Positions 1 through 64,000 of a stretch of 64,000 nt of DNA are shown one piece after another (within the stretch, counting starts at the first letter, position 1; each line of letters starts with the position of its first letter). The position numbers were made by a program, and so were the translations under genes. Source of the stretch: Bermanella marisrubri (lineage in GTDB: Bacteria > Pseudomonadota > Gammaproteobacteria > Pseudomonadales > Oceanobacteraceae). Under the pieces are notes generated by a model that saw nothing but the letters and a program-made list of their open reading frames with translations, ran no database searches and was not told the DNA's origin. The stretch is from the NCBI RefSeq assembly GCF_012295615.1, contig NZ_CP051183.1:2879001-2943000 (forward strand). Reading direction: 5' to 3'.

Positions 1-756
1 ACATGAAGTAGCGTAACCCAAGACTTCAGCATAAATACGAGCTCCGCGAGCCTTTGCATGCTCGTACTCTTCAAGTATTAACGCACCGGCTCCCTCACCT
101 ACCGACATGCCTGGTTCCCCAGAAAAGGGGCTACATGGCCCTTGAGCCATGGCATCCAAGATTTTAAAACCAGAGAATGTAGGTAAATATAAAGGCTCAC
201 TGCCAACGATCAACGCTTGCTGCGTTTTATTATTTTGAATCGCATCGAAACCAAGACCCAAGGCATTCGTACTTGCAGTACAGGCAGTAGCGACGACATC
301 ATACCCACCTTTTAAGCCTAACAATTCAGTTACGATAGAAGCACAAGCGCCATAATTTCCAACCTTTGCTAACATCTTAGTTGGCACGGGATCATCCTTG
401 ATAACAGGCATAAATGGTTCGGTAGCGGCGCCGCTAATAGCAAACAATGAATACATATCGTATCTAGATTGCGTATCCAGAATATTACTGTCTTGCATTG
501 CCTCTTCTGCGACTTTATACGCCCACAAACTGACTTTATCTAGTTCATCGATTTGGCTTTGAGACAAGTTAGAGTATTGGATTTCATCATGAATCTGCGC
601 CGCATAGCAATCTTCGAAGAATTGATTAAACTCTTCGCTCGATGCAATGGCACTGCGACATGCAAACAAGCCATCTGTAAAGCTTTCTTTATCTTGACCA
701 ATGGCAGAACAAATGCCAACGCCGGTGATTACAACTCGCTTACGTTCTATATCCAT
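1..756 (-). CDS. beta-ketoacyl synthase (FabF-like), C-terminal part cut off by window edge
   Basis: The 252 visible residues are the N-terminal half of a ketosynthase. It opens with RKRVVITGVG, has the nucleophile-cysteine motif VATACTAS, and continues into PGMSVGEGAGA and EEYEHAKARGA. It should condense malonyl-ACP with an acyl chain. It closely resembles the first half of the fused ketosynthase at 3789..6287, sharing several long identical blocks, so the two are probably duplicates. The ATG at 754-756 follows the enoyl-reductase-like gene by 12 bases, with a GGA ribosome site, so they are co-transcribed. Whether it also carries a second, inactive KS half lies outside the window. Confidence 0.9.
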   Translation of the reverse strand, partial: MDIERKRVVITGVGICSAIGQDKESFTDGLFACRSAIASSEEFNQFFEDCYAAQIHDEIQYSNLSQSQIDELDKVSLWAYKVAEEAMQDSNILDTQSRYDMYSLFAISGAATEPFMPVIKDDPVPTKMLAKVGNYGACASIVTELLGLKGGYDVVATACTASTNALGLGFDAIQNNKTQQALIVGSEPLYLPTFSGFKILDAMAQGPCSPFSGEPGMSVGEGAGALILEEYEHAKARGARIYAEVLGYATSC

Positions 757-768
757 GATGTCATCCTA

Positions 769-1551
769 TTATTCGAGGGTAATGCCGCGGTCAGCTAAAA
801 TAACAGTACCTTGAATTGCACTGGCTTTTTCAGAGCACAAGAAGCTCACAACATTTGCCAATTCACGTGGATCTAATAAAAAATCACGACCGCGTATCTC
901 TAGCATTTGCATAAACCCAGGCCAAACAGTTTCCAGCTGTTCTAACGTATCAGTTTTAACAAGACCGCCACACACACCATTAACACGCACACCTTTATCG
1001 TGTAATTCATAATCCAAATAGCGCACCAAATGCTCTAGCGCTGCTTTCATAACGCCCATTGGATAGCGAGGCATTACTCGTCGACTTCCTGTACTGGTAA
1101 TAAAAACGATGCTGCCGCCTTCTTTCATAAAAGGCAGAACGCCTTGAACACAGCCCACGTTACCCACAAGATTAGTATCCAACAACATTTTCCAATCGGA
1201 TTTATTGAAATCTTGAAACTCTTTGAAAGGAGTCTGGCCCGCGTTTAAAACTAGGTAATCAATTTTTTCGTAATCTTTTTCTAGCTGAGAAAACATCTTC
1301 TCAACATCTTTGCGTTGCGAGATGTCAGCCAATACATTACATGCATTCACGCCTTTCTCTTCAGCGTACTCAATCAGTTGCTTTACCTGAGCCGCTCCTT
1401 TACCGATATTCCGTCGATGATTAATAATCACATCACAGCCTTCATCGATAAGCTCTTTTACAATTGCTTCGCCTATACCGCGTGATCCACCGGTAATAAG
1501 TGCCACTTTTCCTACGTGCTGTCCCTTGGGTTTTGAATGCAAAGTCTCCAT
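769..1551 (-). CDS. FabL/FabI-like short-chain reductase (probable enoyl-ACP reductase)
   Basis: This 260-residue short-chain dehydrogenase has the cofactor motif TGGSRGIG near residue 20 and LNAG in the middle. Around the active site it reads MPRYPMGVMKAALE. The tyrosine is not four residues before the lysine, as in ketoreductases, but six (Y-x5-K). Enoyl reductases FabI and FabL use Y-x6-K, and the following VRVNGVCGGLVKTD also resembles FabL. I infer reduction of an enoyl-ACP, which would complete the elongation cycle together with the FabG-like gene at 8538..9296. The one-residue shorter spacing is unusual. It sits between a degenerate KS-like gene and another KS. Confidence 0.75.
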   Translation of the reverse strand: METLHSKPKGQHVGKVALITGGSRGIGEAIVKELIDEGCDVIINHRRNIGKGAAQVKQLIEYAEEKGVNACNVLADISQRKDVEKMFSQLEKDYEKIDYLVLNAGQTPFKEFQDFNKSDWKMLLDTNLVGNVGCVQGVLPFMKEGGSIVFITSTGSRRVMPRYPMGVMKAALEHLVRYLDYELHDKGVRVNGVCGGLVKTDTLEQLETVWPGFMQMLEIRGRDFLLDPRELANVVSFLCSEKASAIQGTVILADRGITLE

Positions 1552-1589
1552 GAGAACTCCTTTGTGTATTTTTATATCGTTTTTATTTT

Positions 1590-2540
1590 TTATATAGAGG
1601 GATTAATGTTTAACTGTAACGACCAAGCATATCCATCTCGATCAGTACTACTAATCACGTCCGATAACTGCTGCGGTTTATCTTGAAGCAGGCTATGAAG
1701 CCGGTTCATTAAATTGATACATCCCATATCTGGACCAAAATCTGATTTAATGCCTGAATCCTCTGAAACTGATTGCCTGAAGAACGGATAACAAAACGCA
1801 GAATTATCATATCCTTCAGTAATTTCTTTTTGACTTTCTCTCAATTGGCATTTCAGTGACTCAACAGTTGCCAAAATGTCCGCAGATCGTTCCTGAGCAT
1901 TTTCAGGTGACTCCAAAAGAACAAAACCTGTAGCATCGGCAAGAGATAACTCGTGGTGCTTGTTTTTGGTTAAAGACCTATTGTCTTTCATCCATTGATA
2001 GTCATCTACCACATCGGTTAGAAATAAATACGGAATGCATTGATGTACCCCGCCAATAATAATCATATCAAGCACATCGTCCTCGATAAGAGACTGAGCA
2101 GTTTCTACAGCTTGAAAAAACGCACTTCGCTCGGCACGTAATCGAATAGAGTAACCTGAAATATTGTGGCTATTTAAAATAAACGAGGGAAAAACATCCG
2201 AGTAATACATTTCCTTTATTTGTGCATCTTGGTTAAAAAAAGATACCGGACCGTATTGATCAAAATAAATGACACCGACCCTAGATGAACGCTTCTTATT
2301 AATCTTTCTATGTAAACCAGAATTCTTAATCAGTTGATCAAAGCAGACTTCCACGGCCTCTAGATGGTTTTTAAATCCTGAGTCCTTGAATCGATGGGTG
2401 AAATAGTGACTGATACCAGTCTTCTTTTCACCAATTTCATATAAATACTGCTCATAAAAATTGTCCAAATGGGGATAATATAGTTTTTTATTGTTCCCCT
2501 TAATAAGGTGACAACCTGTAATCACCAATGATGTATCCAT
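1590..2540 (-). CDS. degenerate ketosynthase-like (thiolase-fold) protein
   Basis: A 316-residue protein starting MDTSLVITGCHL. Weak ketosynthase landmarks remain: a core stretch DMIIIGGVHQ where KS enzymes have a LAGG-type strand, and LADATGFVLLES where they have EGAGVLVLE. I find no cysteine in a TACS-type motif and no HGTGT or GH motif, so condensing activity is unlikely. It is about 100 residues shorter than a KS. A partner role like a chain-length factor is possible but inferred. The ATG at 2538-2540 lies one base after the stop of the upstream KS gene; a longer reading frame to 2582 would overlap that gene, and GGAG lies upstream of either start. I chose the shorter form. Confidence 0.7.
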   Translation of the reverse strand: MDTSLVITGCHLIKGNNKKLYYPHLDNFYEQYLYEIGEKKTGISHYFTHRFKDSGFKNHLEAVEVCFDQLIKNSGLHRKINKKRSSRVGVIYFDQYGPVSFFNQDAQIKEMYYSDVFPSFILNSHNISGYSIRLRAERSAFFQAVETAQSLIEDDVLDMIIIGGVHQCIPYLFLTDVVDDYQWMKDNRSLTKNKHHELSLADATGFVLLESPENAQERSADILATVESLKCQLRESQKEITEGYDNSAFCYPFFRQSVSEDSGIKSDFGPDMGCINLMNRLHSLLQDKPQQLSDVISSTDRDGYAWSLQLNINPSI

Positions 2541-2541
2541 A

Positions 2542-3792
2542 CTAAGCAACTCGCTCCAACAAACAGCTAACAATAGAGCCATCGATACCTATGCTATTTT
2601 TCAATATCATATTTGGTTTTGCTCTGATCATTTCATCTGTCACAAAGTTAATACGATCTGAAAACTCTAGTTTCTTACTAGAATAAAATGGTAAAACTCG
2701 ATCCTGATTAAAAGCATCCGACGCCATAATGAAGTCAAAAGCACCTGATGATGCTAATAAATAGCCTGTCTGACCAGTATAATTAGCGACATAGGGATTG
2801 CTTTGAGAGAATATTTTCTCCATAGCCATTGCCTCAGCTTGGTCACTTGCCTTTAGGCCATTACCATGCGGATATATTAAATCGATCTCTTCTGCTAAAC
2901 GTTCGGATTTTTCTAATAGCGCATTAATATTTTTCACGATGGCGCGGAAAGGTACACTCATGCTAGGTGAGTTTTGAGACCCAGAAAAAGCTCTTGCTGC
3001 TTGCATTTCACCCAATAAGAAATGGGGGTTTGCATCTCTATTATTTACACTTTCCACCGATTCCAATAAAACAGCACTGATACCAAAACTCGGTTTTATG
3101 CCATCACTTTCCTGACAAAATGGAAGAAAATTCTGCTTTGCTAGAATATTGATTCCAGACATAAATAGAATGTCAAACGTCGAAACTTCTTGCCAAGAAA
3201 GCACAAGGGCTCGTTCTATTTTACCTTGCTGAAGCATTGCTTTAGCGGCCATCATTGCGGAAAGACTGGACGAGCAAGCAGAGAATATTGTGTTAACCGG
3301 ATATTTTAAAGCGAATGCATTTTCAAATTGTTTTGTTAGACTTCCATTACGAAAATTTCGCGCCTGCAATGCCTTAATTTTAGGCTTCAGTAATACATCC
3401 AGTTTTTCACTTTCATGTAGGTGAGCGAAAAAGTGCTTTAAATCAGGTTGATTTCCCGGCGCCCCCCAAAAAACCCTACAATTTTCATCTGCGAGTATAC
3501 TAGTGTTTACACCTGCATCCTCTAAACACTGCTCTGTAACGTTCGCCATCACAGCGATACGCGGATCAGTCACCCCGCGTTTCTTATAGTCTTTAGAGAA
3601 AGTCATTTGAGCGTCGGTTAACGGAGCGTAATCAGGATCAAAGCTAAAACCAAAGAATCCCTGTAATGCCTTGTCAGAGAAAACTGGCGTAAAATCGACA
3701 ACACGTTTTTTTTGTATGTTGTCGACAAATTCCCGCGTGGACCAAGCAAAATCTGATACGCAACCTAGTCCGGTTACTGCTACGGATTTCAA
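2542..3792 (-). CDS. atypical beta-ketoacyl synthase
   Basis: A 416-residue KS beginning MKSVAVTGLGCVSDF. The nucleophile is present (FSACSSS, Cys173) and the first active-site histidine is kept in PHGNG (His309). The second histidine, normally in a GH motif, is replaced by tyrosine (TGYLLASSGA, Tyr344). Condensation or decarboxylation chemistry may therefore be altered. The start codon is TTG, overlapping the TGA of the upstream KS fusion as TTGA, with GGTGAG five bases upstream, so the two are translationally coupled. It probably works with the fused KS and the degenerate KS-like protein that follows, perhaps in a hetero-oligomer; that is inference. Confidence 0.85.
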   Translation of the reverse strand: MKSVAVTGLGCVSDFAWSTREFVDNIQKKRVVDFTPVFSDKALQGFFGFSFDPDYAPLTDAQMTFSKDYKKRGVTDPRIAVMANVTEQCLEDAGVNTSILADENCRVFWGAPGNQPDLKHFFAHLHESEKLDVLLKPKIKALQARNFRNGSLTKQFENAFALKYPVNTIFSACSSSLSAMMAAKAMLQQGKIERALVLSWQEVSTFDILFMSGINILAKQNFLPFCQESDGIKPSFGISAVLLESVESVNNRDANPHFLLGEMQAARAFSGSQNSPSMSVPFRAIVKNINALLEKSERLAEEIDLIYPHGNGLKASDQAEAMAMEKIFSQSNPYVANYTGQTGYLLASSGAFDFIMASDAFNQDRVLPFYSSKKLEFSDRINFVTDEMIRAKPNMILKNSIGIDGSIVSCLLERVA

Positions 3793-6287
3793 GAGGGCTC
3801 ACCCTTTTTAAGAACGATCGCATAACAATTACCGCCTTCACTTTGTCCGGTAATTAATAGATGTTGTAACGGCTTTTCAAGGATTTCATCCTTTACAAAG
3901 TTAAGACCATCTAGAGCGAAGGATTCTGTATTCTTTATTGGAAATATCAAGTTATCCTGTGCGCCATGAATCGCTGACGTGAGCGTTAACAATCCACCAG
4001 ATGCCTCGATAAAACCAAAATAACTATTCACATTGGTAAGTGGAATCTCAGACGCTGACTCACCTAGTGCAGTTTTAATCCCTAATAACTCAGATTGAAT
4101 CGTACGTTTACCAGACCAAGCACTACCATAAATAACATCTAAATCACTTGCAGAAAGCTGAGCTTCTTGTAAGGCCTGTGTAATAGCATCAGCCATAGCG
4201 TGGCCATCACTTTGCTCTTCATGGAAATACACATATTCGCTTGCACGTCCGTAACCCAAAACTTCTGCGTAGACTTTTGCGCCTCGGTTTTTAGCCGCGC
4301 TTAAGGATTCCATAAATAGGCAACTTGCGCCCTCTCCCATGATATAACCGCTATCACGCTCACTATAAGGTTTATAGCTACCTGAATCTTTACCGTAGTT
4401 AATATCTTCGTTACCAAGCATCATTAGGGGCGAGAAGCCATGAGATTCCTCATCGGATGCCCCTGCAAGCATAAAATCTTGCAAGTTCTGACGAATCACT
4501 TCATAACCTTGAATCAATGATCCCAAGCCAGCGTTTACACCGGATGATAATGTCGTGTTATAACCTTTCACACCTTTCGAGATAGCACACTGTGTAGCAA
4601 TAGAGTTCATTAGCGACATAGCAAATTCGCTGGTGCGCACATTATTGGGATCTGGCGAAAGGCTTTCACACAATCTAGAGATTGTACTCGTAGGTCCCTT
4701 TGAAATGCCCATGATCATACCAACCTCTTCGCGAGCACTTTTGGGTACTTTATAGCCCGCGTTTTTTAGGGCTTGCTCCATGGCAACCATGGCATAAAGC
4801 GTTATGTTGTTCAGCTTGCGCACATCCACGCTGCGCAAAATTTTACGAGGGTTAAAGCTTTCGACTTTGTGACAGTAATAGCGAATTAAACCGTCCTCAT
4901 CGACAGGAAGATCACCTAAATCTTTCTCATCTAGCTCAACTTTTAGTTCCTGTAATTGCGGCGTAGCACCGCCTTCCATTAACCCTTTAGTGAATTCGCT
5001 ATTACCTAATCCAAGAGAAGAAACACTCCCCATACCCGTAATCACAACGCGCTGTTCATCAAACTCTGCGGTTTTGATGGTGCCTGGTTTAGTGGAGGTA
5101 ACTAAGCAACTATTATTGCCACCAAAGGCATAGTTATTTTTCATGAAGACATTGACGTCCATATCACGAAAATCATTGGGAATATAATCTAAATCCGCAT
5201 AGCTACGAGCTTCACCAAAATTCAGCGTTGGCAGTACTTTCTTTTCAGGTAGCGTCAACAAACAAGCAATTAATTCCAAAATACCGGCTGCGCCAATATT
5301 GTGACCGAAATAAGACTTGGTGGAACTGATTGGTGGAGTACTACCTTCACCGAATACTTTTTTGATCGCAAGTGTTTCAGAGCGATCGTTCGCTTCTGTA
5401 CCAGTACCATGTGCATTCACATAATCAATATCTTCTGCAGTCAATCCTGTGTTACGCAGAGCCGTGTTCATAACCAAGCTGGAACCTTCAGCTTTAGGAT
5501 CAGGTGCGGTTTCGTGATACGCATCACTGGTAGTGGAATAACCTAACAGTTCACCATAGATTTTTGCCCCACGAGCTTTGGCATGTTCATACTCTTCTAA
5601 AACAATGGCACCGGCACCTTCACCAACAGACATTCCAGGCTGGTCTGAGTACGGATTACATGGTCCACTGGCCATTGCTTTTAGTGCGTAAAAGCCTGCA
5701 AAGGTAGGAATATAAAGCGGCTCAGAACCGAGCGCTAGCATGACATTACCTTTGTTATTCTGAATAGCATCATAGGCCAAACCAATAGCATTTGGGCTGG
5801 CTGTACATGCAGTAGCCACAAGCTCGTAGCCACCTCCAATCTCCAACAATGAGGACACAAGCGGACAAATACTGGCGTAACTACCTGAATACTTAACCAT
5901 GTCTAGGTTGGTTTCTTCTGGCTTCCCCATAATGAAGGGTAAGTAGGCTTCAGTACCCGCTGCAGACACCCCCACCATAAGACCCATCTTCTTTTTTAGA
6001 TCGCTTTCTAAAAGATCACTATCCAATAGCGCTTCGCGGCCCACTCGATAACCCCATAGCGCTCCTTTATCGAGTTTGTGAGTCAACTCGGGATCCAAGC
6101 CTGGATAATCCAGTTCACCTAATATTTCTGACGCATAAGCACCTTCAAAGTATTCACGATAAGCCTCGCTAGGCTTAATACCAACCTGTTTATCCAATAA
6201 ACCTTGCTTAAATTCTGGAATCGATTTACCGATTGACGATAGAACACCTAAACCAGTAATAACGACGCGCTTCCGTGTAACACTCAT
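3789..6287 (-). CDS. tandem ketosynthase fusion: active KS + inactive KS (chain-length-factor-like)
   Basis: The 832 residues contain two complete KS folds. Half one (about 1-405) has the full triad: Cys161 (VATACTAS), His293 (NAHGTGTE) and His329 (YFGHNIGAAG). Half two begins near 411 (EQRVVITGMG) and lacks all three: the cysteine region reads TTLSSGVNA, the HGTGT region GSAWSG, and the GH region YFGFIEASGG. This is the pattern of type II polyketide KSalpha and chain-length factor KSbeta, which are normally separate proteins. It presumably elongates acyl chains on the ACP at 7578..7874. The ATG at 6285-6287 follows GGGTG. An 82-base gap with a hairpin separates it from the GcvT-like gene. 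Confidence 0.9.
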   Translation of the reverse strand: MSVTRKRVVITGLGVLSSIGKSIPEFKQGLLDKQVGIKPSEAYREYFEGAYASEILGELDYPGLDPELTHKLDKGALWGYRVGREALLDSDLLESDLKKKMGLMVGVSAAGTEAYLPFIMGKPEETNLDMVKYSGSYASICPLVSSLLEIGGGYELVATACTASPNAIGLAYDAIQNNKGNVMLALGSEPLYIPTFAGFYALKAMASGPCNPYSDQPGMSVGEGAGAIVLEEYEHAKARGAKIYGELLGYSTTSDAYHETAPDPKAEGSSLVMNTALRNTGLTAEDIDYVNAHGTGTEANDRSETLAIKKVFGEGSTPPISSTKSYFGHNIGAAGILELIACLLTLPEKKVLPTLNFGEARSYADLDYIPNDFRDMDVNVFMKNNYAFGGNNSCLVTSTKPGTIKTAEFDEQRVVITGMGSVSSLGLGNSEFTKGLMEGGATPQLQELKVELDEKDLGDLPVDEDGLIRYYCHKVESFNPRKILRSVDVRKLNNITLYAMVAMEQALKNAGYKVPKSAREEVGMIMGISKGPTSTISRLCESLSPDPNNVRTSEFAMSLMNSIATQCAISKGVKGYNTTLSSGVNAGLGSLIQGYEVIRQNLQDFMLAGASDEESHGFSPLMMLGNEDINYGKDSGSYKPYSERDSGYIMGEGASCLFMESLSAAKNRGAKVYAEVLGYGRASEYVYFHEEQSDGHAMADAITQALQEAQLSASDLDVIYGSAWSGKRTIQSELLGIKTALGESASEIPLTNVNSYFGFIEASGGLLTLTSAIHGAQDNLIFPIKNTESFALDGLNFVKDEILEKPLQHLLITGQSEGGNCYAIVLKKGEPS

Positions 6288-6322
6288 GAGACACCCAATG
6301 TTCTTGCAAAATAAATAGAGAA

Positions 6323-6357
6323 ACCACCCTCACTCCTGAGACTATTCTGAGGGTGGT
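6323..6357 (-). promoter_or_regulatory. intercistronic hairpin
   Basis: Two 10-base arms (6323-6332 and 6348-6357) are perfectly complementary in the gap between the GcvT-like gene and the KS fusion. On the minus-strand transcript the hairpin is followed by a U-rich but interrupted stretch. It could be a leaky terminator, or a stabiliser that sets different levels for upstream and downstream genes. Confidence 0.5.
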
Positions 6358-6369
6358 AAGCGATAAGGA

Positions 6370-7563
6370 TTAAGCGTCCGCAGCTTCTTCCTTCGCTTCG
6401 GCTTCCTTCGCTTTTAGTTGATCAAGCATGTTTTTATGTTTATCCGGATTCACATAACTGTTTTCATTTGGATTAACGATCATGCTGTAATTTTGAATAA
6501 ACGGTGTTGCGGTAGTCTGAATAGAGTACTCAGATCCGTCAGATGCTTTTATCTTATAGGCATCTATGCCTGCATAAGCATATGCCTCATCCAAAATCAC
6601 TTGAGCGATCAACTGTTTTAGTGAGGGTGAATAACCAACATTCGCAACAACACCAATTGACTCTCCTTCTAAAACAACCTGATCGTTAGCCATGATAGGT
6701 AATTCAGCTTTTTCGGACTGAATCAATGCGCCTACAAGCTTTTTATCAAGAGGTTGTTCTCGTTTCTCAAGTAGAGCATCTCGACCAGCGAATTCTTCCT
6801 TGTCGTAACGAACCATCCATTGCAGCTGCAAGACACGCGGGTCATTGGAAAACTGACCTACTGTTTTAGGGTTGTAATAAGGGTTTTCTAGGCGAGTCGT
6901 TTCATGAAGCTCTAGTCCCGCTTTGACAAGATCGAATTTCTCGCCCTTTTCTTCAAAGGTATCCCAAAGTTCTTGTGCTTGATCAACAGGCAGTACAACC
7001 TTGTAACCGAACTCACCATGCTTACCTGCACGCAGGATAAAAGTATCTTCATCTAAGGCGATGAAACCATGAAATGGAATACCAATGACATCCATACCAT
7101 ACACTTCTGTTGCTAGCTCCCAGCTATACGGACCTTCCACGGCGATCATGGCATGGCTTTTAGTGAGATCTTCGATTTCGACATCATCAAGATCTTCTTT
7201 ATAAGGCTCAAGAAGCGCAATCAGGCTGTCGGCTGTGATATGCTCACAAAGTAGAATATAGGTGTCATCATCGTTCATCACGTATAGGTCAGTGATGATT
7301 TCACCTTCGTCATTTAGAATAACTGTATAAAGCGTTTGCTCATCTCTGATTTCAGCAACATCACCAGCCACAACAAGATCTAATAAATCAAAGGCTTCAT
7401 CACCTTCAACTTTAACTTTTGAATAATGGCTATAGTCAGAAAGTACAATATTCTCACGCAGAGCCTTATATTCTTTGTCAAAATCACTATAGGCGTAAGG
7501 CACACTAATGCCGTTCACTTCTACCATTTTTTTTGCTTGGTTTGCATGAATTGAATCTAACAT
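6370..7563 (-). CDS. GcvT-like (aminomethyltransferase-fold) protein in a fatty-acid-like cluster
   Basis: A 397-residue protein of the glycine-cleavage T-protein/YgfZ superfamily. Landmarks in order: VLSDYSHYSKVKVEG near the N-terminus, GEIITDLYV in place of the family's GGIxDDLxV, AVEGPYSWEL where GcvT has a QGP motif, GEFGYKVVLP, and LELHETTRLENP near GcvT's GARDxLRLE. The C-terminal 15 residues are a charged Ala/Glu/Lys tail. Family members bind tetrahydrofolate and move one-carbon units. No lipoyl H-protein or glycine decarboxylase is nearby, so glycine cleavage is unlikely. Folate-dependent modification of an ACP-bound intermediate, or a structural role, are both conjecture. The start is supported by GGGAGAGG just upstream of the ATG at 7561-7563. 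Confidence 0.8.
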   Translation of the reverse strand: MLDSIHANQAKKMVEVNGISVPYAYSDFDKEYKALRENIVLSDYSHYSKVKVEGDEAFDLLDLVVAGDVAEIRDEQTLYTVILNDEGEIITDLYVMNDDDTYILLCEHITADSLIALLEPYKEDLDDVEIEDLTKSHAMIAVEGPYSWELATEVYGMDVIGIPFHGFIALDEDTFILRAGKHGEFGYKVVLPVDQAQELWDTFEEKGEKFDLVKAGLELHETTRLENPYYNPKTVGQFSNDPRVLQLQWMVRYDKEEFAGRDALLEKREQPLDKKLVGALIQSEKAELPIMANDQVVLEGESIGVVANVGYSPSLKQLIAQVILDEAYAYAGIDAYKIKASDGSEYSIQTTATPFIQNYSMIVNPNENSYVNPDKHKNMLDQLKAKEAEAKEEAADA

Positions 7564-7577
7564 TATCCTCTCCCTGA

Positions 7578-7874
7578 TTAAGCTGCTTGCTGAGCAGATT
7601 TATGCTCTAAAATGAAATCGACAAGCTTATTAATATTTCGCATGAATGAAGGATCTGTACCTTCTGGCACCTTAATACCAAAGCTCATATCAAGCATTAC
7701 AACCACTTCAGTGGCATCAACACTATCCAGACGTAACCCACTGCCAAATAGCGGTGTGTCTTCATCGATGTCTTGTGGTTCTTGATAAAGATTTAAGCGT
7801 TCAATTAGTACACGCTTTACCTCATCAAGCACAGCTTTACGTTCTTCTATTTGTTTTTGTAATTCAGGTTGCAT
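7578..7874 (-). CDS. acyl carrier protein
   Basis: A 98-residue acidic carrier protein. Ser51 in the motif RLDSVDA is the predicted phosphopantetheine attachment site (DSL/DSV motif). It is longer than the house-keeping ACP (about 78 residues), with an extra N-terminal helix. It carries the growing chain for the surrounding KS, KR, DH and ER enzymes, and is probably primed by the AcpS-like protein at 9316..9768. The ATG at 7872-7874 has AAGGAG seven bases upstream. Reading further upstream would overlap the dehydratase gene and is unlikely. Confidence 0.9.
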   Translation of the reverse strand: MQPELQKQIEERKAVLDEVKRVLIERLNLYQEPQDIDEDTPLFGSGLRLDSVDATEVVVMLDMSFGIKVPEGTDPSFMRNINKLVDFILEHKSAQQAA

Positions 7875-7884
7875 AATGCTCTCC

Positions 7885-8520
7885 TTATAATGCAGCAATT
7901 TCTTCTTCTGTTTCTTGAGGTTCTTGAAATCCAAAGCCTATATCTGTTTGTCGCCAATTCGACATGCGTCCAGAACAAACAATTTTTTTGCCGACACGAG
8001 CTTCCACATTGAAGTGATTGAAGCCCGCGCTATCAACTAAAAACATCTCACTACTGATTTCTAATACATCGCCTGGATAAACCACACCTTTGAACTTGAG
8101 ATCCTGAGACGCCAAGAATCCCATCGTTTTTTGTTGTAATTTTTGCGCTCGCTCAATGCCTTGAGGGCAATGCAACGCTGCCTTCAATTCGTGGGGGTCT
8201 TCTAAACGTATACCCGTATCTTGTTCATACGAATCAATGAACTGTAAAATTAGATTCATATACTCACTGGTTTGACCAAAAGTCTCCGCAATCAACACAC
8301 CAGGCATGACCGGATAGCCTGGAAAATGACCCACAAAGTGAGGCTCGTTAGAGGCCACCGTCTTGATACTTTGAATTTTTGGTTTTTCACCATCCTGAAA
8401 ATTCACGATTCGATCCACCATCATAAATGGCTGTCGAAATACACTCAGCTTTTGTAGCATGAATGGCTCAACTAAAATAAAGTCTTTGCCAACTCTTTTT
8501 CTACGAGTAACGGTTGTCAT
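7885..8520 (-). CDS. FabZ/FabA-like hot-dog dehydratase
   Basis: A 211-residue hot-dog-fold protein with the 3-hydroxyacyl-ACP dehydratase signature: HFVGHFPGYPVMPG supplies the catalytic histidine (of GHFP), and IAETFGQ supplies the acid residue. FabZ is about 150 residues. Here roughly 35 extra residues follow the central helix and the N-terminus is extended. It should remove water from 3-hydroxyacyl-ACP after the ketoreductase at 8538..9296 has acted. Ten bases separate its stop from the ACP start, and it lies 17 bases after the ketoreductase gene. Confidence 0.88.
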   Translation of the reverse strand: MTTVTRRKRVGKDFILVEPFMLQKLSVFRQPFMMVDRIVNFQDGEKPKIQSIKTVASNEPHFVGHFPGYPVMPGVLIAETFGQTSEYMNLILQFIDSYEQDTGIRLEDPHELKAALHCPQGIERAQKLQQKTMGFLASQDLKFKGVVYPGDVLEISSEMFLVDSAGFNHFNVEARVGKKIVCSGRMSNWRQTDIGFGFQEPQETEEEIAAL

Positions 8521-8537
8521 CGATTTCTTTCCCTGTG

Positions 8538-9296
8538 TTAGCGCATAATTAATCCGCCATCGGCGATCAGAGTTTGACCCACCACATAGCTAGAATCTTC
8601 AGAAGCCAAAAAAGCAATAGCCTTAGCAATCTCTTCAGGTTTACCTAAACGTTTAACAGGAATACCCGATAGTGTTTGTTTCATGATATTACGAGGAATA
8701 CGCTTGACCATACTAGAGTCAATCAAGCCTGGCGCGACTGTATTAACGCGAATATTCTTTGGTGCGAGCTCTGCTGCTAATGTTCTTGAAAACGAAACGA
8801 CAGCACCTTTGGCGGCACTGTAGTTAGCCTGTCCGAAGGAGTTGGTTACACCAGCGATAGAGGAAACGTTAACGATAGCACCACAACGATTTCGGTACAT
8901 AACATCGACAACAGATTTTGTGCAGTAAAAGGTGCCGTATAGATTTGTTTGAATAACCTGTTCAAACTCTTCATCGGTCATTGATGTGAATAAGTTGTCT
9001 TTGTATATACCAGCATTATTTACCAATACATCGATTTTCCCTTCTTTTTCCACAATATCATTAACAAGAGCATTGACCTGCTCTTTATCAGAGATGTTGC
9101 AACGTATAGGAAATGCTTCAAACCCAGATTCTTCAGCGCTAGCCACTAATTCATCTGCGGAGTCTTTCGAGCTGTTATAAGTAAAATAAACTCGGCATTT
9201 TTGCTTTCCAAACTCCAGAACAGACGCGCGGCCCAAATCACCACTACCTCCTGTAATGAGTACGATTTTGCCTTCTAAGTCTTCGTATTTAGCCAT
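8538..9296 (-). CDS. 3-oxoacyl-ACP reductase (FabG-like)
   Basis: A 252-residue short-chain reductase with the NADP(H) motif TGGSGDLG near residue 16, VNNAGIY in the middle, and the canonical catalytic Ser and YSAAK (Tyr-x3-Lys). The C-terminal GQTLIADGG is typical of FabG. It reduces 3-oxoacyl-ACP to the 3-hydroxy form. Contrast this with the gene at 769..1551, whose Tyr-Lys spacing is of enoyl-reductase type: the cluster therefore appears to hold one of each. The gene is 19 bases downstream of the AcpS-like gene, and GGAAGGG precedes the ATG. Confidence 0.9.
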   Translation of the reverse strand: MAKYEDLEGKIVLITGGSGDLGRASVLEFGKQKCRVYFTYNSSKDSADELVASAEESGFEAFPIRCNISDKEQVNALVNDIVEKEGKIDVLVNNAGIYKDNLFTSMTDEEFEQVIQTNLYGTFYCTKSVVDVMYRNRCGAIVNVSSIAGVTNSFGQANYSAAKGAVVSFSRTLAAELAPKNIRVNTVAPGLIDSSMVKRIPRNIMKQTLSGIPVKRLGKPEEIAKAIAFLASEDSSYVVGQTLIADGGLIMR

Positions 9297-9315
9297 TTTC
9301 TAAACCCTTCCATTT

Positions 9316-9768
9316 TTAAAGAATTAACACCGTTGCGATGGCATAACTAGCATCATGACTGATAGATACAAAACACTGAGTAAGCTCTTTTTCATCCATG
9401 AGTTCTCGAAATTTACCCCGAGCGTTGATACTAGGTTGACCATGTTCATTTTTTATCAACTCCAAATCTTGAAAGCTGATGTTATATCGAAACCCTGTTC
9501 CTAAAGCTTTTACTGCGGCTTCTTTCATCGCCCAACAAGCCGCAAAGCGTTGAAATGGTATCTCCGAATCATTGGCATACTGTTGTTCTACTTTGGAAAA
9601 TACTCGGTCCAAAAAAGCCTTACCACTGCGGTCTATGGCTAATTTCATTCGCTCTACCGAAGCGATATCTGTACCGATACCATGAATCGAGTTTTTCAGC
9701 TTATTCGGCAACGTTTCCACTAAGTCGTTCGCCCCTTCGCTGGCGAGTTCATTTAAATTAAACGTCAT
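9316..9768 (-). CDS. AcpS-type 4'-phosphopantetheinyl transferase
   Basis: A 150-residue holo-ACP synthase homologue. GIGTDIASVERM carries the Mg-binding aspartate, WAMKEAAVKALGTG is the AcpS core motif, and SISHDASYAIATV forms the C-terminal strand. It attaches phosphopantetheine to the serine of an ACP, most simply the one at 7578..7874. The house-keeping acpS usually lies beside pdxJ, so this looks like a dedicated second copy. It has about 25 extra N-terminal residues compared with E. coli AcpS. Its ATG overlaps the last 11 bases of the membrane-protein gene, implying coupling. Confidence 0.9.
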   Translation of the reverse strand: MTFNLNELASEGANDLVETLPNKLKNSIHGIGTDIASVERMKLAIDRSGKAFLDRVFSKVEQQYANDSEIPFQRFAACWAMKEAAVKALGTGFRYNISFQDLELIKNEHGQPSINARGKFRELMDEKELTQCFVSISHDASYAIATVLIL

Positions 9769-10810
9769 TTGCTTCGATACTCCCGTATTGTTGTGTTTCT
9801 TCTAGGGAACTCGGGTAACGGAAATAGATAATCTTTTTATAGGTATCTAGAACCACCGAATAGCGAAAAACAGAAAAAAGTACTAACCAGAAAATTTCTA
9901 ATAGGAATACAAAAATAGAGAACCATTGCTCCACAAATACATATTGTGTCGTAGCAAAGAGCATTAATTGAAATACGAGAATGACTGGCATCCATTTCCA
10001 ATAGGAATAATTCTTTATTTGATACGCTTTGGGGCCAGTCCTAATCGACGACAAATCGACAGGCTTGATAGCATGGTCTCTTTGACCGTAAAGAATCAAA
10101 CCGCTTACTTGATTTTTTGCGTTGGAATTAATCGAAAGAAAAAGGAATGCAGTGGTCACCAAGCACACAATAACAATCGTCACTAACTGATCACTGAAAG
10201 GATGGAGCGAAATATTATATAGTGGTATCAATATAGATAGATTGATAACCAGAAAACTAAAGGCTTCGGGTAATATAAACCACCTTCTAACGGCTTGCTC
10301 AAACGAGCTAGGCGTAATGCAGTTGATATCGCGTTCGATAGAGAGATACGCTTTTATATTGATAGAAAACAGGCTTATAAACACTATTACGGGCAGGATA
10401 GTTGTCGCTGCCAAATAAACTTGCCATAGATTTTGATCAAAGAACTCAAGTATGAACCACGCCGTCCCCAGCATGACAAACGATGAAGTCATGGCCATTA
10501 CAAATAAATAGCGATAAAAGTGGACTATCTCTTTTGTTTTTTCGAGCTTTTTTAATAAAACTCTGTCTTCATTTGTGACGTGAAATTTATTGGCGAAAAT
10601 CGCATTCTTTATAAGCAGGGGAGCATCTTTGCCCATTTTAAACACGGCAGAGAATACGATACTGGCCAACAGTATCCATAGAAAATGAAATTGACCACTT
10701 TCAATTCGGGTTGATAGAACCCAAACCAGAATACTCGCTACAAGCGTATAAATAATGGTCGGAATCAACGCTGAAAAGAATATAAAACCACGAAAGTGAA
10801 TGGCTGCCAT
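9758..10810 (-). CDS. multi-pass membrane protein of unknown function
   Basis: A 350-residue protein with about eight predicted hydrophobic spans, for example FFSALIPTIIYTLVASIL near the N-terminus, VYLAATTILPVIVFISLF, LVINLSILIPLYNISL, and two more near the C-terminus (from about 270 to 320). The cytoplasmic-type linkers are basic. I do not recognise a family. Its position between the acyltransferase and the AcpS-like gene suggests a role in anchoring the complex, handling its lipid product or moving it across the membrane; this is inference from context only. It begins eight bases after the acyltransferase stop. Confidence 0.75.
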   Translation of the reverse strand: MAAIHFRGFIFFSALIPTIIYTLVASILVWVLSTRIESGQFHFLWILLASIVFSAVFKMGKDAPLLIKNAIFANKFHVTNEDRVLLKKLEKTKEIVHFYRYLFVMAMTSSFVMLGTAWFILEFFDQNLWQVYLAATTILPVIVFISLFSINIKAYLSIERDINCITPSSFEQAVRRWFILPEAFSFLVINLSILIPLYNISLHPFSDQLVTIVIVCLVTTAFLFLSINSNAKNQVSGLILYGQRDHAIKPVDLSSIRTGPKAYQIKNYSYWKWMPVILVFQLMLFATTQYVFVEQWFSIFVFLLEIFWLVLFSVFRYSVVLDTYKKIIYFRYPSSLEETQQYGSIEANDV

Positions 10811-10818
10811 ATCGCCCC

Positions 10819-11769
10819 CTATAAGCTTTCGATATCGCTTATGTTTTCAACATTCAAGACTGTCACTTCGTCTATATCAGACGCTATTGTCGATATCAGT
10901 CTGGACAGTACTTTTTTGGGGCCGACTTCTATAAAGTGTCGATGTCCTTGATCTAATAAGTATTGGATCGATTCAGTCCATCGTACTTTTTCTATAAGGT
11001 GATTAACTAGACTCTCTTTTATTTCTTGAACACTTTCGTAGGGCTTCGCCTTTAGGTTCCCAATAACCGGCGTTTTTGGCGAATGAAATTCAATAGAGTG
11101 CACGATTTTAGAAAAGTCCTCTACCGCACCAAGCATTAAGGGACTATGCCATGCTCCGCTGACTGGAAGCTTCACATATTCAATACCATGATTCGATAGC
11201 AATGACATGGCCGAACTTATATCAACTTTACTGCCTGAAATAACTTGCTGAGTTGGCGCATTATCATTGGCAATGACAACACTTTCGATAGTGCTTTCAC
11301 TATCAAGTATTTCTTGAACCCGTGCGGCTGATACATCCTTTACGGCAAGCATTTGGCCTTTATGCAACTTCGCTTCACGCTGCATCAGCTGACCACGAGC
11401 GACCGTTAAACGAATCGCATCTTGATCAGAAATGACGCCAGCTTTGCAAAGAGCGCTGTACTCACCAACACTATGACCTAGCACCGCAGATGGTCGGAAT
11501 GGCTTTCTATCGGAAAGAAAAGCATCAACGCTTAGATTTGTTACCGTTGTTGCAACTTGCAGTACATCGGTATTGCTTAATTTACTGATCGGTCCAGAAA
11601 AGCAAAACTTAGTCAGTTTTTTTTCGCTTTGCTTTTCAGCAAAATCAAAAAGAGATGTCGCGTAGGGAAACGATTCATACAAATCCTTCCCCATACCAAT
11701 GTATTGAGAACCTTGACCAGGATAAACGACCACCCAATCGCTATCCAAATCCATTTTATTATTAGTCAT
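10819..11769 (-). CDS. FabD-like malonyl-CoA:ACP acyltransferase
   Basis: A 316-residue acyltransferase, the first gene of the visible operon. VYPGQGSQYIGMG opens the fold, the nucleophile is Ser100 in GHSVGEYSAL, and the second catalytic residue is His208 in SGAWHSP, where most FabD proteins have F/W-HS. An arginine for malonyl binding is seen in ARGQLMQ. It should load malonyl units on the cluster ACP. The ATG at 11767-11769 has AAGGG eight bases upstream. The presence of an own AT, ACP, PPTase, KR, DH, ER and KS indicates a fatty-acid synthesis set independent of the house-keeping one. Confidence 0.88.
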   Translation of the reverse strand: MTNNKMDLDSDWVVVYPGQGSQYIGMGKDLYESFPYATSLFDFAEKQSEKKLTKFCFSGPISKLSNTDVLQVATTVTNLSVDAFLSDRKPFRPSAVLGHSVGEYSALCKAGVISDQDAIRLTVARGQLMQREAKLHKGQMLAVKDVSAARVQEILDSESTIESVVIANDNAPTQQVISGSKVDISSAMSLLSNHGIEYVKLPVSGAWHSPLMLGAVEDFSKIVHSIEFHSPKTPVIGNLKAKPYESVQEIKESLVNHLIEKVRWTESIQYLLDQGHRHFIEVGPKKVLSRLISTIASDIDEVTVLNVENISDIESL

Positions 11770-12148
11770 TTTTATGCCCTTAAAATGTCTTGCTCTTTTT
11801 CTTTTTAATTATTAATTGAGCAGTGACGCAGCGAGTCTAAACACATAATAAATTTTCAACAATGACTATTTGATGAACGCTAGTACGAATAATTTTTAAC
11901 CAGTAATTAGACATAGGGCACAAAAAATCTAATACAAAAAGCAAAAACAAATGTACTAAGAGCTATTAATTCAGTGACTTACCAAGCTACATGACCAATA
12001 CCGTCTAATGCTTTTATAGGTCACATTATGATCTTGCTAGTACCAAATCATTATCGACTTAAGTATAAAAAATCTGATAAACGTCACAAATAAAAGGACA
12101 AACGGAGTCGGAATAATGGATGAATGGGCGATGATTTTCTAATGACAC
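11770..12148. other. AT-rich intergenic region, presumed promoter region of the FAS-like operon
   Basis: About 380 bases without a credible gene. It lies upstream of the minus-strand FAS-like operon and downstream of greA, and is clearly more AT-rich than its flanks. I see no strong sigma-70 match and no convincing long inverted repeat, so control may depend on an activator. Confidence 0.5.
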
Positions 12149-12179
12149 AAAAAAAGCCGAGCAGGTATGCTCGGCTTTT
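12149..12179 (-). terminator. rho-independent terminator of the carA-carB-greA unit
   Basis: An 8-bp stem (12156-12163 with 12168-12175, loop GGTA) is followed on the minus strand by seven U residues (12149-12155). It lies 24 bases past the greA stop. Confidence 0.9.
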
Positions 12180-12202
12180 CTGGTTGTTATCAATGACTTT
12201 TT

Positions 12203-12679
12203 TTAGAGATAAAGCACTTGATCGATTTCGTACTCGATTTCTCCATTGGGTACTTTTACAACGACAACGTCACCTTCTTCTTTACCAATCAAGGCACGAG
12301 CAATGGGCGAACCTGCAGAAATTTTTCCATTAGGAATATCGGCCTCATCTTCACCAACAATCTGATACTGTTTTTCTTCGTCAGTATTGGCGTCAATCAG
12401 TCGGACCGTTGTACCAAAGATAACTTTGCCGGTTTGAGGTAGCGTCGTAACATCAATCACTTGAGCATTACTAAGCTTCCCTTCGATGTCTTGAATACGG
12501 CCTTCAATAAAGCCTTGCTGTTCACGGGCAGCGTGATATTCCGCATTTTCTTTCAAGTCACCGTGCTCACGGGCCTCTGCAATCGCTTTAATCACTTTTG
12601 GACGCTCAACTTTTTTCAGTTGATCGAGTTCTTCGCGTAGGGCCTTCTCGCCATCTACCGTCATGGGTACTTTTTGCAT
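12203..12679 (-). CDS. greA: transcription elongation factor GreA
   Basis: A 158-residue protein, the usual GreA length. The N-terminal coiled coil runs through [17 protein letters not shown] and [18 protein letters not shown], the tip that enters the RNA-polymerase secondary channel and promotes transcript cleavage. The C-terminal FKBP-like domain includes [10 protein letters not shown] and [10 protein letters not shown]. It rescues backtracked polymerase. The gene follows carB by 187 bases on the same strand, an arrangement also known from Pseudomonas, where greA belongs to the car operon. A weak hairpin in that gap may allow partial read-through. Confidence 0.97.
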
Positions 12680-12818
12680 ATTTTATCCTTTAGCGATCCG
12701 AGGCCGAGTCGCTCGATAATGGCCTCATGTTAAACGCAAAACACGAGCTCCTCAGATACTCTAGTGAGCCCAAGTCCCTCGTGAATGTAATACCAATTTA
12801 TTAGTCTATTTAACGAGA

Positions 12819-12841
12819 ATAAGGGCGCAAGCGCCCTTATT
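12819..12841 (-). terminator. hairpin between carB and greA
   Basis: An 11-base perfect inverted repeat with a two-base loop lies just past the carB stop. The minus-strand RNA after it is only moderately U-rich, so it is either a weak terminator or an mRNA-stabilising stem. Confidence 0.6.
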
Positions 12842-12866
12842 CAATAGGTAAGTACAAATTACTGAC

Positions 12867-15800
12867 TTACTTCATACCAGCATGCAAATCCTGTAGACGT
12901 GCAACGCTCTGCAATCCACCAGATTCAAGACCTTTCACTACAGCCTCTGCACCTGCTAGCGTCGTAGTGTAGTACACCTTGTGCTGTAGTGCACTACGAC
13001 GAATTTCAGCTGAGTCAGCGATAGCCCTTGGGCCTTCTGTGGTGTTCACGGTCATGGCGATCTCGTCATTCTTGATCATATCGACGATATGCGGACGACC
13101 TTCGTTCACCTTGTTCACGCGTTCAACTTTGACGCCTGCTTCGCTAAGGGCTTTGTAGGTACCAGAGGTTGAGACCAGCTCAAACCCTAGCGCTTCTAGG
13201 CCTTTAGCTACAGGAATCACACCCGTTTTATCTGCATCACGAACCGATACAAATACTTTACCAGATGTCGGCAATTTCTCACCTGCGCCCATTTGTGCTT
13301 TCAAGAAGGCTTCGCCGAAGGTTTTACCTGCGCCCATGACTTCACCTGTGGATTTCATCTCAGGGCCGAGAATTGGATCCACACCTTGGAACTTGTTGAA
13401 TGGGAACACCGCTTCTTTTACTGAGTAGTAGTTCGGTACGATCTCTTCAGTAAAGCCAAGCTCTTTCAGTGTTTTGCCCGTCATCACTTTTGCTGCAATG
13501 GCGGCAAGAGAAGTACCAATGCACTTAGAAACAAACGGCACAGTACGTGATGCACGGGGGTTCACCTCAATCACATAGATTTCACCGTCTTGGTAAGCCA
13601 ACTGAGTATTCATTAAGCCAACTACACCCAGTTCACGAGCCATGGCTGCCACTTGTGCACGCATTTCATCTTGTACGTCTTCAGGCAAGCTATATGGTGG
13701 CAAAGAACAAGCCGAGTCACCGGAGTGGATACCCGCTTGCTCGATGTGCTGCATAATGGCACCAATGACCACATCCTCACCATCACATACCGCATCGATG
13801 TCCACTTCTACAGCTTGATTTAAGAAGTAATCCAACAATACAGGAGAATCGTTAGAAACTTTAACCGCCTCGGTCATGTAGCGAACTAACGCCGTTTCGT
13901 CGTTCACGATCTCCATAGCACGACCGCCCAGCACATAAGAAGGACGCACCACTAATGGATAACCAATTTCTGCCGCTTTTTGAATCGCTTCTTGCTCAGA
14001 AGTCACAGTAGAGTTCTTAGGTTGTTTCATACCTAAGCGCTGAATCATTTGCTGAAAACGCTCACGATCTTCAGCACGGTCAATAGCTTCTGGAGACGTA
14101 CCGATAATAGGTACACCAGCTGCCTCTAGCTCATTGGCCAATTTTAATGGCGTTTGACCACCATACTGCACGATAACGCCTTTTGGCTTCTCTTTGTCGG
14201 CAATCTCTAATACATCTTCAAGCGTCAATGGCTCGAAATACAAACGGTCAGAGGTATCATAGTCAGTGGAAACGGTTTCTGGATTACAGTTGACCATAAT
14301 GGCCTCGTAACCTTCTTCTTTTGACGCCAGAGCAGCGTGTACACAGCAGTAATCAAACTCGATACCTTGACCGATACGGTTAGGACCACCACCCAGTACG
14401 ATAATTTTCTCGCGCTCGCTTGGGTTCGCTTCACACTCTTCTTCGTACGTTGAATACATGTACGCAGTATCAGTAGCGAATTCAGCCGCACAGGTATCAA
14501 CGCGTTTATAAACAGGACGAATACCCAGCTTCTGACGATGCTTACGGAACGCCTTTTCACTCACACTCAATAATTGAGCTAAGCGCTCATCACTAAAGCC
14601 TTTGCGCTTCAGGCGGAAGATGCGATCTTCATCCAAGCTAGTCAAAGCACTTTCTGCTACGGCGGCTTCTTCTTTGATCAGATCTTCAATCTGAACCAAG
14701 AACCAAGGATCGACTTTGCAGTGACTAAAGATCTCTTCCACTGTCATGCCTAAACGGAAGGCATCACCAATATACCAAATGCGCTCGGCTCCCGGTGTGT
14801 TCAATTCAGCAATCACTTTTTCACGGGCGGCTTCTGGATCTTCTAAGTTGACCTTTGGATCAAAACCACACGCACCCACTTCCAGGCCACGCAATGCTTT
14901 TTGCAATGACTCTTGTTGAGTCCGACCAATGGCCATCACTTCACCCACAGACTTCATCTGTGTGGTTAGACGCGCGTCCGCTTGCGGGAACTTTTCAAAC
15001 GTAAAGCGAGGTATTTTAGTTACAACATAATCGATTGATGGCTCAAATGATGCTGGTGTACGACCGCCAGTAATATCATTTTGCAGTTCATCAAGCGTAT
15101 AACCGATTGCCAATTTCGCTGCGATTTTCGCAATTGGGAAACCTGTTGCTTTGGATGCTAATGCAGATGAACGACTTACACGAGGGTTCATCTCAATGAC
15201 GACCATGCGGCCATTGTCAGGGTTAATACCGAACTGAACATTTGAACCACCGGTTTCAACACCGATTTCGCGCAATACTGCTAGTGATGCATTACGCATA
15301 ATTTGCAGCTCTTTGTCGCTTAGGGTTTGAGCAGGCGCCACTGTAATAGAGTCACCGGTGTGTACACCCATAGGGTCAAAGTTTTCGATAGAACATACGA
15401 TGATGCAGTTGTCATTCTTATCGCGAACCACTTCCATCTCGTACTCTTTCCAACCGATTAATGACTCATCGATTAACAATTCATTGGTTGGTGAAAGATC
15501 CAAACCACGAGTACAGATTTCTTCAAATTCTTCTTTGTTGTAAGCGATACCACCGCCGCTACCACCCATGGTGAAAGACGGACGAATGATACAAGGGAAA
15601 CCTAAGTCTTTTTGTACTTCCCAGGCTTCTTCCATAGTGTGAGCGATAGACGCTTTTGGACACTCAAGACCAATTTTCTTCATGGCCTTATCAAAGCGAT
15701 CACGATCTTCCGCTTTGTCGATGGTGTCCGCATTGGCGCCGATCATTTCCACGCCATACTTCTCTAACACACCAGCTTTTTCCAAACCAAGCGCACAGTT

Positions 15801-16088
15801 CAGTGCAGTTTGACCACCCATGGTAGGCAACAATACGTCGGGACGTTCTTGCTCGATTATCTTCGTGACCGCTTCAACCGTAATCGGCTCGATGTATGTA
15901 GCATCGGCCATGGATGGATCGGTCATAATGGTGGCTGGGTTAGAGTTCACCAAAATAACTTTATAACCTTCTTCGCGAAGGGCCTTACAGGCTTGCGCGC
16001 CAGAGTAATCGAACTCACAGGCTTGGCCGATTACAATTGGGCCCGCGCCGATAATCAGAATACTTTCTATATCCGTGCGTTTTGGCAT
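12867..16088 (-). CDS. carB: carbamoyl-phosphate synthase large subunit
   Basis: The 1073 residues match the full length of CarB. Two homologous ATP-grasp halves are visible: the first opens [18 protein letters not shown], the second near 555 opens [17 protein letters not shown]. The ATP-binding [13 protein letters not shown]-type loop appears in the first half and [12 protein letters not shown] in the second. The C-terminal 140 residues form the MGS-like allosteric domain, with [12 protein letters not shown]. The enzyme makes carbamoyl phosphate from ammonia (delivered from CarA), bicarbonate and two ATP for arginine and pyrimidine synthesis. It follows carA by 17 bases. Confidence 0.98.
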
Positions 16089-16105
16089 AGTTCTCTACTC
16101 TCCAA

Positions 16106-17236
16106 CTAAGCTTTGCGGGCTTGCATTAATTCAATAAAATGATCGAACAGCGGTGCAGCATCGTGCGGACCAGGGCTCGCTTCTGGGTGACCTTGGAAGC
16201 TAAACGCAGGCTTGTCCGTGCGATGAATCCCTTGGGTAGTGCCGTCGAACAATGACTTGTGCGTCACCGTTAGATTATCGGGAATACCGGTTTCTGATAC
16301 CGCAAAACCATGGTTTTGCGCCGTAATCATCACTGTTTTGTCTTCTAAGTTTTGTACTGGGTGGTTACCACCGTGGTGGCCATGGCCCATTTTTTCAGTC
16401 TTGGCACCAGAAGCGAGCGCCAACAATTGGTGACCTAGGCAGATACCAAATACAGGAATATCGGTTTCCAATATCTCTTTGATTGCTGCAATGGCATAGT
16501 CACATGGCTCTGGGTCACCAGGTCCATTTGACAGGAAGATACCATCAGGATTCATAGCCAATACGTCTTTGGCTGGGGTTTGCGCAGGCACAACCGTTAA
16601 CTCGCAGTCACGATCCACCAGCATGCGCAAAATATTGCGTTTGACGCCATAGTCATAAGCAACGACTTTAAACTGACCACCCTCTTTCTTCTCGTGGCCT
16701 ACACCAAGCTGCCAGCTGGTTTCATTCCAAGTGTAGGTTTTGTCTGTAGTAACTTCTTTGGCAAGGTCCATGCCTTTGAGTCCGGCAAAACCTTTGGCAA
16801 GCTCTAGTGCCTTATCTGTATCCACATCGTCACCGGCCATCACGCAACCGTTCAGGCTGCCCTTCTCACGAAGGATACGGGTTAAACGTCGTGTATCAAT
16901 GTCGGCGATGGCCACTACATTGCGCTGACGCAAGTATTCATCTAGCGCTTGTTCACTACGGAAGTTACTTGCGACAAGTGGTAAGTCGCGGATAACTAGG
17001 CCAGAAGCCCAGATTTGGTCACATTCAGCATCTTCTGAAGTGGTTCCGTAGTTTCCGATATGGGGGTATGTAAGAGTAACGATTTGGCGGCAATAAGAAG
17101 GGTCGGTAAGAATTTCCTGGTAACCTGTCATGGAGGTATTAAAGACTACCTCCCCAACAGAATGACCATCTGCACCAATAGCGGTGCCTTTGAAAATGCT
17201 TCCGTCTTCGAGCGCAAGAATAGCTGGCTTTGACAA
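16106..17236 (-). CDS. carA: carbamoyl-phosphate synthase small subunit
   Basis: A 376-residue glutamine amidotransferase subunit. The C-terminal class I GATase domain has its nucleophile in [10 protein letters not shown] and the His-Glu pair in [11 protein letters not shown]. It hydrolyses glutamine and channels ammonia to CarB. The protein starts (M)[11 protein letters not shown] at a TTG codon (17234-17236) with AGGAAAG eight bases upstream. A UUG start is also known for carA in E. coli. A terminator-like hairpin lies in the leader about 38 bases before this start, suggesting control by attenuation. Confidence 0.97.
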
Positions 17237-17273
17237 GGCTTCTTTCCTCGATCCTGCAAAAGTGACTGGTCGT

Positions 17274-17332
17274 AAAAAAGCGGGACTAAAGAGGAAGTAG
17301 CAAACCTGCTCTTTCCGAACTTCGATCCCGCT
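17274..17332 (-). promoter_or_regulatory. terminator-like attenuator hairpin in the carA leader
   Basis: On the minus strand the arms 17326-17332 and 17279-17285 pair (AGCGGGA with TCCCGCT), an inner AAAGAG/CTCTTT pair extends the structure, and six U residues follow (17274-17279). It lies between any upstream promoter and the carA start codon. A 34-codon reading frame with five arginine codons (17286-17390) ends with its stop inside the 3' arm, but it lacks a clear ribosome site. The rest of the 17237-17601 gap holds no gene I can support; promoters of carA and of the plus-strand gene at 17602 must lie there. Confidence 0.6.
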
Positions 17333-17601
17333 TTTTCAATATGATCTTTGACTGTGCCGGTGGCCGCCGTTGCGGCTTCAAACCACCCATGCAAATTGGC
17401 GCGCATTCTACGCGAATTTAGGCACAACGTCCATGACTAATAATATCCTGTTAAAAAATAGCCGATATGGTAACCACAGCTGCCAGTATAGCAAACGTTT
17501 TTGTATGTTTTTTGGCCAGATATTTGCAGAGCACTCTATAGAACGCTCTTTCTGTCGCTTTTTTGACCAAGAGCTGACTTTCTAAAACCAGGAGGTGCGC
17601 C

Positions 17602-18048
17602 ATGGCCGATAGCCTGCATCAAATAGAAATTCACGCCGATAAAGCGGACGTGTTCAAAGCTCTCACCACTAATCCTGGCATTCAAGGATGGTGGACCAGT
17701 GACTGCGATGTAGCGAGTGACGAAGGTGGATTATGTCATTTCTATTTTAATAACCGTCAAACTCACTTTGTCATGCGCGCACAAAAGCTTCTGTCTAATC
17801 AGCGGATTTTTTGGGTGTGTGAGGATGGTCCAAAAGAATGGCAACAAACTGAACTCTGGTGGGAGATAACTGAAATAGCAGAAAAACACTGCCAGCTAGA
17901 CTTTAAACATATGAATTGGCAGCGAGACGATGGCTTGTTCCCTTTATGCAACAGCACTTGGGGAACACTCATGAGTCATCTAAAAAATTACTGTGAAACC
18001 GGAAGCAAAGACCCACTTTTCACTGACCCGATTTCTATCAGCGCTTAA
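17602..18048 (+). CDS. SRPBCC (AHSA1-like/START-fold) protein
   Basis: A 148-residue protein of the SRPBCC superfamily, starting MADSLHQIEIHADKADVFKA. The pattern I-x-A-x-x-x-x-V-F-x-A-L-T, then GWWTSD, is typical of AHSA1-like polyketide-cyclase/START proteins, which form a hydrophobic ligand cavity. Ligand and role are unknown. CCAGGAGG lies seven bases before the ATG, a strong ribosome site. The stop overlaps the stop of the convergent SIMPL-domain lipoprotein gene, so the two transcripts run into each other. Confidence 0.8.
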   Translation: MADSLHQIEIHADKADVFKALTTNPGIQGWWTSDCDVASDEGGLCHFYFNNRQTHFVMRAQKLLSNQRIFWVCEDGPKEWQQTELWWEITEIAEKHCQLDFKHMNWQRDDGLFPLCNSTWGTLMSHLKNYCETGSKDPLFTDPISISA

Positions 18049-18749
18049 TCTGCACAAGGTTTTGCTCGCCAAGACACTTGCAGGTGAATGCTTTGCTCTT
18101 GCTCGGCCTGAGCTTTGTGCATGACGCCATCAGCTTGAGTTTCCATCCGCATCATTATCGGAGTAGCGTGCAGGCCACTTTTTTGAACATTCATGGACGC
18201 GACTTGTAAACCACATAATCCGGCACTGTCTTGCATGGCTTTCGCAGTCGCTTTGGCATCATCGAAAGCCTTCGAGATTAGCTCGGCTTTTAATTTCGAT
18301 TGCGCTTCTTCAGACGCCTCAACACTTTGTAAGCTTAACTGGCTAGGATTCAGACTAGGCAGCTCTTTTAGTACAATTTGATAGTCACCAGGGGACAGTT
18401 CCTCCAGCAAGAATTGCTGTTCGGCGATATACCCAACGAGTTCTCGGCCTTCCTCTTTATGATACTGATACATGGGGCGCAAAGAATGCTGCTTCGGTAC
18501 AACCTTAAATGCCCGCTTATTTGCCCAGATTTCAAATTCGGCGATCTGTTTTTTGAGCGCTTGCGAAGCCTCTGATTGTCCTAATGCTTCACTATTAAAA
18601 TTCACAGAAACCGTATGACTGGTAGCAATAGCGCTGCCATTTGATACGCCATGGGTATCTATTACCGTCCACTGAGATTTCTCCTCGATATTGCAGGCGC
18701 TAATGAGGACTATGATCATTGCCAATAATGGCCATTTGTAATTGTGCAT
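18045..18749 (-). CDS. SIMPL-domain (DUF541) lipoprotein
   Basis: A 234-residue protein with a lipoprotein signal: MHNYKWPLLAMIIVLISAC, lipobox ISAC. The mature part resembles the SIMPL/DUF541 family (E. coli YggE-like periplasmic proteins tied to oxidative stress): an N-terminal GVSNGSAIATSHTVSV strand pair and the helix AELISKAFDDAKATAKAMQ followed by GLCGLQV. The role is unknown. The ATG at 18747-18749 is chosen because it places the signal peptide at the N-terminus; a longer frame to 18872 would put 41 residues before it. Confidence 0.8.
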   Translation of the reverse strand: MHNYKWPLLAMIIVLISACNIEEKSQWTVIDTHGVSNGSAIATSHTVSVNFNSEALGQSEASQALKKQIAEFEIWANKRAFKVVPKQHSLRPMYQYHKEEGRELVGYIAEQQFLLEELSPGDYQIVLKELPSLNPSQLSLQSVEASEEAQSKLKAELISKAFDDAKATAKAMQDSAGLCGLQVASMNVQKSGLHATPIMMRMETQADGVMHKAQAEQEQSIHLQVSWRAKPCAD

Positions 18750-18889
18750 TTGTAAATCCCTGTATTTGATATTCTTTTCAGCATAAGCTTTGATGCGTGA
18801 TATACCAAGAGTTCCGGCGAGAATGTTACGGACGTCCTTTTCGTGGACACCGATTAAATATTTTAGGTTCAAAGATCAACGAGATAACT

Positions 18890-19669
18890 ATGTGCGAATT
18901 ACTGGGCATGAGTGCCAACACTCCTACAGATTTATGTTTTAGTTTCACGGGACTGACTCAGCGAGGAGGAAAAACAGGCCCGCACAAAGATGGCTGGGGA
19001 GTCTCTTTCTATGAAGGAAAAGGCGTGCGCAGTTTTCATGATGCAACACCCTCCGCTACCAGTGAAATTGCATCTATGATTCAGGGCCATCCAATAAAAA
19101 GTAAAACGGCAATTTGTCATATTCGCCAAGCCAATGTGGGGGACATCAATTTAGCCAACACCCACCCTTTCATTCGAGAGCTTTGGGGGCGCTACTGGGT
19201 ATTCGCACATAATGGTCAATTAGAATCTTTTTCACCAAAAAACGGTATTTACGAACCGGTTGGTGATACTGATAGTGAAAGGATCTTTTGTGATGTCATG
19301 AATTACATCCGAGCCCACCTACCTAGAAATGCTACACCAAAGCAATTGGCAGAAATACTCGTCAAATTAGCTCAGGGTTATGCAAAGCAGGGCGTCTTTA
19401 ACTGCTTGTTAAGCAATGGCGACTGGCTATTTACTTTTTGCTCAACTAAGTTGGCGTCCATCACTCGTCGCGCCCCTTTTGGACCGGCCAGATTAACCGA
19501 TGCAGACGTTACGATCGACTTCGAATCAGAAACAACACCCAATGATGTCGTCAGTATTGTCGCCACTGAACCGCTAACCAGTGACGAAGAATGGCATTTA
19601 TACAAGCCAGGAGAGTGGAAGCTATGGCAGCTAGGTGAAGTCATTGCTCATGGCCAAGCCACCATCTAG
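18890..19669 (+). CDS. class II glutamine amidotransferase (YafJ-like)
   Basis: A 259-residue Ntn-hydrolase. After removal of Met1 the nucleophile Cys2 is exposed (MCELLGMSANTP). HIRQANVGDINLANTHPF and FAHNGQLE are the typical glutaminase motifs, and DTDSERIFC follows. Members resemble E. coli YafJ and presumably release ammonia from glutamine or related gamma-glutamyl compounds; the physiological substrate is unknown. The start is fixed by the need for cysteine at position 2, which excludes the longer frame from 18797. Confidence 0.9.
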   Translation: MCELLGMSANTPTDLCFSFTGLTQRGGKTGPHKDGWGVSFYEGKGVRSFHDATPSATSEIASMIQGHPIKSKTAICHIRQANVGDINLANTHPFIRELWGRYWVFAHNGQLESFSPKNGIYEPVGDTDSERIFCDVMNYIRAHLPRNATPKQLAEILVKLAQGYAKQGVFNCLLSNGDWLFTFCSTKLASITRRAPFGPARLTDADVTIDFESETTPNDVVSIVATEPLTSDEEWHLYKPGEWKLWQLGEVIAHGQATI

Positions 19670-19681
19670 CAGAAGATGCTC

Positions 19682-20923
19682 TCACAAAGAATGTTGGTTA
19701 AGCATACAATTGGCGTAGTAGGTCGTGGTGGCAGGCCAATCAGAAAATACTGCATGTACCCCCACTTGTCTTGCGAGCACATCCAACACAACAAAAATAT
19801 CTCCCTGGCTATTTACCTTATTCTGTATCGTTTGATAATACCAGCCGCCGCCCTGCTCCATGTTATTGCTGCGTTCAAGCGTCCAAGCAATAAGTTTCAA
19901 ACCTGCTTGTTTTGCGTGGATTGCATATTCACTGGGCACAATTTCGTTGCCCTCTTCTTTCATAAGTACCCATAACGGCGGCGCAATATAGTGAAGCCCT
20001 AACTCTTTCAACTGTTTCATGCTCGGCTGCCACGTACTTGGCTTATTCTCGTCAAACTGCGGATCAACGTATCGGCCATCTAAGTAAACAGCTTGCTTCG
20101 CAAATTCTGGCTCATTTTTAAGCCAATATCGAATATCTTTTAAATCAAACGATTGCAGCCACACCTTTTCTGGATTTATTTTCGCTTCTTTGTATTCATT
20201 TACCAGCTTTTGAGCATATCTTTGCTGTGTAAATGCTGTTTCCTTATTGAGAGAAAATGGCATCTCCACTTGCGGCGTTTTTAACTCCGGGACCATGTCA
20301 ACATCCCACTCAGAGAACAGTTTAATGCTCTCTTTATGAGTAACGATTTGCTCGCAAGTTTGGAATAAATCTGTGCGCCAACTTGGCGTTCCCTTAACAA
20401 ACTCTTCTGCAGTTACCGCACTACTGTTGTAACCATCCATTTTAATACAAAGCTGTTTTAACTGCTTTAAGGTAAAGTCTGATGTACAGCAATTAGCCTG
20501 CGCCGGCTGTGATTCATTTGCAGGAACAAAAGGTTGATAGCACTGCTTAGCCAGTTCCGGACGTAAAAGCACATCCGTTGTTTGATGCAAATCGCATTGA
20601 CTATGCCGACAAACTAGCTCTCCGTCCTTGGTAAAGGTCACATCACACTCTTGCTTGCCCGCCCCCATAGTATGGGCCGCCTGATAACTTGAAAAACCAT
20701 GTTCAGGAAACATAAGCGGCGCGCCACGATGGGCGATTGAAAATGCTTGATGCTCCAAAATTTTATTTTGGCATCCACGTAATTGTGTTTTTAATTGACC
20801 ATCTTCCATCTGATCAATCAAAAACATTGGACGTGGCCCTACACTAATTGAAGTCTGCTGATTCATGATGCTCAATGACGTGCACCCTGATAACAAGAGA
20901 ATGATCGGAAATAAGCGAATCAT
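19682..20923 (-). CDS. glycerophosphodiester phosphodiesterase-like lipoprotein
   Basis: A 413-residue exported protein with the lipobox LLLSGC within the first 14 residues. The GDPD signature follows: IAHRGAPLMFPEH (catalytic histidine), QECDVTFTKDGELVCRHS (metal-binding Glu and Asp, second histidine, with HS in place of the usual HD), and later VFSDWPATT near the C-terminus. It probably hydrolyses glycerophosphodiesters from phospholipid turnover at the cell envelope. It is longer than cytoplasmic UgpQ (about 250). The ATG overlaps the TGA of the upstream Nudix lipoprotein gene (ATGA), with GGGAGGAA as ribosome site, so both are co-produced. Confidence 0.85.
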   Translation of the reverse strand: MIRLFPIILLLSGCTSLSIMNQQTSISVGPRPMFLIDQMEDGQLKTQLRGCQNKILEHQAFSIAHRGAPLMFPEHGFSSYQAAHTMGAGKQECDVTFTKDGELVCRHSQCDLHQTTDVLLRPELAKQCYQPFVPANESQPAQANCCTSDFTLKQLKQLCIKMDGYNSSAVTAEEFVKGTPSWRTDLFQTCEQIVTHKESIKLFSEWDVDMVPELKTPQVEMPFSLNKETAFTQQRYAQKLVNEYKEAKINPEKVWLQSFDLKDIRYWLKNEPEFAKQAVYLDGRYVDPQFDENKPSTWQPSMKQLKELGLHYIAPPLWVLMKEEGNEIVPSEYAIHAKQAGLKLIAWTLERSNNMEQGGGWYYQTIQNKVNSQGDIFVVLDVLARQVGVHAVFSDWPATTTYYANCMLNQHSL

Positions 20924-21447
20924 ATTGATTCCTCCCAAGGCGCTTTATCTAACACTTGCTGCAGTATCACTGCTGATTTTTTCCAGATCTGAAAGGGGGC
21001 TGTTTGCGGTTTATCTAGATAGTCCTGTAAATCTTTTTCCGAGACCCAGCGCCAATCGGAACGTTCGTTATAGACACTCCCCTGACACTCATCTGGCTGA
21101 AATGATGGAGACAAAGTTCTATGGGGAACTGAAACCACCAAACTAACAAAACTTCTGTCTTCGTTATAAAAAGCCTCTTTATACAAGACTAGGCTATCAG
21201 ATGCGAACTGACACTGCGTCTCTTCATGAAACTCTCTTAGTGCTGCAGTTTGAATAGTTTCGTTTTCATCAATGCCTCCACCAAACGCGCCGTATCCACG
21301 ATGGGCTTGAGGAAAGTTATGGTCCGCTAGTAGGAAATAAATTTCACCTGTATTCGCTTTACTAAAAGCGACGACACCTGCACCCTTGAGCTTCGTCTCT
21401 GAACACGCAGCGATCAAAATGAAAAGAAGAACTGCAATTTGTCTCAT
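20920..21447 (-). CDS. Nudix hydrolase with lipoprotein signal
   Basis: A 175-residue protein. The N-terminus MRQIAVLLFILIAAC is a lipoprotein signal peptide with lipobox IAAC, so the mature enzyme should face the periplasm. The Nudix box is intact: G-x5-E-x7-REFHEET around residues 58-80. Nudix enzymes cleave X-linked nucleoside diphosphates and are nearly always cytoplasmic. It is coupled to the glycerophosphodiesterase lipoprotein gene by an ATGA overlap, so an envelope substrate is likely; which one cannot be told. Confidence 0.85.
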   Translation of the reverse strand: MRQIAVLLFILIAACSETKLKGAGVVAFSKANTGEIYFLLADHNFPQAHRGYGAFGGGIDENETIQTAALREFHEETQCQFASDSLVLYKEAFYNEDRSFVSLVVSVPHRTLSPSFQPDECQGSVYNERSDWRWVSEKDLQDYLDKPQTAPFQIWKKSAVILQQVLDKAPWEESI

Positions 21448-21500
21448 AAGTAAAGTATCTGAGTGCTTTAGCTTAGCACTACAACAAATATTTGTGACAT

Positions 21501-22007
21501 TTAAGTTAAGTCCAACACCATTAATTGACCTCGATAATCCGGCTCACCTGAGAACAGCCAACCATTTTTCCGATAAAATGCTTTCGCTTGTTTATTACCC
21601 GGAATATATCTAAGAAAGATCTCTCTACTGCCGGCTAACTGACATTGCTTGACTACAAAATCATGTAACTGTTGTCCCAAGCCCAGATTCCGATACTCGG
21701 GCTTAAGGTAAAACAAATTAATATAAGAGTAGGAATTGGCTTGATTATTCTCATTGGCCTCTTCAATTATCGCTTTATACTCAATCTGACCAATAATCTG
21801 ACCTTTAAGCCATACGTGCTTAAAACCCTCAGGGTTTTCCTGGATTAAATAACGAAACCAGTTCAACATTTCTTCTTCATTAAAATACGCAAGACTCCCG
21901 TAACTGGCTAGATGCGCGTCTTTTCGAAACTGTAAGCATAGTTGTTCGTGTCGATCAAAATCCACTGGTTTAAATTGAAGAGTTTGAGAGCCGCTTAGTT
22001 TATCCAT
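21501..22007 (-). CDS. GNAT-family N-acetyltransferase
   Basis: A 168-residue acetyltransferase. The acetyl-CoA-binding region appears as LFYLKPEYRNLGLGQQLHDF, matching the V/I-x-P-x-x-R-x-x-G-x-G motif, followed by FLRYIPGNKQAKAFYRKNGW, the usual C-terminal GNAT signature. The acceptor is unknown. It has no tight link with its neighbours: 53 bases separate it from the Nudix gene, and the dapB terminator lies upstream. Confidence 0.85.
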   Translation of the reverse strand: MDKLSGSQTLQFKPVDFDRHEQLCLQFRKDAHLASYGSLAYFNEEEMLNWFRYLIQENPEGFKHVWLKGQIIGQIEYKAIIEEANENNQANSYSYINLFYLKPEYRNLGLGQQLHDFVVKQCQLAGSREIFLRYIPGNKQAKAFYRKNGWLFSGEPDYRGQLMVLDLT

Positions 22008-22054
22008 TGCTTATTGACACAATTAATTCAATTCGTTTTGTTTCATGCTAAAAA

Positions 22055-22084
22055 TAAAAAACCGAAGCGATGCTTCGGTTTTTG
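22055..22084 (-). terminator. rho-independent terminator of dapB
   Basis: An 8-bp GC-rich stem (ACCGAAGC/GCTTCGGT) with a three-base loop, flanked by A-run and T-run on both sides, lies 24 bases past the dapB stop. It can work in both directions. Confidence 0.9.
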
Positions 22085-22107
22085 ACGACTCGTTTAAAGC
22101 TGATCAG

Positions 22108-22926
<819 letters not shown>

Positions 22927-23037
22927 TTAAATACACGTTAGATAGTGACGGATTGTACAGCAATTACTAGAAAGGAGGGAGTATACAGTGAGTGGGAGGT
23001 GATTGATTATTAACCACGACGGTCAAGCCAAGTCGTC

Positions 23038-23072
23038 ATTCTCCGGCGTCGCGAAGCGACAGACCGGAGAAT
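23038..23072. repeat. REP-like palindrome between dapB and dnaJ
   Basis: The arms ATTCTCCGG and CCGGAGAAT enclose a smaller TCGC/GCGA stem. This layout is typical of dispersed REP-type elements, but only one copy is visible here. The rest of the 22915-23190 gap shows no gene. Confidence 0.5.
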
Positions 23073-23190
23073 CCATTTTTATAACTGAATATTCAAAACT
23101 CAATGCTATTGAAATGGATCCTCAATCAAGTTGAGGAAGACGCTCATAACTCAACATTCAAACAACTCAAACAAGCCACTCGCGCTCAAA

Positions 23191-24303
23191 CTATTCGAAG
23201 AATGCCTTTACATTATCGAACCATGTTTTTTTACGAGGCGAGTGTTTCTCCCCCTTTAGTGAGGCTTGAAACTCCCGCAGAATTTCTTTCTGCTTATCAT
23301 TCAAGTTCACCGGTGTTTCAACCATGACTCGGCATAGCAAATCACCTTGCGGGCCACCACGAACAGGAAGCACACCTTTACCACGTAAACGGAACAATTT
23401 ACCGCTTTGTGTTTCTGCCGGAATTTTTAAATTCACGCGTCCATCAAGCGTCGGTACTTCAATCTCACCACCAAGGGCAGCATCTGCAATACTGATTGGC
23501 ACATCGCAATAGAGATTGCGACCATCCCGTTCGAATATTGAATGAGGTTTGATGTGAGCTTCAACATAAAGGTCGCCCGCTGGGCCACCCATTGCACCGG
23601 CTTCACCTTCGCCATTAAGACGAATACGATCACCGTTATCGACACCTGGTGGAATTTTAACATTCAGTGTCTTAGTCTCTTCTTTAACACCTTGACCATG
23701 ACAGCTGTCGCAAGGGTCTTTAATAATCGTTCCTTGACCTTGGCACGTCGGGCAAGTTTGCTGCACCGCAAAGAAACCTTGCTGCATGCGTACTTGGCCT
23801 TGACCATTACAGGTACCACATACAGTCGGTTTACTACCTGCCTTGGCGCCAGAACCATCACAGACTTCACAGTCGACGAGTGTTGGCACTTTAATGGTTT
23901 TTTCAGTGCCTTTAACCGCCTCTTCTAGACTTAGTTCTAGGTTGTACTTCAGGTCGTTGCCGCGTTGTGGCCCACCACGACGCCCACCGCCGCCACCGAA
24001 AATGTCACCAAACACATCTCCGAAAATATCACTGAAGTTGCCGCCGCCAAAACCACCCGCTCCTGCACCGGCTGACCCATCAACACCAGCGTGACCAAAT
24101 TGATCATATGCGGCGCGTTTTTCTTGATCGCCTAGAATTTCATACGCTTCAGAGGCTTCTTTAAATTTCGCATCAGCATCAGCGTCATCCGGATTACGAT
24201 CCGGGTGATACTTCATGGCCAGCTTGCGGTATGCTCGCTTGATTTCTTTGGCATCCGCTTGGCGGTCAACCCCTAAAACTTCGTAATAATCTCGTTTAGA
24301 CAT
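23191..24303 (-). CDS. dnaJ: chaperone DnaJ
   Basis: A 370-residue type I J-protein. The J domain (1-70) has the HPD motif in KYHPDRNP. A Gly/Phe-rich linker follows ([18 protein letters not shown]), then the zinc domain with four CxxCxGxG units ([32 protein letters not shown]), then the C-terminal substrate-binding domains. It delivers unfolded proteins to DnaK and stimulates its ATPase. It follows dnaK on the same strand after 136 bases. Confidence 0.99.
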
Positions 24304-24439
24304 AATTTTTTACGCTTCTTTTAAAAGTAGATAAGCGCGAACACTTCAAAAAGCGCCGCGCTTATCGTCTGCTCAGACAAATTGTCGTTAGCGTGTCTCA
24401 CTGGCGATGTTGTTACACCGCCAGCTTTGACGCAAAGCG

Positions 24440-26356
24440 CTACTTGTTGTCTTTCACTTCTTCGAACTCAGCATCTACGACATCGTCATCTTTGCCAGCT
24501 TCTTCCTGAGCACCTTCAGCGCCTTGCGCCTGTTGTGCTTGCTCAGCATACATCTTCTGAGCTAAACCTGAAGAGGCTTCAGTAAGCTTGTTCGTTGCCG
24601 CTTCGATGGCGTCTTTATCATCACCTTTAAGGGCTTCTTCCACTTCCGCGATAGCTGCTTCAATTGCAGACTTCTCTTCGTCAGTGGCTTTGTCGCCAGC
24701 TTCTTCAAGCGTTTTCTTAGTTGCGTGAACAAGACCATCAGCCGTGTTACGTACTTGAATCATCTCTTCGAATTTTTTATCCGCTTCCGCATTCGCTTCA
24801 GCGTCTTTCACCATTTTTTCGATTTCATCATCGTTCAAGCCAGAAGAGGCTTTAATCACGATAGATTGCTCTTTACCCGTTGCCTTATCCTTCGCGCTTA
24901 CGTTAAGAATACCGTTCGCATCGATGTCAAAAGTTACTTCGATTTGCGGTACACCACGTGGCGCAGGTGGAATGTCAGCCAAGTCGAAACGACCTAGAGA
25001 CTTGTTCTGAGACGCTTGCTTACGCTCACCCTGTACAACATGAATCGTTACCGCAGACTGGTTGTCATCAGCTGTTGAGAACACTTGTGATTTCTTAGTT
25101 GGAATCGTCGTGTTCTTCTCGATTACGGCTGTGGCAACACCACCCATGGTTTCAATACCCAAGGTTAGTGGCGTTACGTCTAGTAGAAGAACATCCTTAA
25201 CGTCACCAGATAGTACGGCACCCTGAATTGCAGCACCCATGGCTACTGCTTCGTCTGGGTTCACGTCTTTACGTGGTTCCTTGCCGAAGAAATCTGCAAC
25301 AGATTTTTGTACTAGTGGCATACGAGTTTGACCACCAACCAAAATCACTTCGTCTACTTCAGATGCACTTACACCCGCATCTTTAAGAGCCATTTCACAA
25401 GGCTTCAACGAGTTCTTAACCAACTCTTCTACAAGAGACTCAAGCTTGGCACGAGTCACTTTTACATTTAAGTGTTTAGGACCTGATGCATCCGCTGTGA
25501 TGTAAGGTAGATTAACGTCAGTCTGAGAAGCCGATGACAATTCTACTTTCGCTTTCTCTGCCGCTTCTTTCAGACGCTGCATAGCCAGTGCATCACCGCG
25601 TAGATCCATACCTTGATCTTTCTTGAACTCATCCGCTAGGAATTCGATCAAGCGCATATCAAAGTCTTCACCACCTAGGAAAGTATCACCATTGGTTGCC
25701 AATACTTCGAATTGTTTCTCACCATCCACGTCAGCAACTTCGATGATGGAGATATCGAATGTACCACCACCCAAGTCGTAAACTGCGATAGTGCGGTCAC
25801 CGCCTTCTTTGTCGATACCATAAGCCAATGCAGCCGCTGTTGGCTCGTTGATGATACGCTTGACTTCTAGGCCTGCGATTTTACCTGCGTCTTTTGTTGC
25901 CTGACGCTGTGAATCGTTAAAGTAAGCCGGTACAGTGATAACGGCTTCAGTTACTTTTTCACCAAGATAGTCTTCCGCTGTTTTCTTCATTTTCTTAAGA
26001 ACTTCAGCAGAAATTTGTGGCGGTGCAAATTTTTCGCCTTTTACTTCGACCCAAGCATCACCATTGTCTGCTTTTGTAATGGTGTAAGGCACCATCTTAA
26101 TGTCTTTCTGTACGACATCATCTTCAAAGCGACGACCGATTAAACGCTTGATGGCGTATAATGTGTTTTGTGGGTTAGTAACCGCCTGACGTTTTGCAGG
26201 CTGACCTACTAAAATCTCGCCATCATCTGCATATGCGATGATAGAAGGTGTAGTGCGATCGCCTTCCGCGTTTTCAATTACGCGTGCTTTGTCGCCATCC
26301 AATACAGACAAACAAGAGTTTGTTGTGCCTAAGTCGATACCAATGATCTTACCCAT
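24440..26356 (-). CDS. dnaK: chaperone DnaK (Hsp70)
   Basis: A 638-residue Hsp70. [15 protein letters not shown] opens the ATPase domain; further landmarks are [22 protein letters not shown], the linker [13 protein letters not shown], and an acidic C-terminal tail ending EEVKDNK. ATP-driven binding of unfolded proteins, with DnaJ and GrpE as partners encoded on either side. The ATG at 26354-26356 has GGAGAGG upstream; a frame eight codons longer exists but is not family-like. A sigma-32-type promoter lies about 100 bases upstream. Confidence 0.99.
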
Positions 26357-26452
26357 GTTATCCTCTCCAATCTTTCTCAATTCGTAAGAGCCGCAACAGT
26401 TGCTGACTCTAGCAATTCGGCATATGCCTGATTATTTCTTTGCTTGACCCTT

Positions 26453-26480
26453 TAATGGGTGCGGATATTGCCTTTTCAAC
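26453..26480 (-). promoter_or_regulatory. sigma-32-type promoter for dnaK
   Basis: On the minus strand GTTGAAA (26474-26480), 14 bases, then CCCATTA (26453-26459) match the heat-shock consensus CTTGAAA-N11-16-CCCATNT. It lies in the grpE-dnaK gap. Confidence 0.7.
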
Positions 26481-26498
26481 CCATTACAACCTAATTTC

Positions 26499-27095
26499 TT
26501 AGGCTTTTTCATCCACAGCAGGCGCTGCTTTAGATACTACAACCATTGCAGGACGCAATAAGCGATCGTGTATGGTGTAACCTTTCTGTACCACATTAAG
26601 AACCGTGTTTGGCTCGGCATCTGGCGCATCCACCATGCTAATTGCTTGGTGTAAATCTGGATCAAACGGATGACCTTCTGGCTCAATCGCTTCCACCTTA
26701 AATTTCTTCAACGTGTTAACGAAGCTCTTTTGTGTCATTTCAACGCCTTCCAAGAAAGGCTTCACCACTTCATCTTCAGGAGATGCTGCAATAGCACGCT
26801 CTAAATTATCAACAACTTCGAGCAGCTCTCGTGCAAATTTCTCTGTGCTAAATTTATGAGCCTTTTCTACATCTACTTCAGCGCGACGACGAACATTTTG
26901 CGTTTCCGCTTGAGCGCGTAGGACTTCTTCTTTGAGCTCTGCCACTTCCGCTTGCAGGGCTTCCACTTGAGAATCTTGCTCTACCACTGACTCAACAGTG
27001 TTATCCGCTGATTCTTGAGCTGATTCAGATTGCTCTTGAGCAGTTTCTTGAGTTTCTACTTCAGGGTTTTCAATATCTTGGCCTTGTTCAGACAT
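26499..27095 (-). CDS. grpE: nucleotide exchange factor GrpE
   Basis: A 198-residue protein. An acidic, low-complexity N-terminus (about 1-45) precedes a long coiled coil (VEALQAEVAELKEEVLRAQAE split over several heptads). The compact C-terminal beta domain contains GHPFDPDLHQAISM and GYTIHDRLLRPAMVVV, a GrpE hallmark. It releases ADP from DnaK. It is the first gene of the heat-shock group, divergent from recN, with a good sigma-32-type promoter upstream. Confidence 0.98.
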   Translation of the reverse strand: MSEQGQDIENPEVETQETAQEQSESAQESADNTVESVVEQDSQVEALQAEVAELKEEVLRAQAETQNVRRRAEVDVEKAHKFSTEKFARELLEVVDNLERAIAASPEDEVVKPFLEGVEMTQKSFVNTLKKFKVEAIEPEGHPFDPDLHQAISMVDAPDAEPNTVLNVVQKGYTIHDRLLRPAMVVVSKAAPAVDEKA

Positions 27096-27140
27096 TCGCC
27101 TCTCCGTACAAATATTCAGGTTATTTTTAAGCTGCCTTTA

Positions 27141-27168
27141 ATGTGGGGATGAAATTATTTGTTTCAAG
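27141..27168 (-). promoter_or_regulatory. sigma-32-type promoter for grpE
   Basis: CTTGAAA (27162-27168), a 14-base spacer and CCCACAT (27141-27147) on the minus strand fit the heat-shock consensus. It lies about 45 bases before the grpE start. Confidence 0.8.
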
Positions 27169-27191
27169 AGGCTTTACAAAGACATTTTTTA

Positions 27192-27223
27192 CTGTATAAA
27201 TAAACATATGTATAAGCATACAG
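27192..27223 (+). promoter_or_regulatory. two adjacent LexA-box-like sites upstream of recN
   Basis: Site 1 (27192-27207) is CTGT-N8-ACAT and site 2 (27208-27223) is ATGT-N8-ACAG; each differs from the CTGT-N8-ACAG consensus at one defining base. E. coli recN also has more than one SOS box. Confidence 0.7.
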
Positions 27224-27259
27224 GCAGCGAGAAAGACGCTCATTAAGGGAGAGGGATTT

Positions 27260-28933
27260 ATGCTCACGCACATATCCATAAAAGACTTCACTATCGTAGA
27301 CAGCCTTGAACTGGATCTAAAGCAAGGGTTCAGTGCCGTCACAGGCGAAACCGGCGCAGGTAAATCCATTATGCTGGATGCCTTATCTCTTGCCACAGGC
27401 CAAAAGGCCGATGCCAAGCAAGTTCGCCCTGACGCTCAAAAAGCCGAAATATATGCCTGCTTCGATATTGCTTATCAATCAACTGTTAGCCAGTGGCTTC
27501 ATGACAATGACCTCGAAGGCGACGGTGAACAATTAATTCTTTCCCGCATTATTACCAACGAAGGTCGCAGCCGCGGCTACATCAATGGCCGCCCAGTATC
27601 ACTTCAACAACTTAAACACGTCGGTCAGTCTTTATTGGATATTCACGGACAACATGCTCATCAGCAATTGCTACACAAAGACAGTCCTCGTTTATTTTTA
27701 GATGCTTATGGCGAACATGAAAACCTATTGCAAACAGTCAAATCCCAATACCAAGAGTGGCAAAGCCTAAATAAAAAACTGGACGCCTTGCAGAACCAGA
27801 GCGATGAGGTCAACGCTCGTATTCAACTATTGGAATACCAGGTAGAAGAACTAGACATACTCAGCCTTGAAAAAGACGAGATAGAGTCTCTCGAAAAAGA
27901 ACAGAAACGTCTCGCTAATGCAGAGCATCATCTGCTCACTGCCCAACAAGCTTTGCAGCTTTGCCGCAGTGACGAAGATCAAATTGACGCCTATCAAGCG
28001 GTACAAATGGCACTACAAAAACTGGATCCTATGGTAGAGAGCGACACCAAATTGCAAGCTGCCCATGAACTACTCAATCAAGCTCAGGTTGCTCTAGAAG
28101 AAAGTGCAAATGAATTGCATCACTATATTGACGGATTCGAGATTAACCCTCAACGCTTACAGCAAGTAGAAGAGCGCCTAAACACCATTTATGAACTGGC
28201 TCGCAAGCACAAGGTACGTCCAGAAGAATTATTCGACTTACACCAAGACTTGGCCAATGAACTAGCGGACATTACACATGAAGACGCATCGCTAGAATCT
28301 TTACAAGCAGCTCAAGAAAAAGCTCAAGAAGCCTATAGTCAAAGTGCAAATCAACTAAGCGATAAGCGCCAAAAAGCAGCGGCAAAATTGGCTAAAGCGC
28401 TACTCTCTCAATTAAAAGAACTGGCCCTGGATAAAGCTCAATTAGAGTTTCAAGTGACACCACATAGCCTTCATGAGGCTAATAGCTACGGCTTAGATGA
28501 TATTGAGCTGATGATCAGCTTAAACCCAGGCCAACCTATGCAGCCAATGCACAAAGTAGCCTCGGGTGGCGAACTTTCTCGCATTAGCTTAGCACTACAA
28601 ATCCTGATACAACGCGGACCTAATACCTTAATTTTTGATGAGATTGATGTAGGAGTTGGGGGCGCCACCGCTGAGCGCATGGGGCGCTTATTAAAGAGTT
28701 TGGGAGAACATAAGCAGGTCATTAGTGTTACTCACCAGCCGCAAGTCGCGGCATTAAGCCACCAGCATTTATTGGTGAATAAGCTCAGTGGTAAAAAACA
28801 AACTCGCACTCAAATTCGAGAGCTTAGCGCTGATCAGCGCCAACACGAATTAGCTCGCATGATGGGCGGTTTAGAAATTACTGATACAACGCTTGCGCAC
28901 GCAAGAGATATGCTACATGCGGCCCAGGCCTAA
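27260..28933 (+). CDS. recN: DNA repair ATPase RecN
   Basis: A 557-residue SMC-like protein. The N-terminal Walker A is GETGAGKS near residue 33. The centre is two long helical, coiled-coil-forming stretches (about 150-350) rich in Glu, Gln and Lys. The C-terminal half supplies the ABC signature ASGGELSRISLA and Walker B TLIFDEIDVGVGG. It acts in double-strand-break repair. The ATG has GGGAGAGGG upstream. The tandem LexA-like sites 40-70 bases upstream indicate SOS induction. Confidence 0.97.
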   Translation: MLTHISIKDFTIVDSLELDLKQGFSAVTGETGAGKSIMLDALSLATGQKADAKQVRPDAQKAEIYACFDIAYQSTVSQWLHDNDLEGDGEQLILSRIITNEGRSRGYINGRPVSLQQLKHVGQSLLDIHGQHAHQQLLHKDSPRLFLDAYGEHENLLQTVKSQYQEWQSLNKKLDALQNQSDEVNARIQLLEYQVEELDILSLEKDEIESLEKEQKRLANAEHHLLTAQQALQLCRSDEDQIDAYQAVQMALQKLDPMVESDTKLQAAHELLNQAQVALEESANELHHYIDGFEINPQRLQQVEERLNTIYELARKHKVRPEELFDLHQDLANELADITHEDASLESLQAAQEKAQEAYSQSANQLSDKRQKAAAKLAKALLSQLKELALDKAQLEFQVTPHSLHEANSYGLDDIELMISLNPGQPMQPMHKVASGGELSRISLALQILIQRGPNTLIFDEIDVGVGGATAERMGRLLKSLGEHKQVISVTHQPQVAALSHQHLLVNKLSGKKQTRTQIRELSADQRQHELARMMGGLEITDTTLAHARDMLHAAQA

Positions 28934-28950
28934 AGATAAAAAAGACTCTG

Positions 28951-29067
28951 TGTGGGAGGTGTTTCAGGAGGAAACACAGTTTCCGAAAGGAAGTTTCGTG
29001 AGGTTGTGGACAAACTGAACGAAGTAGCGGATGACGATAAAGGAATTATCGCCATCCGCTTTTTTTA
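28951..29067 (+). ncRNA. candidate CsrA/RsmA-binding small RNA or structured recN 3' region
   Basis: After recN the RNA can fold into successive hairpins that each show GGA in the loop: 28959-28977 (7-bp stem, loop AGGAG), 28984-28998 (5-bp stem, loop GGAAG), a small stem at 29004-29013 (loop TGGA), and the terminator stem with loop AGGAA. Seven GGA triplets occur in about 95 bases. GGA in hairpin loops is the binding signature of CsrA/RsmA and the design of CsrB/RsmZ-type RNAs. I see no clear own promoter and no GacA box, so it may be part of the recN transcript. Confidence 0.45.
29026..29067 (+). terminator. rho-independent terminator after recN
   Basis: AGCGGATG/CATCCGCT and CGATAA/TTATCG form a long stem with loop AGGAA, followed by seven T on the plus strand. 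It touches the convergent fur stop codon. Confidence 0.93.
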
Positions 29068-29478
29068 TTTCTCGTCTCTTGGCTTCACATAAAGCACTAA
29101 ATTGTGCTCAACAAGATCATAACCATATTCTTCTGCTATTTGATGCTGAAGGCGCTCGATCTCTTCATTAACAAACTCAATCACCTTGCCGGTTTGCACA
29201 CAAACCATGTGATCATGGTGATCGCCGCGATCCAGCTCAAAAACACTATGACCACCATCAAAGTTATGGCGCTCTACAAGGCCTGCCGTCTCAAACTGAG
29301 TGAGTACACGGTAGACAGTGGCCAAACCCACTTCCTCGCCGGCATCCATAAGTGCTTTGTATACATCCTCAGCACTCATGTGAGGTTCGGGATTATTTTC
29401 TAAAATTTGCAGTATTTTTACCCGCGGCAGTGTCACTTTAAGACCTGCTTTGCGTAATTCTAAGTTTTCATCTGCCAT
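29065..29478 (-). CDS. fur: ferric uptake regulator Fur
   Basis: A 137-residue protein starting MADENLELRKAGLKVTLPR, as E. coli Fur does. The winged helix includes SAEDVYKALMDAGEEVGLATVYR; the metal-binding part contains HNFDGGHSVFELDRGDHHDHMVC. With iron it represses iron-uptake genes. The C-terminal cysteine pair of E. coli Fur is not apparent; the second half has only the cysteine in HMVC. AAGGG precedes the ATG at 29476-29478; a longer frame to 29523 is not family-like. It is divergent from bamE. Confidence 0.97.
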   Translation of the reverse strand: MADENLELRKAGLKVTLPRVKILQILENNPEPHMSAEDVYKALMDAGEEVGLATVYRVLTQFETAGLVERHNFDGGHSVFELDRGDHHDHMVCVQTGKVIEFVNEEIERLQHQIAEEYGYDLVEHNLVLYVKPRDEK

Positions 29479-29555
29479 AACTTGCCCTTTGGTCGTTGCG
29501 AGCCGCGCAACTTCAGGTATCATGCATTCATCGTTAAATAAGTGAGTTATTTTAC

Positions 29556-29939
29556 ATGTTCCGAATTATTATCACAGTCATTCTTGCCACTTTTATATCC
29601 GCATGTTCCATGCAGGTTTATAAATTAAAAGTGCAACAAGGCAATATTGTGACCCAAGACATGCTAGAAAAATTAAAGCCTGGCATGAACCAGCGCCAAG
29701 TGGCCTACGTTATGGGAACCCCAGTTCTAAAAGATCCCTTCACTGCCAAGCGCTGGGATTATGTTTATCGAAGCGAACGTAGAGAAGATGAGGTAAAGCA
29801 ATACGCTATCACAGTTTTCTTTGATAACGCTGGCAATTACACACATTATAAAGGTGAGCTGGATAATACCGTTGATCCGCAACCACTAACTGACGACGAA
29901 AAACCAATCAGTGTGTTTGGTGATGGAGCGCCAGAATAA
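29556..29939 (+). CDS. bamE: outer-membrane assembly lipoprotein BamE
   Basis: A 127-residue lipoprotein, signal MFRIIITVILATFISAC with lipobox ISAC. The mature part has LKPGMNQRQVAYVMGTP, then KRWDYVYR, the BamE/SmpA signature, and a strand VFFDNAGNYTH. It is the small accessory lipoprotein of the BAM complex that inserts beta-barrel proteins. The bamE-fur divergent pair followed by convergent rnfH-ratA is a widespread gammaproteobacterial order. Confidence 0.95.
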   Translation: MFRIIITVILATFISACSMQVYKLKVQQGNIVTQDMLEKLKPGMNQRQVAYVMGTPVLKDPFTAKRWDYVYRSERREDEVKQYAITVFFDNAGNYTHYKGELDNTVDPQPLTDDEKPISVFGDGAPE

Positions 29940-29948
29940 TCAAACACT

Positions 29949-29975
29949 AGGCCGATATTAATCGGCCTTTTTTTC
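29949..29975 (+). terminator. terminator of bamE
   Basis: AGGCCGAT/ATCGGCCT stem followed by a T-run on the plus strand; it overlaps the 3' end of convergent rnfH. Confidence 0.85.
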
Positions 29976-30278
29976 TTTAGCTGCTTTTTCTGCAGCTTTC
30001 GCAGCCCGATTGGCCCGTGCTTGCTTGGGATCGATTATAAGCGGGCGGTAAATCTCTACTCGATCACCTGCGCGTAGCACGTCGTCTTTAGGACTACGTA
30101 CCGCTTTACCAAAAATACCCATTTTTGCGTTTTCAAGATCAATCTCTGGAAACTCCTGAAGGATTCCTGATTTTTCCGCAGCTTCAAACACAGTGGTCCC
30201 TTGCTCGACTTCAAGCGCCAAGATACGCTGTTTTTCTGGCTTAGCGTATGCCACTTCTACCTGAATCATATCTGCCAT
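29958..30278 (-). CDS. rnfH: RnfH family (UPF0125) ubiquitin-fold protein
   Basis: A 106-residue protein: VEVAYAKPEKQRIL, GTTVFEAAEKSGI, and GDRVEIYRPLIIDPKQARANRA are the RnfH hallmarks. The fold is ubiquitin/beta-grasp. Its function is uncertain despite the name; it is usually found next to ratA, as here. The C-terminus is a Lys/Ala-rich helix. Its start codon touches the ratA stop, so the pair is an operon. Confidence 0.93.
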   Translation of the reverse strand: MADMIQVEVAYAKPEKQRILALEVEQGTTVFEAAEKSGILQEFPEIDLENAKMGIFGKAVRSPKDDVLRAGDRVEIYRPLIIDPKQARANRAAKAAEKAAKEKKAD

Positions 30279-30715
30279 TATTTCTTTCCGTACACTACAT
30301 CGGCTCGCTTTACGAACGCATCCACCATGGTATTGGCGGCTTGCTTCAAGATCGGGCTCAATGTCATTGATAAAATACGACCTTTGACTTCGAAGTCTAA
30401 TGTTAACACGACTTTACATGCCTCATCAGATAGAGCTTGAAACTCGAACAAGCCATCTAGTTTATCAAATGGGCCATCCACCAATTGTAAAGACATAGAA
30501 TGTGGCGGGTTAAGGGCATTTCGAGTTGTGAAGGTTTGCTCCAAGCCCCCCTTCTTTATGGTCATCCCTGCCTCTAAAGAATCGGCGGTTTCTTCGTTCA
30601 CATGAGCGCGGTCACACCATGGCAAAAACTGCGGATACGACGCTACATCTTTTACAAGTTTGTACATATCTTCAGCACTATGCATAACCAGTGCGCTACG
30701 CTCTATCTTTGCCAT
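30278..30715 (-). CDS. ratA: RatA/CoqQ-like START-domain protein
   Basis: A 145-residue SRPBCC-fold protein beginning MAKIERSALVMHSAEDMYKL, with the family signature VASYPQFLPWCD. In E. coli RatA is described as a ribosome-association toxin; the eukaryotic homologue Coq10 binds ubiquinone. Which applies here is not shown. GAGAGGA precedes the ATG at 30713-30715. It forms an operon with rnfH. Confidence 0.92.
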   Translation of the reverse strand: MAKIERSALVMHSAEDMYKLVKDVASYPQFLPWCDRAHVNEETADSLEAGMTIKKGGLEQTFTTRNALNPPHSMSLQLVDGPFDKLDGLFEFQALSDEACKVVLTLDFEVKGRILSMTLSPILKQAANTMVDAFVKRADVVYGKK

Positions 30716-30746
30716 GAATCCTCTCAAGAAATGATACCTAGAGTGC

Positions 30747-30777
30747 AAAAAAAAGGCCTGCTAAGCAGGCCTTTTTC
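30747..30777 (-). terminator. terminator of the Na+-dependent transporter gene
   Basis: An 8-bp AGGCCTGC/GCAGGCCT stem with A- and T-runs on both sides, 22 bases past the transporter stop. Confidence 0.9.
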
Positions 30778-30798
30778 TTCGTATGATTTTTGACTCTG

Positions 30799-32151
30799 TT
30801 ATATCAAGCCATTAATCAAAACTGCCGCAATTGCTAGCGGAGCGATGAACTGCAATATCAACTTCCAGACATTATACACTACAGGGTTTTGCATACGAAC
30901 CTCTGCAGCAACGTCTTGAGAGCGCATCTTCCAGCCCACAAACACTGCGATCAATAGACCACCTAGAGGTAGCATGATATTTGCCGTTAAGAAATCTAGG
31001 GTATCGAAGAAAGTCTTACCGAATAGGGTGTATTCAGACCATAGGTTAAAGGAAAGCACGGTACCAATACCTAACAACCAAATGATAATGCCCAACCAAG
31101 TGGCGGCCGTTGCCCGTGATACACCTTTCGCTTCTACTGCCCAAGCGACTACTGGCTCACCCAATGAAATGGCAGAGCTTAGTGCTGCAAAGCCAACTAA
31201 AATAAAGAATAATGTACCAAAAAAGGTACCAGCAGGAATTTGAGAAAACGCAACAGGCAGAGTCTGGAACAATAGGCCTGGGCCAGCCGCTGCTTCCATA
31301 CCGTTTGAGAAGACAACAGGGAAAATAACAAGACCTGCAACCAAGGCGATAATGGTATCAAGCGCAGCAACCGTCAATACGGTTTTACCAACAGATGTAT
31401 TGGCTGGCATGTAAGCACCATAAGCCATAATGGCACCCATACCCAAGCTTAGGGTGAAGAATGCATGACCAAGTGCAACCATTAGGCTCTCACCCGTGAT
31501 CTTGCTAAAGTCAAAGCTAAATAAGAAGCTAAAGCCCTCTGCAAAACCATCCGTGTTCATGGAATAACCTAGAAGCACAACAAGGATCAAGAATAATAGC
31601 GGCATCATGATACTGATCGCACGCTCTAAGCCCTTGTTTACACCGCGTGCCACAATGGCAATCGTGATAACCATAAAGATAGTATGCCAAGCTAACAACA
31701 CTTCTGGGTTGGAGATAAGACCGCTAAATATTTCACCAGCTTGTGCGGGCGTTGCACCATCGAAGGCACCACCTGCCATGCGGAATACATACGCCAGCGC
31801 CCAACCTGCAATAACTGAATAGAAAGAAAGAATGAAGAAGCCTGATAAAGCACCCATCCAACCAATCGAGCCCCAAAACGGATTGGCCTTTTGATCTTTA
31901 GATATGGCTTGCATGGTATTGATTGGACTCTGACGCCCCATACGACCCAAGCTTACTTCTGCGATCATCACTGGGATACCGATAATGGCAATACAAGCAA
32001 GGTAAACCAATACAAACGCGCCACCACCATTTTCACCGGTTATGTATGGAAATTTCCAGATGTTTCCAAGACCAACCGCACTGCCCGTTGCTGCCAAAAT
32101 AAACAGCCAGCGGCTACGCCACAGACCATGAATGCTTTTTTGTTCCGCCAT
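30799..32151 (-). CDS. Na+-dependent neurotransmitter-symporter family (LeuT-like) transporter
   Basis: A 450-residue inner-membrane protein with about 11-12 hydrophobic spans. TM1 carries GSAVGLGNIWKFPY, the Na+- and substrate-binding unwound helix of LeuT-type transporters, followed by GGGAFVLVYL. The broken helix 6 region is in the FFTLSLGMGAIMAYG stretch. The substrate is probably an amino acid or related amine, not decidable here. The ATG at 32149-32151 has GGGGAA upstream; a longer frame would add 39 basic residues. It is divergent from smpB, only 115 bases apart. Confidence 0.93.
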   Translation of the reverse strand: MAEQKSIHGLWRSRWLFILAATGSAVGLGNIWKFPYITGENGGGAFVLVYLACIAIIGIPVMIAEVSLGRMGRQSPINTMQAISKDQKANPFWGSIGWMGALSGFFILSFYSVIAGWALAYVFRMAGGAFDGATPAQAGEIFSGLISNPEVLLAWHTIFMVITIAIVARGVNKGLERAISIMMPLLFLILVVLLGYSMNTDGFAEGFSFLFSFDFSKITGESLMVALGHAFFTLSLGMGAIMAYGAYMPANTSVGKTVLTVAALDTIIALVAGLVIFPVVFSNGMEAAAGPGLLFQTLPVAFSQIPAGTFFGTLFFILVGFAALSSAISLGEPVVAWAVEAKGVSRATAATWLGIIIWLLGIGTVLSFNLWSEYTLFGKTFFDTLDFLTANIMLPLGGLLIAVFVGWKMRSQDVAAEVRMQNPVVYNVWKLILQFIAPLAIAAVLINGLI

Positions 32152-32253
32152 GTGTTTCCCCAGTTTATGGTTATTGTACAAACGAATTGTGTTGAATTTT
32201 CTGGTATATCTCAAGGCCCGAAAATGCCCATATCTTTTTTTTTCGTAGCGCCC

Positions 32254-32259
32254 TATAAT
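32254..32259 (+). promoter_or_regulatory. smpB: perfect -10 element (TATAAT) next to the smpB start
   Basis: TATAAT ends seven bases before the smpB ATG, so transcription would begin at or within a base or two of the start codon. The -35 region is poor. Confidence 0.5.
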
Positions 32260-32266
32260 TCGCGCC

Positions 32267-32752
32267 ATGGGAAAGACTAAGAAAAAACCAAAGAATACCA
32301 GTTCGACTATCTGCAGTAATAAGCGAGCGCGACACGACTATCACTTGGATAACCTCACTGAAGCCGGTTTGGCTTTAGAAGGTTGGGAAGTGAAAAGTAT
32401 TCGTGAGGGCAAGGTACAACTAACGGATTCATACGTGATAATCCATCGCAATGAAGCTTGGCTCACTGGCTGTAATATCACGCCTTTGAATACGGCCAGC
32501 ACCCATGTTGTTTGCACGCCTAAACGAGATCGTAAGTTGCTTATGCATCGCAAAGAAATCGATCGCTTTGCCGCCATGGCTGACCAAAAAGGATACACAC
32601 TCATTGCATTAGAGTTGTATTGGAAAGGCCCTAACGTCAAATGCAAGATCGCATTAGGTAAAGGTAAGCAAGCCCATGATAAGCGCGAGACCAGTAAACA
32701 AAGAGACTGGGATAAGCAAAAAGAGCGCATCATGAAAAACAACCTTCGCTAG
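32267..32752 (+). CDS. smpB: tmRNA-binding protein SmpB
   Basis: A 161-residue basic protein. NKRARHDYHL, EAGLALEGWEVKSIREG and KCKIALGKGKQAHDKR are the SmpB signatures. With tmRNA it rescues stalled ribosomes; the ssrA gene lies 2.1 kb downstream at 34865..35222. No ribosome site precedes the ATG. A TATAAT box ends seven bases before it, consistent with a leaderless mRNA. The N-terminus has an extra basic stretch (KTKKKPKN). Confidence 0.97.
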   Translation: MGKTKKKPKNTSSTICSNKRARHDYHLDNLTEAGLALEGWEVKSIREGKVQLTDSYVIIHRNEAWLTGCNITPLNTASTHVVCTPKRDRKLLMHRKEIDRFAAMADQKGYTLIALELYWKGPNVKCKIALGKGKQAHDKRETSKQRDWDKQKERIMKNNLR

Positions 32753-32806
32753 TCTTAGCGTACACGACTTACTTTCTCGAATTACTACTGCTAAATAAAC
32801 ATAAAT

Positions 32807-32839
32807 AAAAGGCCCATTACTTGTGTAATGGGCCTTTTT
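32807..32839. terminator. bidirectional terminator between smpB and the porin-like gene
   Basis: AAAAGGCCCATTAC/GTAATGGGCCTTTT stem with a TTGT loop, and T-runs on both strands, between two convergent genes. Confidence 0.93.
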
Positions 32840-32845
32840 GTTTGC

Positions 32846-33973
32846 TTAGAAGTAATATCCCATCTGGATATTAAAGAAAGTATTCCAATCACCTTGATCA
32901 TCACCCTGCGCCAATGCAGTACTGTATTCGCCATCGCCAATGAACAACGCATTACGACCAGACGTGATATCAAAGTTGGTATATAAGTTACCCGTGGCTA
33001 CCTGTAAGCCAAAGGTATTCACGTAAGAGTTTTCAAAACCAGACGCGTCTTTTTCAAGCATGCTGAAATCGTTGAAAAGCAATACAGAATCAACTATACC
33101 GCCTTGCAATGGTAGAGGGTAAGCCAAGTTTAAAACATACATATTGGCTTTAGCTGCTACGTCATAGGTAGCGCCAAACGTACCGTACTGTACAGTTTTA
33201 TCATCCGCACCGCCGTTACGTGGATTGAACTCATATCGAGCCGCTTGTGCTTGAACCTGAATGGGACCTAAGTCACCGTTAACAAACGCAGCCACGGCAT
33301 AGGCATGGCCCATTTTTTCAGTCACATTATTGTATAAACCTGAAAGCTGCAGCGAACCACCCACTTCCAAACCACCTAGATCGTAAGCCATGTGCAAATT
33401 CGCTTGATGGGCTTCTTCGTTAGCTTCAGTCGCTGTAGGGTTTTCTTTTGTGGTTACAAGATCTGCAGAAAAACGCTCAGCGTCAGATGCGTTACGACTA
33501 TCACCCGCTGCAAAATAGGCTACCTGCACATTCAACTTATCTTGTTGGGTAATGTACTTGATACCCGAATCGTAATCATCATTAAAACCCATGAACAAAA
33601 AGTTGTTACCCCAGTCGCTGTGACCTTCGTATGGCTGAATGCCGAAAGGTACCTTAGTCAAACCAACTTGTACTTCGGAGTTTTCGTCAATATCCGTAGC
33701 AAAATACAAATGGTGAATCATGCTTGGGTTACCATTGTCATACCAGCGATAGGAACTGGAGATGCGCACTTCTTTATGCTTTGCCTCAACACCTAAATTG
33801 ATTTGATTGAAACCAAAATCGCCGCCACGATTTTTCTGTGCGTCGTTCCAATCTTGCACCGTGTAGTTCATACGGAAACTACCGGTTAAATTGACATAGT
33901 CCTCTGCTAAAACCTCTGATGAGGCCATTGCAGAACCTAATACTAAGGCCATGAATTGAGACTGCTTTTTCAT
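32846..33973 (-). CDS. outer-membrane beta-barrel (porin-like) protein
   Basis: A 375-residue protein. The N-terminus MKKQSQFMALVLGSAMA continues into SSEVLAEDY, a Sec signal cleaved near residue 23. The rest alternates short amphipathic strands (for example VNLTGSFRMNYTV, EVQVGLTKVPFGIQP) and ends with the aromatic GYYF that marks outer-membrane barrels. It may resemble phosphate-selective-porin or OprO/P-like proteins; the selectivity cannot be told. It stands alone with its own terminator. Confidence 0.8.
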   Translation of the reverse strand: MKKQSQFMALVLGSAMASSEVLAEDYVNLTGSFRMNYTVQDWNDAQKNRGGDFGFNQINLGVEAKHKEVRISSSYRWYDNGNPSMIHHLYFATDIDENSEVQVGLTKVPFGIQPYEGHSDWGNNFLFMGFNDDYDSGIKYITQQDKLNVQVAYFAAGDSRNASDAERFSADLVTTKENPTATEANEEAHQANLHMAYDLGGLEVGGSLQLSGLYNNVTEKMGHAYAVAAFVNGDLGPIQVQAQAARYEFNPRNGGADDKTVQYGTFGATYDVAAKANMYVLNLAYPLPLQGGIVDSVLLFNDFSMLEKDASGFENSYVNTFGLQVATGNLYTNFDITSGRNALFIGDGEYSTALAQGDDQGDWNTFFNIQMGYYF

Positions 33974-34163
33974 ATACTACCTTTCGCTGGTTAATAGCTG
34001 ACCATACGGACAACAAAAAAGCCGCTATTGTAAGTATTTTGAACACACTGGCAATCTCAAATTAAGCAAAGATACACTTTTGGCCTGAATCTTCGAATCC
34101 ATGTGAACCAAACACCTTAAAAACAGGTACATCAAACAGAATTCTAAATTGAATGGGTACCAT

Positions 34164-34409
34164 ATGAACGATTCTGACAAATCACGAATCATTGAAATGG
34201 CATGGGAAGACAGAACCCCATTTGAGGCGATTGAACGAGAATATAAGCTAGACGAGAAAGCGACAATTGCCCTCATGCGAAGCTCCCTAAAACCGAAAGC
34301 CTTTAAAAATTGGCGAGCAAGAGTATCTGGACGCAAGACCAAGCATGAACAGCTGCGAGACAAATCCGTATTGCGGGCTTATTGCCCAACCCAATACAAA
34401 CCTCGTTAG
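34164..34409 (+). CDS. TIGR03643/DUF2805 family small protein
   Basis: An 81-residue basic protein. The motifs RIIEMAWEDRTPFEAIE and WRARVSGRKTKH are those of the TIGR03643 (DUF2805) family, whose function is unknown. The helix-turn-helix-like middle (LDEKATIALMRSSLKPKAF) suggests nucleic-acid binding, which is inference. I chose the ATG at 34164; a TTG five codons upstream is possible. Confidence 0.8.
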   Translation: MNDSDKSRIIEMAWEDRTPFEAIEREYKLDEKATIALMRSSLKPKAFKNWRARVSGRKTKHEQLRDKSVLRAYCPTQYKPR

Positions 34410-34440
34410 TTGCATGCAAAGATGACTAGAAAAAACAGGC

Positions 34441-34470
34441 AAAAAAAGCCCCAGCGGAGACCGATGGGGC
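34441..34470 (-). terminator. minus-strand terminator beside ssrA
   Basis: GCCCCA/TGGGGC stem, extended by CGG/CCG after one mismatch, followed on the minus strand by seven U. No annotated large gene ends here; it closes the small transcription unit at 34556..34709. Confidence 0.85.
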
Positions 34471-34555
34471 AAAGAGAACAAAGGAAGAAAAACCTTAAAA
34501 CAACCATTGAACAAACCACTCAAAGGATATTGTCCAACAAAAACACGTATCCGAA

Positions 34556-34639
34556 CTAACCCGCTAGGGCTTGTACAGATACAAAGGCAAGACTCAAAAC
34601 AAACATGATTGAGCCCATCACCGAATAAAACTGCATCAT
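34556..34639 (-). CDS. candidate 27-residue hydrophobic small protein
   Basis: ATG-ATG with TTGGAG eight bases upstream opens a 27-codon frame, MMQFYSVMGSIMFVLSLAFV followed by SVQALAG. It is one hydrophobic segment and might be a small membrane protein or a signal-like peptide. It lies between a sigma-70-type promoter (34681-34709) and a strong terminator (34441-34470), so a transcript of about 230 bases is expected. The product may instead be a small RNA; no homologue is known to me. Confidence 0.5.
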   Translation of the reverse strand: MMQFYSVMGSIMFVLSLAFVSVQALAG

Positions 34640-34680
34640 TTTGGTGACTCCAATGAGTATGATGAACCAATTTGAGGCGC

Positions 34681-34709
34681 ATTCTACCCAATACATACGT
34701 ACCACACAA
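34681..34709 (-). promoter_or_regulatory. sigma-70-type promoter for the small transcript
   Basis: On the minus strand TTGTGT (34704-34709), 17 bases, TAGAAT (34681-34686). Start of transcription is expected near 34674. Confidence 0.55.
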
Positions 34710-34815
34710 TGCCTAAAATTCAATCAACCCGATTTCCGTAGGATTTTCTTCGGAAGCCACCTTTCACAAAATCCAATCCGGCAACACTCAGCGAAAGATA
34801 TAATTTGATAATCCC

Positions 34816-34844
34816 TTGAATAAGACCCAGTGCGGCCATACAAT
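34816..34844 (+). promoter_or_regulatory. sigma-70 promoter of ssrA
   Basis: TTGAAT (34816-34821), 17-base spacer, TACAAT (34839-34844). Transcription would start about 14 bases before the mature tmRNA, leaving a short leader for RNase P to remove. Confidence 0.8.
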
Positions 34845-34864
34845 GCGTGTTACCAAAAGCTTTT

Positions 34865-35222
34865 GGGGACGATTTTGGATTCGACGCCGATGATGAAGCT
34901 TGAGGTGCATGTGGAGAGGGTATGACGATCTCCTAAATAAACGTTATACATATAAATAGTCGCAAACGACGAAAACTACGCACTAGCGGCATAATAGCCC
35001 GCTAACCTCTGATTCTGGATGCCTGTGGACAGATGACGAGGGCACGCAACACAGGCTCGCGATGGAGGCTTGTCTAAGGCTGAAGCGTTAAATAAGTATT
35101 AGGCTCGCCCTAAACGCCCTGTCTCTCGGGCCGTGATGGGTTAATCTAGTAGAGTGACTAAACATGTAGAACCGATAGTGGAGTGTTGGCGGACGCGGGT
35201 TCGAACCCCGCCGTCTCCACCA
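34865..35222 (+). ncRNA. ssrA: transfer-messenger RNA (tmRNA)
   Basis: The RNA of about 358 bases begins GGGGACGATTTTGGATTCGA and ends CGTCTCCACCA; GGGGACG and CGTCTCC form the tRNA-like acceptor stem with an encoded CCA. A T-arm (GCGGGTTCGAACCCCGC) precedes the 3' end. The tag frame starts at GCA 34962 and reads ANDENYALAA, stop TAA at 34992-34994, identical to the E. coli tag. With SmpB it releases stalled ribosomes and tags the peptides for proteolysis. The 3' end is a frequent integration site for islands, but no integrase is seen here. Confidence 0.98.
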
Positions 35223-35229
35223 AATACTT

Positions 35230-35261
35230 AAAAGGCCAACCGTTCTCGGTTGGCCTTTTTT
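35230..35261 (+). terminator. terminator of ssrA
   Basis: AAGGCCAACCG/CGGTTGGCCTT stem with a TTCT loop and a T-run, eight bases past the tmRNA 3' end. Confidence 0.93.
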
Positions 35262-35379
35262 ATTAAGGCTTGAAAATGTTGAGACCACGTTGAAATAAAT
35301 AAAGCATTCCGATGAACAATAACAACCAAGCCTTTAACCACCGTTGTAAAGCGCTTTTAGTATCGCTTGTCTTGTATTC

Positions 35380-36177
35380 CTATACGGCAATCTTCCTCTC
35401 TTTTGGAGCAAATTCGAAAACATCCGAATAACAGTTTTCCTGTTTAAGTCCTTCGCTCCTCAGTTCATCCATGGTGCCGTATACCATTTGAGGGGAGCCA
35501 CAAAGATAAGTCTGTGCGTCAGATAAATCTAAAAGGTCTTCCTTGATGACTTCATAAATGTAACCTGTTCGTCCACACCATTTTTTGTCGGCGGATTCCA
35601 AAATGGGGGTGAAGTGTAGATTTTGATGAAACTCAGACCATTCATGAAATCGACTTAGCATAAAGAAGTCATCTATCTTTCTATTGGACCAATAGATTCT
35701 CACATTGGCATCAGGTCTCTGAGTTAATATTTCTTCTGCAATGGACTTTATTTTTGAAATACCTGATCCGGCGGCGATAAGCACATGTGGAAATCTTAAA
35801 TCAGTTTGCAAAAACGCCTTTCCCATGGGTAAGGCAATATTGACTGGCTCTTGATTTTGGAGCGCTTCCATTAAACGATCTATCACCTTGCTGGAGAATT
35901 CGCTATTTTTTTGAATAATCAACTGCAATGAGTTTGGCTGCTCTAGATTGAAACGACTGGCGATCGTATAAAATAGAGAATGTACCTGTCCGTCGTTATT
36001 TACATCCAGCTCGAGCGCAAGATACTGACCTGATTTATAGCTAAGATGCTCACCTTTTAGCGATTGCAATTCAATCTCAAAAATTATCCCGTTTAGCGGC
36101 CTTACACTAATAACACTGCACGCATATGTGCCAACTTTATCCTCTGCAACCACTCTACTCATAGCTGAATCCGTCAT
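35380..36177 (-). CDS. NAD(P)H-flavin reductase (Fre/LuxG-like)
   Basis: A 265-residue flavodoxin-reductase-fold protein. SGQYLALELD and SLFYTIASR form the flavin-binding region, LIAAGSGISKIKSI the pyridine-nucleotide-binding glycine motif, and TYLCGSPQMVYGTMDEL the C-terminal signature; the overall pattern matches Fre/LuxG, about 30 residues longer. No 2Fe-2S cysteine cluster is present. It would supply reduced flavin. It is divergent from the MetR-like gene and close to mesX-mesD, an O2-dependent methionine synthase pair, so reduced flavin for that system is a plausible but unproven role. Confidence 0.82.
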   Translation of the reverse strand: MTDSAMSRVVAEDKVGTYACSVISVRPLNGIIFEIELQSLKGEHLSYKSGQYLALELDVNNDGQVHSLFYTIASRFNLEQPNSLQLIIQKNSEFSSKVIDRLMEALQNQEPVNIALPMGKAFLQTDLRFPHVLIAAGSGISKIKSIAEEILTQRPDANVRIYWSNRKIDDFFMLSRFHEWSEFHQNLHFTPILESADKKWCGRTGYIYEVIKEDLLDLSDAQTYLCGSPQMVYGTMDELRSEGLKQENCYSDVFEFAPKERKIAV

Positions 36178-36275
36178 TTGAATTACTAATTTTCATCATG
36201 AGAAGCTTAATTTAGTTTAATAATGAGTAGAAATGTTATATTTTCAGCATTCCATTATTTTTATTCATAAGAACT

Positions 36276-37172
36276 ATGATTGAGCGAATCCATCTTCGAA
36301 TCGTGCATGCCGTAAAAGAGCAAGGATCACTAACCGCAGCAGCCAAAGAGCTATGCGTTACCCAGTCAGCTTTGAGCCATACGGTACGAAAACTGGAGGA
36401 TAACCTGGGGACAGAGATTTGGATTCGAGAAGGTCGAAGCTTGCGCTTGACCCAAGCTGGGCAATATTTATTGAATATCGCTAATCGCGTACTGCCGTTA
36501 CTGGATCACGCAGAAACCAAGCTAAAACAGATTACTCAAGGTGAAAGAGGAACGCTACGCATTGGAATGGAATGCCACCCTTGTTATCAGTGGTTGCTGA
36601 GAGTGGTATCACCATTCTTAGACGCGTGGCCAGATGTGGATGTGGACGTGAAGCAAAAATTCCAATTCGGCGGTGTCGGTGCTTTGTTGGACTACGAAAT
36701 AGATTTGCTGGTAACACCGGATCCTTTCTATAAAAGCGGACTTAACTTTCAGCCTGTGTTTGACTATGAGCAAGTGTTGGTTGTACCTAAAAATCACCCT
36801 TTAGCGTTTCACCAATATGTAAAGGCGGAGGACTTAAGAGATCAAGTATTGATCACGTACCCAGTCGCAACAGACCGCTTGGATATATACTCACAGTTTT
36901 TGAGTCCTGCCAATGTTAACCCTAGGCTTCACAAAACGACGGAAGCCACCGATATCATGATGCAAATGGTGGCTTGCAATCGAGGCGTCGCGGCATTGCC
37001 AAAATGGCTAGCCGAAGAATATAGCAAAACACTGCCATTAACTGTTTTACGGTTAGGTGAAAATGGCATTGATAAGCAAATCTACCTCGGTACCCGAGAT
37101 GGTGATTCCGGCATCCAATACCTTCAGGCCTTTATGGATCTTGCACGGAGCTTCAACTCACCAACAAATTAG
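36276..37172 (+). CDS. MetR-like LysR-family regulator
   Basis: A 298-residue LysR protein. The N-terminal HTH reads GSLTAAAKELCVTQSALSHT; the effector domain has GMECHPCYQWL and LITYPVATDRLD, close to E. coli MetR (IAIECHSCIQWL, LLIYPVQRSRLD). MetR uses homocysteine as co-effector to activate methionine genes. Here it most likely controls mesX-mesD downstream and the divergent flavin reductase. The near-palindromic motif TTTCATGNGAN occurs twice (37195-37205 and 37239-37249) upstream of mesX, and might be its site. Confidence 0.88.
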   Translation: MIERIHLRIVHAVKEQGSLTAAAKELCVTQSALSHTVRKLEDNLGTEIWIREGRSLRLTQAGQYLLNIANRVLPLLDHAETKLKQITQGERGTLRIGMECHPCYQWLLRVVSPFLDAWPDVDVDVKQKFQFGGVGALLDYEIDLLVTPDPFYKSGLNFQPVFDYEQVLVVPKNHPLAFHQYVKAEDLRDQVLITYPVATDRLDIYSQFLSPANVNPRLHKTTEATDIMMQMVACNRGVAALPKWLAEEYSKTLPLTVLRLGENGIDKQIYLGTRDGDSGIQYLQAFMDLARSFNSPTN

Positions 37173-37305
37173 CCAACCAGCACAGCCACGACCATTTCAT
37201 GAGAATATGTAATGGTTTAATGAGATAAAATCAATTTTTTTCATGTGATGATCCAAGTATAAAGTGTGCAGTTTATTGATTGCACGCTCACACGGAGACA
37301 TTGTC

Positions 37306-38280
37306 ATGAGTAACGGTTTTACCTACAAGATTAAAAGCATTCGCTTTGATGAGAACTATCAGCCTGCGGATAGCACACGCATCACCACTAATTTTGCCAA
37401 TCTAGCGAGAGGTGATAACCGCAAGCAGAATCTACGCAATGCTTTACGCATGATGGATGCTAGATTCAATGCTTTAGCCACTTGGGATAATCCTAAAGGC
37501 GATCGCTATTCTCTAGCACTTGAGATCATTTCAGTGGATATTGATATCAAAGGAGATGGCCAGCACTTCCCATCTATTGAGATCTTAAAGACCAATATCA
37601 TTGACCATAAGACCGGGAAACGCATTGAAGGTATTGTGGGCAATAACTTCTCCTCTTACGTACGAGATTATGACTTTAGTGTCGTATTGCGTGACTACAA
37701 TAAAGATCAAACAAGCTTCAGCGTTCCGAAAAATTTTGGCGAGCTCCATGGAAATCTATTTAAAGATTTTCTCAACTCAAATACCTATAAAGATACATTC
37801 AGTAAGCCTCCTGTTATTTGCTTAAGCGTTTCAGAAAACAAAATTTACCATCGAACTGAGAACAAACACCCGATCCTCGGCTCTGAATACCGACCCAATG
37901 AATCATCATTAACCGAACAATACTTTAAAAAAATGGGCTTTGACGTGCGCTACTTCATGCCACCAAACAGCGTTGCTCCCCTCGCATTTTATTTCTTTGG
38001 TGATTTACTCGGTGACTACACCAATATTGAATTGATTAGCACAATTAGCACGATGGAGACATTCCAAAAAATCTATCGACCTGAAATCTACAATGCCAAC
38101 TCTATAGCTGGATATATCTATCAACCCAATCTCGAGCACTCTGATCACTCGGTCACTCAGATTGTTTATGACCGTGAAGAGCGGAGTCAGTTAGCGATTA
38201 AACAAGGCAAGTTTGCAGAAGAGTATTTCATTAAGCCTTATCAATCTGTATTGGATCAATGGTCTAACAACTTCGCCTAA
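37306..38280 (+). CDS. mesX: MesX (DUF1852), partner of folate-independent methionine synthase
   Basis: A 324-residue protein starting MSNGFTYKIKSIRFDENYQ, which I recognise as DUF1852. Published work on folate-independent methionine synthases names this family MesX and shows it is needed, with oxygen, for MesD function; the chemistry and methyl donor were unresolved as far as I know. No standard cofactor motif is obvious. GGAGA lies seven bases before the ATG. Its stop is 24 bases before the mesD ATG, so they are one operon. Confidence 0.85.
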   Translation: MSNGFTYKIKSIRFDENYQPADSTRITTNFANLARGDNRKQNLRNALRMMDARFNALATWDNPKGDRYSLALEIISVDIDIKGDGQHFPSIEILKTNIIDHKTGKRIEGIVGNNFSSYVRDYDFSVVLRDYNKDQTSFSVPKNFGELHGNLFKDFLNSNTYKDTFSKPPVICLSVSENKIYHRTENKHPILGSEYRPNESSLTEQYFKKMGFDVRYFMPPNSVAPLAFYFFGDLLGDYTNIELISTISTMETFQKIYRPEIYNANSIAGYIYQPNLEHSDHSVTQIVYDREERSQLAIKQGKFAEEYFIKPYQSVLDQWSNNFA

Positions 38281-38304
38281 TTGCTACCTAAAGGAATGAA
38301 AATT

Positions 38305-39348
38305 ATGAAGACACTACTACCCACCTCTAGTGCCGGTAGCCTACCGAAACCATCATGGCTAGCTGAGCCAGAGAAGCTTTGGTCTCCATGGAAGTTGCAG
38401 GATGAAGAACTTAAATTAGGAAAACAAGATGCTCTTCGTGTGATATTACAAGAGCAACAAACTGCCGGAATCGATATCGTCAGTGATGGTGAACAGACAC
38501 GCCAGCACTTTGTTACTACCTTCATTGAAAACCTAGACGGTGTTGATTTTGAAAATAAAAAAACGATTCGAATCCGTGATCGTTATGATGCCAGCGTGCC
38601 GGGGGTTGTCGGACCGATTAGTCGAACCAAACCCGTATTTGTTGACGATGCAAAATTCTTGCGTCAACAGACTAATCAACCCATTAAATGGGCACTACCC
38701 GGTCCTATGACTATGGTAGATACGTTGTACGATGATTATTATCAAGACCGTGAAACCTTGGCATGGGAATTCGCGAAAGTATTAAATCAAGAAGCAAAAG
38801 AACTAGAGGCTGCTGGTGTGGACATCATTCAATTTGATGAACCCGCATTTAACGTTTTTCTTGATGAGGTCAATGATTGGGGGATTGCTGCGCTAGAACG
38901 GGCAATCGAAGGGCTCAAATGCGAAACGGCTGTGCATATTTGTTATGGCTATGGGATCAAAGCCAACACGGATTGGAAAAAAACGTTAGGTTCTGAATGG
39001 CGTCACTACGAGAAAACATTTCCAGCGATACAGAAATCTAATATCGATATTATTTCTCTTGAGTGCCACAACGGTCGTGTGCCATTAGAAGTTCTTGAAA
39101 TGATTCGCGGAAAAAAAGTCATGGTAGGCGCCATTGATGTATCGACTAACGATATCGAAACACCGGAAGAGGTCGCAAACACTTTAAGAGAAGCCTTAAA
39201 ATACGTCGATGCTGATAAGCTATACCCTTGCACCAATTGTGGTATGGCTCCTCTTTCCAGAAAAGTCGCTCGGGGTAAACTCGAAGCATTAAGCGCAGGC
39301 GCTGAAATCGTAAGAAAAGAGCTAAGCGCTCTACAAAAAAGCGCTTAG
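38305..39348 (+). CDS. mesD: MesD: short MetE-like methionine synthase
   Basis: A 347-residue protein equal to the catalytic C-terminal half of MetE, without its N-terminal folate-associated half. Zinc ligands are in place: His211 and Cys213 (AVHICYG), Glu253 (SLECHNG) and Cys312 (TNCGMAPL). It transfers a methyl group to homocysteine. Together with MesX it defines the O2-requiring MesD system. The ATG at 38305 has AAAGGA nine bases upstream; an in-frame ATG three codons earlier sits too close to it. No metE, metH or B12 riboswitch is seen nearby. Confidence 0.87.
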   Translation: MKTLLPTSSAGSLPKPSWLAEPEKLWSPWKLQDEELKLGKQDALRVILQEQQTAGIDIVSDGEQTRQHFVTTFIENLDGVDFENKKTIRIRDRYDASVPGVVGPISRTKPVFVDDAKFLRQQTNQPIKWALPGPMTMVDTLYDDYYQDRETLAWEFAKVLNQEAKELEAAGVDIIQFDEPAFNVFLDEVNDWGIAALERAIEGLKCETAVHICYGYGIKANTDWKKTLGSEWRHYEKTFPAIQKSNIDIISLECHNGRVPLEVLEMIRGKKVMVGAIDVSTNDIETPEEVANTLREALKYVDADKLYPCTNCGMAPLSRKVARGKLEALSAGAEIVRKELSALQKSA

Positions 39349-39360
39349 TCTTTAGACTTC

Positions 39361-39380
39361 TTAGGGGCTTGAGCCCCTAA
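39361..39380 (+). terminator. hairpin after mesD
   Basis: TTAGGGGCT/AGCCCCTAA palindrome with a two-base loop, followed by AT-rich sequence without a clean T-run; probably a weak terminator. Confidence 0.5.
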
Positions 39381-39424
39381 TTAAAATTACAATATCTTTC
39401 ATTTTATTAATAGAAGTTTCTTAA

Positions 39425-40255
39425 ATGAACATCATGGAATTTTTATCCAGTAATCTCATGGCATTTATTGCTCTGATTATTACCGGAATCTTTGCAGGTA
39501 TTTTGGCGGGTCTACTGGGAGTCGGTGGCGGTATCGTTATCGTTCCTGTCTTATTCTTCTTATTTCAAGGATTTGGTGTATCACCAGATTCGGCTATGTT
39601 AATCGCTACTGCCACTTCCTTGGCTACTATTGTACCGACATCCATCAGCTCGATTCGTTCTCATCACCAAAAGGGAAATGTCGATTTTGATCTACTCAAG
39701 TATTGGGCATTTTTTATTCTAATTGGCGTACTACTAGGTAGCTGGCTAGTGACTCGTGTGGATGGTACTTGGCTTACGGCATTGTTTGGGATAATTGCGA
39801 CATTATCCGCATTGAACATGCTATTCAGAACCGGAAAATCGGCTTTGTTTCAACAACTTCCAGGTACTGCTGGACAAACAACCATGGGCACGTCTATTGG
39901 CTTTTTCAGCTCAATGGTAGGAATAGGTGGCGGTACTCTCTCTGTACCCTTACTGACATTATACAACTACCCGGCTCACAAAGCGGTTGGAACCGCAGCA
40001 GCTATAGGCTTGATCATTTCTCTACCTGGGGCGCTCACTATGATGGTATTGGGAAGTACGCCAATTGATGCGCCATCTGGTACAGTCGGATTGGTAAATC
40101 TCGTTGGATTTATTTGTATCGTCCCGCTTACCGTATTATTTGCCCCCGTTGGGGCTTCAATAGCGGCTAGGTTGGATGCCACTAAACTAAAGAAAGTCTT
40201 TGCGATCGTATTACTGTTCACCGGTTTGCGTATGTTATCGCAAATATTACTCTAA
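39425..40255 (+). CDS. TauE/SafE family permease
   Basis: A 276-residue membrane protein with eight predicted spans. The duplicated TauE/SafE motifs are GILAGLLGVGGGIVIVPVLF in the first half and FFSSMVGIGGGTLSVPLL in the second. The family exports or imports small sulfur-containing anions such as sulfite or sulfoacetate. Placed after mesX-mesD, it may handle a sulfur compound linked to methionine metabolism (for example sulfite or a methylated sulfur donor); this is inference from context. Confidence 0.85.
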   Translation: MNIMEFLSSNLMAFIALIITGIFAGILAGLLGVGGGIVIVPVLFFLFQGFGVSPDSAMLIATATSLATIVPTSISSIRSHHQKGNVDFDLLKYWAFFILIGVLLGSWLVTRVDGTWLTALFGIIATLSALNMLFRTGKSALFQQLPGTAGQTTMGTSIGFFSSMVGIGGGTLSVPLLTLYNYPAHKAVGTAAAIGLIISLPGALTMMVLGSTPIDAPSGTVGLVNLVGFICIVPLTVLFAPVGASIAARLDATKLKKVFAIVLLFTGLRMLSQILL

Positions 40256-40353
40256 GCCGTTTTTGAGAATGACCAACACGCATATCACTATTTCAAGGAA
40301 GAAAAGTGATAGCGCTATCATCATCGTTATTGAATCCCATCGGATATCAACCT

Positions 40354-40788
40354 TTATAGATGAATAATGTCTTTTCGAAGCGATGCTAGCCGTGCGAGTA
40401 TCTCATTTTGCTGGCGATAACTGATGCCTACTTTTTCCATGGCATCAACTAATAGTTCAACCGTGCGATTAAAGTCAGCTTCATTTATATCCATACCGGT
40501 ATGGATATCTACCATACTGTCACCTTTATATTCACAAGGCCCATCCACCACAGTACAGAAATGAGCAATAAATCCATTGCGAAAATGTGTAACATCAGAT
40601 TTTCTAAAATAGGGTAAAACCTGTTCATCTCGAGCGATATTTTTAATAAACGCATCCACAAGTTTCTCGATAGTGGGTAAACCACCAATGCGTTCATATA
40701 ATGAATCTTCATTAGAATTTGGCAATGTACTGCAAGCCATTAGAAAAATGATAAGCACGGGAACTAGAAGGCATTTGAAATAGAACAT
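40354..40788 (-). CDS. truncated-haemoglobin-like lipoprotein (group 1 globin)
   Basis: A 144-residue protein with a lipoprotein signal (MFYFKCLLVPVLIIFLMACS, lipobox MAC). The mature part has the truncated-globin motifs YERIGGLPTIEKLVDAF, FRNGFIAHF and, with the proximal histidine, VDIHTGMDINEADFN. It should bind haem and a gas ligand in the periplasm or at the outer membrane. The ATG overlaps the stop of the DUF3034 gene (TAATG), so it is coupled to a group that also encodes a cupredoxin and an EAL protein. Confidence 0.85.
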   Translation of the reverse strand: MFYFKCLLVPVLIIFLMACSTLPNSNEDSLYERIGGLPTIEKLVDAFIKNIARDEQVLPYFRKSDVTHFRNGFIAHFCTVVDGPCEYKGDSMVDIHTGMDINEADFNRTVELLVDAMEKVGISYRQQNEILARLASLRKDIIHL

Positions 40789-41609
40789 TAGAAGTACCCC
40801 GTAATAGAAGAATACCAGCCTTTTTGATTGGCGATACCAGCAATAGAGCCCAAGTCCAAGTAAGCGGCTGTAATACTCAAATGCTTGTTGGGAAACCAAG
40901 CGATAAATACATCGGACCAATCATTTTCACCTAGGCCTAAGTTGTCGGGCTTTTGTCGGTACTCCACACCTATCGCGAGAGATTTATGAAATAGAACCGC
41001 CGCGGAAGCCTCCAGTTGTAGACTTGCGCCTTTGCCTCTTGCACCAAACCCAAGCAAACCCATTTGATTAGCTTCTGTATGGCGCGCTGATACATTCCAA
41101 AGTAAGTTATATCCAACCACAACACCTAAGTGCAGTTTGCTAGCGGTAAAATAAACATCGGTTCCATTATCGCTTTCTGCGCCAAGGGAAAAAGGAACAC
41201 TCGGGGTATCGAGTTTTTTATACTGCACTCCAGCGGATATTTGAGGAAAATGGCTATACACCAAATCGCCATATAAACGAAACTTGGCCCCGGTAATAGA
41301 TTGCTCTAACTGCAAAGAAAGCGGGTTAACATCAAACGTCTGCTCAGCATAAGAGAGTTCAATGCGATCCTTAATATTAACCTGAACTCCACATACGTTA
41401 AGATCAAAATCATCAACTGAGGCGCGTGAACAAAATCCCGAAGCGAGTACTTCATCCTCTGTAGCATAGCCCGCCAACTGTGACCAGGGTACCAGTCCAC
41501 CTCCAGCAGAACCTTCAACCATGGATACACCAGGTGTCGCTAGAATTTTACCGCCTGCAGCAGATGCGGAACTAATAACGAGCAATAGTAAACTAAGAAT
41601 GAGCTTCAT
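40788..41609 (-). CDS. DUF3034 family exported protein
   Basis: A 273-residue protein with a Sec signal (MKLILSLLLLVISSASA) and a strand-rich body ending in GYF, suggesting an outer-membrane barrel. I recognise it as DUF3034: GKILATPGVSMVEGSAGGGL and WSQLAGYATEDE open the mature part. The function is unknown. Its ATG lies inside the last 17 bases of the EAL gene and it is coupled to the globin lipoprotein gene, so the group may sense a redox or gas signal. Confidence 0.8.
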   Translation of the reverse strand: MKLILSLLLLVISSASAAGGKILATPGVSMVEGSAGGGLVPWSQLAGYATEDEVLASGFCSRASVDDFDLNVCGVQVNIKDRIELSYAEQTFDVNPLSLQLEQSITGAKFRLYGDLVYSHFPQISAGVQYKKLDTPSVPFSLGAESDNGTDVYFTASKLHLGVVVGYNLLWNVSARHTEANQMGLLGFGARGKGASLQLEASAAVLFHKSLAIGVEYRQKPDNLGLGENDWSDVFIAWFPNKHLSITAAYLDLGSIAGIANQKGWYSSITGYF

Positions 41610-43938
41610 AATTTGATAACCAATTAATAAACGCATCTGCCTTAAGAGGCTTACTTAAATAAAACCCCTGAGCATGATCGCAGCCGAAACTTCGTAGAAT
41701 ATCTAAGCTCATTTGGTTTTCGACACCTTCTGCCACTACTCGCATCCCTAATTTATGGCCAAGCTCGATAGTCGACTTAACAATAACTTGGTCAGCATCT
41801 GACTGTTCCAGCGTCATAATAAAGCCCTTATCAATTTTTAATTCGTTCGCCGGAAGGTCTTTAAGTTTTGATAGTGAAGACTGGCCAATCCCATAGTCAT
41901 CAATCGATACTTCAAAACCTACCATTTTAAGATTAGCTAATCGATTGATAGCTTGTGATTCGTTCTCCATAAGATCACGCTCTGTCAGTTCTAAGGTAAT
42001 CTGGCTCGCGGACACACTATAGCTAGCAATCGTATCTAGTATAAATTCAATAAAACCATCATGTTGAATATCTTGCGCGGAAAGATTAATAGCCACTTTC
42101 ATTAAATAACCAGCTTCATTCCAATCAGCAATTTGTCTTACAACATTGCGCACCACCCATTGAGTCAAGTCAACAATTAAACCAGACTTCTCAGCTAGAT
42201 CTATAAATAACTCTGGATTAACAAAGTCACCGTCCTCATTCACCCAGCGAATGAGTGCCTCAACCTTATCAATTTTTTCTGTTTTTAAATTCAACTTCGG
42301 CTGAAACGTCATAAACATACTGCCATTATCAGATGCCAAGGTGTCTTTTAGATTCTCTATAATAGAGATACGCTCCAAGTAAGCTTCATCCTCACCCGTT
42401 TCATAGTATCTAATTGCCGTATACTCATCTTTTGCAGCATTAACTGCGATCTCAACGCGACGCAGTAGAGTCTCCCCCTGATCGGCATTATCCGTATCAA
42501 TTACAACACCACAATAAAGATCGAAATTTATTATCATGGAATCGATTTCATAGGATTTTATAAGTTTTTGACGCACTGTTTGGCAATACACATCCACTTC
42601 ATCAATCTGGGAAAGCGTGACAACTAAAAGAAAAAAATCATTGCTTATTCGTGCTGCATTCGCATAACTCTTATGATAAGAAACATGAGACTCTACAAGT
42701 TCATTAAGGCGACTTGCCAATGAAATAAGAATTTCGTCACCAACCCTCGGGCCCATGGTATCGTTAAGTTGTTTAAAAGACTTTATATCAATGCCTATCA
42801 ATACTAGATGCTCGCTTTCATGGACTGACGAGTCTAATTCTTTCTGTAGTGTGTGTCGGTTTAAGAGCCCTGTTAAAAGGTCATGCTTTGCTTGATAGAT
42901 GATTTCTGACTCTCGCTCAGAAATCTCTTGACCCATATTAAAAAACGCTTGTTCAAGCTCCCTAAATTCTTGGGCTTTTGGCGCATTGCCTTCGATATGA
43001 CTAAATTCACCTTTTGCAACCTGTTTTGTGAGCATAACCAAGTTACTTAGCGGTATCGTGATACCTTTGGCTAAAAGTCGAATTGAGATCAATGCTATCA
43101 ACAAGGTAATAACGGCGATAAATACAACGGAATACAGCAACCGATAGTAGTCTTCGTTCTCCTGCTGTAATGAAGCGGTAAGCAAGGCAGACAGACCTGT
43201 CTTCTCACCAAAATCAATCACTCGATGTCGATACAAAGGATGTTCGATTTCCCGTTCAATTTTACTTTTTTCTGCCTTACGACTATTCCAAAAAATCGAG
43301 GCTTTCTGAGGGCTGTCAAGGCTCGTTATTAATACGTCATCTTGCTCTATTAAGCTGATATCAAGTCCCGTTAATTCTTGAAGATCACTCAAGGCATGCA
43401 TATCTAACTTAAAACCAATAACAGAATAGGCAATTAAACGCGGCGCTTTTATAGGCAACACAAGGACCTGATAGACATTTTTGTTTACAACTAAAAATTG
43501 CGAGTTATCAAGACGCAAGGGTAAACCATCTAGCGCCTCCTGAAATACGTCTTTTTTGGTATTATCACGGACAGAAAGATGATTAAGAACACCTTCTGTA
43601 TCAAGTAGCATCATTACATCTGCCTTGATACGCCGACCATGATTATTCAAAGCACTCACAATCGTATTAGCATCACTGGTAGCGACTGCCTGTTTAAAAC
43701 CAAAATCTGCAGTAAGCACTCGAGCTGCCGTGATTAACAGCTGTTCCCTTGCGGTTAGATATTGATTGAGTACACGTTGCGCACTCTCTACACGTCGTTC
43801 AATTATGTTATGGCTATATTCGGCCGTGCGCAGCCAAATACTCGCCATAATTGCTAAGGTTGTTAGAAAGATTAAAGCGATAAACAACCATGTAATCTGG
43901 GAGCGTAAGCGAAGTGATTTAAAGGGAGCCAAAAACAT
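41593..43938 (-). CDS. membrane EAL phosphodiesterase with degenerate GGDEF
   Basis: A 781-residue protein: one N-terminal span, a periplasmic sensor region (about 40-270), a second span (VVFIAVITLLIALISI), a HAMP region, a GGDEF domain and an EAL domain. The GGDEF site reads RISNDFF, so cyclase activity is probably lost. The EAL domain keeps VEALIRW, ELTERDL, DDYGIGQSSL, KIDKGFI and AEGVEN, so c-di-GMP hydrolysis is expected. The ATG at 43936-43938 lies within the end of the cupredoxin gene; a TTG two codons upstream is also possible. Confidence 0.88.
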   Translation of the reverse strand: MFLAPFKSLRLRSQITWLFIALIFLTTLAIMASIWLRTAEYSHNIIERRVESAQRVLNQYLTAREQLLITAARVLTADFGFKQAVATSDANTIVSALNNHGRRIKADVMMLLDTEGVLNHLSVRDNTKKDVFQEALDGLPLRLDNSQFLVVNKNVYQVLVLPIKAPRLIAYSVIGFKLDMHALSDLQELTGLDISLIEQDDVLITSLDSPQKASIFWNSRKAEKSKIEREIEHPLYRHRVIDFGEKTGLSALLTASLQQENEDYYRLLYSVVFIAVITLLIALISIRLLAKGITIPLSNLVMLTKQVAKGEFSHIEGNAPKAQEFRELEQAFFNMGQEISERESEIIYQAKHDLLTGLLNRHTLQKELDSSVHESEHLVLIGIDIKSFKQLNDTMGPRVGDEILISLASRLNELVESHVSYHKSYANAARISNDFFLLVVTLSQIDEVDVYCQTVRQKLIKSYEIDSMIINFDLYCGVVIDTDNADQGETLLRRVEIAVNAAKDEYTAIRYYETGEDEAYLERISIIENLKDTLASDNGSMFMTFQPKLNLKTEKIDKVEALIRWVNEDGDFVNPELFIDLAEKSGLIVDLTQWVVRNVVRQIADWNEAGYLMKVAINLSAQDIQHDGFIEFILDTIASYSVSASQITLELTERDLMENESQAINRLANLKMVGFEVSIDDYGIGQSSLSKLKDLPANELKIDKGFIMTLEQSDADQVIVKSTIELGHKLGMRVVAEGVENQMSLDILRSFGCDHAQGFYLSKPLKADAFINWLSNYEAHS

Positions 43939-44569
43939 CTTCAAACGTATTTCTTGGTTCTGGAGATTGAATGTCCAACGAAACAGTTATTTGACTAGTA
44001 TTGCTCGATGGAACCTGAATTACTTTTCGATAATCGACACCTTGCTTTGTATCTGGATGCCAGACCGCTATCGAATTAACTTCCTCGGGCAGTGATTGGA
44101 TGTACACCATACCGTTAACATCAGTCAGATAAGCTTGGGCATCCGTCACATAAATATAACCAACCATTGAATCATGAATGTTACACCCTAAAACCACAAT
44201 CCCTTCTTGATCAAATTTAATAGGGTCTTTAGGTTGGCCAGCGTACAGCTTTAGTTCGAAAGTTTTGGCTTTCGAAAAAGAATAAACATGATGGCGTATA
44301 TTGTCTGAGTTGGGGAAATTTATTTCGCTATGTATGGGAGCCAATAACACCTTTGGAACAAAAGATTTATCCATTTGATCCATAACCAAGGGTTGCTTTG
44401 AGACATTAACTGCCTCACTAGAACCAACTAACTGGACTACCGCATTGGCTAAAGGCTCACCAGCATTATCAGTAACGAAAACCTCTATAGCTCCTGCATT
44501 AACTGATCTGGCGCAAAGACAGATAACAATGATAGCCGTGCAAATCCACGACGATGTAAACGGGTTCAT
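43919..44569 (-). CDS. periplasmic cupredoxin-like protein (methylamine-utilization-type)
   Basis: A 216-residue secreted protein; the signal ends near ARSVNAGA. A carbohydrate-binding/Ig-like stretch (IEVFVTDNAGEPLANAVVQL) precedes a plastocyanin-like fold. Type-1 copper ligands are visible: His in IRHHVYSF and Cys-His-Met in VVLGCNIHDSMVG. Similar proteins are annotated as methylamine-utilization proteins but no mau gene is here. The gene is first in a group with the EAL, DUF3034 and globin lipoprotein genes, overlapping the EAL gene by about 20 bases. Confidence 0.82.
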   Translation of the reverse strand: MNPFTSSWICTAIIVICLCARSVNAGAIEVFVTDNAGEPLANAVVQLVGSSEAVNVSKQPLVMDQMDKSFVPKVLLAPIHSEINFPNSDNIRHHVYSFSKAKTFELKLYAGQPKDPIKFDQEGIVVLGCNIHDSMVGYIYVTDAQAYLTDVNGMVYIQSLPEEVNSIAVWHPDTKQGVDYRKVIQVPSSNTSQITVSLDIQSPEPRNTFEDVFGSL

Positions 44570-44679
44570 AGGTGCCTTACTATCCTTGGGTGTTAATTTG
44601 AGTATGGCAACTAGAAGTGATTTTGCAATGAGTAGTCTTTAGGAAAAGAAAACAGAGGATCAAATAATTAGGCCCACAC

Positions 44680-46359
44680 TCATGGACCTTCATTCTTGCA
44701 AATATAATAATCAATTGACTCTGGCTTACCAAAGAATAACCCCTGGGCATTTACGGCCCCCAAGTCAATACATAGCTGACGCTGTATTTCAGTCTCTACG
44801 CCCTCAACAACCAAATCCAAGTCCAAAGCTTGAATCATTTGCACTAAACCTCGCAGGAGAAGCTCAAGCCTATGGTTATTTGCGCTGGGTAACATAGATT
44901 TATCAATTTTGACTGTAGTTATCGGCAGGTTACGTAAATGAGATAGCGATGAAAATCCAGTGCCGAAATCATCTAGCGCTACTTTAAAACCGTCCTTTCT
45001 TAATTGCGCAACTGCGTCATATACGTCTGTTCTTTGATCTGTAAAAGCAGTTTCTGTTAGCTCTAAAACTAAACGATGCCGGCTTACACCATACGCTTGG
45101 CATTCACTAACCAAAAAATCTATCAGACTAGGGTCTCGTAACTGTAAAGGCGATAGATTAATGGCAATGTACAATGCAGGCGATAATTGAGATAGCTGAT
45201 GGATTACTTCACTAATAACCCAGCGACCTATTTCCATAATAAGATTTGATTCTTGAGCAACAGGAATGAAAATATCTGGCGGTACTAATGTGCCATCTTG
45301 ATTCCAGCGGATAAGCGCTTCAAATCCTACTAGAGAATTATTTTCGACTAGCATAATTGGCTGATAATGCAGGCAGAATTCACCATTAATGAGGGCATTT
45401 CGCAAACCATTTTCAATTCTCAATCTATTGGTAAATGCTTTTTGCATGTCTTTCTCAAAAAAGCAAACTTGGCTTTTACCATCTTGCTTAGCTTTGTGCA
45501 TTGCGATGTCGGCCTGAGATGTTAGCACTTCAGGACTTATGTTGTGATTTGGGTTAAAACTTACGCCAATACTTGCCGATGTATAGAAAGTGAACCCATC
45601 AAATTCAAAAGGTGGTGCTAAAACTTGTAGTATGCGTTGCGTGATGCGCGTGATGTCATTTATTGTATGGGGTTCATGCAATAAAATAACAAACTCATCT
45701 CCGCCAAAACGCGCAAATACCTCGTCGCCACGTAAGCAACTGGTTGTGCGAACGGCTACCCTTCGCAATAACTCGTCACCATGCTTATGACTCCAAGTAT
45801 CATTAATCATTTTAAAGTTATCGAGATCTAAAAAGATAACCGTGATGGGTGATTCCTTGTTACGAGAAGATAGAGCATGCTTCAAAGACTGTTCAAAAAA
45901 GTATCGGTTAGATAACCCAGTAAGTGGATCCTGTTGAGCTAACTGTTGGGTTCGCTCGTGACTCAAGCGCAGGTCTTCTTCGAGTTGCTGTCGTGTTTTT
46001 GCGTTAGCAATAATCGTCTTCAGCATAATTGGATTTACGGAAGACTTAAGAACAAAGTCTTGAGCACCGGATTTTAAGCATCGCATGGCAAGGTTTTCGT
46101 CAGTATCATTGCTCACCATGACGACAGTAGTATTTCTCGTGGTTTTGTTTGCTTTTATTTCAATTAAAAACGAAATACCATCCGCATCAGGCAAACGCTG
46201 ATCCAATAATATGACATCGAACTCTTGAATTAAAATATGGTTTCTAGCTGATGCCACATCCGATGCAAATTTGATCTTGATAGAATTTAAACTCTTGGTG
46301 AGTGATCTATACAGTAATTTTTGATCAATCTCATCATCATCTACGACTAATATATCCAC
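44680..46359 (-). CDS. response regulator with REC, GGDEF and EAL domains
   Basis: A 559-residue cytoplasmic protein. REC (1-120) has DDDE acids and phospho-acceptor Asp in ILLDQRLPDADG, then MVSN and the conserved Lys in FVLKSS. The GGDEF domain has an intact FARFGGDEF, and the EAL domain has FEALIRW, ELTETAF, DDFGTGFSSL and KIDKSM. Both synthesis and breakdown of c-di-GMP are thus possible. The start is GTG overlapping the previous stop (TAGTG), coupling it to the response regulator and histidine kinase upstream. Confidence 0.92.
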   Translation of the reverse strand: MDILVVDDDEIDQKLLYRSLTKSLNSIKIKFASDVASARNHILIQEFDVILLDQRLPDADGISFLIEIKANKTTRNTTVVMVSNDTDENLAMRCLKSGAQDFVLKSSVNPIMLKTIIANAKTRQQLEEDLRLSHERTQQLAQQDPLTGLSNRYFFEQSLKHALSSRNKESPITVIFLDLDNFKMINDTWSHKHGDELLRRVAVRTTSCLRGDEVFARFGGDEFVILLHEPHTINDITRITQRILQVLAPPFEFDGFTFYTSASIGVSFNPNHNISPEVLTSQADIAMHKAKQDGKSQVCFFEKDMQKAFTNRLRIENGLRNALINGEFCLHYQPIMLVENNSLVGFEALIRWNQDGTLVPPDIFIPVAQESNLIMEIGRWVISEVIHQLSQLSPALYIAINLSPLQLRDPSLIDFLVSECQAYGVSRHRLVLELTETAFTDQRTDVYDAVAQLRKDGFKVALDDFGTGFSSLSHLRNLPITTVKIDKSMLPSANNHRLELLLRGLVQMIQALDLDLVVEGVETEIQRQLCIDLGAVNAQGLFFGKPESIDYYICKNEGP

Positions 46360-46787
46360 TAGCTATTCCCTGGCTTTGGCATTTTTACGATTTTCCAGTA
46401 ACCATCCAGCATAGATACAACATCTAAAAATTGGTTTCCGCATTCACTTTTAAAAAAATACCCTGCAGCATGTAAATTGTATGCTCGAACTTGATCTTCC
46501 TCAGCCTTAGACGTAGTGAGAACAAATACTACAATATCATTAAATTGATCACTTTCTCTAAGCCATTCCAAAAAGTCCAAGCCATCCATACGCGGTAAAT
46601 TTAAATCCAACAAAATAATAAAGGGTTTTTTTACCGTCCCGCTTTTAATAACCTCTAATGCTTCTAATCCGTCAACCACTCGATGAATCGGATTGGCTAT
46701 ACGGTGCTTCTTAAAACTCCGCTGAATAGACATAGCATCAATATCATCATCTTCGACTAACAGAAGAGTTATTGATTCATCACTCAT
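46359..46787 (-). CDS. single-domain response regulator (Rcp1-like)
   Basis: A 142-residue REC protein. EDDDID supplies the acidic pocket, ILLDLNLPRMDG the phospho-acceptor aspartate, and VLTTSK the switch threonine; the Lys is in YFFKSE. The extended loop in the middle resembles Rcp1-type regulators that pair with phytochrome-like kinases. It has no output domain, so it may pass phosphate on to the REC-GGDEF-EAL protein next to it. Its ATG overlaps the kinase stop (ATGA). Confidence 0.92.
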   Translation of the reverse strand: MSDESITLLLVEDDDIDAMSIQRSFKKHRIANPIHRVVDGLEALEVIKSGTVKKPFIILLDLNLPRMDGLDFLEWLRESDQFNDIVVFVLTTSKAEEDQVRAYNLHAAGYFFKSECGNQFLDVVSMLDGYWKIVKMPKPGNS

Positions 46788-49291
46788 AGCTGACCTCTCT
46801 GTTTGGGTATCGAAATCGTCATATTAAGGCCGCCTAACTCTGACTTTGATACGTCGATTTTACCACGTAAGCGGCGCACTGCTTTTGCCGTAATAGCCAG
46901 CCCCATCCCGCTACCTTCCATTTGATCTCTCGGCTTTAGCGTTTTAAAGGGTAAAAATATGGTATCGAAATATTGCTCGTTCACTCCCTCACCATTATCT
47001 TCGACACTAATGTAAGCCTGATCGGCTTTTTCTTCAATGGTAACTCTAATCTTTTTCTTTTCATTAGTATTATGCTTTAAAGCGTTTGATATAACATTAC
47101 GAATCGCAATCTCCAAAGCCCTTTTATCAACCGATATATGTAACTCTTCTCCCTGAATATCAGTAATATTGAGACAATCATGAAGTTGACATACATCTTT
47201 TACTAATGCTTTTACATTAATATCGGAATACACTAGCTCGTGAGTACCGGTTCGAGAATAAATCAATAGATCATCCAACAAGGCTGCCATTCGATTGCAG
47301 CGCCCCTTGATCATTCTTAAATGATCTTGTCCTTCTTCATCTAGTGCATCTGAATAGTCTTCAATCAACCATTCACTTACGTTTTTAATACCGACAAGAG
47401 GCGATTTCAAATCATGGGATGCTATATAAGCAAACTGCTCGACGTCAGAATTAGCTTGCTTGAGCTTTTCAACCGACTGCTCCAGCTGCCTGATTAATTT
47501 TCGTTTGTCTTCAATTGATTGAAAGTTTACGGTAATTAACTCTTGGTTAGAGTCGAGATCTGCCTGCGCGGTGATTCGGCAAGTACACCATTCCCAAGTT
47601 CCACTTTTAGATAGTCGACACTCTAGAGCCTTAGGGCCGTTCTTTTCTTGGATTGCTTGCTTAAACTTATCTTGAAATTCTGGAAGATCATTGCTGTGTA
47701 TGTATTGTGAGATTACTCGTCCTGCTGCTGCGACATTGGAGTCTTGCCAATCATCAAAATCGCTATTACTAATAAATATTTCTCCTTTTTCATCACATAA
47801 GCAAAGACAACAACCGGAGGCATTGAGCGTAATATCGAGTAAATTGCTAGAATCCGTTTGATGACCTTTATCGGGTGAAGATGATAATTCTTTGCAAACC
47901 AGAAGCCTCTCTCCAACACCACCAAACTGACTCAAGCTAACTTCTACACTCTTTCCTTTTATTCTTGTTGCTACAGTAATTTTCTGTTTTTTATCTATAT
48001 CTAATAAGCTCTCATAGTCCTTTCTATTATCAACAACCTCTTTCAAAGAATTAATATCAGCATGATCAATAACCTTAAGAAAAGACTCATTTTTTTGCTC
48101 GATATTAAGGTGGCTATCTAATATGGCCAGACCAAATTGGCTAGACTCAAACAGTATCTGCATCCTAATATTACTGGTGGCCAACATGGCGAGCGTCTGC
48201 TGTCTCTTGTAGTTTGTAAGCAACAGCCAAACCGCTAGAGCAGCGAATAAGATTGCAATAAATATGCTGAAATAGAAGTATCGAATAAAGCTTTGACTCT
48301 TCTTATCACTTGGATAAAGCTGTACCTGTATAACGCTATCTTCATAGTTTAAATCATATACCGCGATTGGTTCCCAATAATCCTCATGATCTGCATCCAA
48401 TACTTTTCCATTGATTAGTAATCGATAGTGATAGTTTTTAACCGACGAAAAGTACTTCATTGTTTCGATAAGAACTTTTTCATGATCTGGCGTAAATACT
48501 ATCTCCGCACCCTCTCGCGCTAGCCTGAGCTCCATCCTGTTCCCGATTAGCTCAGAGTCGGCTTCAGCCGTCTCTAACAAAAATATTTCTTGTGTCCGTA
48601 TATGCGGTATTTTTATTCCCACAACAATAAAAATAACAAGCGGTATTAAAGTCGCCGTTTGCCATCGGATGAACTCAAATGGTTTATCTTTCCAAAAGAT
48701 ATATTGGCGTCGAAGCAATGCCGAAGACATGATAAAAAATAGAAATGCGGTATGTACTGCCATAGAAGTAAGCTCTTGCCAGCCATACGCAAAACTCATC
48801 CCTGTGGCATAGCCAATCAAGGCCATTAGGCTCAAGCCAAAAGCAAAGCCGCTAGCTGGCCCAATTATTAGTGAGCTTAATCGATGCTTTATAGGCACCG
48901 CGAAGTAAATGCTTAATAAAACAAAACATAAGGCTGTATTGGGTGCCATTCTTCCGGGATGAGATGTTCGAGTGAATAACCAGTGTTCCATGAACAATTG
49001 ATCTAATCCCGTATTTATTTTAAATATATATTGAAACAGCGTGATTAAACCTATGCTCATCAATACAAAGGAAATGAGACGAGCAAGAAAGTGGTGATTA
49101 TTCAATAATGAGGCTAGCGCCAGAAGAAGAAAACACAGCGCCGTGTTGAACTGCATTGGAGCCCAATCGGGGCCCAGTTGTAATACACTGGGCCAGTGAA
49201 AATACCAACCCAGCATGACGGCAATAGAAATGGATAGCGTTATGAACGATGTAACACTTTGGGGAGAAACTGCAAGCGATAGTCTTTGCAT
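46784..49291 (-). CDS. membrane-bound sensor histidine kinase
   Basis: An 835-residue kinase. About six or seven spans occupy residues 10-220, a periplasmic region lies between the last of these and another span near 340 (FYFSIFIAILFAALAVWLLL), then PAS-like domains, HisKA with the phospho-histidine in IASHDLKSPLVGI, and a C-terminal ATPase domain with VISNALKHN, EDNGEGV and GSGMGLAITAK. The stimulus is unknown. I start at the ATG 49289-49291 rather than a TTG four codons upstream. It heads a kinase-REC-REC/GGDEF/EAL operon. Confidence 0.9.
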   Translation of the reverse strand: MQRLSLAVSPQSVTSFITLSISIAVMLGWYFHWPSVLQLGPDWAPMQFNTALCFLLLALASLLNNHHFLARLISFVLMSIGLITLFQYIFKINTGLDQLFMEHWLFTRTSHPGRMAPNTALCFVLLSIYFAVPIKHRLSSLIIGPASGFAFGLSLMALIGYATGMSFAYGWQELTSMAVHTAFLFFIMSSALLRRQYIFWKDKPFEFIRWQTATLIPLVIFIVVGIKIPHIRTQEIFLLETAEADSELIGNRMELRLAREGAEIVFTPDHEKVLIETMKYFSSVKNYHYRLLINGKVLDADHEDYWEPIAVYDLNYEDSVIQVQLYPSDKKSQSFIRYFYFSIFIAILFAALAVWLLLTNYKRQQTLAMLATSNIRMQILFESSQFGLAILDSHLNIEQKNESFLKVIDHADINSLKEVVDNRKDYESLLDIDKKQKITVATRIKGKSVEVSLSQFGGVGERLLVCKELSSSPDKGHQTDSSNLLDITLNASGCCLCLCDEKGEIFISNSDFDDWQDSNVAAAGRVISQYIHSNDLPEFQDKFKQAIQEKNGPKALECRLSKSGTWEWCTCRITAQADLDSNQELITVNFQSIEDKRKLIRQLEQSVEKLKQANSDVEQFAYIASHDLKSPLVGIKNVSEWLIEDYSDALDEEGQDHLRMIKGRCNRMAALLDDLLIYSRTGTHELVYSDINVKALVKDVCQLHDCLNITDIQGEELHISVDKRALEIAIRNVISNALKHNTNEKKKIRVTIEEKADQAYISVEDNGEGVNEQYFDTIFLPFKTLKPRDQMEGSGMGLAITAKAVRRLRGKIDVSKSELGGLNMTISIPKQRGQL

Positions 49292-49417
49292 AAATATTGA
49301 CAATCCATGTTGAGAATATTGCTGTTACGATTACATTATTACCCTTGCAATAATAGGCAATAAACGACAAATAACACATTTTCACACTCATATTCATTAC
49401 GATATGTTATTACAACT

Positions 49418-50773
49418 TTAGTCGCTATGCTCGCTTACTACGTCTAATATCTGCTTAGTATTAACTTCCGTTGGGTAATAAGATTTTGTCCATCCAAGTC
49501 GTACAATAACCATATTCTCCGAAGGAATCACCATAACGTGCTGCTTGCGATTACCCAGCATTGCATAGGTATCCTTGGGTAAACTGGGCCATCGCAACTC
49601 GTCATCGCCATGATTTAACCAGAATTGATAGCCATAAGCCTTTTCATTTTGGCTGTTATTAGGCGAAGCCGCACGGATAACCCAATCTTCAGCTAATAAA
49701 CGTTGACCTTGATATATACCACCGTTAGCCATGAGCAACCCAAGGCGAGCCCAATTTCGTGCGCTAGCATATATGTAAGAACTTCCGACAAATACACCTG
49801 ATGCATCGGGCTCAAAAATAGTATGTTCCATGCCTAACGGCTGAAAAAGTTGAGTATATGCAAAATCAACTAAGCTTTGTGCTGAATTGCCGGTACGACC
49901 ATATAGCCAACGGGCGAGAATATTAGTGGTACCCGATGAATAAGAAAAGTGTGTTGATGGCTCATGAATTAATTGACTGTTTAAGGCCACGTTAGACGCA
50001 CTGCCCGCCGTAAACAACATGTGTGTAGCATCGCTACCTGGCGCATAAGTTTCATCAAAATCTAGGCCTGATGTCATTTGCAACAAATGTTCGAGCTCTA
50101 TTTTTTCTCGCCCATCATTTTGCCAAGCCTTGAAACTTACACTTTTCGGCTCACTAGGATTTAAATAAGCATATCGACCGATCAGCATTGCAGTAAGGCT
50201 TTTTCCCATTGACCACCCCATTAATGGCGTTCTTGCATCAATACCTTCTGCATAAGTTTCTGCCACTACGCGCTGATCTTTTACGACCAGTAGCGCACGC
50301 GTCTGATATCCGTTGCGATTATCCTGTTTTAAAATTGAACTGACTTTTTCCTGCAATTGCTCATCAATGTCGACCCATGTTTCTTCTTGAGGGTTTATCT
50401 TGTCGGACGCAATAGGTAATGCAACTTGATCTAAGGCGTGTGTGTCACCTATCTCCAATGTACACCCTAGCCCCTTTCTATATTTGGCTATCGTTTTAGC
50501 CATGCCAAATAATTCGGCCTGTACCGTATTATTTTCATAGTCGAAGGTTAAATCCAATAGTGCGGCGGCTGGGCTATAAGACACCACATCCTGAAGTGAC
50601 TGTTGCTCATCAAAACCACTGATAAACCGAGCTGAGCAGGCAAGCTTTGCTCCAAGCCCTGTTGCAACATTCACAGCGCTGCCTAGGTGCCATATGGAGA
50701 AGCCTAAGAAATATTGGGGCACTGAGACCAATACAACAGCAATCAAGGCGAAAGTAATAGCGAACTTTTTCAT
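49418..50773 (-). CDS. beta-lactamase-fold serine hydrolase (class C-like)
   Basis: A 451-residue protein with an N-terminal hydrophobic signal or anchor (VVLVSVPQYFLGF). The SxxK motif is Ser188-Met-Gly-Lys191 (GWSMGKSLTA) and the YxN-type motif is FSYSSGTTN. This fold covers class C beta-lactamases, esterases and 6-aminohexanoate-dimer hydrolases; a third KTG-like motif is not clear, so antibiotic resistance is not implied. It stands alone downstream of the LuxR-type regulator on the same strand. Confidence 0.85.
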   Translation of the reverse strand: MKKFAITFALIAVVLVSVPQYFLGFSIWHLGSAVNVATGLGAKLACSARFISGFDEQQSLQDVVSYSPAAALLDLTFDYENNTVQAELFGMAKTIAKYRKGLGCTLEIGDTHALDQVALPIASDKINPQEETWVDIDEQLQEKVSSILKQDNRNGYQTRALLVVKDQRVVAETYAEGIDARTPLMGWSMGKSLTAMLIGRYAYLNPSEPKSVSFKAWQNDGREKIELEHLLQMTSGLDFDETYAPGSDATHMLFTAGSASNVALNSQLIHEPSTHFSYSSGTTNILARWLYGRTGNSAQSLVDFAYTQLFQPLGMEHTIFEPDASGVFVGSSYIYASARNWARLGLLMANGGIYQGQRLLAEDWVIRAASPNNSQNEKAYGYQFWLNHGDDELRWPSLPKDTYAMLGNRKQHVMVIPSENMVIVRLGWTKSYYPTEVNTKQILDVVSEHSD

Positions 50774-50850
50774 GGCATTTCTTTTGTCATTATTTTAGTG
50801 AGCAAAAGCTACTGAATATTAGACAAATGCACAATGTTGATAACGGATAA

Positions 50851-53127
50851 TCATATTAAGTGGCTGGGCTGAATTCTGTGCATATAGGCGACTGCAGCAG
50901 AACGACTATCCAGTGACAGCTTGCGATAGATATTCTTCAAATGCCACTTTATGGTGGTCGCTGCTACCGCCATATCGTCAGCTATTTCTTGATTGCTCAG
51001 CCCTTGGGCAAGTAGCATTAAAACCTCTTTTTCCTTATTCGTTAATTCGTTATATCGCGCAGTTATATCGTCGGCATCCGTGGCATACCGTGGAAATAGG
51101 ATATTACGATAAGTGGACAAGTATTGTTTGGACGGTTGTAGTTCGCCCATGGATATCAAATTCGAAAGAATAGGAATAATCAAAGGCGCTTCGTCAAAAA
51201 GAGTACGGTTGAAAAGTAGCCAACCATAAAACTGTACCGCCTGCTTCAAAAGTATCTTACTTCTCGCTCTTTTACCTAAATACCAGTGAGCGACGATAAT
51301 CTGTGCCTCTGCTACCAAAGCTCGCACATGGTAATCGTGCTTCAAGAGCTCATCCCTTAATGGTTGCAATAGATCAATAACGTCTTGATAGCAGGATTCA
51401 TACAGCAACTGCATTGCCCAAGTCTGGGATAGGTAATCTCTAACATCAAGAATCAGGCTATTCTGGTCAATCTCAAGTGAGTCAATATTAAATTTTTCAT
51501 TCAAGTATTGAATGGACTTAAGATCATTTTTCGCTACAGCCTGTCTCATTCTTTCAGCTACGAGCTTTCCCTGATAACGGGGGTAATTTCCCATGGACAA
51601 AAATCGCTGTAAACGCACCAAGTATTCGAAACTTTTTTCTACATTCCCAGTTAAATCAAGAATACGTGCATAATATAAGTAAACGTGAATGATAACTTCT
51701 GTTGAGCACGCATTGTTAATATGCGGCATTAGCTTTTCACAAATAGATTCTGCGCCTTTGAGATCATTTTTTTCATAATACATAATGATCATACCCGTCG
51801 CATAATTCTGCCATGACGGATCTTTAGTATTTTCTTCCTTGCTATTAAAAGCCATCAACAACTGTTGCACAGCTTGAGCAGTATATCCCCGATATTTGTC
51901 ACAGGCGATCAATAGCATTTCCGTTAAACTTGCTAAATAAGTCTGTTGACGCTGATTCATGTAGAGTAAAGCATCTCGAGCTTTTCGAGCAGTCTCATCC
52001 AGTTTACCTTGATAGAAAGATTGATAAGCAGAAACAACTAATGCAACGCAGTGAATAACGCTATTTTTCAATTTCATATTTTCAAGGGAAGCCAATGGTT
52101 CGACTCTCTCCTCATCATCAACAGTAAAAAGCGCCAATGTATTACTTAATATATTGATCACTTCCTTATGGTCGTTTTCGGTAGAAACATCTTGCATTTG
52201 TTCGATAATATATCGAGCTTGATGAAAACGTCGCGTAAAAATCAACGCTACGACTAGAGGAATAATAATAGAGTGATAAGTGAGTAATTCTTCGTGATTG
52301 TCATAAAGAGTATCAATTAACATTTGAAAACTCCCATGACGCAACCAAAAATCGGCTGCCCTTTCCAGTATCGTTCTTCTCTCATCTATTGTTAGTGGAA
52401 AACGCTTATGCAAATACTGCCTCGCTTCAGGAACCCAGCGATAGTGACCTTGTTGAGCGATATTTGGCAACAGGTAGCGATACTCTTGCCAGACGTAGGA
52501 TAGCGATAAACCATTTGGTGCTAGATTCCGCCAAAGCGATTCAGATATTTCTGAAAAGCTTGCCAGCACACTCAGAGAGCTTAAATCTTTTTCCTGAAGC
52601 GTATCCCCCCACTGAGATTCTAAATACTGATCTAATTGGTTTTCTATATTTGCTTGATGCCAGTTCTTTTGCTGCATATAAAACATCAAAGGCCATATGC
52701 CTTCGGTTTTTTCAAGTAACTCTGGTTCCTGCAATAATCGTATTTCAACGGTATCAGGTTGAATCAAGGAGATATTGGGCATGCGTCGGCAGGCTATGTA
52801 GATATGGTCATCACAACTCAACTTATCTACCAATGTAGAAAACAAAAATGTGAACTCTTTTTCACTTAAGTGATGAACATCATCTAGCAATACCGAAATA
52901 GATTGGCCAGTAGAAACTTGGCTTAATTCTCCTAATACTTTTTTCGTAAATTCATGGGGTTTTTTCTCTGTAATATCAACGGAAAGATGAACAGAAAACT
53001 CATTTCTCTGCTGAATTAGGTGGGCATGCTCATGTAAATAAGTGGTTTTACCAAAACCTGGACCAGCAACTAAAAGCGTTGTTTTTATGGGCTTTTTTTC
53101 GCATTTTAGCATCTCATTATCTACCAC
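50851..53127 (-). CDS. MalT-like (LAL) LuxR-family transcriptional regulator
   Basis: A 758-residue regulator. The N-terminus binds ATP (Walker A GPGFGKT, 22-28; Walker B-like VLLDDVHHL), the middle is helical, TPR-like, and the C-terminus is a LuxR HTH: LTNKEKEVLMLLAQGLSNQE then VAATTIKWHLKNIYRKL. MalT-type proteins activate when they bind an inducer. It is divergent from the alpha-dioxygenase-like gene, which it may control. The apparent start is GTG at 53125-53127; an ATG five codons later is an alternative. Confidence 0.9.
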   Translation of the reverse strand: MVDNEMLKCEKKPIKTTLLVAGPGFGKTTYLHEHAHLIQQRNEFSVHLSVDITEKKPHEFTKKVLGELSQVSTGQSISVLLDDVHHLSEKEFTFLFSTLVDKLSCDDHIYIACRRMPNISLIQPDTVEIRLLQEPELLEKTEGIWPLMFYMQQKNWHQANIENQLDQYLESQWGDTLQEKDLSSLSVLASFSEISESLWRNLAPNGLSLSYVWQEYRYLLPNIAQQGHYRWVPEARQYLHKRFPLTIDERRTILERAADFWLRHGSFQMLIDTLYDNHEELLTYHSIIIPLVVALIFTRRFHQARYIIEQMQDVSTENDHKEVINILSNTLALFTVDDEERVEPLASLENMKLKNSVIHCVALVVSAYQSFYQGKLDETARKARDALLYMNQRQQTYLASLTEMLLIACDKYRGYTAQAVQQLLMAFNSKEENTKDPSWQNYATGMIIMYYEKNDLKGAESICEKLMPHINNACSTEVIIHVYLYYARILDLTGNVEKSFEYLVRLQRFLSMGNYPRYQGKLVAERMRQAVAKNDLKSIQYLNEKFNIDSLEIDQNSLILDVRDYLSQTWAMQLLYESCYQDVIDLLQPLRDELLKHDYHVRALVAEAQIIVAHWYLGKRARSKILLKQAVQFYGWLLFNRTLFDEAPLIIPILSNLISMGELQPSKQYLSTYRNILFPRYATDADDITARYNELTNKEKEVLMLLAQGLSNQEIADDMAVAATTIKWHLKNIYRKLSLDSRSAAVAYMHRIQPSHLI

Positions 53128-53199
53128 TTTATTATTGTTTTACTCATGTGGAAGTATGAAATTTAACACACCCACTCCCCTTCTGCCGAGCAGTCTTAT

Positions 53200-53233
53200 C
53201 CCCTCCCTACGGGGGGGAGGCGAAGTTCTTTTT
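53200..53233 (+). promoter_or_regulatory. terminator-like hairpin in the leader of the alpha-dioxygenase-like gene
   Basis: CCTCCC (53202-53207) pairs with GGGAGG (53215-53220); a T-run follows at 53227-53235. It lies between the divergent regulator and the plus-strand gene and could attenuate the latter, provided the promoter is upstream of it. Confidence 0.4.
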
Positions 53234-53281
53234 TTCTACTAGTCTGCGTGCACCCACAACAACAATAAAAAGGAGGCATAT

Positions 53282-56044
53282 ATGTCGACATCAGTATGGG
53301 TGACTTGGCCCGCTATCGCTAAAGCCGGTGGCAGTATCGGAATCGTAATAGGATTGCTCACGCTAGGCTTGCAAAGGGAAGACCTAACTGAAAATAATCT
53401 CATTGCCACAGAGGACTTAAGCAAAGCCAATGCTGAAATTGTATGTGATGAGCGCAGTTTGACCGCACGTACCGAAGATGGCACCTGTAATATTCTTGAT
53501 AATCCAGCCGAGGGCTCTGTTAATCGGCGCTTTGGACGCAACGTCAAATTAGAGGCCGCCTATGGAGAAACCGAAAACGATACTCTACTAGAACCAAACC
53601 CCCGTGCCGTTTCCAATGAATTAATGGCAAGGGAAGAGTTTAAGCCCGCCACGAGCGTGAACTTTATAGCCGCCGCGTGGATTCAATTCATGGTTCACGA
53701 CTGGATTGATCATGGGGATGGGGATGCCAACAACCCGATTCTTGTGGAGCGCCCCGCTGGAGATCCTAAGGGTCCTGGTACAATGAGTATTAAACGCACA
53801 ACGCCTGATAGCGACCGCACTGCAGAAGAGGACGCGACCCTACCGGCGACCTATCGCAATATAAACACCCACTGGTGGGATGGATCTCAATTATATGGTA
53901 GTGACAAAGCTACGAATGACTCTGTAAGAGCATTCGTTGACGGTAAACTAAAGGTTGAAGAAGACGGCACACTGCCAACGGATTATTGGAGTAATGTTCC
54001 GGTTACTGGCTTTAATAAAAACTGGTGGCTAGGTTTATCAATGCTGCACCAGCTTTTCACGTTAGAGCACAATGCTATCGCTGAAATGCTAAAGCAAAAA
54101 TACCCTGAACGTGATGATCAATGGCTTTACGATAAAGCTCGTCTGGCCAATGCCGCGCTGATGGCAAAAATTCACACTATCGAATGGACACCTGCCATTA
54201 TTGCTAATCCAGTAACTGAGAGAGCCATGCGCGCTAACTGGTATGGTCTAACAGATGAACGTGAAGGTCGAGACAAGGTACAAGAAATCTTAGACGGGTT
54301 ATCTGAAGGTATTACTAGCTCTCCATTATTAACCGCTCTTCTATCAAGTCGTCCTGATTTAATTGAAAAACTGGACGACCCGAATTTTATTGATTTTGCG
54401 ATTGGTGGCTTGGTAGGTACACGCGAACCCTACAACGGCGGAACCGATTATTCGTTAACCGAAGAGTTTACAGCTGTGTACCGTATGCACCCACTATTAC
54501 GTGATGATGTTGAAGTCTATGATATAGGCTCTGCAGAAGTAGCGCGTCGCATCCCTATGATGGAGACCCGTGACGGACACGCAGAGGATATCCTAGACGA
54601 AGAGGGTGGCGAACGACTTTGGTATTCTTTTGGTACAACGTACCCAGGTTCTCTAACACTACACAACTATCCTGAATTCCTGCGAAACCTTTCGATTCCG
54701 TTCTCTGAAGACATTGATCTAGCGACAATCGACATTCTACGAGATCGTGAACGTGGTGTGCCTCGTTATAATGAGTTTCGTCGTCAGATTGGTCTAAACC
54801 CCATCACCAAATTTGAAGACCTAACGAGCGATCCCAAAACGTTAGAAGCGCTTAAACGTTTATACGATAACGATATTGAAAAAATCGACGCCTTAGTTGG
54901 TCAACTAGCAGAGACTGTTCGCCCCGAAGGCTTTGCATTTGGTGAAACGGCGTTTCAAATCTTTATCCTAAATGCCTCTCGTCGTTTGATGACAGACCGC
55001 TTTTATACCTCTGATTACCGCGCAGAAGTATATACGCAAGAAGGGATTGATTGGGTAGAAAACAATGACATGAAAGACGTACTCGAGCGTCATTTCCCAG
55101 AGCTAAAAGTAAGCCTAACCGGTATTGAAAATGCCTTTAAACCTTGGGGCTTAAAGATTCCTGATAACTACCAAGAAATGGCAGCCTGTGACAAGCAAAC
55201 CCTGCTATGGCAAAACGGTGTAACTCAGACATTATACGAGCAAGGCGAACGTCCCGCACTGCAGCCGGTTGATATTGGTGGCTTAATCGATTCCATTCTG
55301 TGGAAAAAGGTGAATCGCAACGAAGATGTCGCGCCATTAGGTTATGAGAAACCTATTCACCCGTATGGCGCCATGGCAACAGTTGCATTTGAATCCAGCA
55401 ATAGCCATCCCTATACAGGGATATTTGAAGGCGCGGAGTGTGGTCTTGTTCGTCTCTCCGTCACAGGTGATCCCGATGACCGCGGTTTTGCGCCTGGATT
55501 AGCATGGAAAACCTTTATTGATGGCAAGCCTTCTAGCAATGTGTCTGCACTCTATACATTATCAGGCCAAGGGGATAACCATGATTTCTTTGCCAATGAG
55601 CTTTCGCAATATGTATCTGCTGAAGTCAATGATACGTTAGGCAGCACGGCGCTATTCTCTTTGGTGACCAGTAAACCTACTCGACTGATGACAGAGAACC
55701 TAGCGGAAACACAAGCAAATGGTGAAGTGGAAGCAACCCCAAAAGCACCAACACAAATATACTTTGTGCCCACGCAAGAAGTGCGACAACGCTTTGCTTC
55801 TAGTGCTCATGATTTCCGAGATGATCTCATCACCTTGCAATCGGGTACCGCACTATATGACGTCTACGCCACCGATAAACCTATTCGTACTAGTATCTTT
55901 GGTTGGATCAATCGTCGCTACGCGAGCGATCGTCGCAATAGTGCAATTAAAGTGGGAACCATGCGTCTAACATCCGAAATGACCACATCGGCATTTGGTG
56001 ATGGCGGCGTTTTCTTTAAACATCAACGCTATGAAGACCGATAG
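53282..56044 (+). CDS. fatty-acid alpha-dioxygenase-like haem protein fused to a catalase-like domain
   Basis: A 920-residue protein. Residues about 50-630 match plant-type alpha-dioxygenase: distal haem His139 in IQFMVHDWIDH, and YSLTEEFTAVYRMHPLL with the catalytic tyrosine (Tyr400) and proximal His403, the Tyr-x-x-His spacing of alpha-DOX and cyclooxygenases. This class oxidises fatty acids to 2-hydroperoxides. Plant enzymes end near this point; here about 290 residues follow, resembling a minimal catalase fold (IHPYGAMATVAFE, GLVRLSVTGDP, DRGFAPGLAWKTFIDG). A catalase-like partner could process the hydroperoxide, as allene-oxide synthases do; inference. AAGGAGG precedes the ATG. A weak hydrophobic stretch near 17-30 may be a membrane anchor. 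Confidence 0.82.
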   Translation: MSTSVWVTWPAIAKAGGSIGIVIGLLTLGLQREDLTENNLIATEDLSKANAEIVCDERSLTARTEDGTCNILDNPAEGSVNRRFGRNVKLEAAYGETENDTLLEPNPRAVSNELMAREEFKPATSVNFIAAAWIQFMVHDWIDHGDGDANNPILVERPAGDPKGPGTMSIKRTTPDSDRTAEEDATLPATYRNINTHWWDGSQLYGSDKATNDSVRAFVDGKLKVEEDGTLPTDYWSNVPVTGFNKNWWLGLSMLHQLFTLEHNAIAEMLKQKYPERDDQWLYDKARLANAALMAKIHTIEWTPAIIANPVTERAMRANWYGLTDEREGRDKVQEILDGLSEGITSSPLLTALLSSRPDLIEKLDDPNFIDFAIGGLVGTREPYNGGTDYSLTEEFTAVYRMHPLLRDDVEVYDIGSAEVARRIPMMETRDGHAEDILDEEGGERLWYSFGTTYPGSLTLHNYPEFLRNLSIPFSEDIDLATIDILRDRERGVPRYNEFRRQIGLNPITKFEDLTSDPKTLEALKRLYDNDIEKIDALVGQLAETVRPEGFAFGETAFQIFILNASRRLMTDRFYTSDYRAEVYTQEGIDWVENNDMKDVLERHFPELKVSLTGIENAFKPWGLKIPDNYQEMAACDKQTLLWQNGVTQTLYEQGERPALQPVDIGGLIDSILWKKVNRNEDVAPLGYEKPIHPYGAMATVAFESSNSHPYTGIFEGAECGLVRLSVTGDPDDRGFAPGLAWKTFIDGKPSSNVSALYTLSGQGDNHDFFANELSQYVSAEVNDTLGSTALFSLVTSKPTRLMTENLAETQANGEVEATPKAPTQIYFVPTQEVRQRFASSAHDFRDDLITLQSGTALYDVYATDKPIRTSIFGWINRRYASDRRNSAIKVGTMRLTSEMTTSAFGDGGVFFKHQRYEDR

Positions 56045-56074
56045 CATTTAATCAGTTTTCCAGTGCCTATTGCT

Positions 56075-56106
56075 GCCCGCATCGCTTGCCGATTGCGGGC
56101 TTTTTT
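56075..56106 (+). terminator. terminator of the alpha-dioxygenase-like gene
   Basis: GCCCGCA/TGCGGGC stem and six T, 31 bases past the stop. It separates this gene from the phospholipase-like gene, so the latter has its own promoter. Confidence 0.9.
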
Positions 56107-56304
56107 ATACCTCTATGAAAAATTATATTAAACGGCTAAAAGATATGCTGCCTTGTTCTTTGATAATGAATGAGACATTAGCTCAATACATATTTATAAA
56201 TCACAAAAAATCACGTTTCAAATCTCACATTCAAAGTTGAACCCACCTATTCAAATACTTCTTTAACCAGATAACATCACAGTAAAGGACAAGTGCTTAG
56301 CATT

Positions 56305-56322
56305 ATTGGCCATATTGCCAAT
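56305..56322 (+). promoter_or_regulatory. perfect dyad upstream of the PLC-like gene
   Basis: ATTGGC-N6-GCCAAT, about 95 bases before the start codon; a possible operator. The rest of the 56107-56417 gap holds no gene or clear promoter that I can support. Confidence 0.4.
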
Positions 56323-56417
56323 TCATGTTTACTTCTATTTCCTGTCTGATAAAAAACCTAAAGCAACCTTGGTTGCACACAATAAATATAAAAAACTCAC
56401 CTCAACGAGAATTAAAT

Positions 56418-57668
56418 ATGTTCAAACGAACTTTTATTCGCCAAATCAGTGCTTTGGCGACACTTGGCTTTTTTAGTCTTCATGCATTGGCAATGAGCGC
56501 TACTCCCGATCCACAAGCTAGTGTTGACGGAGATGCCATCACGCAGTTTCAAAACAGCTGGGCTGGAAAGGCATTAGCCCACCAACGTAACATGGATGCC
56601 AATAAACCACTCGCCGAAAACAATATCATCGGCTCTCATAACTCCTATAATTCTCGCAAATACCGAAATGCCACGCGCTACCTTGATCCCCAACAAATCG
56701 TTTCTATCTATGATCAACTGCGATTAGGGGCACGTTTTATTGAACTGGACGCACACTGGACTGCGCATACCCATGGTTGGCCTTGGCAATGGGGAACAGA
56801 TCTTTTGCTTTGTCATTCAGGTATCGGTGTTGATGTAGGTGATTTGCATGTGGGCTGTAGTTTGACTGATCGCCGAGTTGAAGATGGGATTGCAGAAGTA
56901 GCTCGCTGGATTAACGAGAATCCGAAAGAAGTCATCATCCTCTATTTTGAAGATCACACAGACGGTCGCCATCAAGAACTTTTTAACGTGATAAACAAGC
57001 AACTGGGCGCAAACATTTACGCGAGCCAAGGGTGCAAAGCTATTCCCAACACACTGACCAAAAATCAAGTACTTGCAAGCGGCAAGCAAGTCATTGTTTG
57101 GAAAGACGGCGGTTGCTCCGGTAATCAAAATATGAGCAACATGGCTTTCACTAGCCTTGGAGATATTAATCGCATTTGGGAAGATAGAACCAGCATTGGG
57201 GCCATTGGCGCTTTCTTTACAAATGGATCGGTAAAGAAAATTGAATCAGAAGATGTCATTCAAGCATTTAAAAATGGTGGCAATATCGTCAACCTTGATG
57301 ATATGACTCATAGTGACGACCGCTTGTCTGCTGCGATTTGGTCATGGGATGTAAACGAACCGAATAACTGGGGCGGTAACCAAGACTGCGCGCTTCAATG
57401 GGAAAATGGCCGTTGGGATGATACAAGTTGCAGTAATCAACATTTCTTCGCTTGCCAGCATAACGAAACACAAGAGTGGAATATTTCTACTTATCAAGAT
57501 GCCTGGCAGGCCGGACAACAAGCTTGTTCATTATTAGGTAACTATCGCTTTTCTACTCCCAGCAATAGTCTCGAAAACGAAAAACTAAAAACAGCAAAAG
57601 GTGGTATTAGTCACGTGTGGTTGAACGCCAGTGATCGAACAGAAGAAGGCACTTGGATCACTCATTAA
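56418..57668 (+). CDS. secreted PI-PLC-X-type phosphodiesterase with C-type-lectin-like tail
   Basis: A 416-residue protein with a Sec signal (MFKRTFIRQISALATLGFFS). The catalytic X domain has both histidines: His74 in GSHNSYNSR and His133 in LLCHSGIG, with Glu109/Asp111 in IELDAHW. The family cleaves phosphatidylinositol or related phosphodiesters. From about residue 310 come lectin-like motifs: VNEPNNWGGNQDCAL, WDDTSC, FFACQ, then a second, partial lectin pattern (AWQAGQQACSLLG, SHVWLNASDRTEEGTW) that stops before its expected end. Truncation of the last module is possible. I start at ATG 56418 so that the signal peptide is N-terminal. Confidence 0.85.
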   Translation: MFKRTFIRQISALATLGFFSLHALAMSATPDPQASVDGDAITQFQNSWAGKALAHQRNMDANKPLAENNIIGSHNSYNSRKYRNATRYLDPQQIVSIYDQLRLGARFIELDAHWTAHTHGWPWQWGTDLLLCHSGIGVDVGDLHVGCSLTDRRVEDGIAEVARWINENPKEVIILYFEDHTDGRHQELFNVINKQLGANIYASQGCKAIPNTLTKNQVLASGKQVIVWKDGGCSGNQNMSNMAFTSLGDINRIWEDRTSIGAIGAFFTNGSVKKIESEDVIQAFKNGGNIVNLDDMTHSDDRLSAAIWSWDVNEPNNWGGNQDCALQWENGRWDDTSCSNQHFFACQHNETQEWNISTYQDAWQAGQQACSLLGNYRFSTPSNSLENEKLKTAKGGISHVWLNASDRTEEGTWITH

Positions 57669-57694
57669 CAACGACAAACAAGAGTGTAGGACAC

Positions 57695-57722
57695 AAAAAA
57701 GCCGCTACCCAGAGGTAGCGGC
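57695..57722 (-). terminator. terminator of the eut-amt-small-protein unit
   Basis: GCCGCTACC/GGTAGCGGC stem followed by six U on the minus strand, 27 bases past the stop of the small gene. It is also the only hairpin after the convergent PLC-like gene. Confidence 0.9.
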
Positions 57723-57748
57723 AAATGCATTAATCGGGGGTATTATGA

Positions 57749-57913
57749 TTATTTGTGTTCCTCAAATGCTTTATTTTCATGTTTGATGATATAGCCAATT
57801 AATCCACAGACGATGCCTGCCACACCCAAACTAAATAACACCAATGCCGCTGGCTGATCCGCGAAAGTGAAATAGGCGCTCACATTTTCCCAACTTACAA
57901 TCGAAGTACCCAT
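57749..57913 (-). CDS. 54-residue single-span membrane protein coupled to amt
   Basis: A short gene starting MGTSIVSWENVSAYF at 57911-57913 and ending FEEHK. One hydrophobic span (AALVLFSLGVAGIVCGLIGY) is flanked by a short N-terminal part and a charged C-terminus. The ribosome site AAGGAG lies within the last codons of amt, and the ATG follows the amt stop by two bases, so it is translationally coupled. No homologue comes to mind; a subunit or small regulator of the ammonium transporter is the simplest guess. Confidence 0.8.
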   Translation of the reverse strand: MGTSIVSWENVSAYFTFADQPAALVLFSLGVAGIVCGLIGYIIKHENKAFEEHK

Positions 57914-57915
57914 GA

Positions 57916-59280
57916 TTAAACTCCTTGTGGTTCAGCTAGTTTGTTTGGAACATCACTTTCAATCGACGCTGGTGTATTCGCCTCAGGATAGGGTTTAGCT
58001 AAAATCTCTACTTCATCAATACCAATTTCTTCCGCAGACTCAGGTACGCGCAATGCATTGGCCTTTTTCAGTGCATAAGATATTCCGTAACCTGGTAAGA
58101 AACCTAAAGCGATCATAACCAATGCAGAAATTAATTGTCCGGTGAACGTAATGTCTGGAGCACCATTCACGTTTGGTGTGCCGTGGGCAAAAACACCAAC
58201 CAAGACAACAGCGACCGCACCAGTGAAACCATGAACAGCTACTGCACCAACTGCATCATCAATTTGCAAACGTTCCAATAGTTTGGCGAATTGCACCGCA
58301 GCAACACCCATACAAGTAGCGATTATAAACGCAAGTGATGGGCTATATAGATCGAGACCGGCGGCTACAGAAATAATACCTACAAGACCACCAGACATGG
58401 TCCAAAATGGATCGCGAGTTGCGATATAGCAGCCAATAATGCCGCCAGCAAATCCCATTAGTGTATTAAATGCGAATGCAGACAAATTAGTTGGAGTGTT
58501 ATAGATAGTCGTCCAGCCAGTTTCGCCGCCGTTGAATATAATGCAGCCACCCAAGAAGCCAAAGAAACCAAAGATGATCATCATGAGACCAATCAAGGTC
58601 ATAGGTAATGAGTGAGGAGCTATAGTTTGCGCAACGCCATCAATAAACTTGCCTTTACGCGCACCTAAGTTAATCAACACACCTAGTGTAAAGAAACCCG
58701 CAATGGCATGAACAACACCCGAAGCACCTACATCGTGATAACCCAATTGCGTTAGCAACCAGCCATCAGGGTGCCATCCCCAAGCGCCTGCCAAAATCCA
58801 GATGGCACTACCTAAGCACACAGTGAGAATTAAAAACGCACTGACTCGAATCCGCTCAATAACCGCTCCGGATAATATTGAACCCGTAGTCGCACCAAAT
58901 AGAGCAAACGCCGCCCAAAAAATACCAGTACCCATGTCCTGTACATCAGGACCCATACTTTGCGACCAAGGCAAAGCAGCGGAAGCATCAATTGGAGTAA
59001 AACCGTGAGGGAAAGCGTTATAAATCCACCAGCCAAACAAGTAAAAAGTAGGAATGATAACAGCGAGTGCAAGAATATTTTTTATACCCGCAGCCAGTGC
59101 ATTTTTGCTTCTTGACGCCCCCATTTCGTAAGCAAGAAAGCCTGCGTGGATCATGACCATAATAGCAGTACACCACCAATAAAATACTTCCATATTCATG
59201 GCTTGGTGCATTTCGAAAGAGGCCTGCTGCGCCTCAACCATGGCTTGCAACGACTCAATCGTTGCCGTTTTTGTTTCCAT
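57916..59280 (-). CDS. amt: ammonium transporter (Amt family)
   Basis: A 454-residue protein with about 11 spans. The two pore histidines are in ASGVVHAIAGFF and AVHGFTGAVAVV. The cytoplasmic tail begins ALRVPESAEEIGIDEVE, which matches the GlnK-binding helix of AmtB proteins, and then runs on about 30 residues. It has an unusual N-terminal helix (TATIESLQAMVEAQQASFEM) before TM1. No glnK is linked. It lies after eutB-eutC, enzymes that release ammonia. A hairpin in the 5' region includes its ribosome site. Confidence 0.93.
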   Translation of the reverse strand: METKTATIESLQAMVEAQQASFEMHQAMNMEVFYWWCTAIMVMIHAGFLAYEMGASRSKNALAAGIKNILALAVIIPTFYLFGWWIYNAFPHGFTPIDASAALPWSQSMGPDVQDMGTGIFWAAFALFGATTGSILSGAVIERIRVSAFLILTVCLGSAIWILAGAWGWHPDGWLLTQLGYHDVGASGVVHAIAGFFTLGVLINLGARKGKFIDGVAQTIAPHSLPMTLIGLMMIIFGFFGFLGGCIIFNGGETGWTTIYNTPTNLSAFAFNTLMGFAGGIIGCYIATRDPFWTMSGGLVGIISVAAGLDLYSPSLAFIIATCMGVAAVQFAKLLERLQIDDAVGAVAVHGFTGAVAVVLVGVFAHGTPNVNGAPDITFTGQLISALVMIALGFLPGYGISYALKKANALRVPESAEEIGIDEVEILAKPYPEANTPASIESDVPNKLAEPQGV

Positions 59281-59323
59281 AAAGTGCTCCTTTTATGTAG
59301 CAATATTCAACATAAAGCACTTT
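59281..59323 (-). promoter_or_regulatory. hairpin enclosing the amt ribosome-binding site
   Basis: On the minus-strand RNA AAAGUGCU (59316-59323) pairs with AGCACUUU (59281-59288) and UUAUGU with ACAUAA inside it, 14 perfect base pairs. The core AAGG of the Shine-Dalgarno is a 4-base bulge and the AUG follows directly after the stem. No U-run follows, so translation rather than transcription would be controlled. Confidence 0.65.
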
Positions 59324-59426
59324 ATCAATACGCCAGTACTAGGGTTATCAAGAATTGGCAATGTTTTACGAGCGAATTAGAAGCTCAAAGAAAATCCGCG
59401 CCCACTAAAGGTGCAGACACTGAATA

Positions 59427-60242
59427 CTAGCCTTCAGTAAGAAAATTACCCAAGGATGCTTGTGTATTACTAAGACTGGCGATATCCGCATTTTCTTTTA
59501 AGTTCACACCAGAAAGCTGTAATCTTCGCGATTCTTGTAATAAGTACCAAGCTTTTTGCGAAGCAAGAGAATAATTCAACCCCTTTGGTCGAATATTAGA
59601 AATACAATTACGCATGGCATCGTTACACCCACGCTCAGCTGCCCAAGTCAGATAAAGCCCTAAACTATCCGGCGAACTCAAGCCAGGTCGTTCTCCTATT
59701 AAGACTACAATACACTTAGCGCCAATGGCTTCCGCAACATCATCACCTAACGCAACGCGGCCTTGCTCAGCTATAACAATAGGGGCGACCGACCAGTGAT
59801 GTGCAATTAATTTTGGCACTAAATGGTCGAGAAATAATGTCGTATTTTGCTCAACAGCAATCGCCGATAAGCCATCGCAAATCAGAAATGCCACATCATA
59901 AGGCTTCAATGATCTTTGAGTTTTCAGTCGTTTAATATCTTCAGATCTTAGCTGCCTGCCTAAATCAGGTCGTTGCAAATACTGAGCTCGATCTTGCGCT
60001 TCACTTTTAACACGAGTGACACCAAATGTATTCCAAGGCCTACTATCAATTTGCTCATAAAGCTTTTCAACATCAAACTCCTTGTGAACGGCATCTTGTG
60101 CTTTAGCATGTGACAATTGAAAACTCAGCCACTCATGTGTCGGCAAACTGGTGCCAGCACGCCCTAAACCAATTCTAGCATCGGTGAAACGCTGCAACTT
60201 TGACCATGGATTAGCAATAATTGTCGTTGTCATATCAGCCAA
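59427..60242 (-). CDS. eutC: ethanolamine ammonia-lyase small subunit
   Basis: A 271-residue EutC. Landmarks: RIGLGRAGTSLPTHEWLSFQ, DGLSAIAVEQN, VALGDDVAEAIGAK, VVLIGERPGLSSPDSLGLY and an NCISNIRPKGL stretch. It binds the adenosylcobalamin cofactor with EutB and splits ethanolamine to acetaldehyde and ammonia. Its start overlaps the eutB stop by eight bases. Confidence 0.96.
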   Translation of the reverse strand: MADMTTTIIANPWSKLQRFTDARIGLGRAGTSLPTHEWLSFQLSHAKAQDAVHKEFDVEKLYEQIDSRPWNTFGVTRVKSEAQDRAQYLQRPDLGRQLRSEDIKRLKTQRSLKPYDVAFLICDGLSAIAVEQNTTLFLDHLVPKLIAHHWSVAPIVIAEQGRVALGDDVAEAIGAKCIVVLIGERPGLSSPDSLGLYLTWAAERGCNDAMRNCISNIRPKGLNYSLASQKAWYLLQESRRLQLSGVNLKENADIASLSNTQASLGNFLTEG

Positions 60243-61623
60243 TCCTTTCTAGAGTCGTGGCAAAAGAGGCAGGCAAGGTTTTATTCAATAGCCCGCTTTC
60301 GTTGTTAGAAAAAATATCGCTGTCTTTGAGCCATTGATGAAATTCAGGAGCAGGGTTACGCTGTAAAAGCTGTCTAATATACAGGGCGTCATGAAAGGAG
60401 GTCGTCTGATAATTTAGCATAATGTCATCCGACCCCGGTATTCCCATAGCAAACGTAAGACCCGCGGTTGCTAACAACGTCAATAGATTATCCATATCAT
60501 TCTGATCAGCGTCGGCATGATTGGTATAGCAAATATCACAACCCATAGGTAAGCCTAGTAGCTTGCCACAAAAATGGTCCTCCAAGCCCGCGCGAGTAAT
60601 CTCTTTTCCGTTGTATAAATATTCTGGCCCGATAAAACCAACCACCGAATTCACGAGTAATGGACTAAATTTTCTTGCAACCGCATACGCTCGTGCTTCA
60701 CATGTTTGCTGATCAACATCGAAATGCGCATTGGCAGAAAGAGCACTTCCTTGGCCAGTTTCAAAATACATGAGGTTATTACCCACTGCGCCGCGATTCA
60801 GTGACAAACCTGCTTGATAGGCCTCATCTAAAATTGAAAGATCAATGCCAAAACTGCTGTTTGCTTTTTCAGTACCTGCGATGGATTGAAATATCAAGTC
60901 GACCGGCGCACCTTTTTCAATGGCTTGTAATGTGTTGGTCACATGAGTTAGTACGCAATGTTGAGTTGGAATGCCATAGTGCTGAATGACTTCTTCCATC
61001 ATGTTCAGCAAAGTGATGGTTTGTGCTACGTTATCTGTCGCAGGGTTAATACCGATAACGGCATCACCATTACCATATAGCAACCCATCTAGAATACTGG
61101 CGGCGATGCCTGTCATATCATCTGTCGGATGATTAGGTTGCAGTCGAGTTGAAAAGCAACCCGGCAAACCAATCGTGTTATTAAACGCGGTTTCAACGCG
61201 ACATTTACTAGCGACAAGAATTAAATCTTGATTACGCATAATCTTACATACAGCGGCAACCATCTCAGGTGTTAAGCCAGCCTGTATTGCGGCTAAATGC
61301 TCCGCCTGAATACCATCATCCAACAACCAATTACGCAATTCTCCCACGGTTAAGTGAGAAATAGTCGCAAAGCTTTTAGCATCATGTTCATCGAAAATTA
61401 ACCGAGTAACCTCATCTTTCTCATACGGGATGACTGCGTCTTGTAAAAATTGCTTAAGAGGCACATCCGATAAGCATAATTGCGCAACAGCGCGCTCTTC
61501 GGCAGAGCTCGCTGCTATTCCCGCTAAGAAATCACCAGACCTACTTGGAGTCGCTTTAGCCAATAATGTTTTTAAATCTTTAAACTTAAAAAGTTGTCCT
61601 GAAGCCTTGTGCTGATACGTCAT
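60235..61623 (-). CDS. eutB: ethanolamine ammonia-lyase large subunit
   Basis: A 462-residue EutB of normal length. Typical stretches: FKDLKTLLAKATPSRSGD, NTIGLPGCFSTRLQPNHP, GDAVIGINPATDNV, NSVVGFIGPEYLYNGKEI, and GCDICYTNHADADQNDMD near the C-terminus. It is the catalytic subunit that binds ethanolamine in its barrel and uses adenosylcobalamin radical chemistry. No eut shell or aldehyde/alcohol dehydrogenase gene is in view. The product ammonia may be taken up or retained by the Amt protein encoded downstream. Confidence 0.97.
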   Translation of the reverse strand: MTYQHKASGQLFKFKDLKTLLAKATPSRSGDFLAGIAASSAEERAVAQLCLSDVPLKQFLQDAVIPYEKDEVTRLIFDEHDAKSFATISHLTVGELRNWLLDDGIQAEHLAAIQAGLTPEMVAAVCKIMRNQDLILVASKCRVETAFNNTIGLPGCFSTRLQPNHPTDDMTGIAASILDGLLYGNGDAVIGINPATDNVAQTITLLNMMEEVIQHYGIPTQHCVLTHVTNTLQAIEKGAPVDLIFQSIAGTEKANSSFGIDLSILDEAYQAGLSLNRGAVGNNLMYFETGQGSALSANAHFDVDQQTCEARAYAVARKFSPLLVNSVVGFIGPEYLYNGKEITRAGLEDHFCGKLLGLPMGCDICYTNHADADQNDMDNLLTLLATAGLTFAMGIPGSDDIMLNYQTTSFHDALYIRQLLQRNPAPEFHQWLKDSDIFSNNESGLLNKTLPASFATTLERIG

Positions 61624-61697
61624 GGAAAAATATCCAAATCACTGGGAATAATTTTTGCAAAATATTTACTACAGAGTTTAAGTAGCCAAGCAATAAT

Positions 61698-61719
61698 CGA
61701 TAGCATATATGGCCTATCG
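61698..61719. promoter_or_regulatory. dyad in the eutB-eutR intergenic region
   Basis: CGATAG-N10-CTATCG, two turns apart centre to centre within the 157-base region between the divergent eutB and eutR-like genes; a candidate operator. Confidence 0.4.
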
Positions 61720-61779
61720 TGCTGAGCGTTATCAAATATTGGCAAGATCTTGACCATCAGCCTCGAGAAAAGCAATAAA

Positions 61780-62745
61780 ATGAATCAAAACCAACTTACT
61801 CATGCACACTCTCGGTGCGGAAAAATACGACATATCACAGCCCATGATGCCGATGAGCACGCCCACAATCTGACTAATTGGCAGCAAGAATATGATCAAG
61901 TCAGTCCTGGTGCATTTGAAGGTAGCATTAAAGAGTTACAGTTGAATGGCATTCAGGTATTCAAGGAATTCACCAGCCAATCCGTATTTCAGAAATGTAA
62001 CGTTTGGTCCGATTCTCTATGGATAGGTTTACCTGAAAGTAAGCCTGAGCAAAGCCGAATCAATGGCCACCACTTACAATCACATCAAGTAATGTGCAGG
62101 CCCGGTGATATAGATTTCAGTTTGATGACACCGAGTCAATTCAACATTTTCGGCATTGTTATCGATCAATCGCTGTTAAGTAATATTGAAGATAGTGATT
62201 ATTCCTCTGCTCAGCAGTTCTCTCTATCTGAATGCATCAGTTTAAAAGCCAAGACTTACAATAATCTCCATTATTTATTGCAGCGATTATTAATGCATCC
62301 CCATGACGGCATTCCAGAAAAGGTGTGCCATGATCTACTCCTGCTAGCGCTACACGACGTCTTGACCCCGGAGTCAGTCAATTGCTTACCACCAACGAGC
62401 CTTAAGCGACGCAATCAAATTGTAGATCTTACCTTGCATTATCTGAAACAGCATCATGATGAACCCGTCACCGTTACTGAGCTTTGCACACTCGCTTGCG
62501 TTAGCCGACGAACCTTACAATACAGTTTTGAATCCGTACTCGGAATCAGCCCCGCACATTTTTTACGCATTAGCCGACTCAATGGTGCGCGACGATCATT
62601 GCGGCAAGCAACAGAGCAAGATTGTATTGCGGACGTTGCTGCACAATGGGGCTTTTGGCATTTGAGCCAATTTGCTAAAGACTACAAACAACTTTTTGGT
62701 GAGCTTCCCTCAGAGACTAAGCACCTCTATTCAACGGTGAACTAA
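61780..62745 (+). CDS. EutR-like AraC-family activator
   Basis: A 321-residue AraC-type regulator. The N-terminal effector domain resembles EutR: NLTNWQQEYDQVSPGAFEG, IQVFKEFTSQS, DSLWIGLPES. The C-terminal double HTH has VTELCTLACVSRRTLQYSFE, GISPAHFLRISRLNGARR and AAQWGFWHLSQFAKDYKQLF. In enteric bacteria EutR senses ethanolamine with B12 and activates eut genes; here it is divergent from eutB. The ATG at 61780 is chosen; an in-frame TTG ten codons earlier is an alternative. Confidence 0.9.
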   Translation: MNQNQLTHAHSRCGKIRHITAHDADEHAHNLTNWQQEYDQVSPGAFEGSIKELQLNGIQVFKEFTSQSVFQKCNVWSDSLWIGLPESKPEQSRINGHHLQSHQVMCRPGDIDFSLMTPSQFNIFGIVIDQSLLSNIEDSDYSSAQQFSLSECISLKAKTYNNLHYLLQRLLMHPHDGIPEKVCHDLLLLALHDVLTPESVNCLPPTSLKRRNQIVDLTLHYLKQHHDEPVTVTELCTLACVSRRTLQYSFESVLGISPAHFLRISRLNGARRSLRQATEQDCIADVAAQWGFWHLSQFAKDYKQLFGELPSETKHLYSTVN

Positions 62746-62940
62746 ATAAGCCGCTTTATTAAAAACGTCGCTAGACTCTGAATCTCAGCCCTCTGTTTCC
62801 AAGCGTTCGAGCAATCTTATCTTGGATTTCTGTCGTATGAGCAATAAAATCCCCTTTCCGCTGGTGATTTTGCCGTTCTACGGTTATTTTTTATACAGCA
62901 CTTGTGTGTTTTCGACTAAGACAGTGAGAGTAATCGATCT

Positions 62941-64000
62941 ATGATGACACTTATTATTTTATTAGCAGCCGTTGTGGCCTTGCTAATCGTTATGCGCCGT
63001 GAAATGGGCGCCCTAGCTGCGATAGTCGTGATGGCTGTGGCAGGCGCTGCCTCGTGGGTAGTTGCATCTAAAGTTCTGGCTATTGTTCTGTTTGCTTTAG
63101 CAGCAATCACAGCAGTAACCGGTTTATCCCTATTCCGCCGACTTTGGCTAACACCGATCATTTTTAATGTCTTCAAAAAGGTTGCCCCAAAAGTCTCTGA
63201 AACAGAGCAAGTGGCCTTGGACGCTGGCACCGTGGGTTGGGATGGTGAATTGTTCACCGGTAAGCCTAACTGGAGCAAGCTGTTAGACAACAAATATGAT
63301 GGTCTAACGGAAGAAGAACAAGCGTTCTTAGATAACCAGTGTGAAGAAGTGATATCTCGCTGCAACGCTTGGGATGTTGCTGTAGAACGTGCCGACCTAC
63401 CAAAAGACGTTTGGGATTACCTTAAGAAAGAAGGTTTCCTAGGCATGATCATTCCGAAAGAATACGGTGGCTTACATTTCTCTGCTAAAGCACAGTCTGC
63501 CGTACTGCAAAAGCTATCTGCCAACGAAATGCTAATGGTAAGTGTTGGTGTACCTAACTCGTTAGGACCCGGTGAGCTTTTGGTAAAATACGGTACAGAA
63601 GAGCAAAAGAATCACTATCTACCACGCCTAGCAGATGGTCGCGAAATTCCTTGCTTTGGTCTAACTGGCCCACGTGCAGGTTCTGACGCTACATCACTAC
63701 CGGATACAGGTATCGTGTGTAAAGGTCAGTTCAATGGCAAAGAAGTGGTTGGTATCAAGCTTAACTTCGAGAAACGCTGGATCACCCTAGCGCCTATCGC
63801 AACGGTTGTAGGCTTAGCGTTCCGCATGTTTGACCCAGACAACCTATTGGGTAAAGGTAAAGACCGCGGTATCACTTGTGCGTTGATTCCTCGTGAAACA
63901 GAGGGCATGGAAATTGGTCGTCGTCACTGTCCGATTGGTAGCCCATTCATGAATGGTCCAATTCGCGGTAAAGATGTGTTCATCCCGCTTGACTTCATCA
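62941..64000 (+). CDS. fadE: acyl-CoA dehydrogenase FadE-like, cut off by window edge
   Basis: The 353 visible residues start MMTLIILLAAVVALLIVMRR, two membrane spans as in E. coli FadE, followed by LDAGTVGWDGELFTGKPNW, MIIPKEYGGLHFSAKAQS, SVGVPNSLGPGELLVKYGT and FGLTGPRAGSDATSLPDTG. This is the FAD-dependent first step of fatty-acid beta-oxidation. GAGAG precedes the ATG. The remaining more than half of the roughly 800-residue protein is outside the window. I see no FadR-type site in the 195 bases upstream. Confidence 0.93.
   Translation, partial: MMTLIILLAAVVALLIVMRREMGALAAIVVMAVAGAASWVVASKVLAIVLFALAAITAVTGLSLFRRLWLTPIIFNVFKKVAPKVSETEQVALDAGTVGWDGELFTGKPNWSKLLDNKYDGLTEEEQAFLDNQCEEVISRCNAWDVAVERADLPKDVWDYLKKEGFLGMIIPKEYGGLHFSAKAQSAVLQKLSANEMLMVSVGVPNSLGPGELLVKYGTEEQKNHYLPRLADGREIPCFGLTGPRAGSDATSLPDTGIVCKGQFNGKEVVGIKLNFEKRWITLAPIATVVGLAFRMFDPDNLLGKGKDRGITCALIPRETEGMEIGRRHCPIGSPFMNGPIRGKDVFIPLDFI

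What the first reader, a model, noticed from the sequence alone, without database searches (positions are those of the whole stretch)
53282..56044. Fatty-acid alpha-dioxygenase-like domain fused to a catalase-like domain
The Tyr400-x-x-His403 and HDWIDH motifs are those of alpha-DOX/cyclooxygenases. About 290 C-terminal residues look like a minimal catalase fold. Catalase-like allene oxide synthase fused to lipoxygenase is known from corals; a bacterial alpha-DOX with such a partner would be a new oxylipin enzyme design.
Basis: partly seen in the sequence, partly recalled or inferred. Interest (0 to 1): 0.8.

Follow-up and report, generated by a model that had tools for sequence, protein, structure and literature searches.

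The report
Fatty-acid dioxygenase fused to catalase-fold domain
A marine bacterium makes one long protein that joins a plant-like fatty-acid-oxidising enzyme to a catalase-shaped domain lacking the part that normally grips the haem, a pairing kept in many related bacteria whose exact chemistry is still unknown.

Summary
The 920-aa ORF (53282-56044, +) is real and conserved. Residues ~19-623 are an alpha-dioxygenase (best PDB matches are plant enzymes 4kvj and 4hhr, E 7.6e-119 and 1e-110). His139, His298 and Tyr400-x-x-His403 are identical in 66 of 66 fused rows, own included.

Residues ~630-920 match no Pfam family, but profile comparison and predicted models point to the catalase fold; coral allene oxide synthase is the top PDB fold match for both models.

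The usual haem ligand does not. The chain ends before the helix that carries the proximal Tyr in catalase-like comparators: all 71 rows whose end is held (65 fused, 6 stand-alone) stop within nine residues of the last strand. His693, Arg724 and Ser726 of the pocket are kept, and so is His914 near the C-terminus (69 of 71), a possible substitute ligand.

Of 80 loci, 65 have the fusion in one frame, 2 in broken frames, 13 a dioxygenase alone. In Calothrix the parts are separate nearby genes beside GMC oxidoreductase and patatin genes, with a dioxygenase of another lineage. Best reading: the second domain handles the 2-hydroperoxy acid. That function is inferred.

The parts
53282..56044 (+). Fused gene, 920 aa: alpha-dioxygenase + catalase-fold domain
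   Evidence: same architecture in one frame in 65 of 80 loci
53336..55150 (+). Alpha-dioxygenase domain (about residues 19-623); H139, H144, H298, T303, Y400, H403, R567, R568, R573 identical in 66 of 66 rows
   Evidence: PF03098 E 5.5e-107; 4kvj_A E 7.6e-119; conservation
55169..56041 (+). Catalase-fold domain (about residues 630-920) without the proximal-Tyr helix; H693, R724, S726, K743, N753, G762, Q763, F770 identical in 66 of 66 fused rows; H914 in 63 of 65
   Evidence: models; Foldseek; profile test; conservation; chain end
50851..53127 (-). LuxR-family regulator (758 aa, C-terminal GerE; MalT-type by recall and length), divergent neighbour; homologues lie next to the fused gene in most loci that could be scored
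   Evidence: 40 same-strand and 7 divergent of 61 loci with enough upstream DNA
56075..56107 (+). Terminator-like hairpin with T run after the gene (scan reports 56084-56100; longer stem by eye), so a single-gene transcript is likely

Best explanation
The protein is a two-part fatty-acid alpha-oxidation enzyme whose second domain is a catalase fold that has lost the standard haem-iron ligand. The N-terminal domain should use haem and the Tyr400 radical to put O2 on the alpha carbon of a free fatty acid, giving a 2-hydroperoxy acid (inferred from family and conserved residues). The C-terminal domain is proposed to take that hydroperoxide and steer its fate, decarboxylation to the C(n-1) aldehyde or reduction to the 2-hydroxy acid, or at least to bind and shield it. 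It would do so without Tyr-ligated haem, most likely haem-free, using the pocket that keeps the catalase-type His, Arg and Ser. Shown: fusion, dioxygenase residues, conserved pocket residues, absence of the proximal-Tyr helix; the catalase fold by prediction. Inferred: substrate, product, haem status and the hand-over.
For: Dioxygenase. Fold. Missing proximal helix: RxxxY lies in the last 40% of 14 of 14 catalase-like comparators (13 of 14 with the stricter P-[LI]-G...RxxxY pattern; L140 only loosely), and the Tyr is 272-306 residues after the distal His in the 11 measured. The C-domain family ends about 228 residues after its His (53 of 71 rows exactly 228 by pattern) and all 71 rows end within nine residues of the F912 column. 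RxxxY occurs in 4 of 71 rows, three of them in the last eight residues. Pocket still constrained: R724 and S726 identical in 65 of 65 fused and 6 of 6 stand-alone rows, H693 in 65 of 65 and 5 of 6. Functional link: in Calothrix sp. PCC 6303 a separate dioxygenase gene lies about 1.5 kb upstream of a C-domain gene (41% identity), with a small ORF and a transposase ORF between, followed by GMC oxidoreductase and patatin genes. Its DOX groups with acidobacterial stand-alone enzymes (99/100, 100/100), so the pairing is seen with two DOX lineages. The joint fits the split genes: the Calothrix DOX ends at FKPWK where the fusion has FKPWG.
Against: No activity, haem content or product is known. 13 of 80 loci have the dioxygenase without the C-domain, and in 12 of those 13 genomes (mostly metagenome-assembled, possibly incomplete) no C-domain relative was found, so the partner is not required for an alpha-DOX. 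Of four genomes with a stand-alone C-domain, two (G841, G015) have no PF03098 gene and two (G526, G658) have one elsewhere; the two P. veronii plasmid records have none. So the domain can serve something else. Invariant pocket residues could be structural. His914 is kept in 69 of 71 rows, which leaves haem by another ligand open. The profile match covers only about 70-90 columns around the distal-His half of the barrel, and the model of the window's own domain has no Foldseek hit below E 0.001; TM-scores are low (TMq 0.33-0.40). A transposase ORF lies between the Calothrix genes and its DOX is a long branch whose place the tree tool calls unsure. CalDOX and LepDOX are reported active as recombinant enzymes (PMC8720084, abstract and passages; that they lack such a partner domain I take as likely but did not check).
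Confidence: 0.5

Rival explanations
1. The C-domain does bind haem, by a substitute axial ligand (best candidate His914 at the chain end, opposite distal His693), and works as a hydroperoxide-lyase-like haem enzyme on the 2-hydroperoxy acid, so the protein has two haems.
For: His914 is His in 63 of 65 fused and 6 of 6 stand-alone rows, H693 in 65 of 65 and 5 of 6, and the propionate-type Arg724 in 71 of 71. H914 sits just after the last strand, about where the chain would lead to the proximal helix in catalases. Such conservation is odd for a pocket that lost its cofactor.
Against: No structure or spectrum. H914 is Gln in L039 and L064. Y827 and Y859 are identical in the fused set but vary in stand-alone rows. 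H914 could be structural.
Confidence: 0.25
2. The C-domain is only structural or regulatory (dimerisation, membrane or lipid docking, folding aid) and never touches the hydroperoxide.
For: No canonical active site; 13 of 80 loci do without it; other alpha-DOX enzymes are active without a known partner (PMC8720084); stand-alone C-domain proteins occur in two genomes without a PF03098 gene.
Against: Conserved residues include a likely pocket set (H, R, S, K, N, G); the pairing recurs with a second DOX lineage in Calothrix beside lipid enzymes.
Confidence: 0.2
3. A true coral-type allene oxide synthase or catalase domain.
For: Coral AOS is the top fold match for both models.
Against: No proximal Tyr or following Arg: the chain ends first in the 71 rows held to their end. 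An alpha-position hydroperoxide has no neighbouring double bond for allene oxide chemistry (established chemistry).
Confidence: 0.03
4. Chance fusion, assembly error or decaying gene.
For: Two of 80 loci (L061, L063) have broken frames, and G423 keeps only a short remnant.
Confidence: 0.01

Closest known systems
Plant and cyanobacterial alpha-dioxygenases (4kvj, 4hhr; CalDOX/LepDOX, PMC8720084)
   Same: Similarity over residues 19-623, catalytic Tyr, haem His residues
   Different: Plant chains end where this DOX domain ends. The published tree trimmed C-terminal extensions before building, and the words catalase and fusion do not occur in that paper.
Coral AOS-LOX and HPL-LOX fusions (3dy5, 1u5u; PMC5617202 passages)
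   Same: A lipid-hydroperoxide maker fused to a catalase-fold domain; top fold match
   Different: There a lipoxygenase, catalase domain N-terminal and with proximal Y353 and R360; here alpha-DOX, catalase fold C-terminal and without that helix
Nostoc punctiforme 10S-dioxygenase with a separate catalase-related hydroperoxide lyase (Brash 2014; not held, seen only as cited in PMC13049297 and PMC9410191)
   Same: Bacterial cyclooxygenase relative working with a catalase-related partner
   Different: Separate genes, C10 not alpha oxygenation; whether that partner has the proximal Tyr was not checked
Fungal DOX-P450 fusions, especially Aspergillus 10R-DOX-1 (PMC13049297 passage)
   Same: A DOX of the same superfamily fused to a partner that lacks its usual haem ligand
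   Different: Partner there lacks the heme-thiolate ligand of a P450; here a catalase fold lacks the Tyr
Small catalase-related proteins (3e4w, M. avium paratuberculosis)
   Same: Fold match, similar size
   Different: 14 of 14 bacterial catalase-like comparators keep an RxxxY near the C-terminus; 3e4w itself was not inspected for it

Membership tests
Alpha-dioxygenase (peroxidase-cyclooxygenase superfamily, PF03098) | PF03098 domain with plant alpha-DOX as nearest solved relatives | tested here: met
Alpha-dioxygenase (peroxidase-cyclooxygenase superfamily, PF03098) | Catalytic Tyr, proximal and distal His | tested here: met
   Y400, H403, H139 in 66 of 66 rows, aligned to the plant motifs
Alpha-dioxygenase (peroxidase-cyclooxygenase superfamily, PF03098) | 2-hydroperoxide formation from fatty acid | not testable with these tools
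   needs enzyme assay
Catalase / catalase-related haem proteins | Catalase beta-barrel fold | tested here: met
   predicted models only; profile test
Catalase / catalase-related haem proteins | PF00199 match above cut-off | tested here: not met
   no PF00199 match at E 10 for the domain, two stand-alone relatives and two more
Catalase / catalase-related haem proteins | Distal His and propionate Arg | tested here: met
   H693 and R724 align to the comparators' His and Arg; 66 of 66; L147 alone lacks the His
Catalase / catalase-related haem proteins | Proximal Tyr ligand in RxxxY helix | tested here: not met
   comparators have it, the family ends before it
Catalase / catalase-related haem proteins | Bound haem | not testable with these tools
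   needs spectra or structure
Coral-type allene oxide synthase | Distal Thr/Asn (T66, N137 of cAOS) | tested here: inconclusive
   residue 692 is Ile/Met/Leu in 66 of 66; the Asn equivalent is ambiguous in alignment
Coral-type allene oxide synthase | Allene oxide or short aldehyde product | not testable with these tools
   needs assay

The most novel reading that the evidence does not exclude
A widespread bacterial bifunctional alpha-oxidation enzyme whose second active site is a catalase fold that processes fatty-acid hydroperoxides either with no haem at all or with a haem held by a C-terminal His (His914) in place of the catalase Tyr. The same domain has been paired with two separate alpha-dioxygenase lineages.
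Probability: 0.32. Interest if true: 0.82.

Novelty: new variant of a known kind. Interest (0 to 1): 0.58.

Why it matters
Fusions of a lipid-hydroperoxide maker with a haem partner are known from corals (lipoxygenase + catalase fold) and fungi (DOX + P450). This is a bacterial counterpart in marine, oil- and soil-dwelling Gammaproteobacteria, with a catalase fold stripped of its usual iron ligand. It offers a test of whether such a fold can still direct peroxide chemistry, and a possible enzyme for aldehyde or 2-hydroxy-acid production. It also points to a domain family, with some members that look exported, that had no Pfam match in the five proteins tested.

Tried and rejected
Sequence searches alone did not show the catalase link: PDB phmmer/hmmsearch gave only chance-like hits (lumazine synthase E 0.0017, 0.042 with the broader profile). 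A first profile comparison with shallow alignments was not significant (P 0.11 and 0.51); only the deeper set gave P about 9e-4 and beat all shuffles. Block shuffles of 12 columns reached 31.4, close to the real 33.8, so the sequence evidence alone is moderate.

Other folds: ranks 2-6 are VgrS, ureidoglycolate dehydrogenase and a decarboxylase at E 0.08-0.19. Lipocalins and acetoacetate decarboxylase appear only at E 0.2 or worse.

I first mapped Asn753 to the catalase distal Asn, then dropped the claim because the aligner placed the region differently. I therefore raised the substitute-ligand rival from 0.20 to 0.25 and the novel case from 0.30 to 0.32, and lowered the main reading from 0.55 to 0.50.

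The PI-PLC-like gene downstream had no hit in the 80 other loci then held. Viral contigs: 60 pattern hits, none a relative. A C-domain tree did not settle whether Calothrix lies inside or outside the fused set. A first DOX tree had a long-branch row, L141, and gave the fused group 83/100; without it the group has 100/99. Both trees used 17 of the 66 fused rows.

Recalled, from no call: catalase residue numbers other than those in PMC5617202, the family name y4iL-like, that chanoclavine synthase is catalase-like, MalT-type regulators, what PI-PLC and GMC enzymes do.

Literature searched for the fusion: 7 papers hold all terms; passages of PMC13049297 and PMC11719350 read; 0; 67 papers with at least 3 of 4 terms, 20 listed; passages of PMC8720084, PMC9305512, PMC13049297 read; 78 papers with at least 4 of 5 terms, 15 listed; passages of PMC5617202, PMC11719350, PMC13049297, PMC9410191 read; 427 papers with at least 2 of 3 terms, 15 listed, none of those 15 holding alpha-dioxygenase; 26 papers with at least 2 of 4 terms, 10 listed; 0; 9 papers, 8 listed; passages of PMC4420034 and PMC5041501 read; 12 papers, 10 listed. 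What I saw does not describe this fusion. I read no paper whole, and most subscription papers are not held.
Full report
Observation. The ORF at 53282-56044 (+) is 920 codons with an in-frame stop and a ribosome-binding-site-like AAGGAGG before its ATG; a terminator-like hairpin with a T run follows. A search of its 3.55-Mb genome with the whole protein finds only this gene at E 10, and no PF00199 catalase at E 1.

N-terminal domain. PF03098 covers 63-609 with E 5.5e-107. The best solved relatives are plant alpha-dioxygenases, 4kvj E 7.6e-119 and 4hhr 1e-110, aligned in two stretches between residues 19 and 623; a lactoperoxidase follows at 8.1e-25. H139, H144, H298, T299, T303, Y400, R401, H403, R567, R568 and R573 are identical in 66 of 66 fused rows, own included. 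This fits alpha-DOX membership by sequence; activity is untested.

Family and distribution. A scan of genome contigs found 126 relatives, of which the best 80 were kept. 65 of 80 span both domains in one frame at 60-80% identity (one, L031, cut by its contig end), 2 (L061, L063) have both domains in broken frames, and 13 have a dioxygenase without the C-domain, 3 from Gammaproteobacteria and the rest titled or placed as Acidobacteriota. Because the cut keeps the best 80 for a fused query, these ratios are not a census. In drawn genomes, own included each time, the C-domain profile hits 5 of 398 in the phylum, 19 of 293 in the order (two of these, G423 and G560, are a short remnant and a weak chance-like match) and 3 of 369 in the class (own fusion plus two stand-alone proteins). 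Hosts of the fusion include Thalassolituus, Oleispira, Bermanella, Alcanivorax, Marinobacter, Pseudomonas, Moraxellaceae and Teredinibacter.

C-terminal domain. Pfam does not match it and NCBIfam gives one sub-cut-off match; two stand-alone relatives are also unmatched in Pfam. AlphaFold2 on 45 aligned rows (of 66; near-duplicates at 92% and the cut row left out) gave pLDDT 81.1, pTM 0.83, with barrel strands after a helical N-terminal part. Foldseek against 350,542 PDB chains ranked coral AOS-LOX 3dy5 first, but only at E 0.02 and probability 0.51, with unrelated folds next at E 0.08-0.19. A second model, of stand-alone relative L146 on 49 rows, gave pLDDT 82.4, pTM 0.86. Its first matches are 3dy5 and 1u5u (coral allene oxide synthase), 3e4w and 3e4y (a mycobacterial catalase-related protein), E 1.5e-4 to 3.4e-3, then 9jdb (chanoclavine synthase, catalase-like by recall) at 0.05. 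TM-scores are low (0.33-0.40), so detailed superposition should not be read from them.

Profile evidence. 71 C-domain rows (65 fused, 6 stand-alone) against 14 catalase-like proteins found with PF00199 or with a profile of such hits (some lie below the PF00199 cut-off) gave hhalign score 34.1, P 9.5e-4 over 91 columns. With gap-rich columns removed the score is 33.8 over 69 columns, never reached in 150 column shuffles (mean 14.8, max 27.4) or 150 block shuffles (mean 18.0, max 31.4). Shallower alignments had failed (P 0.11, 0.51). The aligned part is the distal-His half of the barrel only. It puts His693 on the catalase distal His and Arg724/Ser726 on the R-x-S strand.

The missing ligand. 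RxxxY lies in the last 40% of 14 of 14 comparators (13 of 14 with a stricter motif), and the Tyr is 272-306 residues after the distal His in the 11 measured. The C-domain family ends about 228 residues after its His (53 of 71 exactly). RxxxY occurs in 4 of 71 rows, three of them in the last eight residues. All 71 rows end within nine residues of the F912 column. Stand-alone relatives from Calothrix, P. veronii plasmids and genomes G526, G658, G841 and G015 end the same way, so this is a family trait and not a truncation in the window. PMC5617202 (passages) gives the coral set: R64, R102, R360, distal H67, T66, N137 and proximal Y353. Here H67 and R102 have conserved equivalents, the R64 position is Lys in 65 of 66, and Y353/R360 have none. 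The N137 equivalent is unresolved. A possible substitute is His914, His in 63 of 65 fused and 6 of 6 stand-alone rows.

Partnership. In Calothrix sp. PCC 6303 (plasmid NC_019727) a separate alpha-DOX, a C-domain homologue (41% identity), a GMC oxidoreductase and a patatin-like lipase lie on one strand, with a small ORF and a transposase ORF between the first two. The Calothrix DOX groups with acidobacterial enzymes (99/100; 100/100 without the long-branch row), while the fused ones form one group (83/100 and 100/99). Calothrix itself is a long branch, so this is good but not final evidence for a pairing with two DOX lineages. Against a strict tie: 12 of 13 genomes with a DOX alone lack a detectable C-domain. 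Of four genomes with a stand-alone C-domain, two lack PF03098 and two have it elsewhere; the two P. veronii plasmid records lack it, their chromosomes were not searched.

Regulation. A LuxR-family protein of about 760-930 aa with an ATPase-like N-terminus lies beside the fused gene: same strand just upstream in 40 of 61 loci, divergent in 7, elsewhere in the locus in 4, none in 10. The 10 include the window's own locus, whose short fetched flank hides the divergent regulator seen in the window at 50851-53127. Identity to the window's regulator is mostly 24-30%.

Mechanism. Shown: fusion, conserved alpha-DOX residues, absence of the usual proximal ligand, retained pocket residues, genetic pairing; the catalase fold by prediction. 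Inferred: alpha-oxygenation of free fatty acids to 2-hydroperoxy acids, which decarboxylate to the C(n-1) aldehyde and also give the 2-hydroxy acid (PMC8720084, passage), with the second domain steering that fate. The GMC oxidoreductase and patatin neighbours in Calothrix fit a path from lipid to free acid to oxidised product, but that is a guess from annotation.

Comparison. Coral AOS-LOX, the Nostoc 10S-DOX with a separate catalase-related lyase, and fungal DOX-P450 fusions are the nearest designs. PMC13049297 (passages) notes that Aspergillus 10R-DOX-1 is fused to a partner without its heme-thiolate ligand, the closest parallel to a ligandless partner. My searches found no paper describing the present fusion (listed under Tried and rejected).

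Verdict. It is a new variant of a known kind, with moderate to high interest because the second domain's chemistry is open and easy to test.

Noticed in passing
window 56325-57668 +: 447-aa protein with PI-PLC-X (E 2.9e-7) and C-type lectin (E 2.4e-5) matches, downstream of the fused gene; no hit in the 80 other loci then held.
   Followed up: partly
L051 8760-10478 and L058 8840-10894: In many Pseudomonas loci the fused gene lies near type II secretion genes (GspE- and GspD-type matches; two gene clusters of 18 loci each, mostly Pseudomonas). Whether this is more than inherited gene order was not tested.
   Followed up: partly
L088/L089 7881-8861, L109 and L113 1015-2292, L146 1354-2316: Stand-alone C-domain relatives begin with signal-peptide or lipoprotein-like sequences (by eye; no predictor run), so this domain may also work outside the cytoplasm.
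   Followed up: no
L147 (G015) 1114-2229: A distant member lacks the distal His (QANG where others have H-x-x-G), yet has the same C-terminal end and the His914 equivalent.
   Followed up: partly
window 53195-53240 +: GC-rich inverted repeat followed by a T run between the divergent regulator and the fused gene, in the likely leader of the fused gene (by eye); not listed by the terminator scan.
   Followed up: no
window 34865-35222 +: tmRNA gene, tag ANDENYALAA.
   Followed up: no
window 57916-62745: Ammonium transporter, EutC, EutB and an AraC/EutR-like regulator: a small ethanolamine-use cluster.
   Followed up: no
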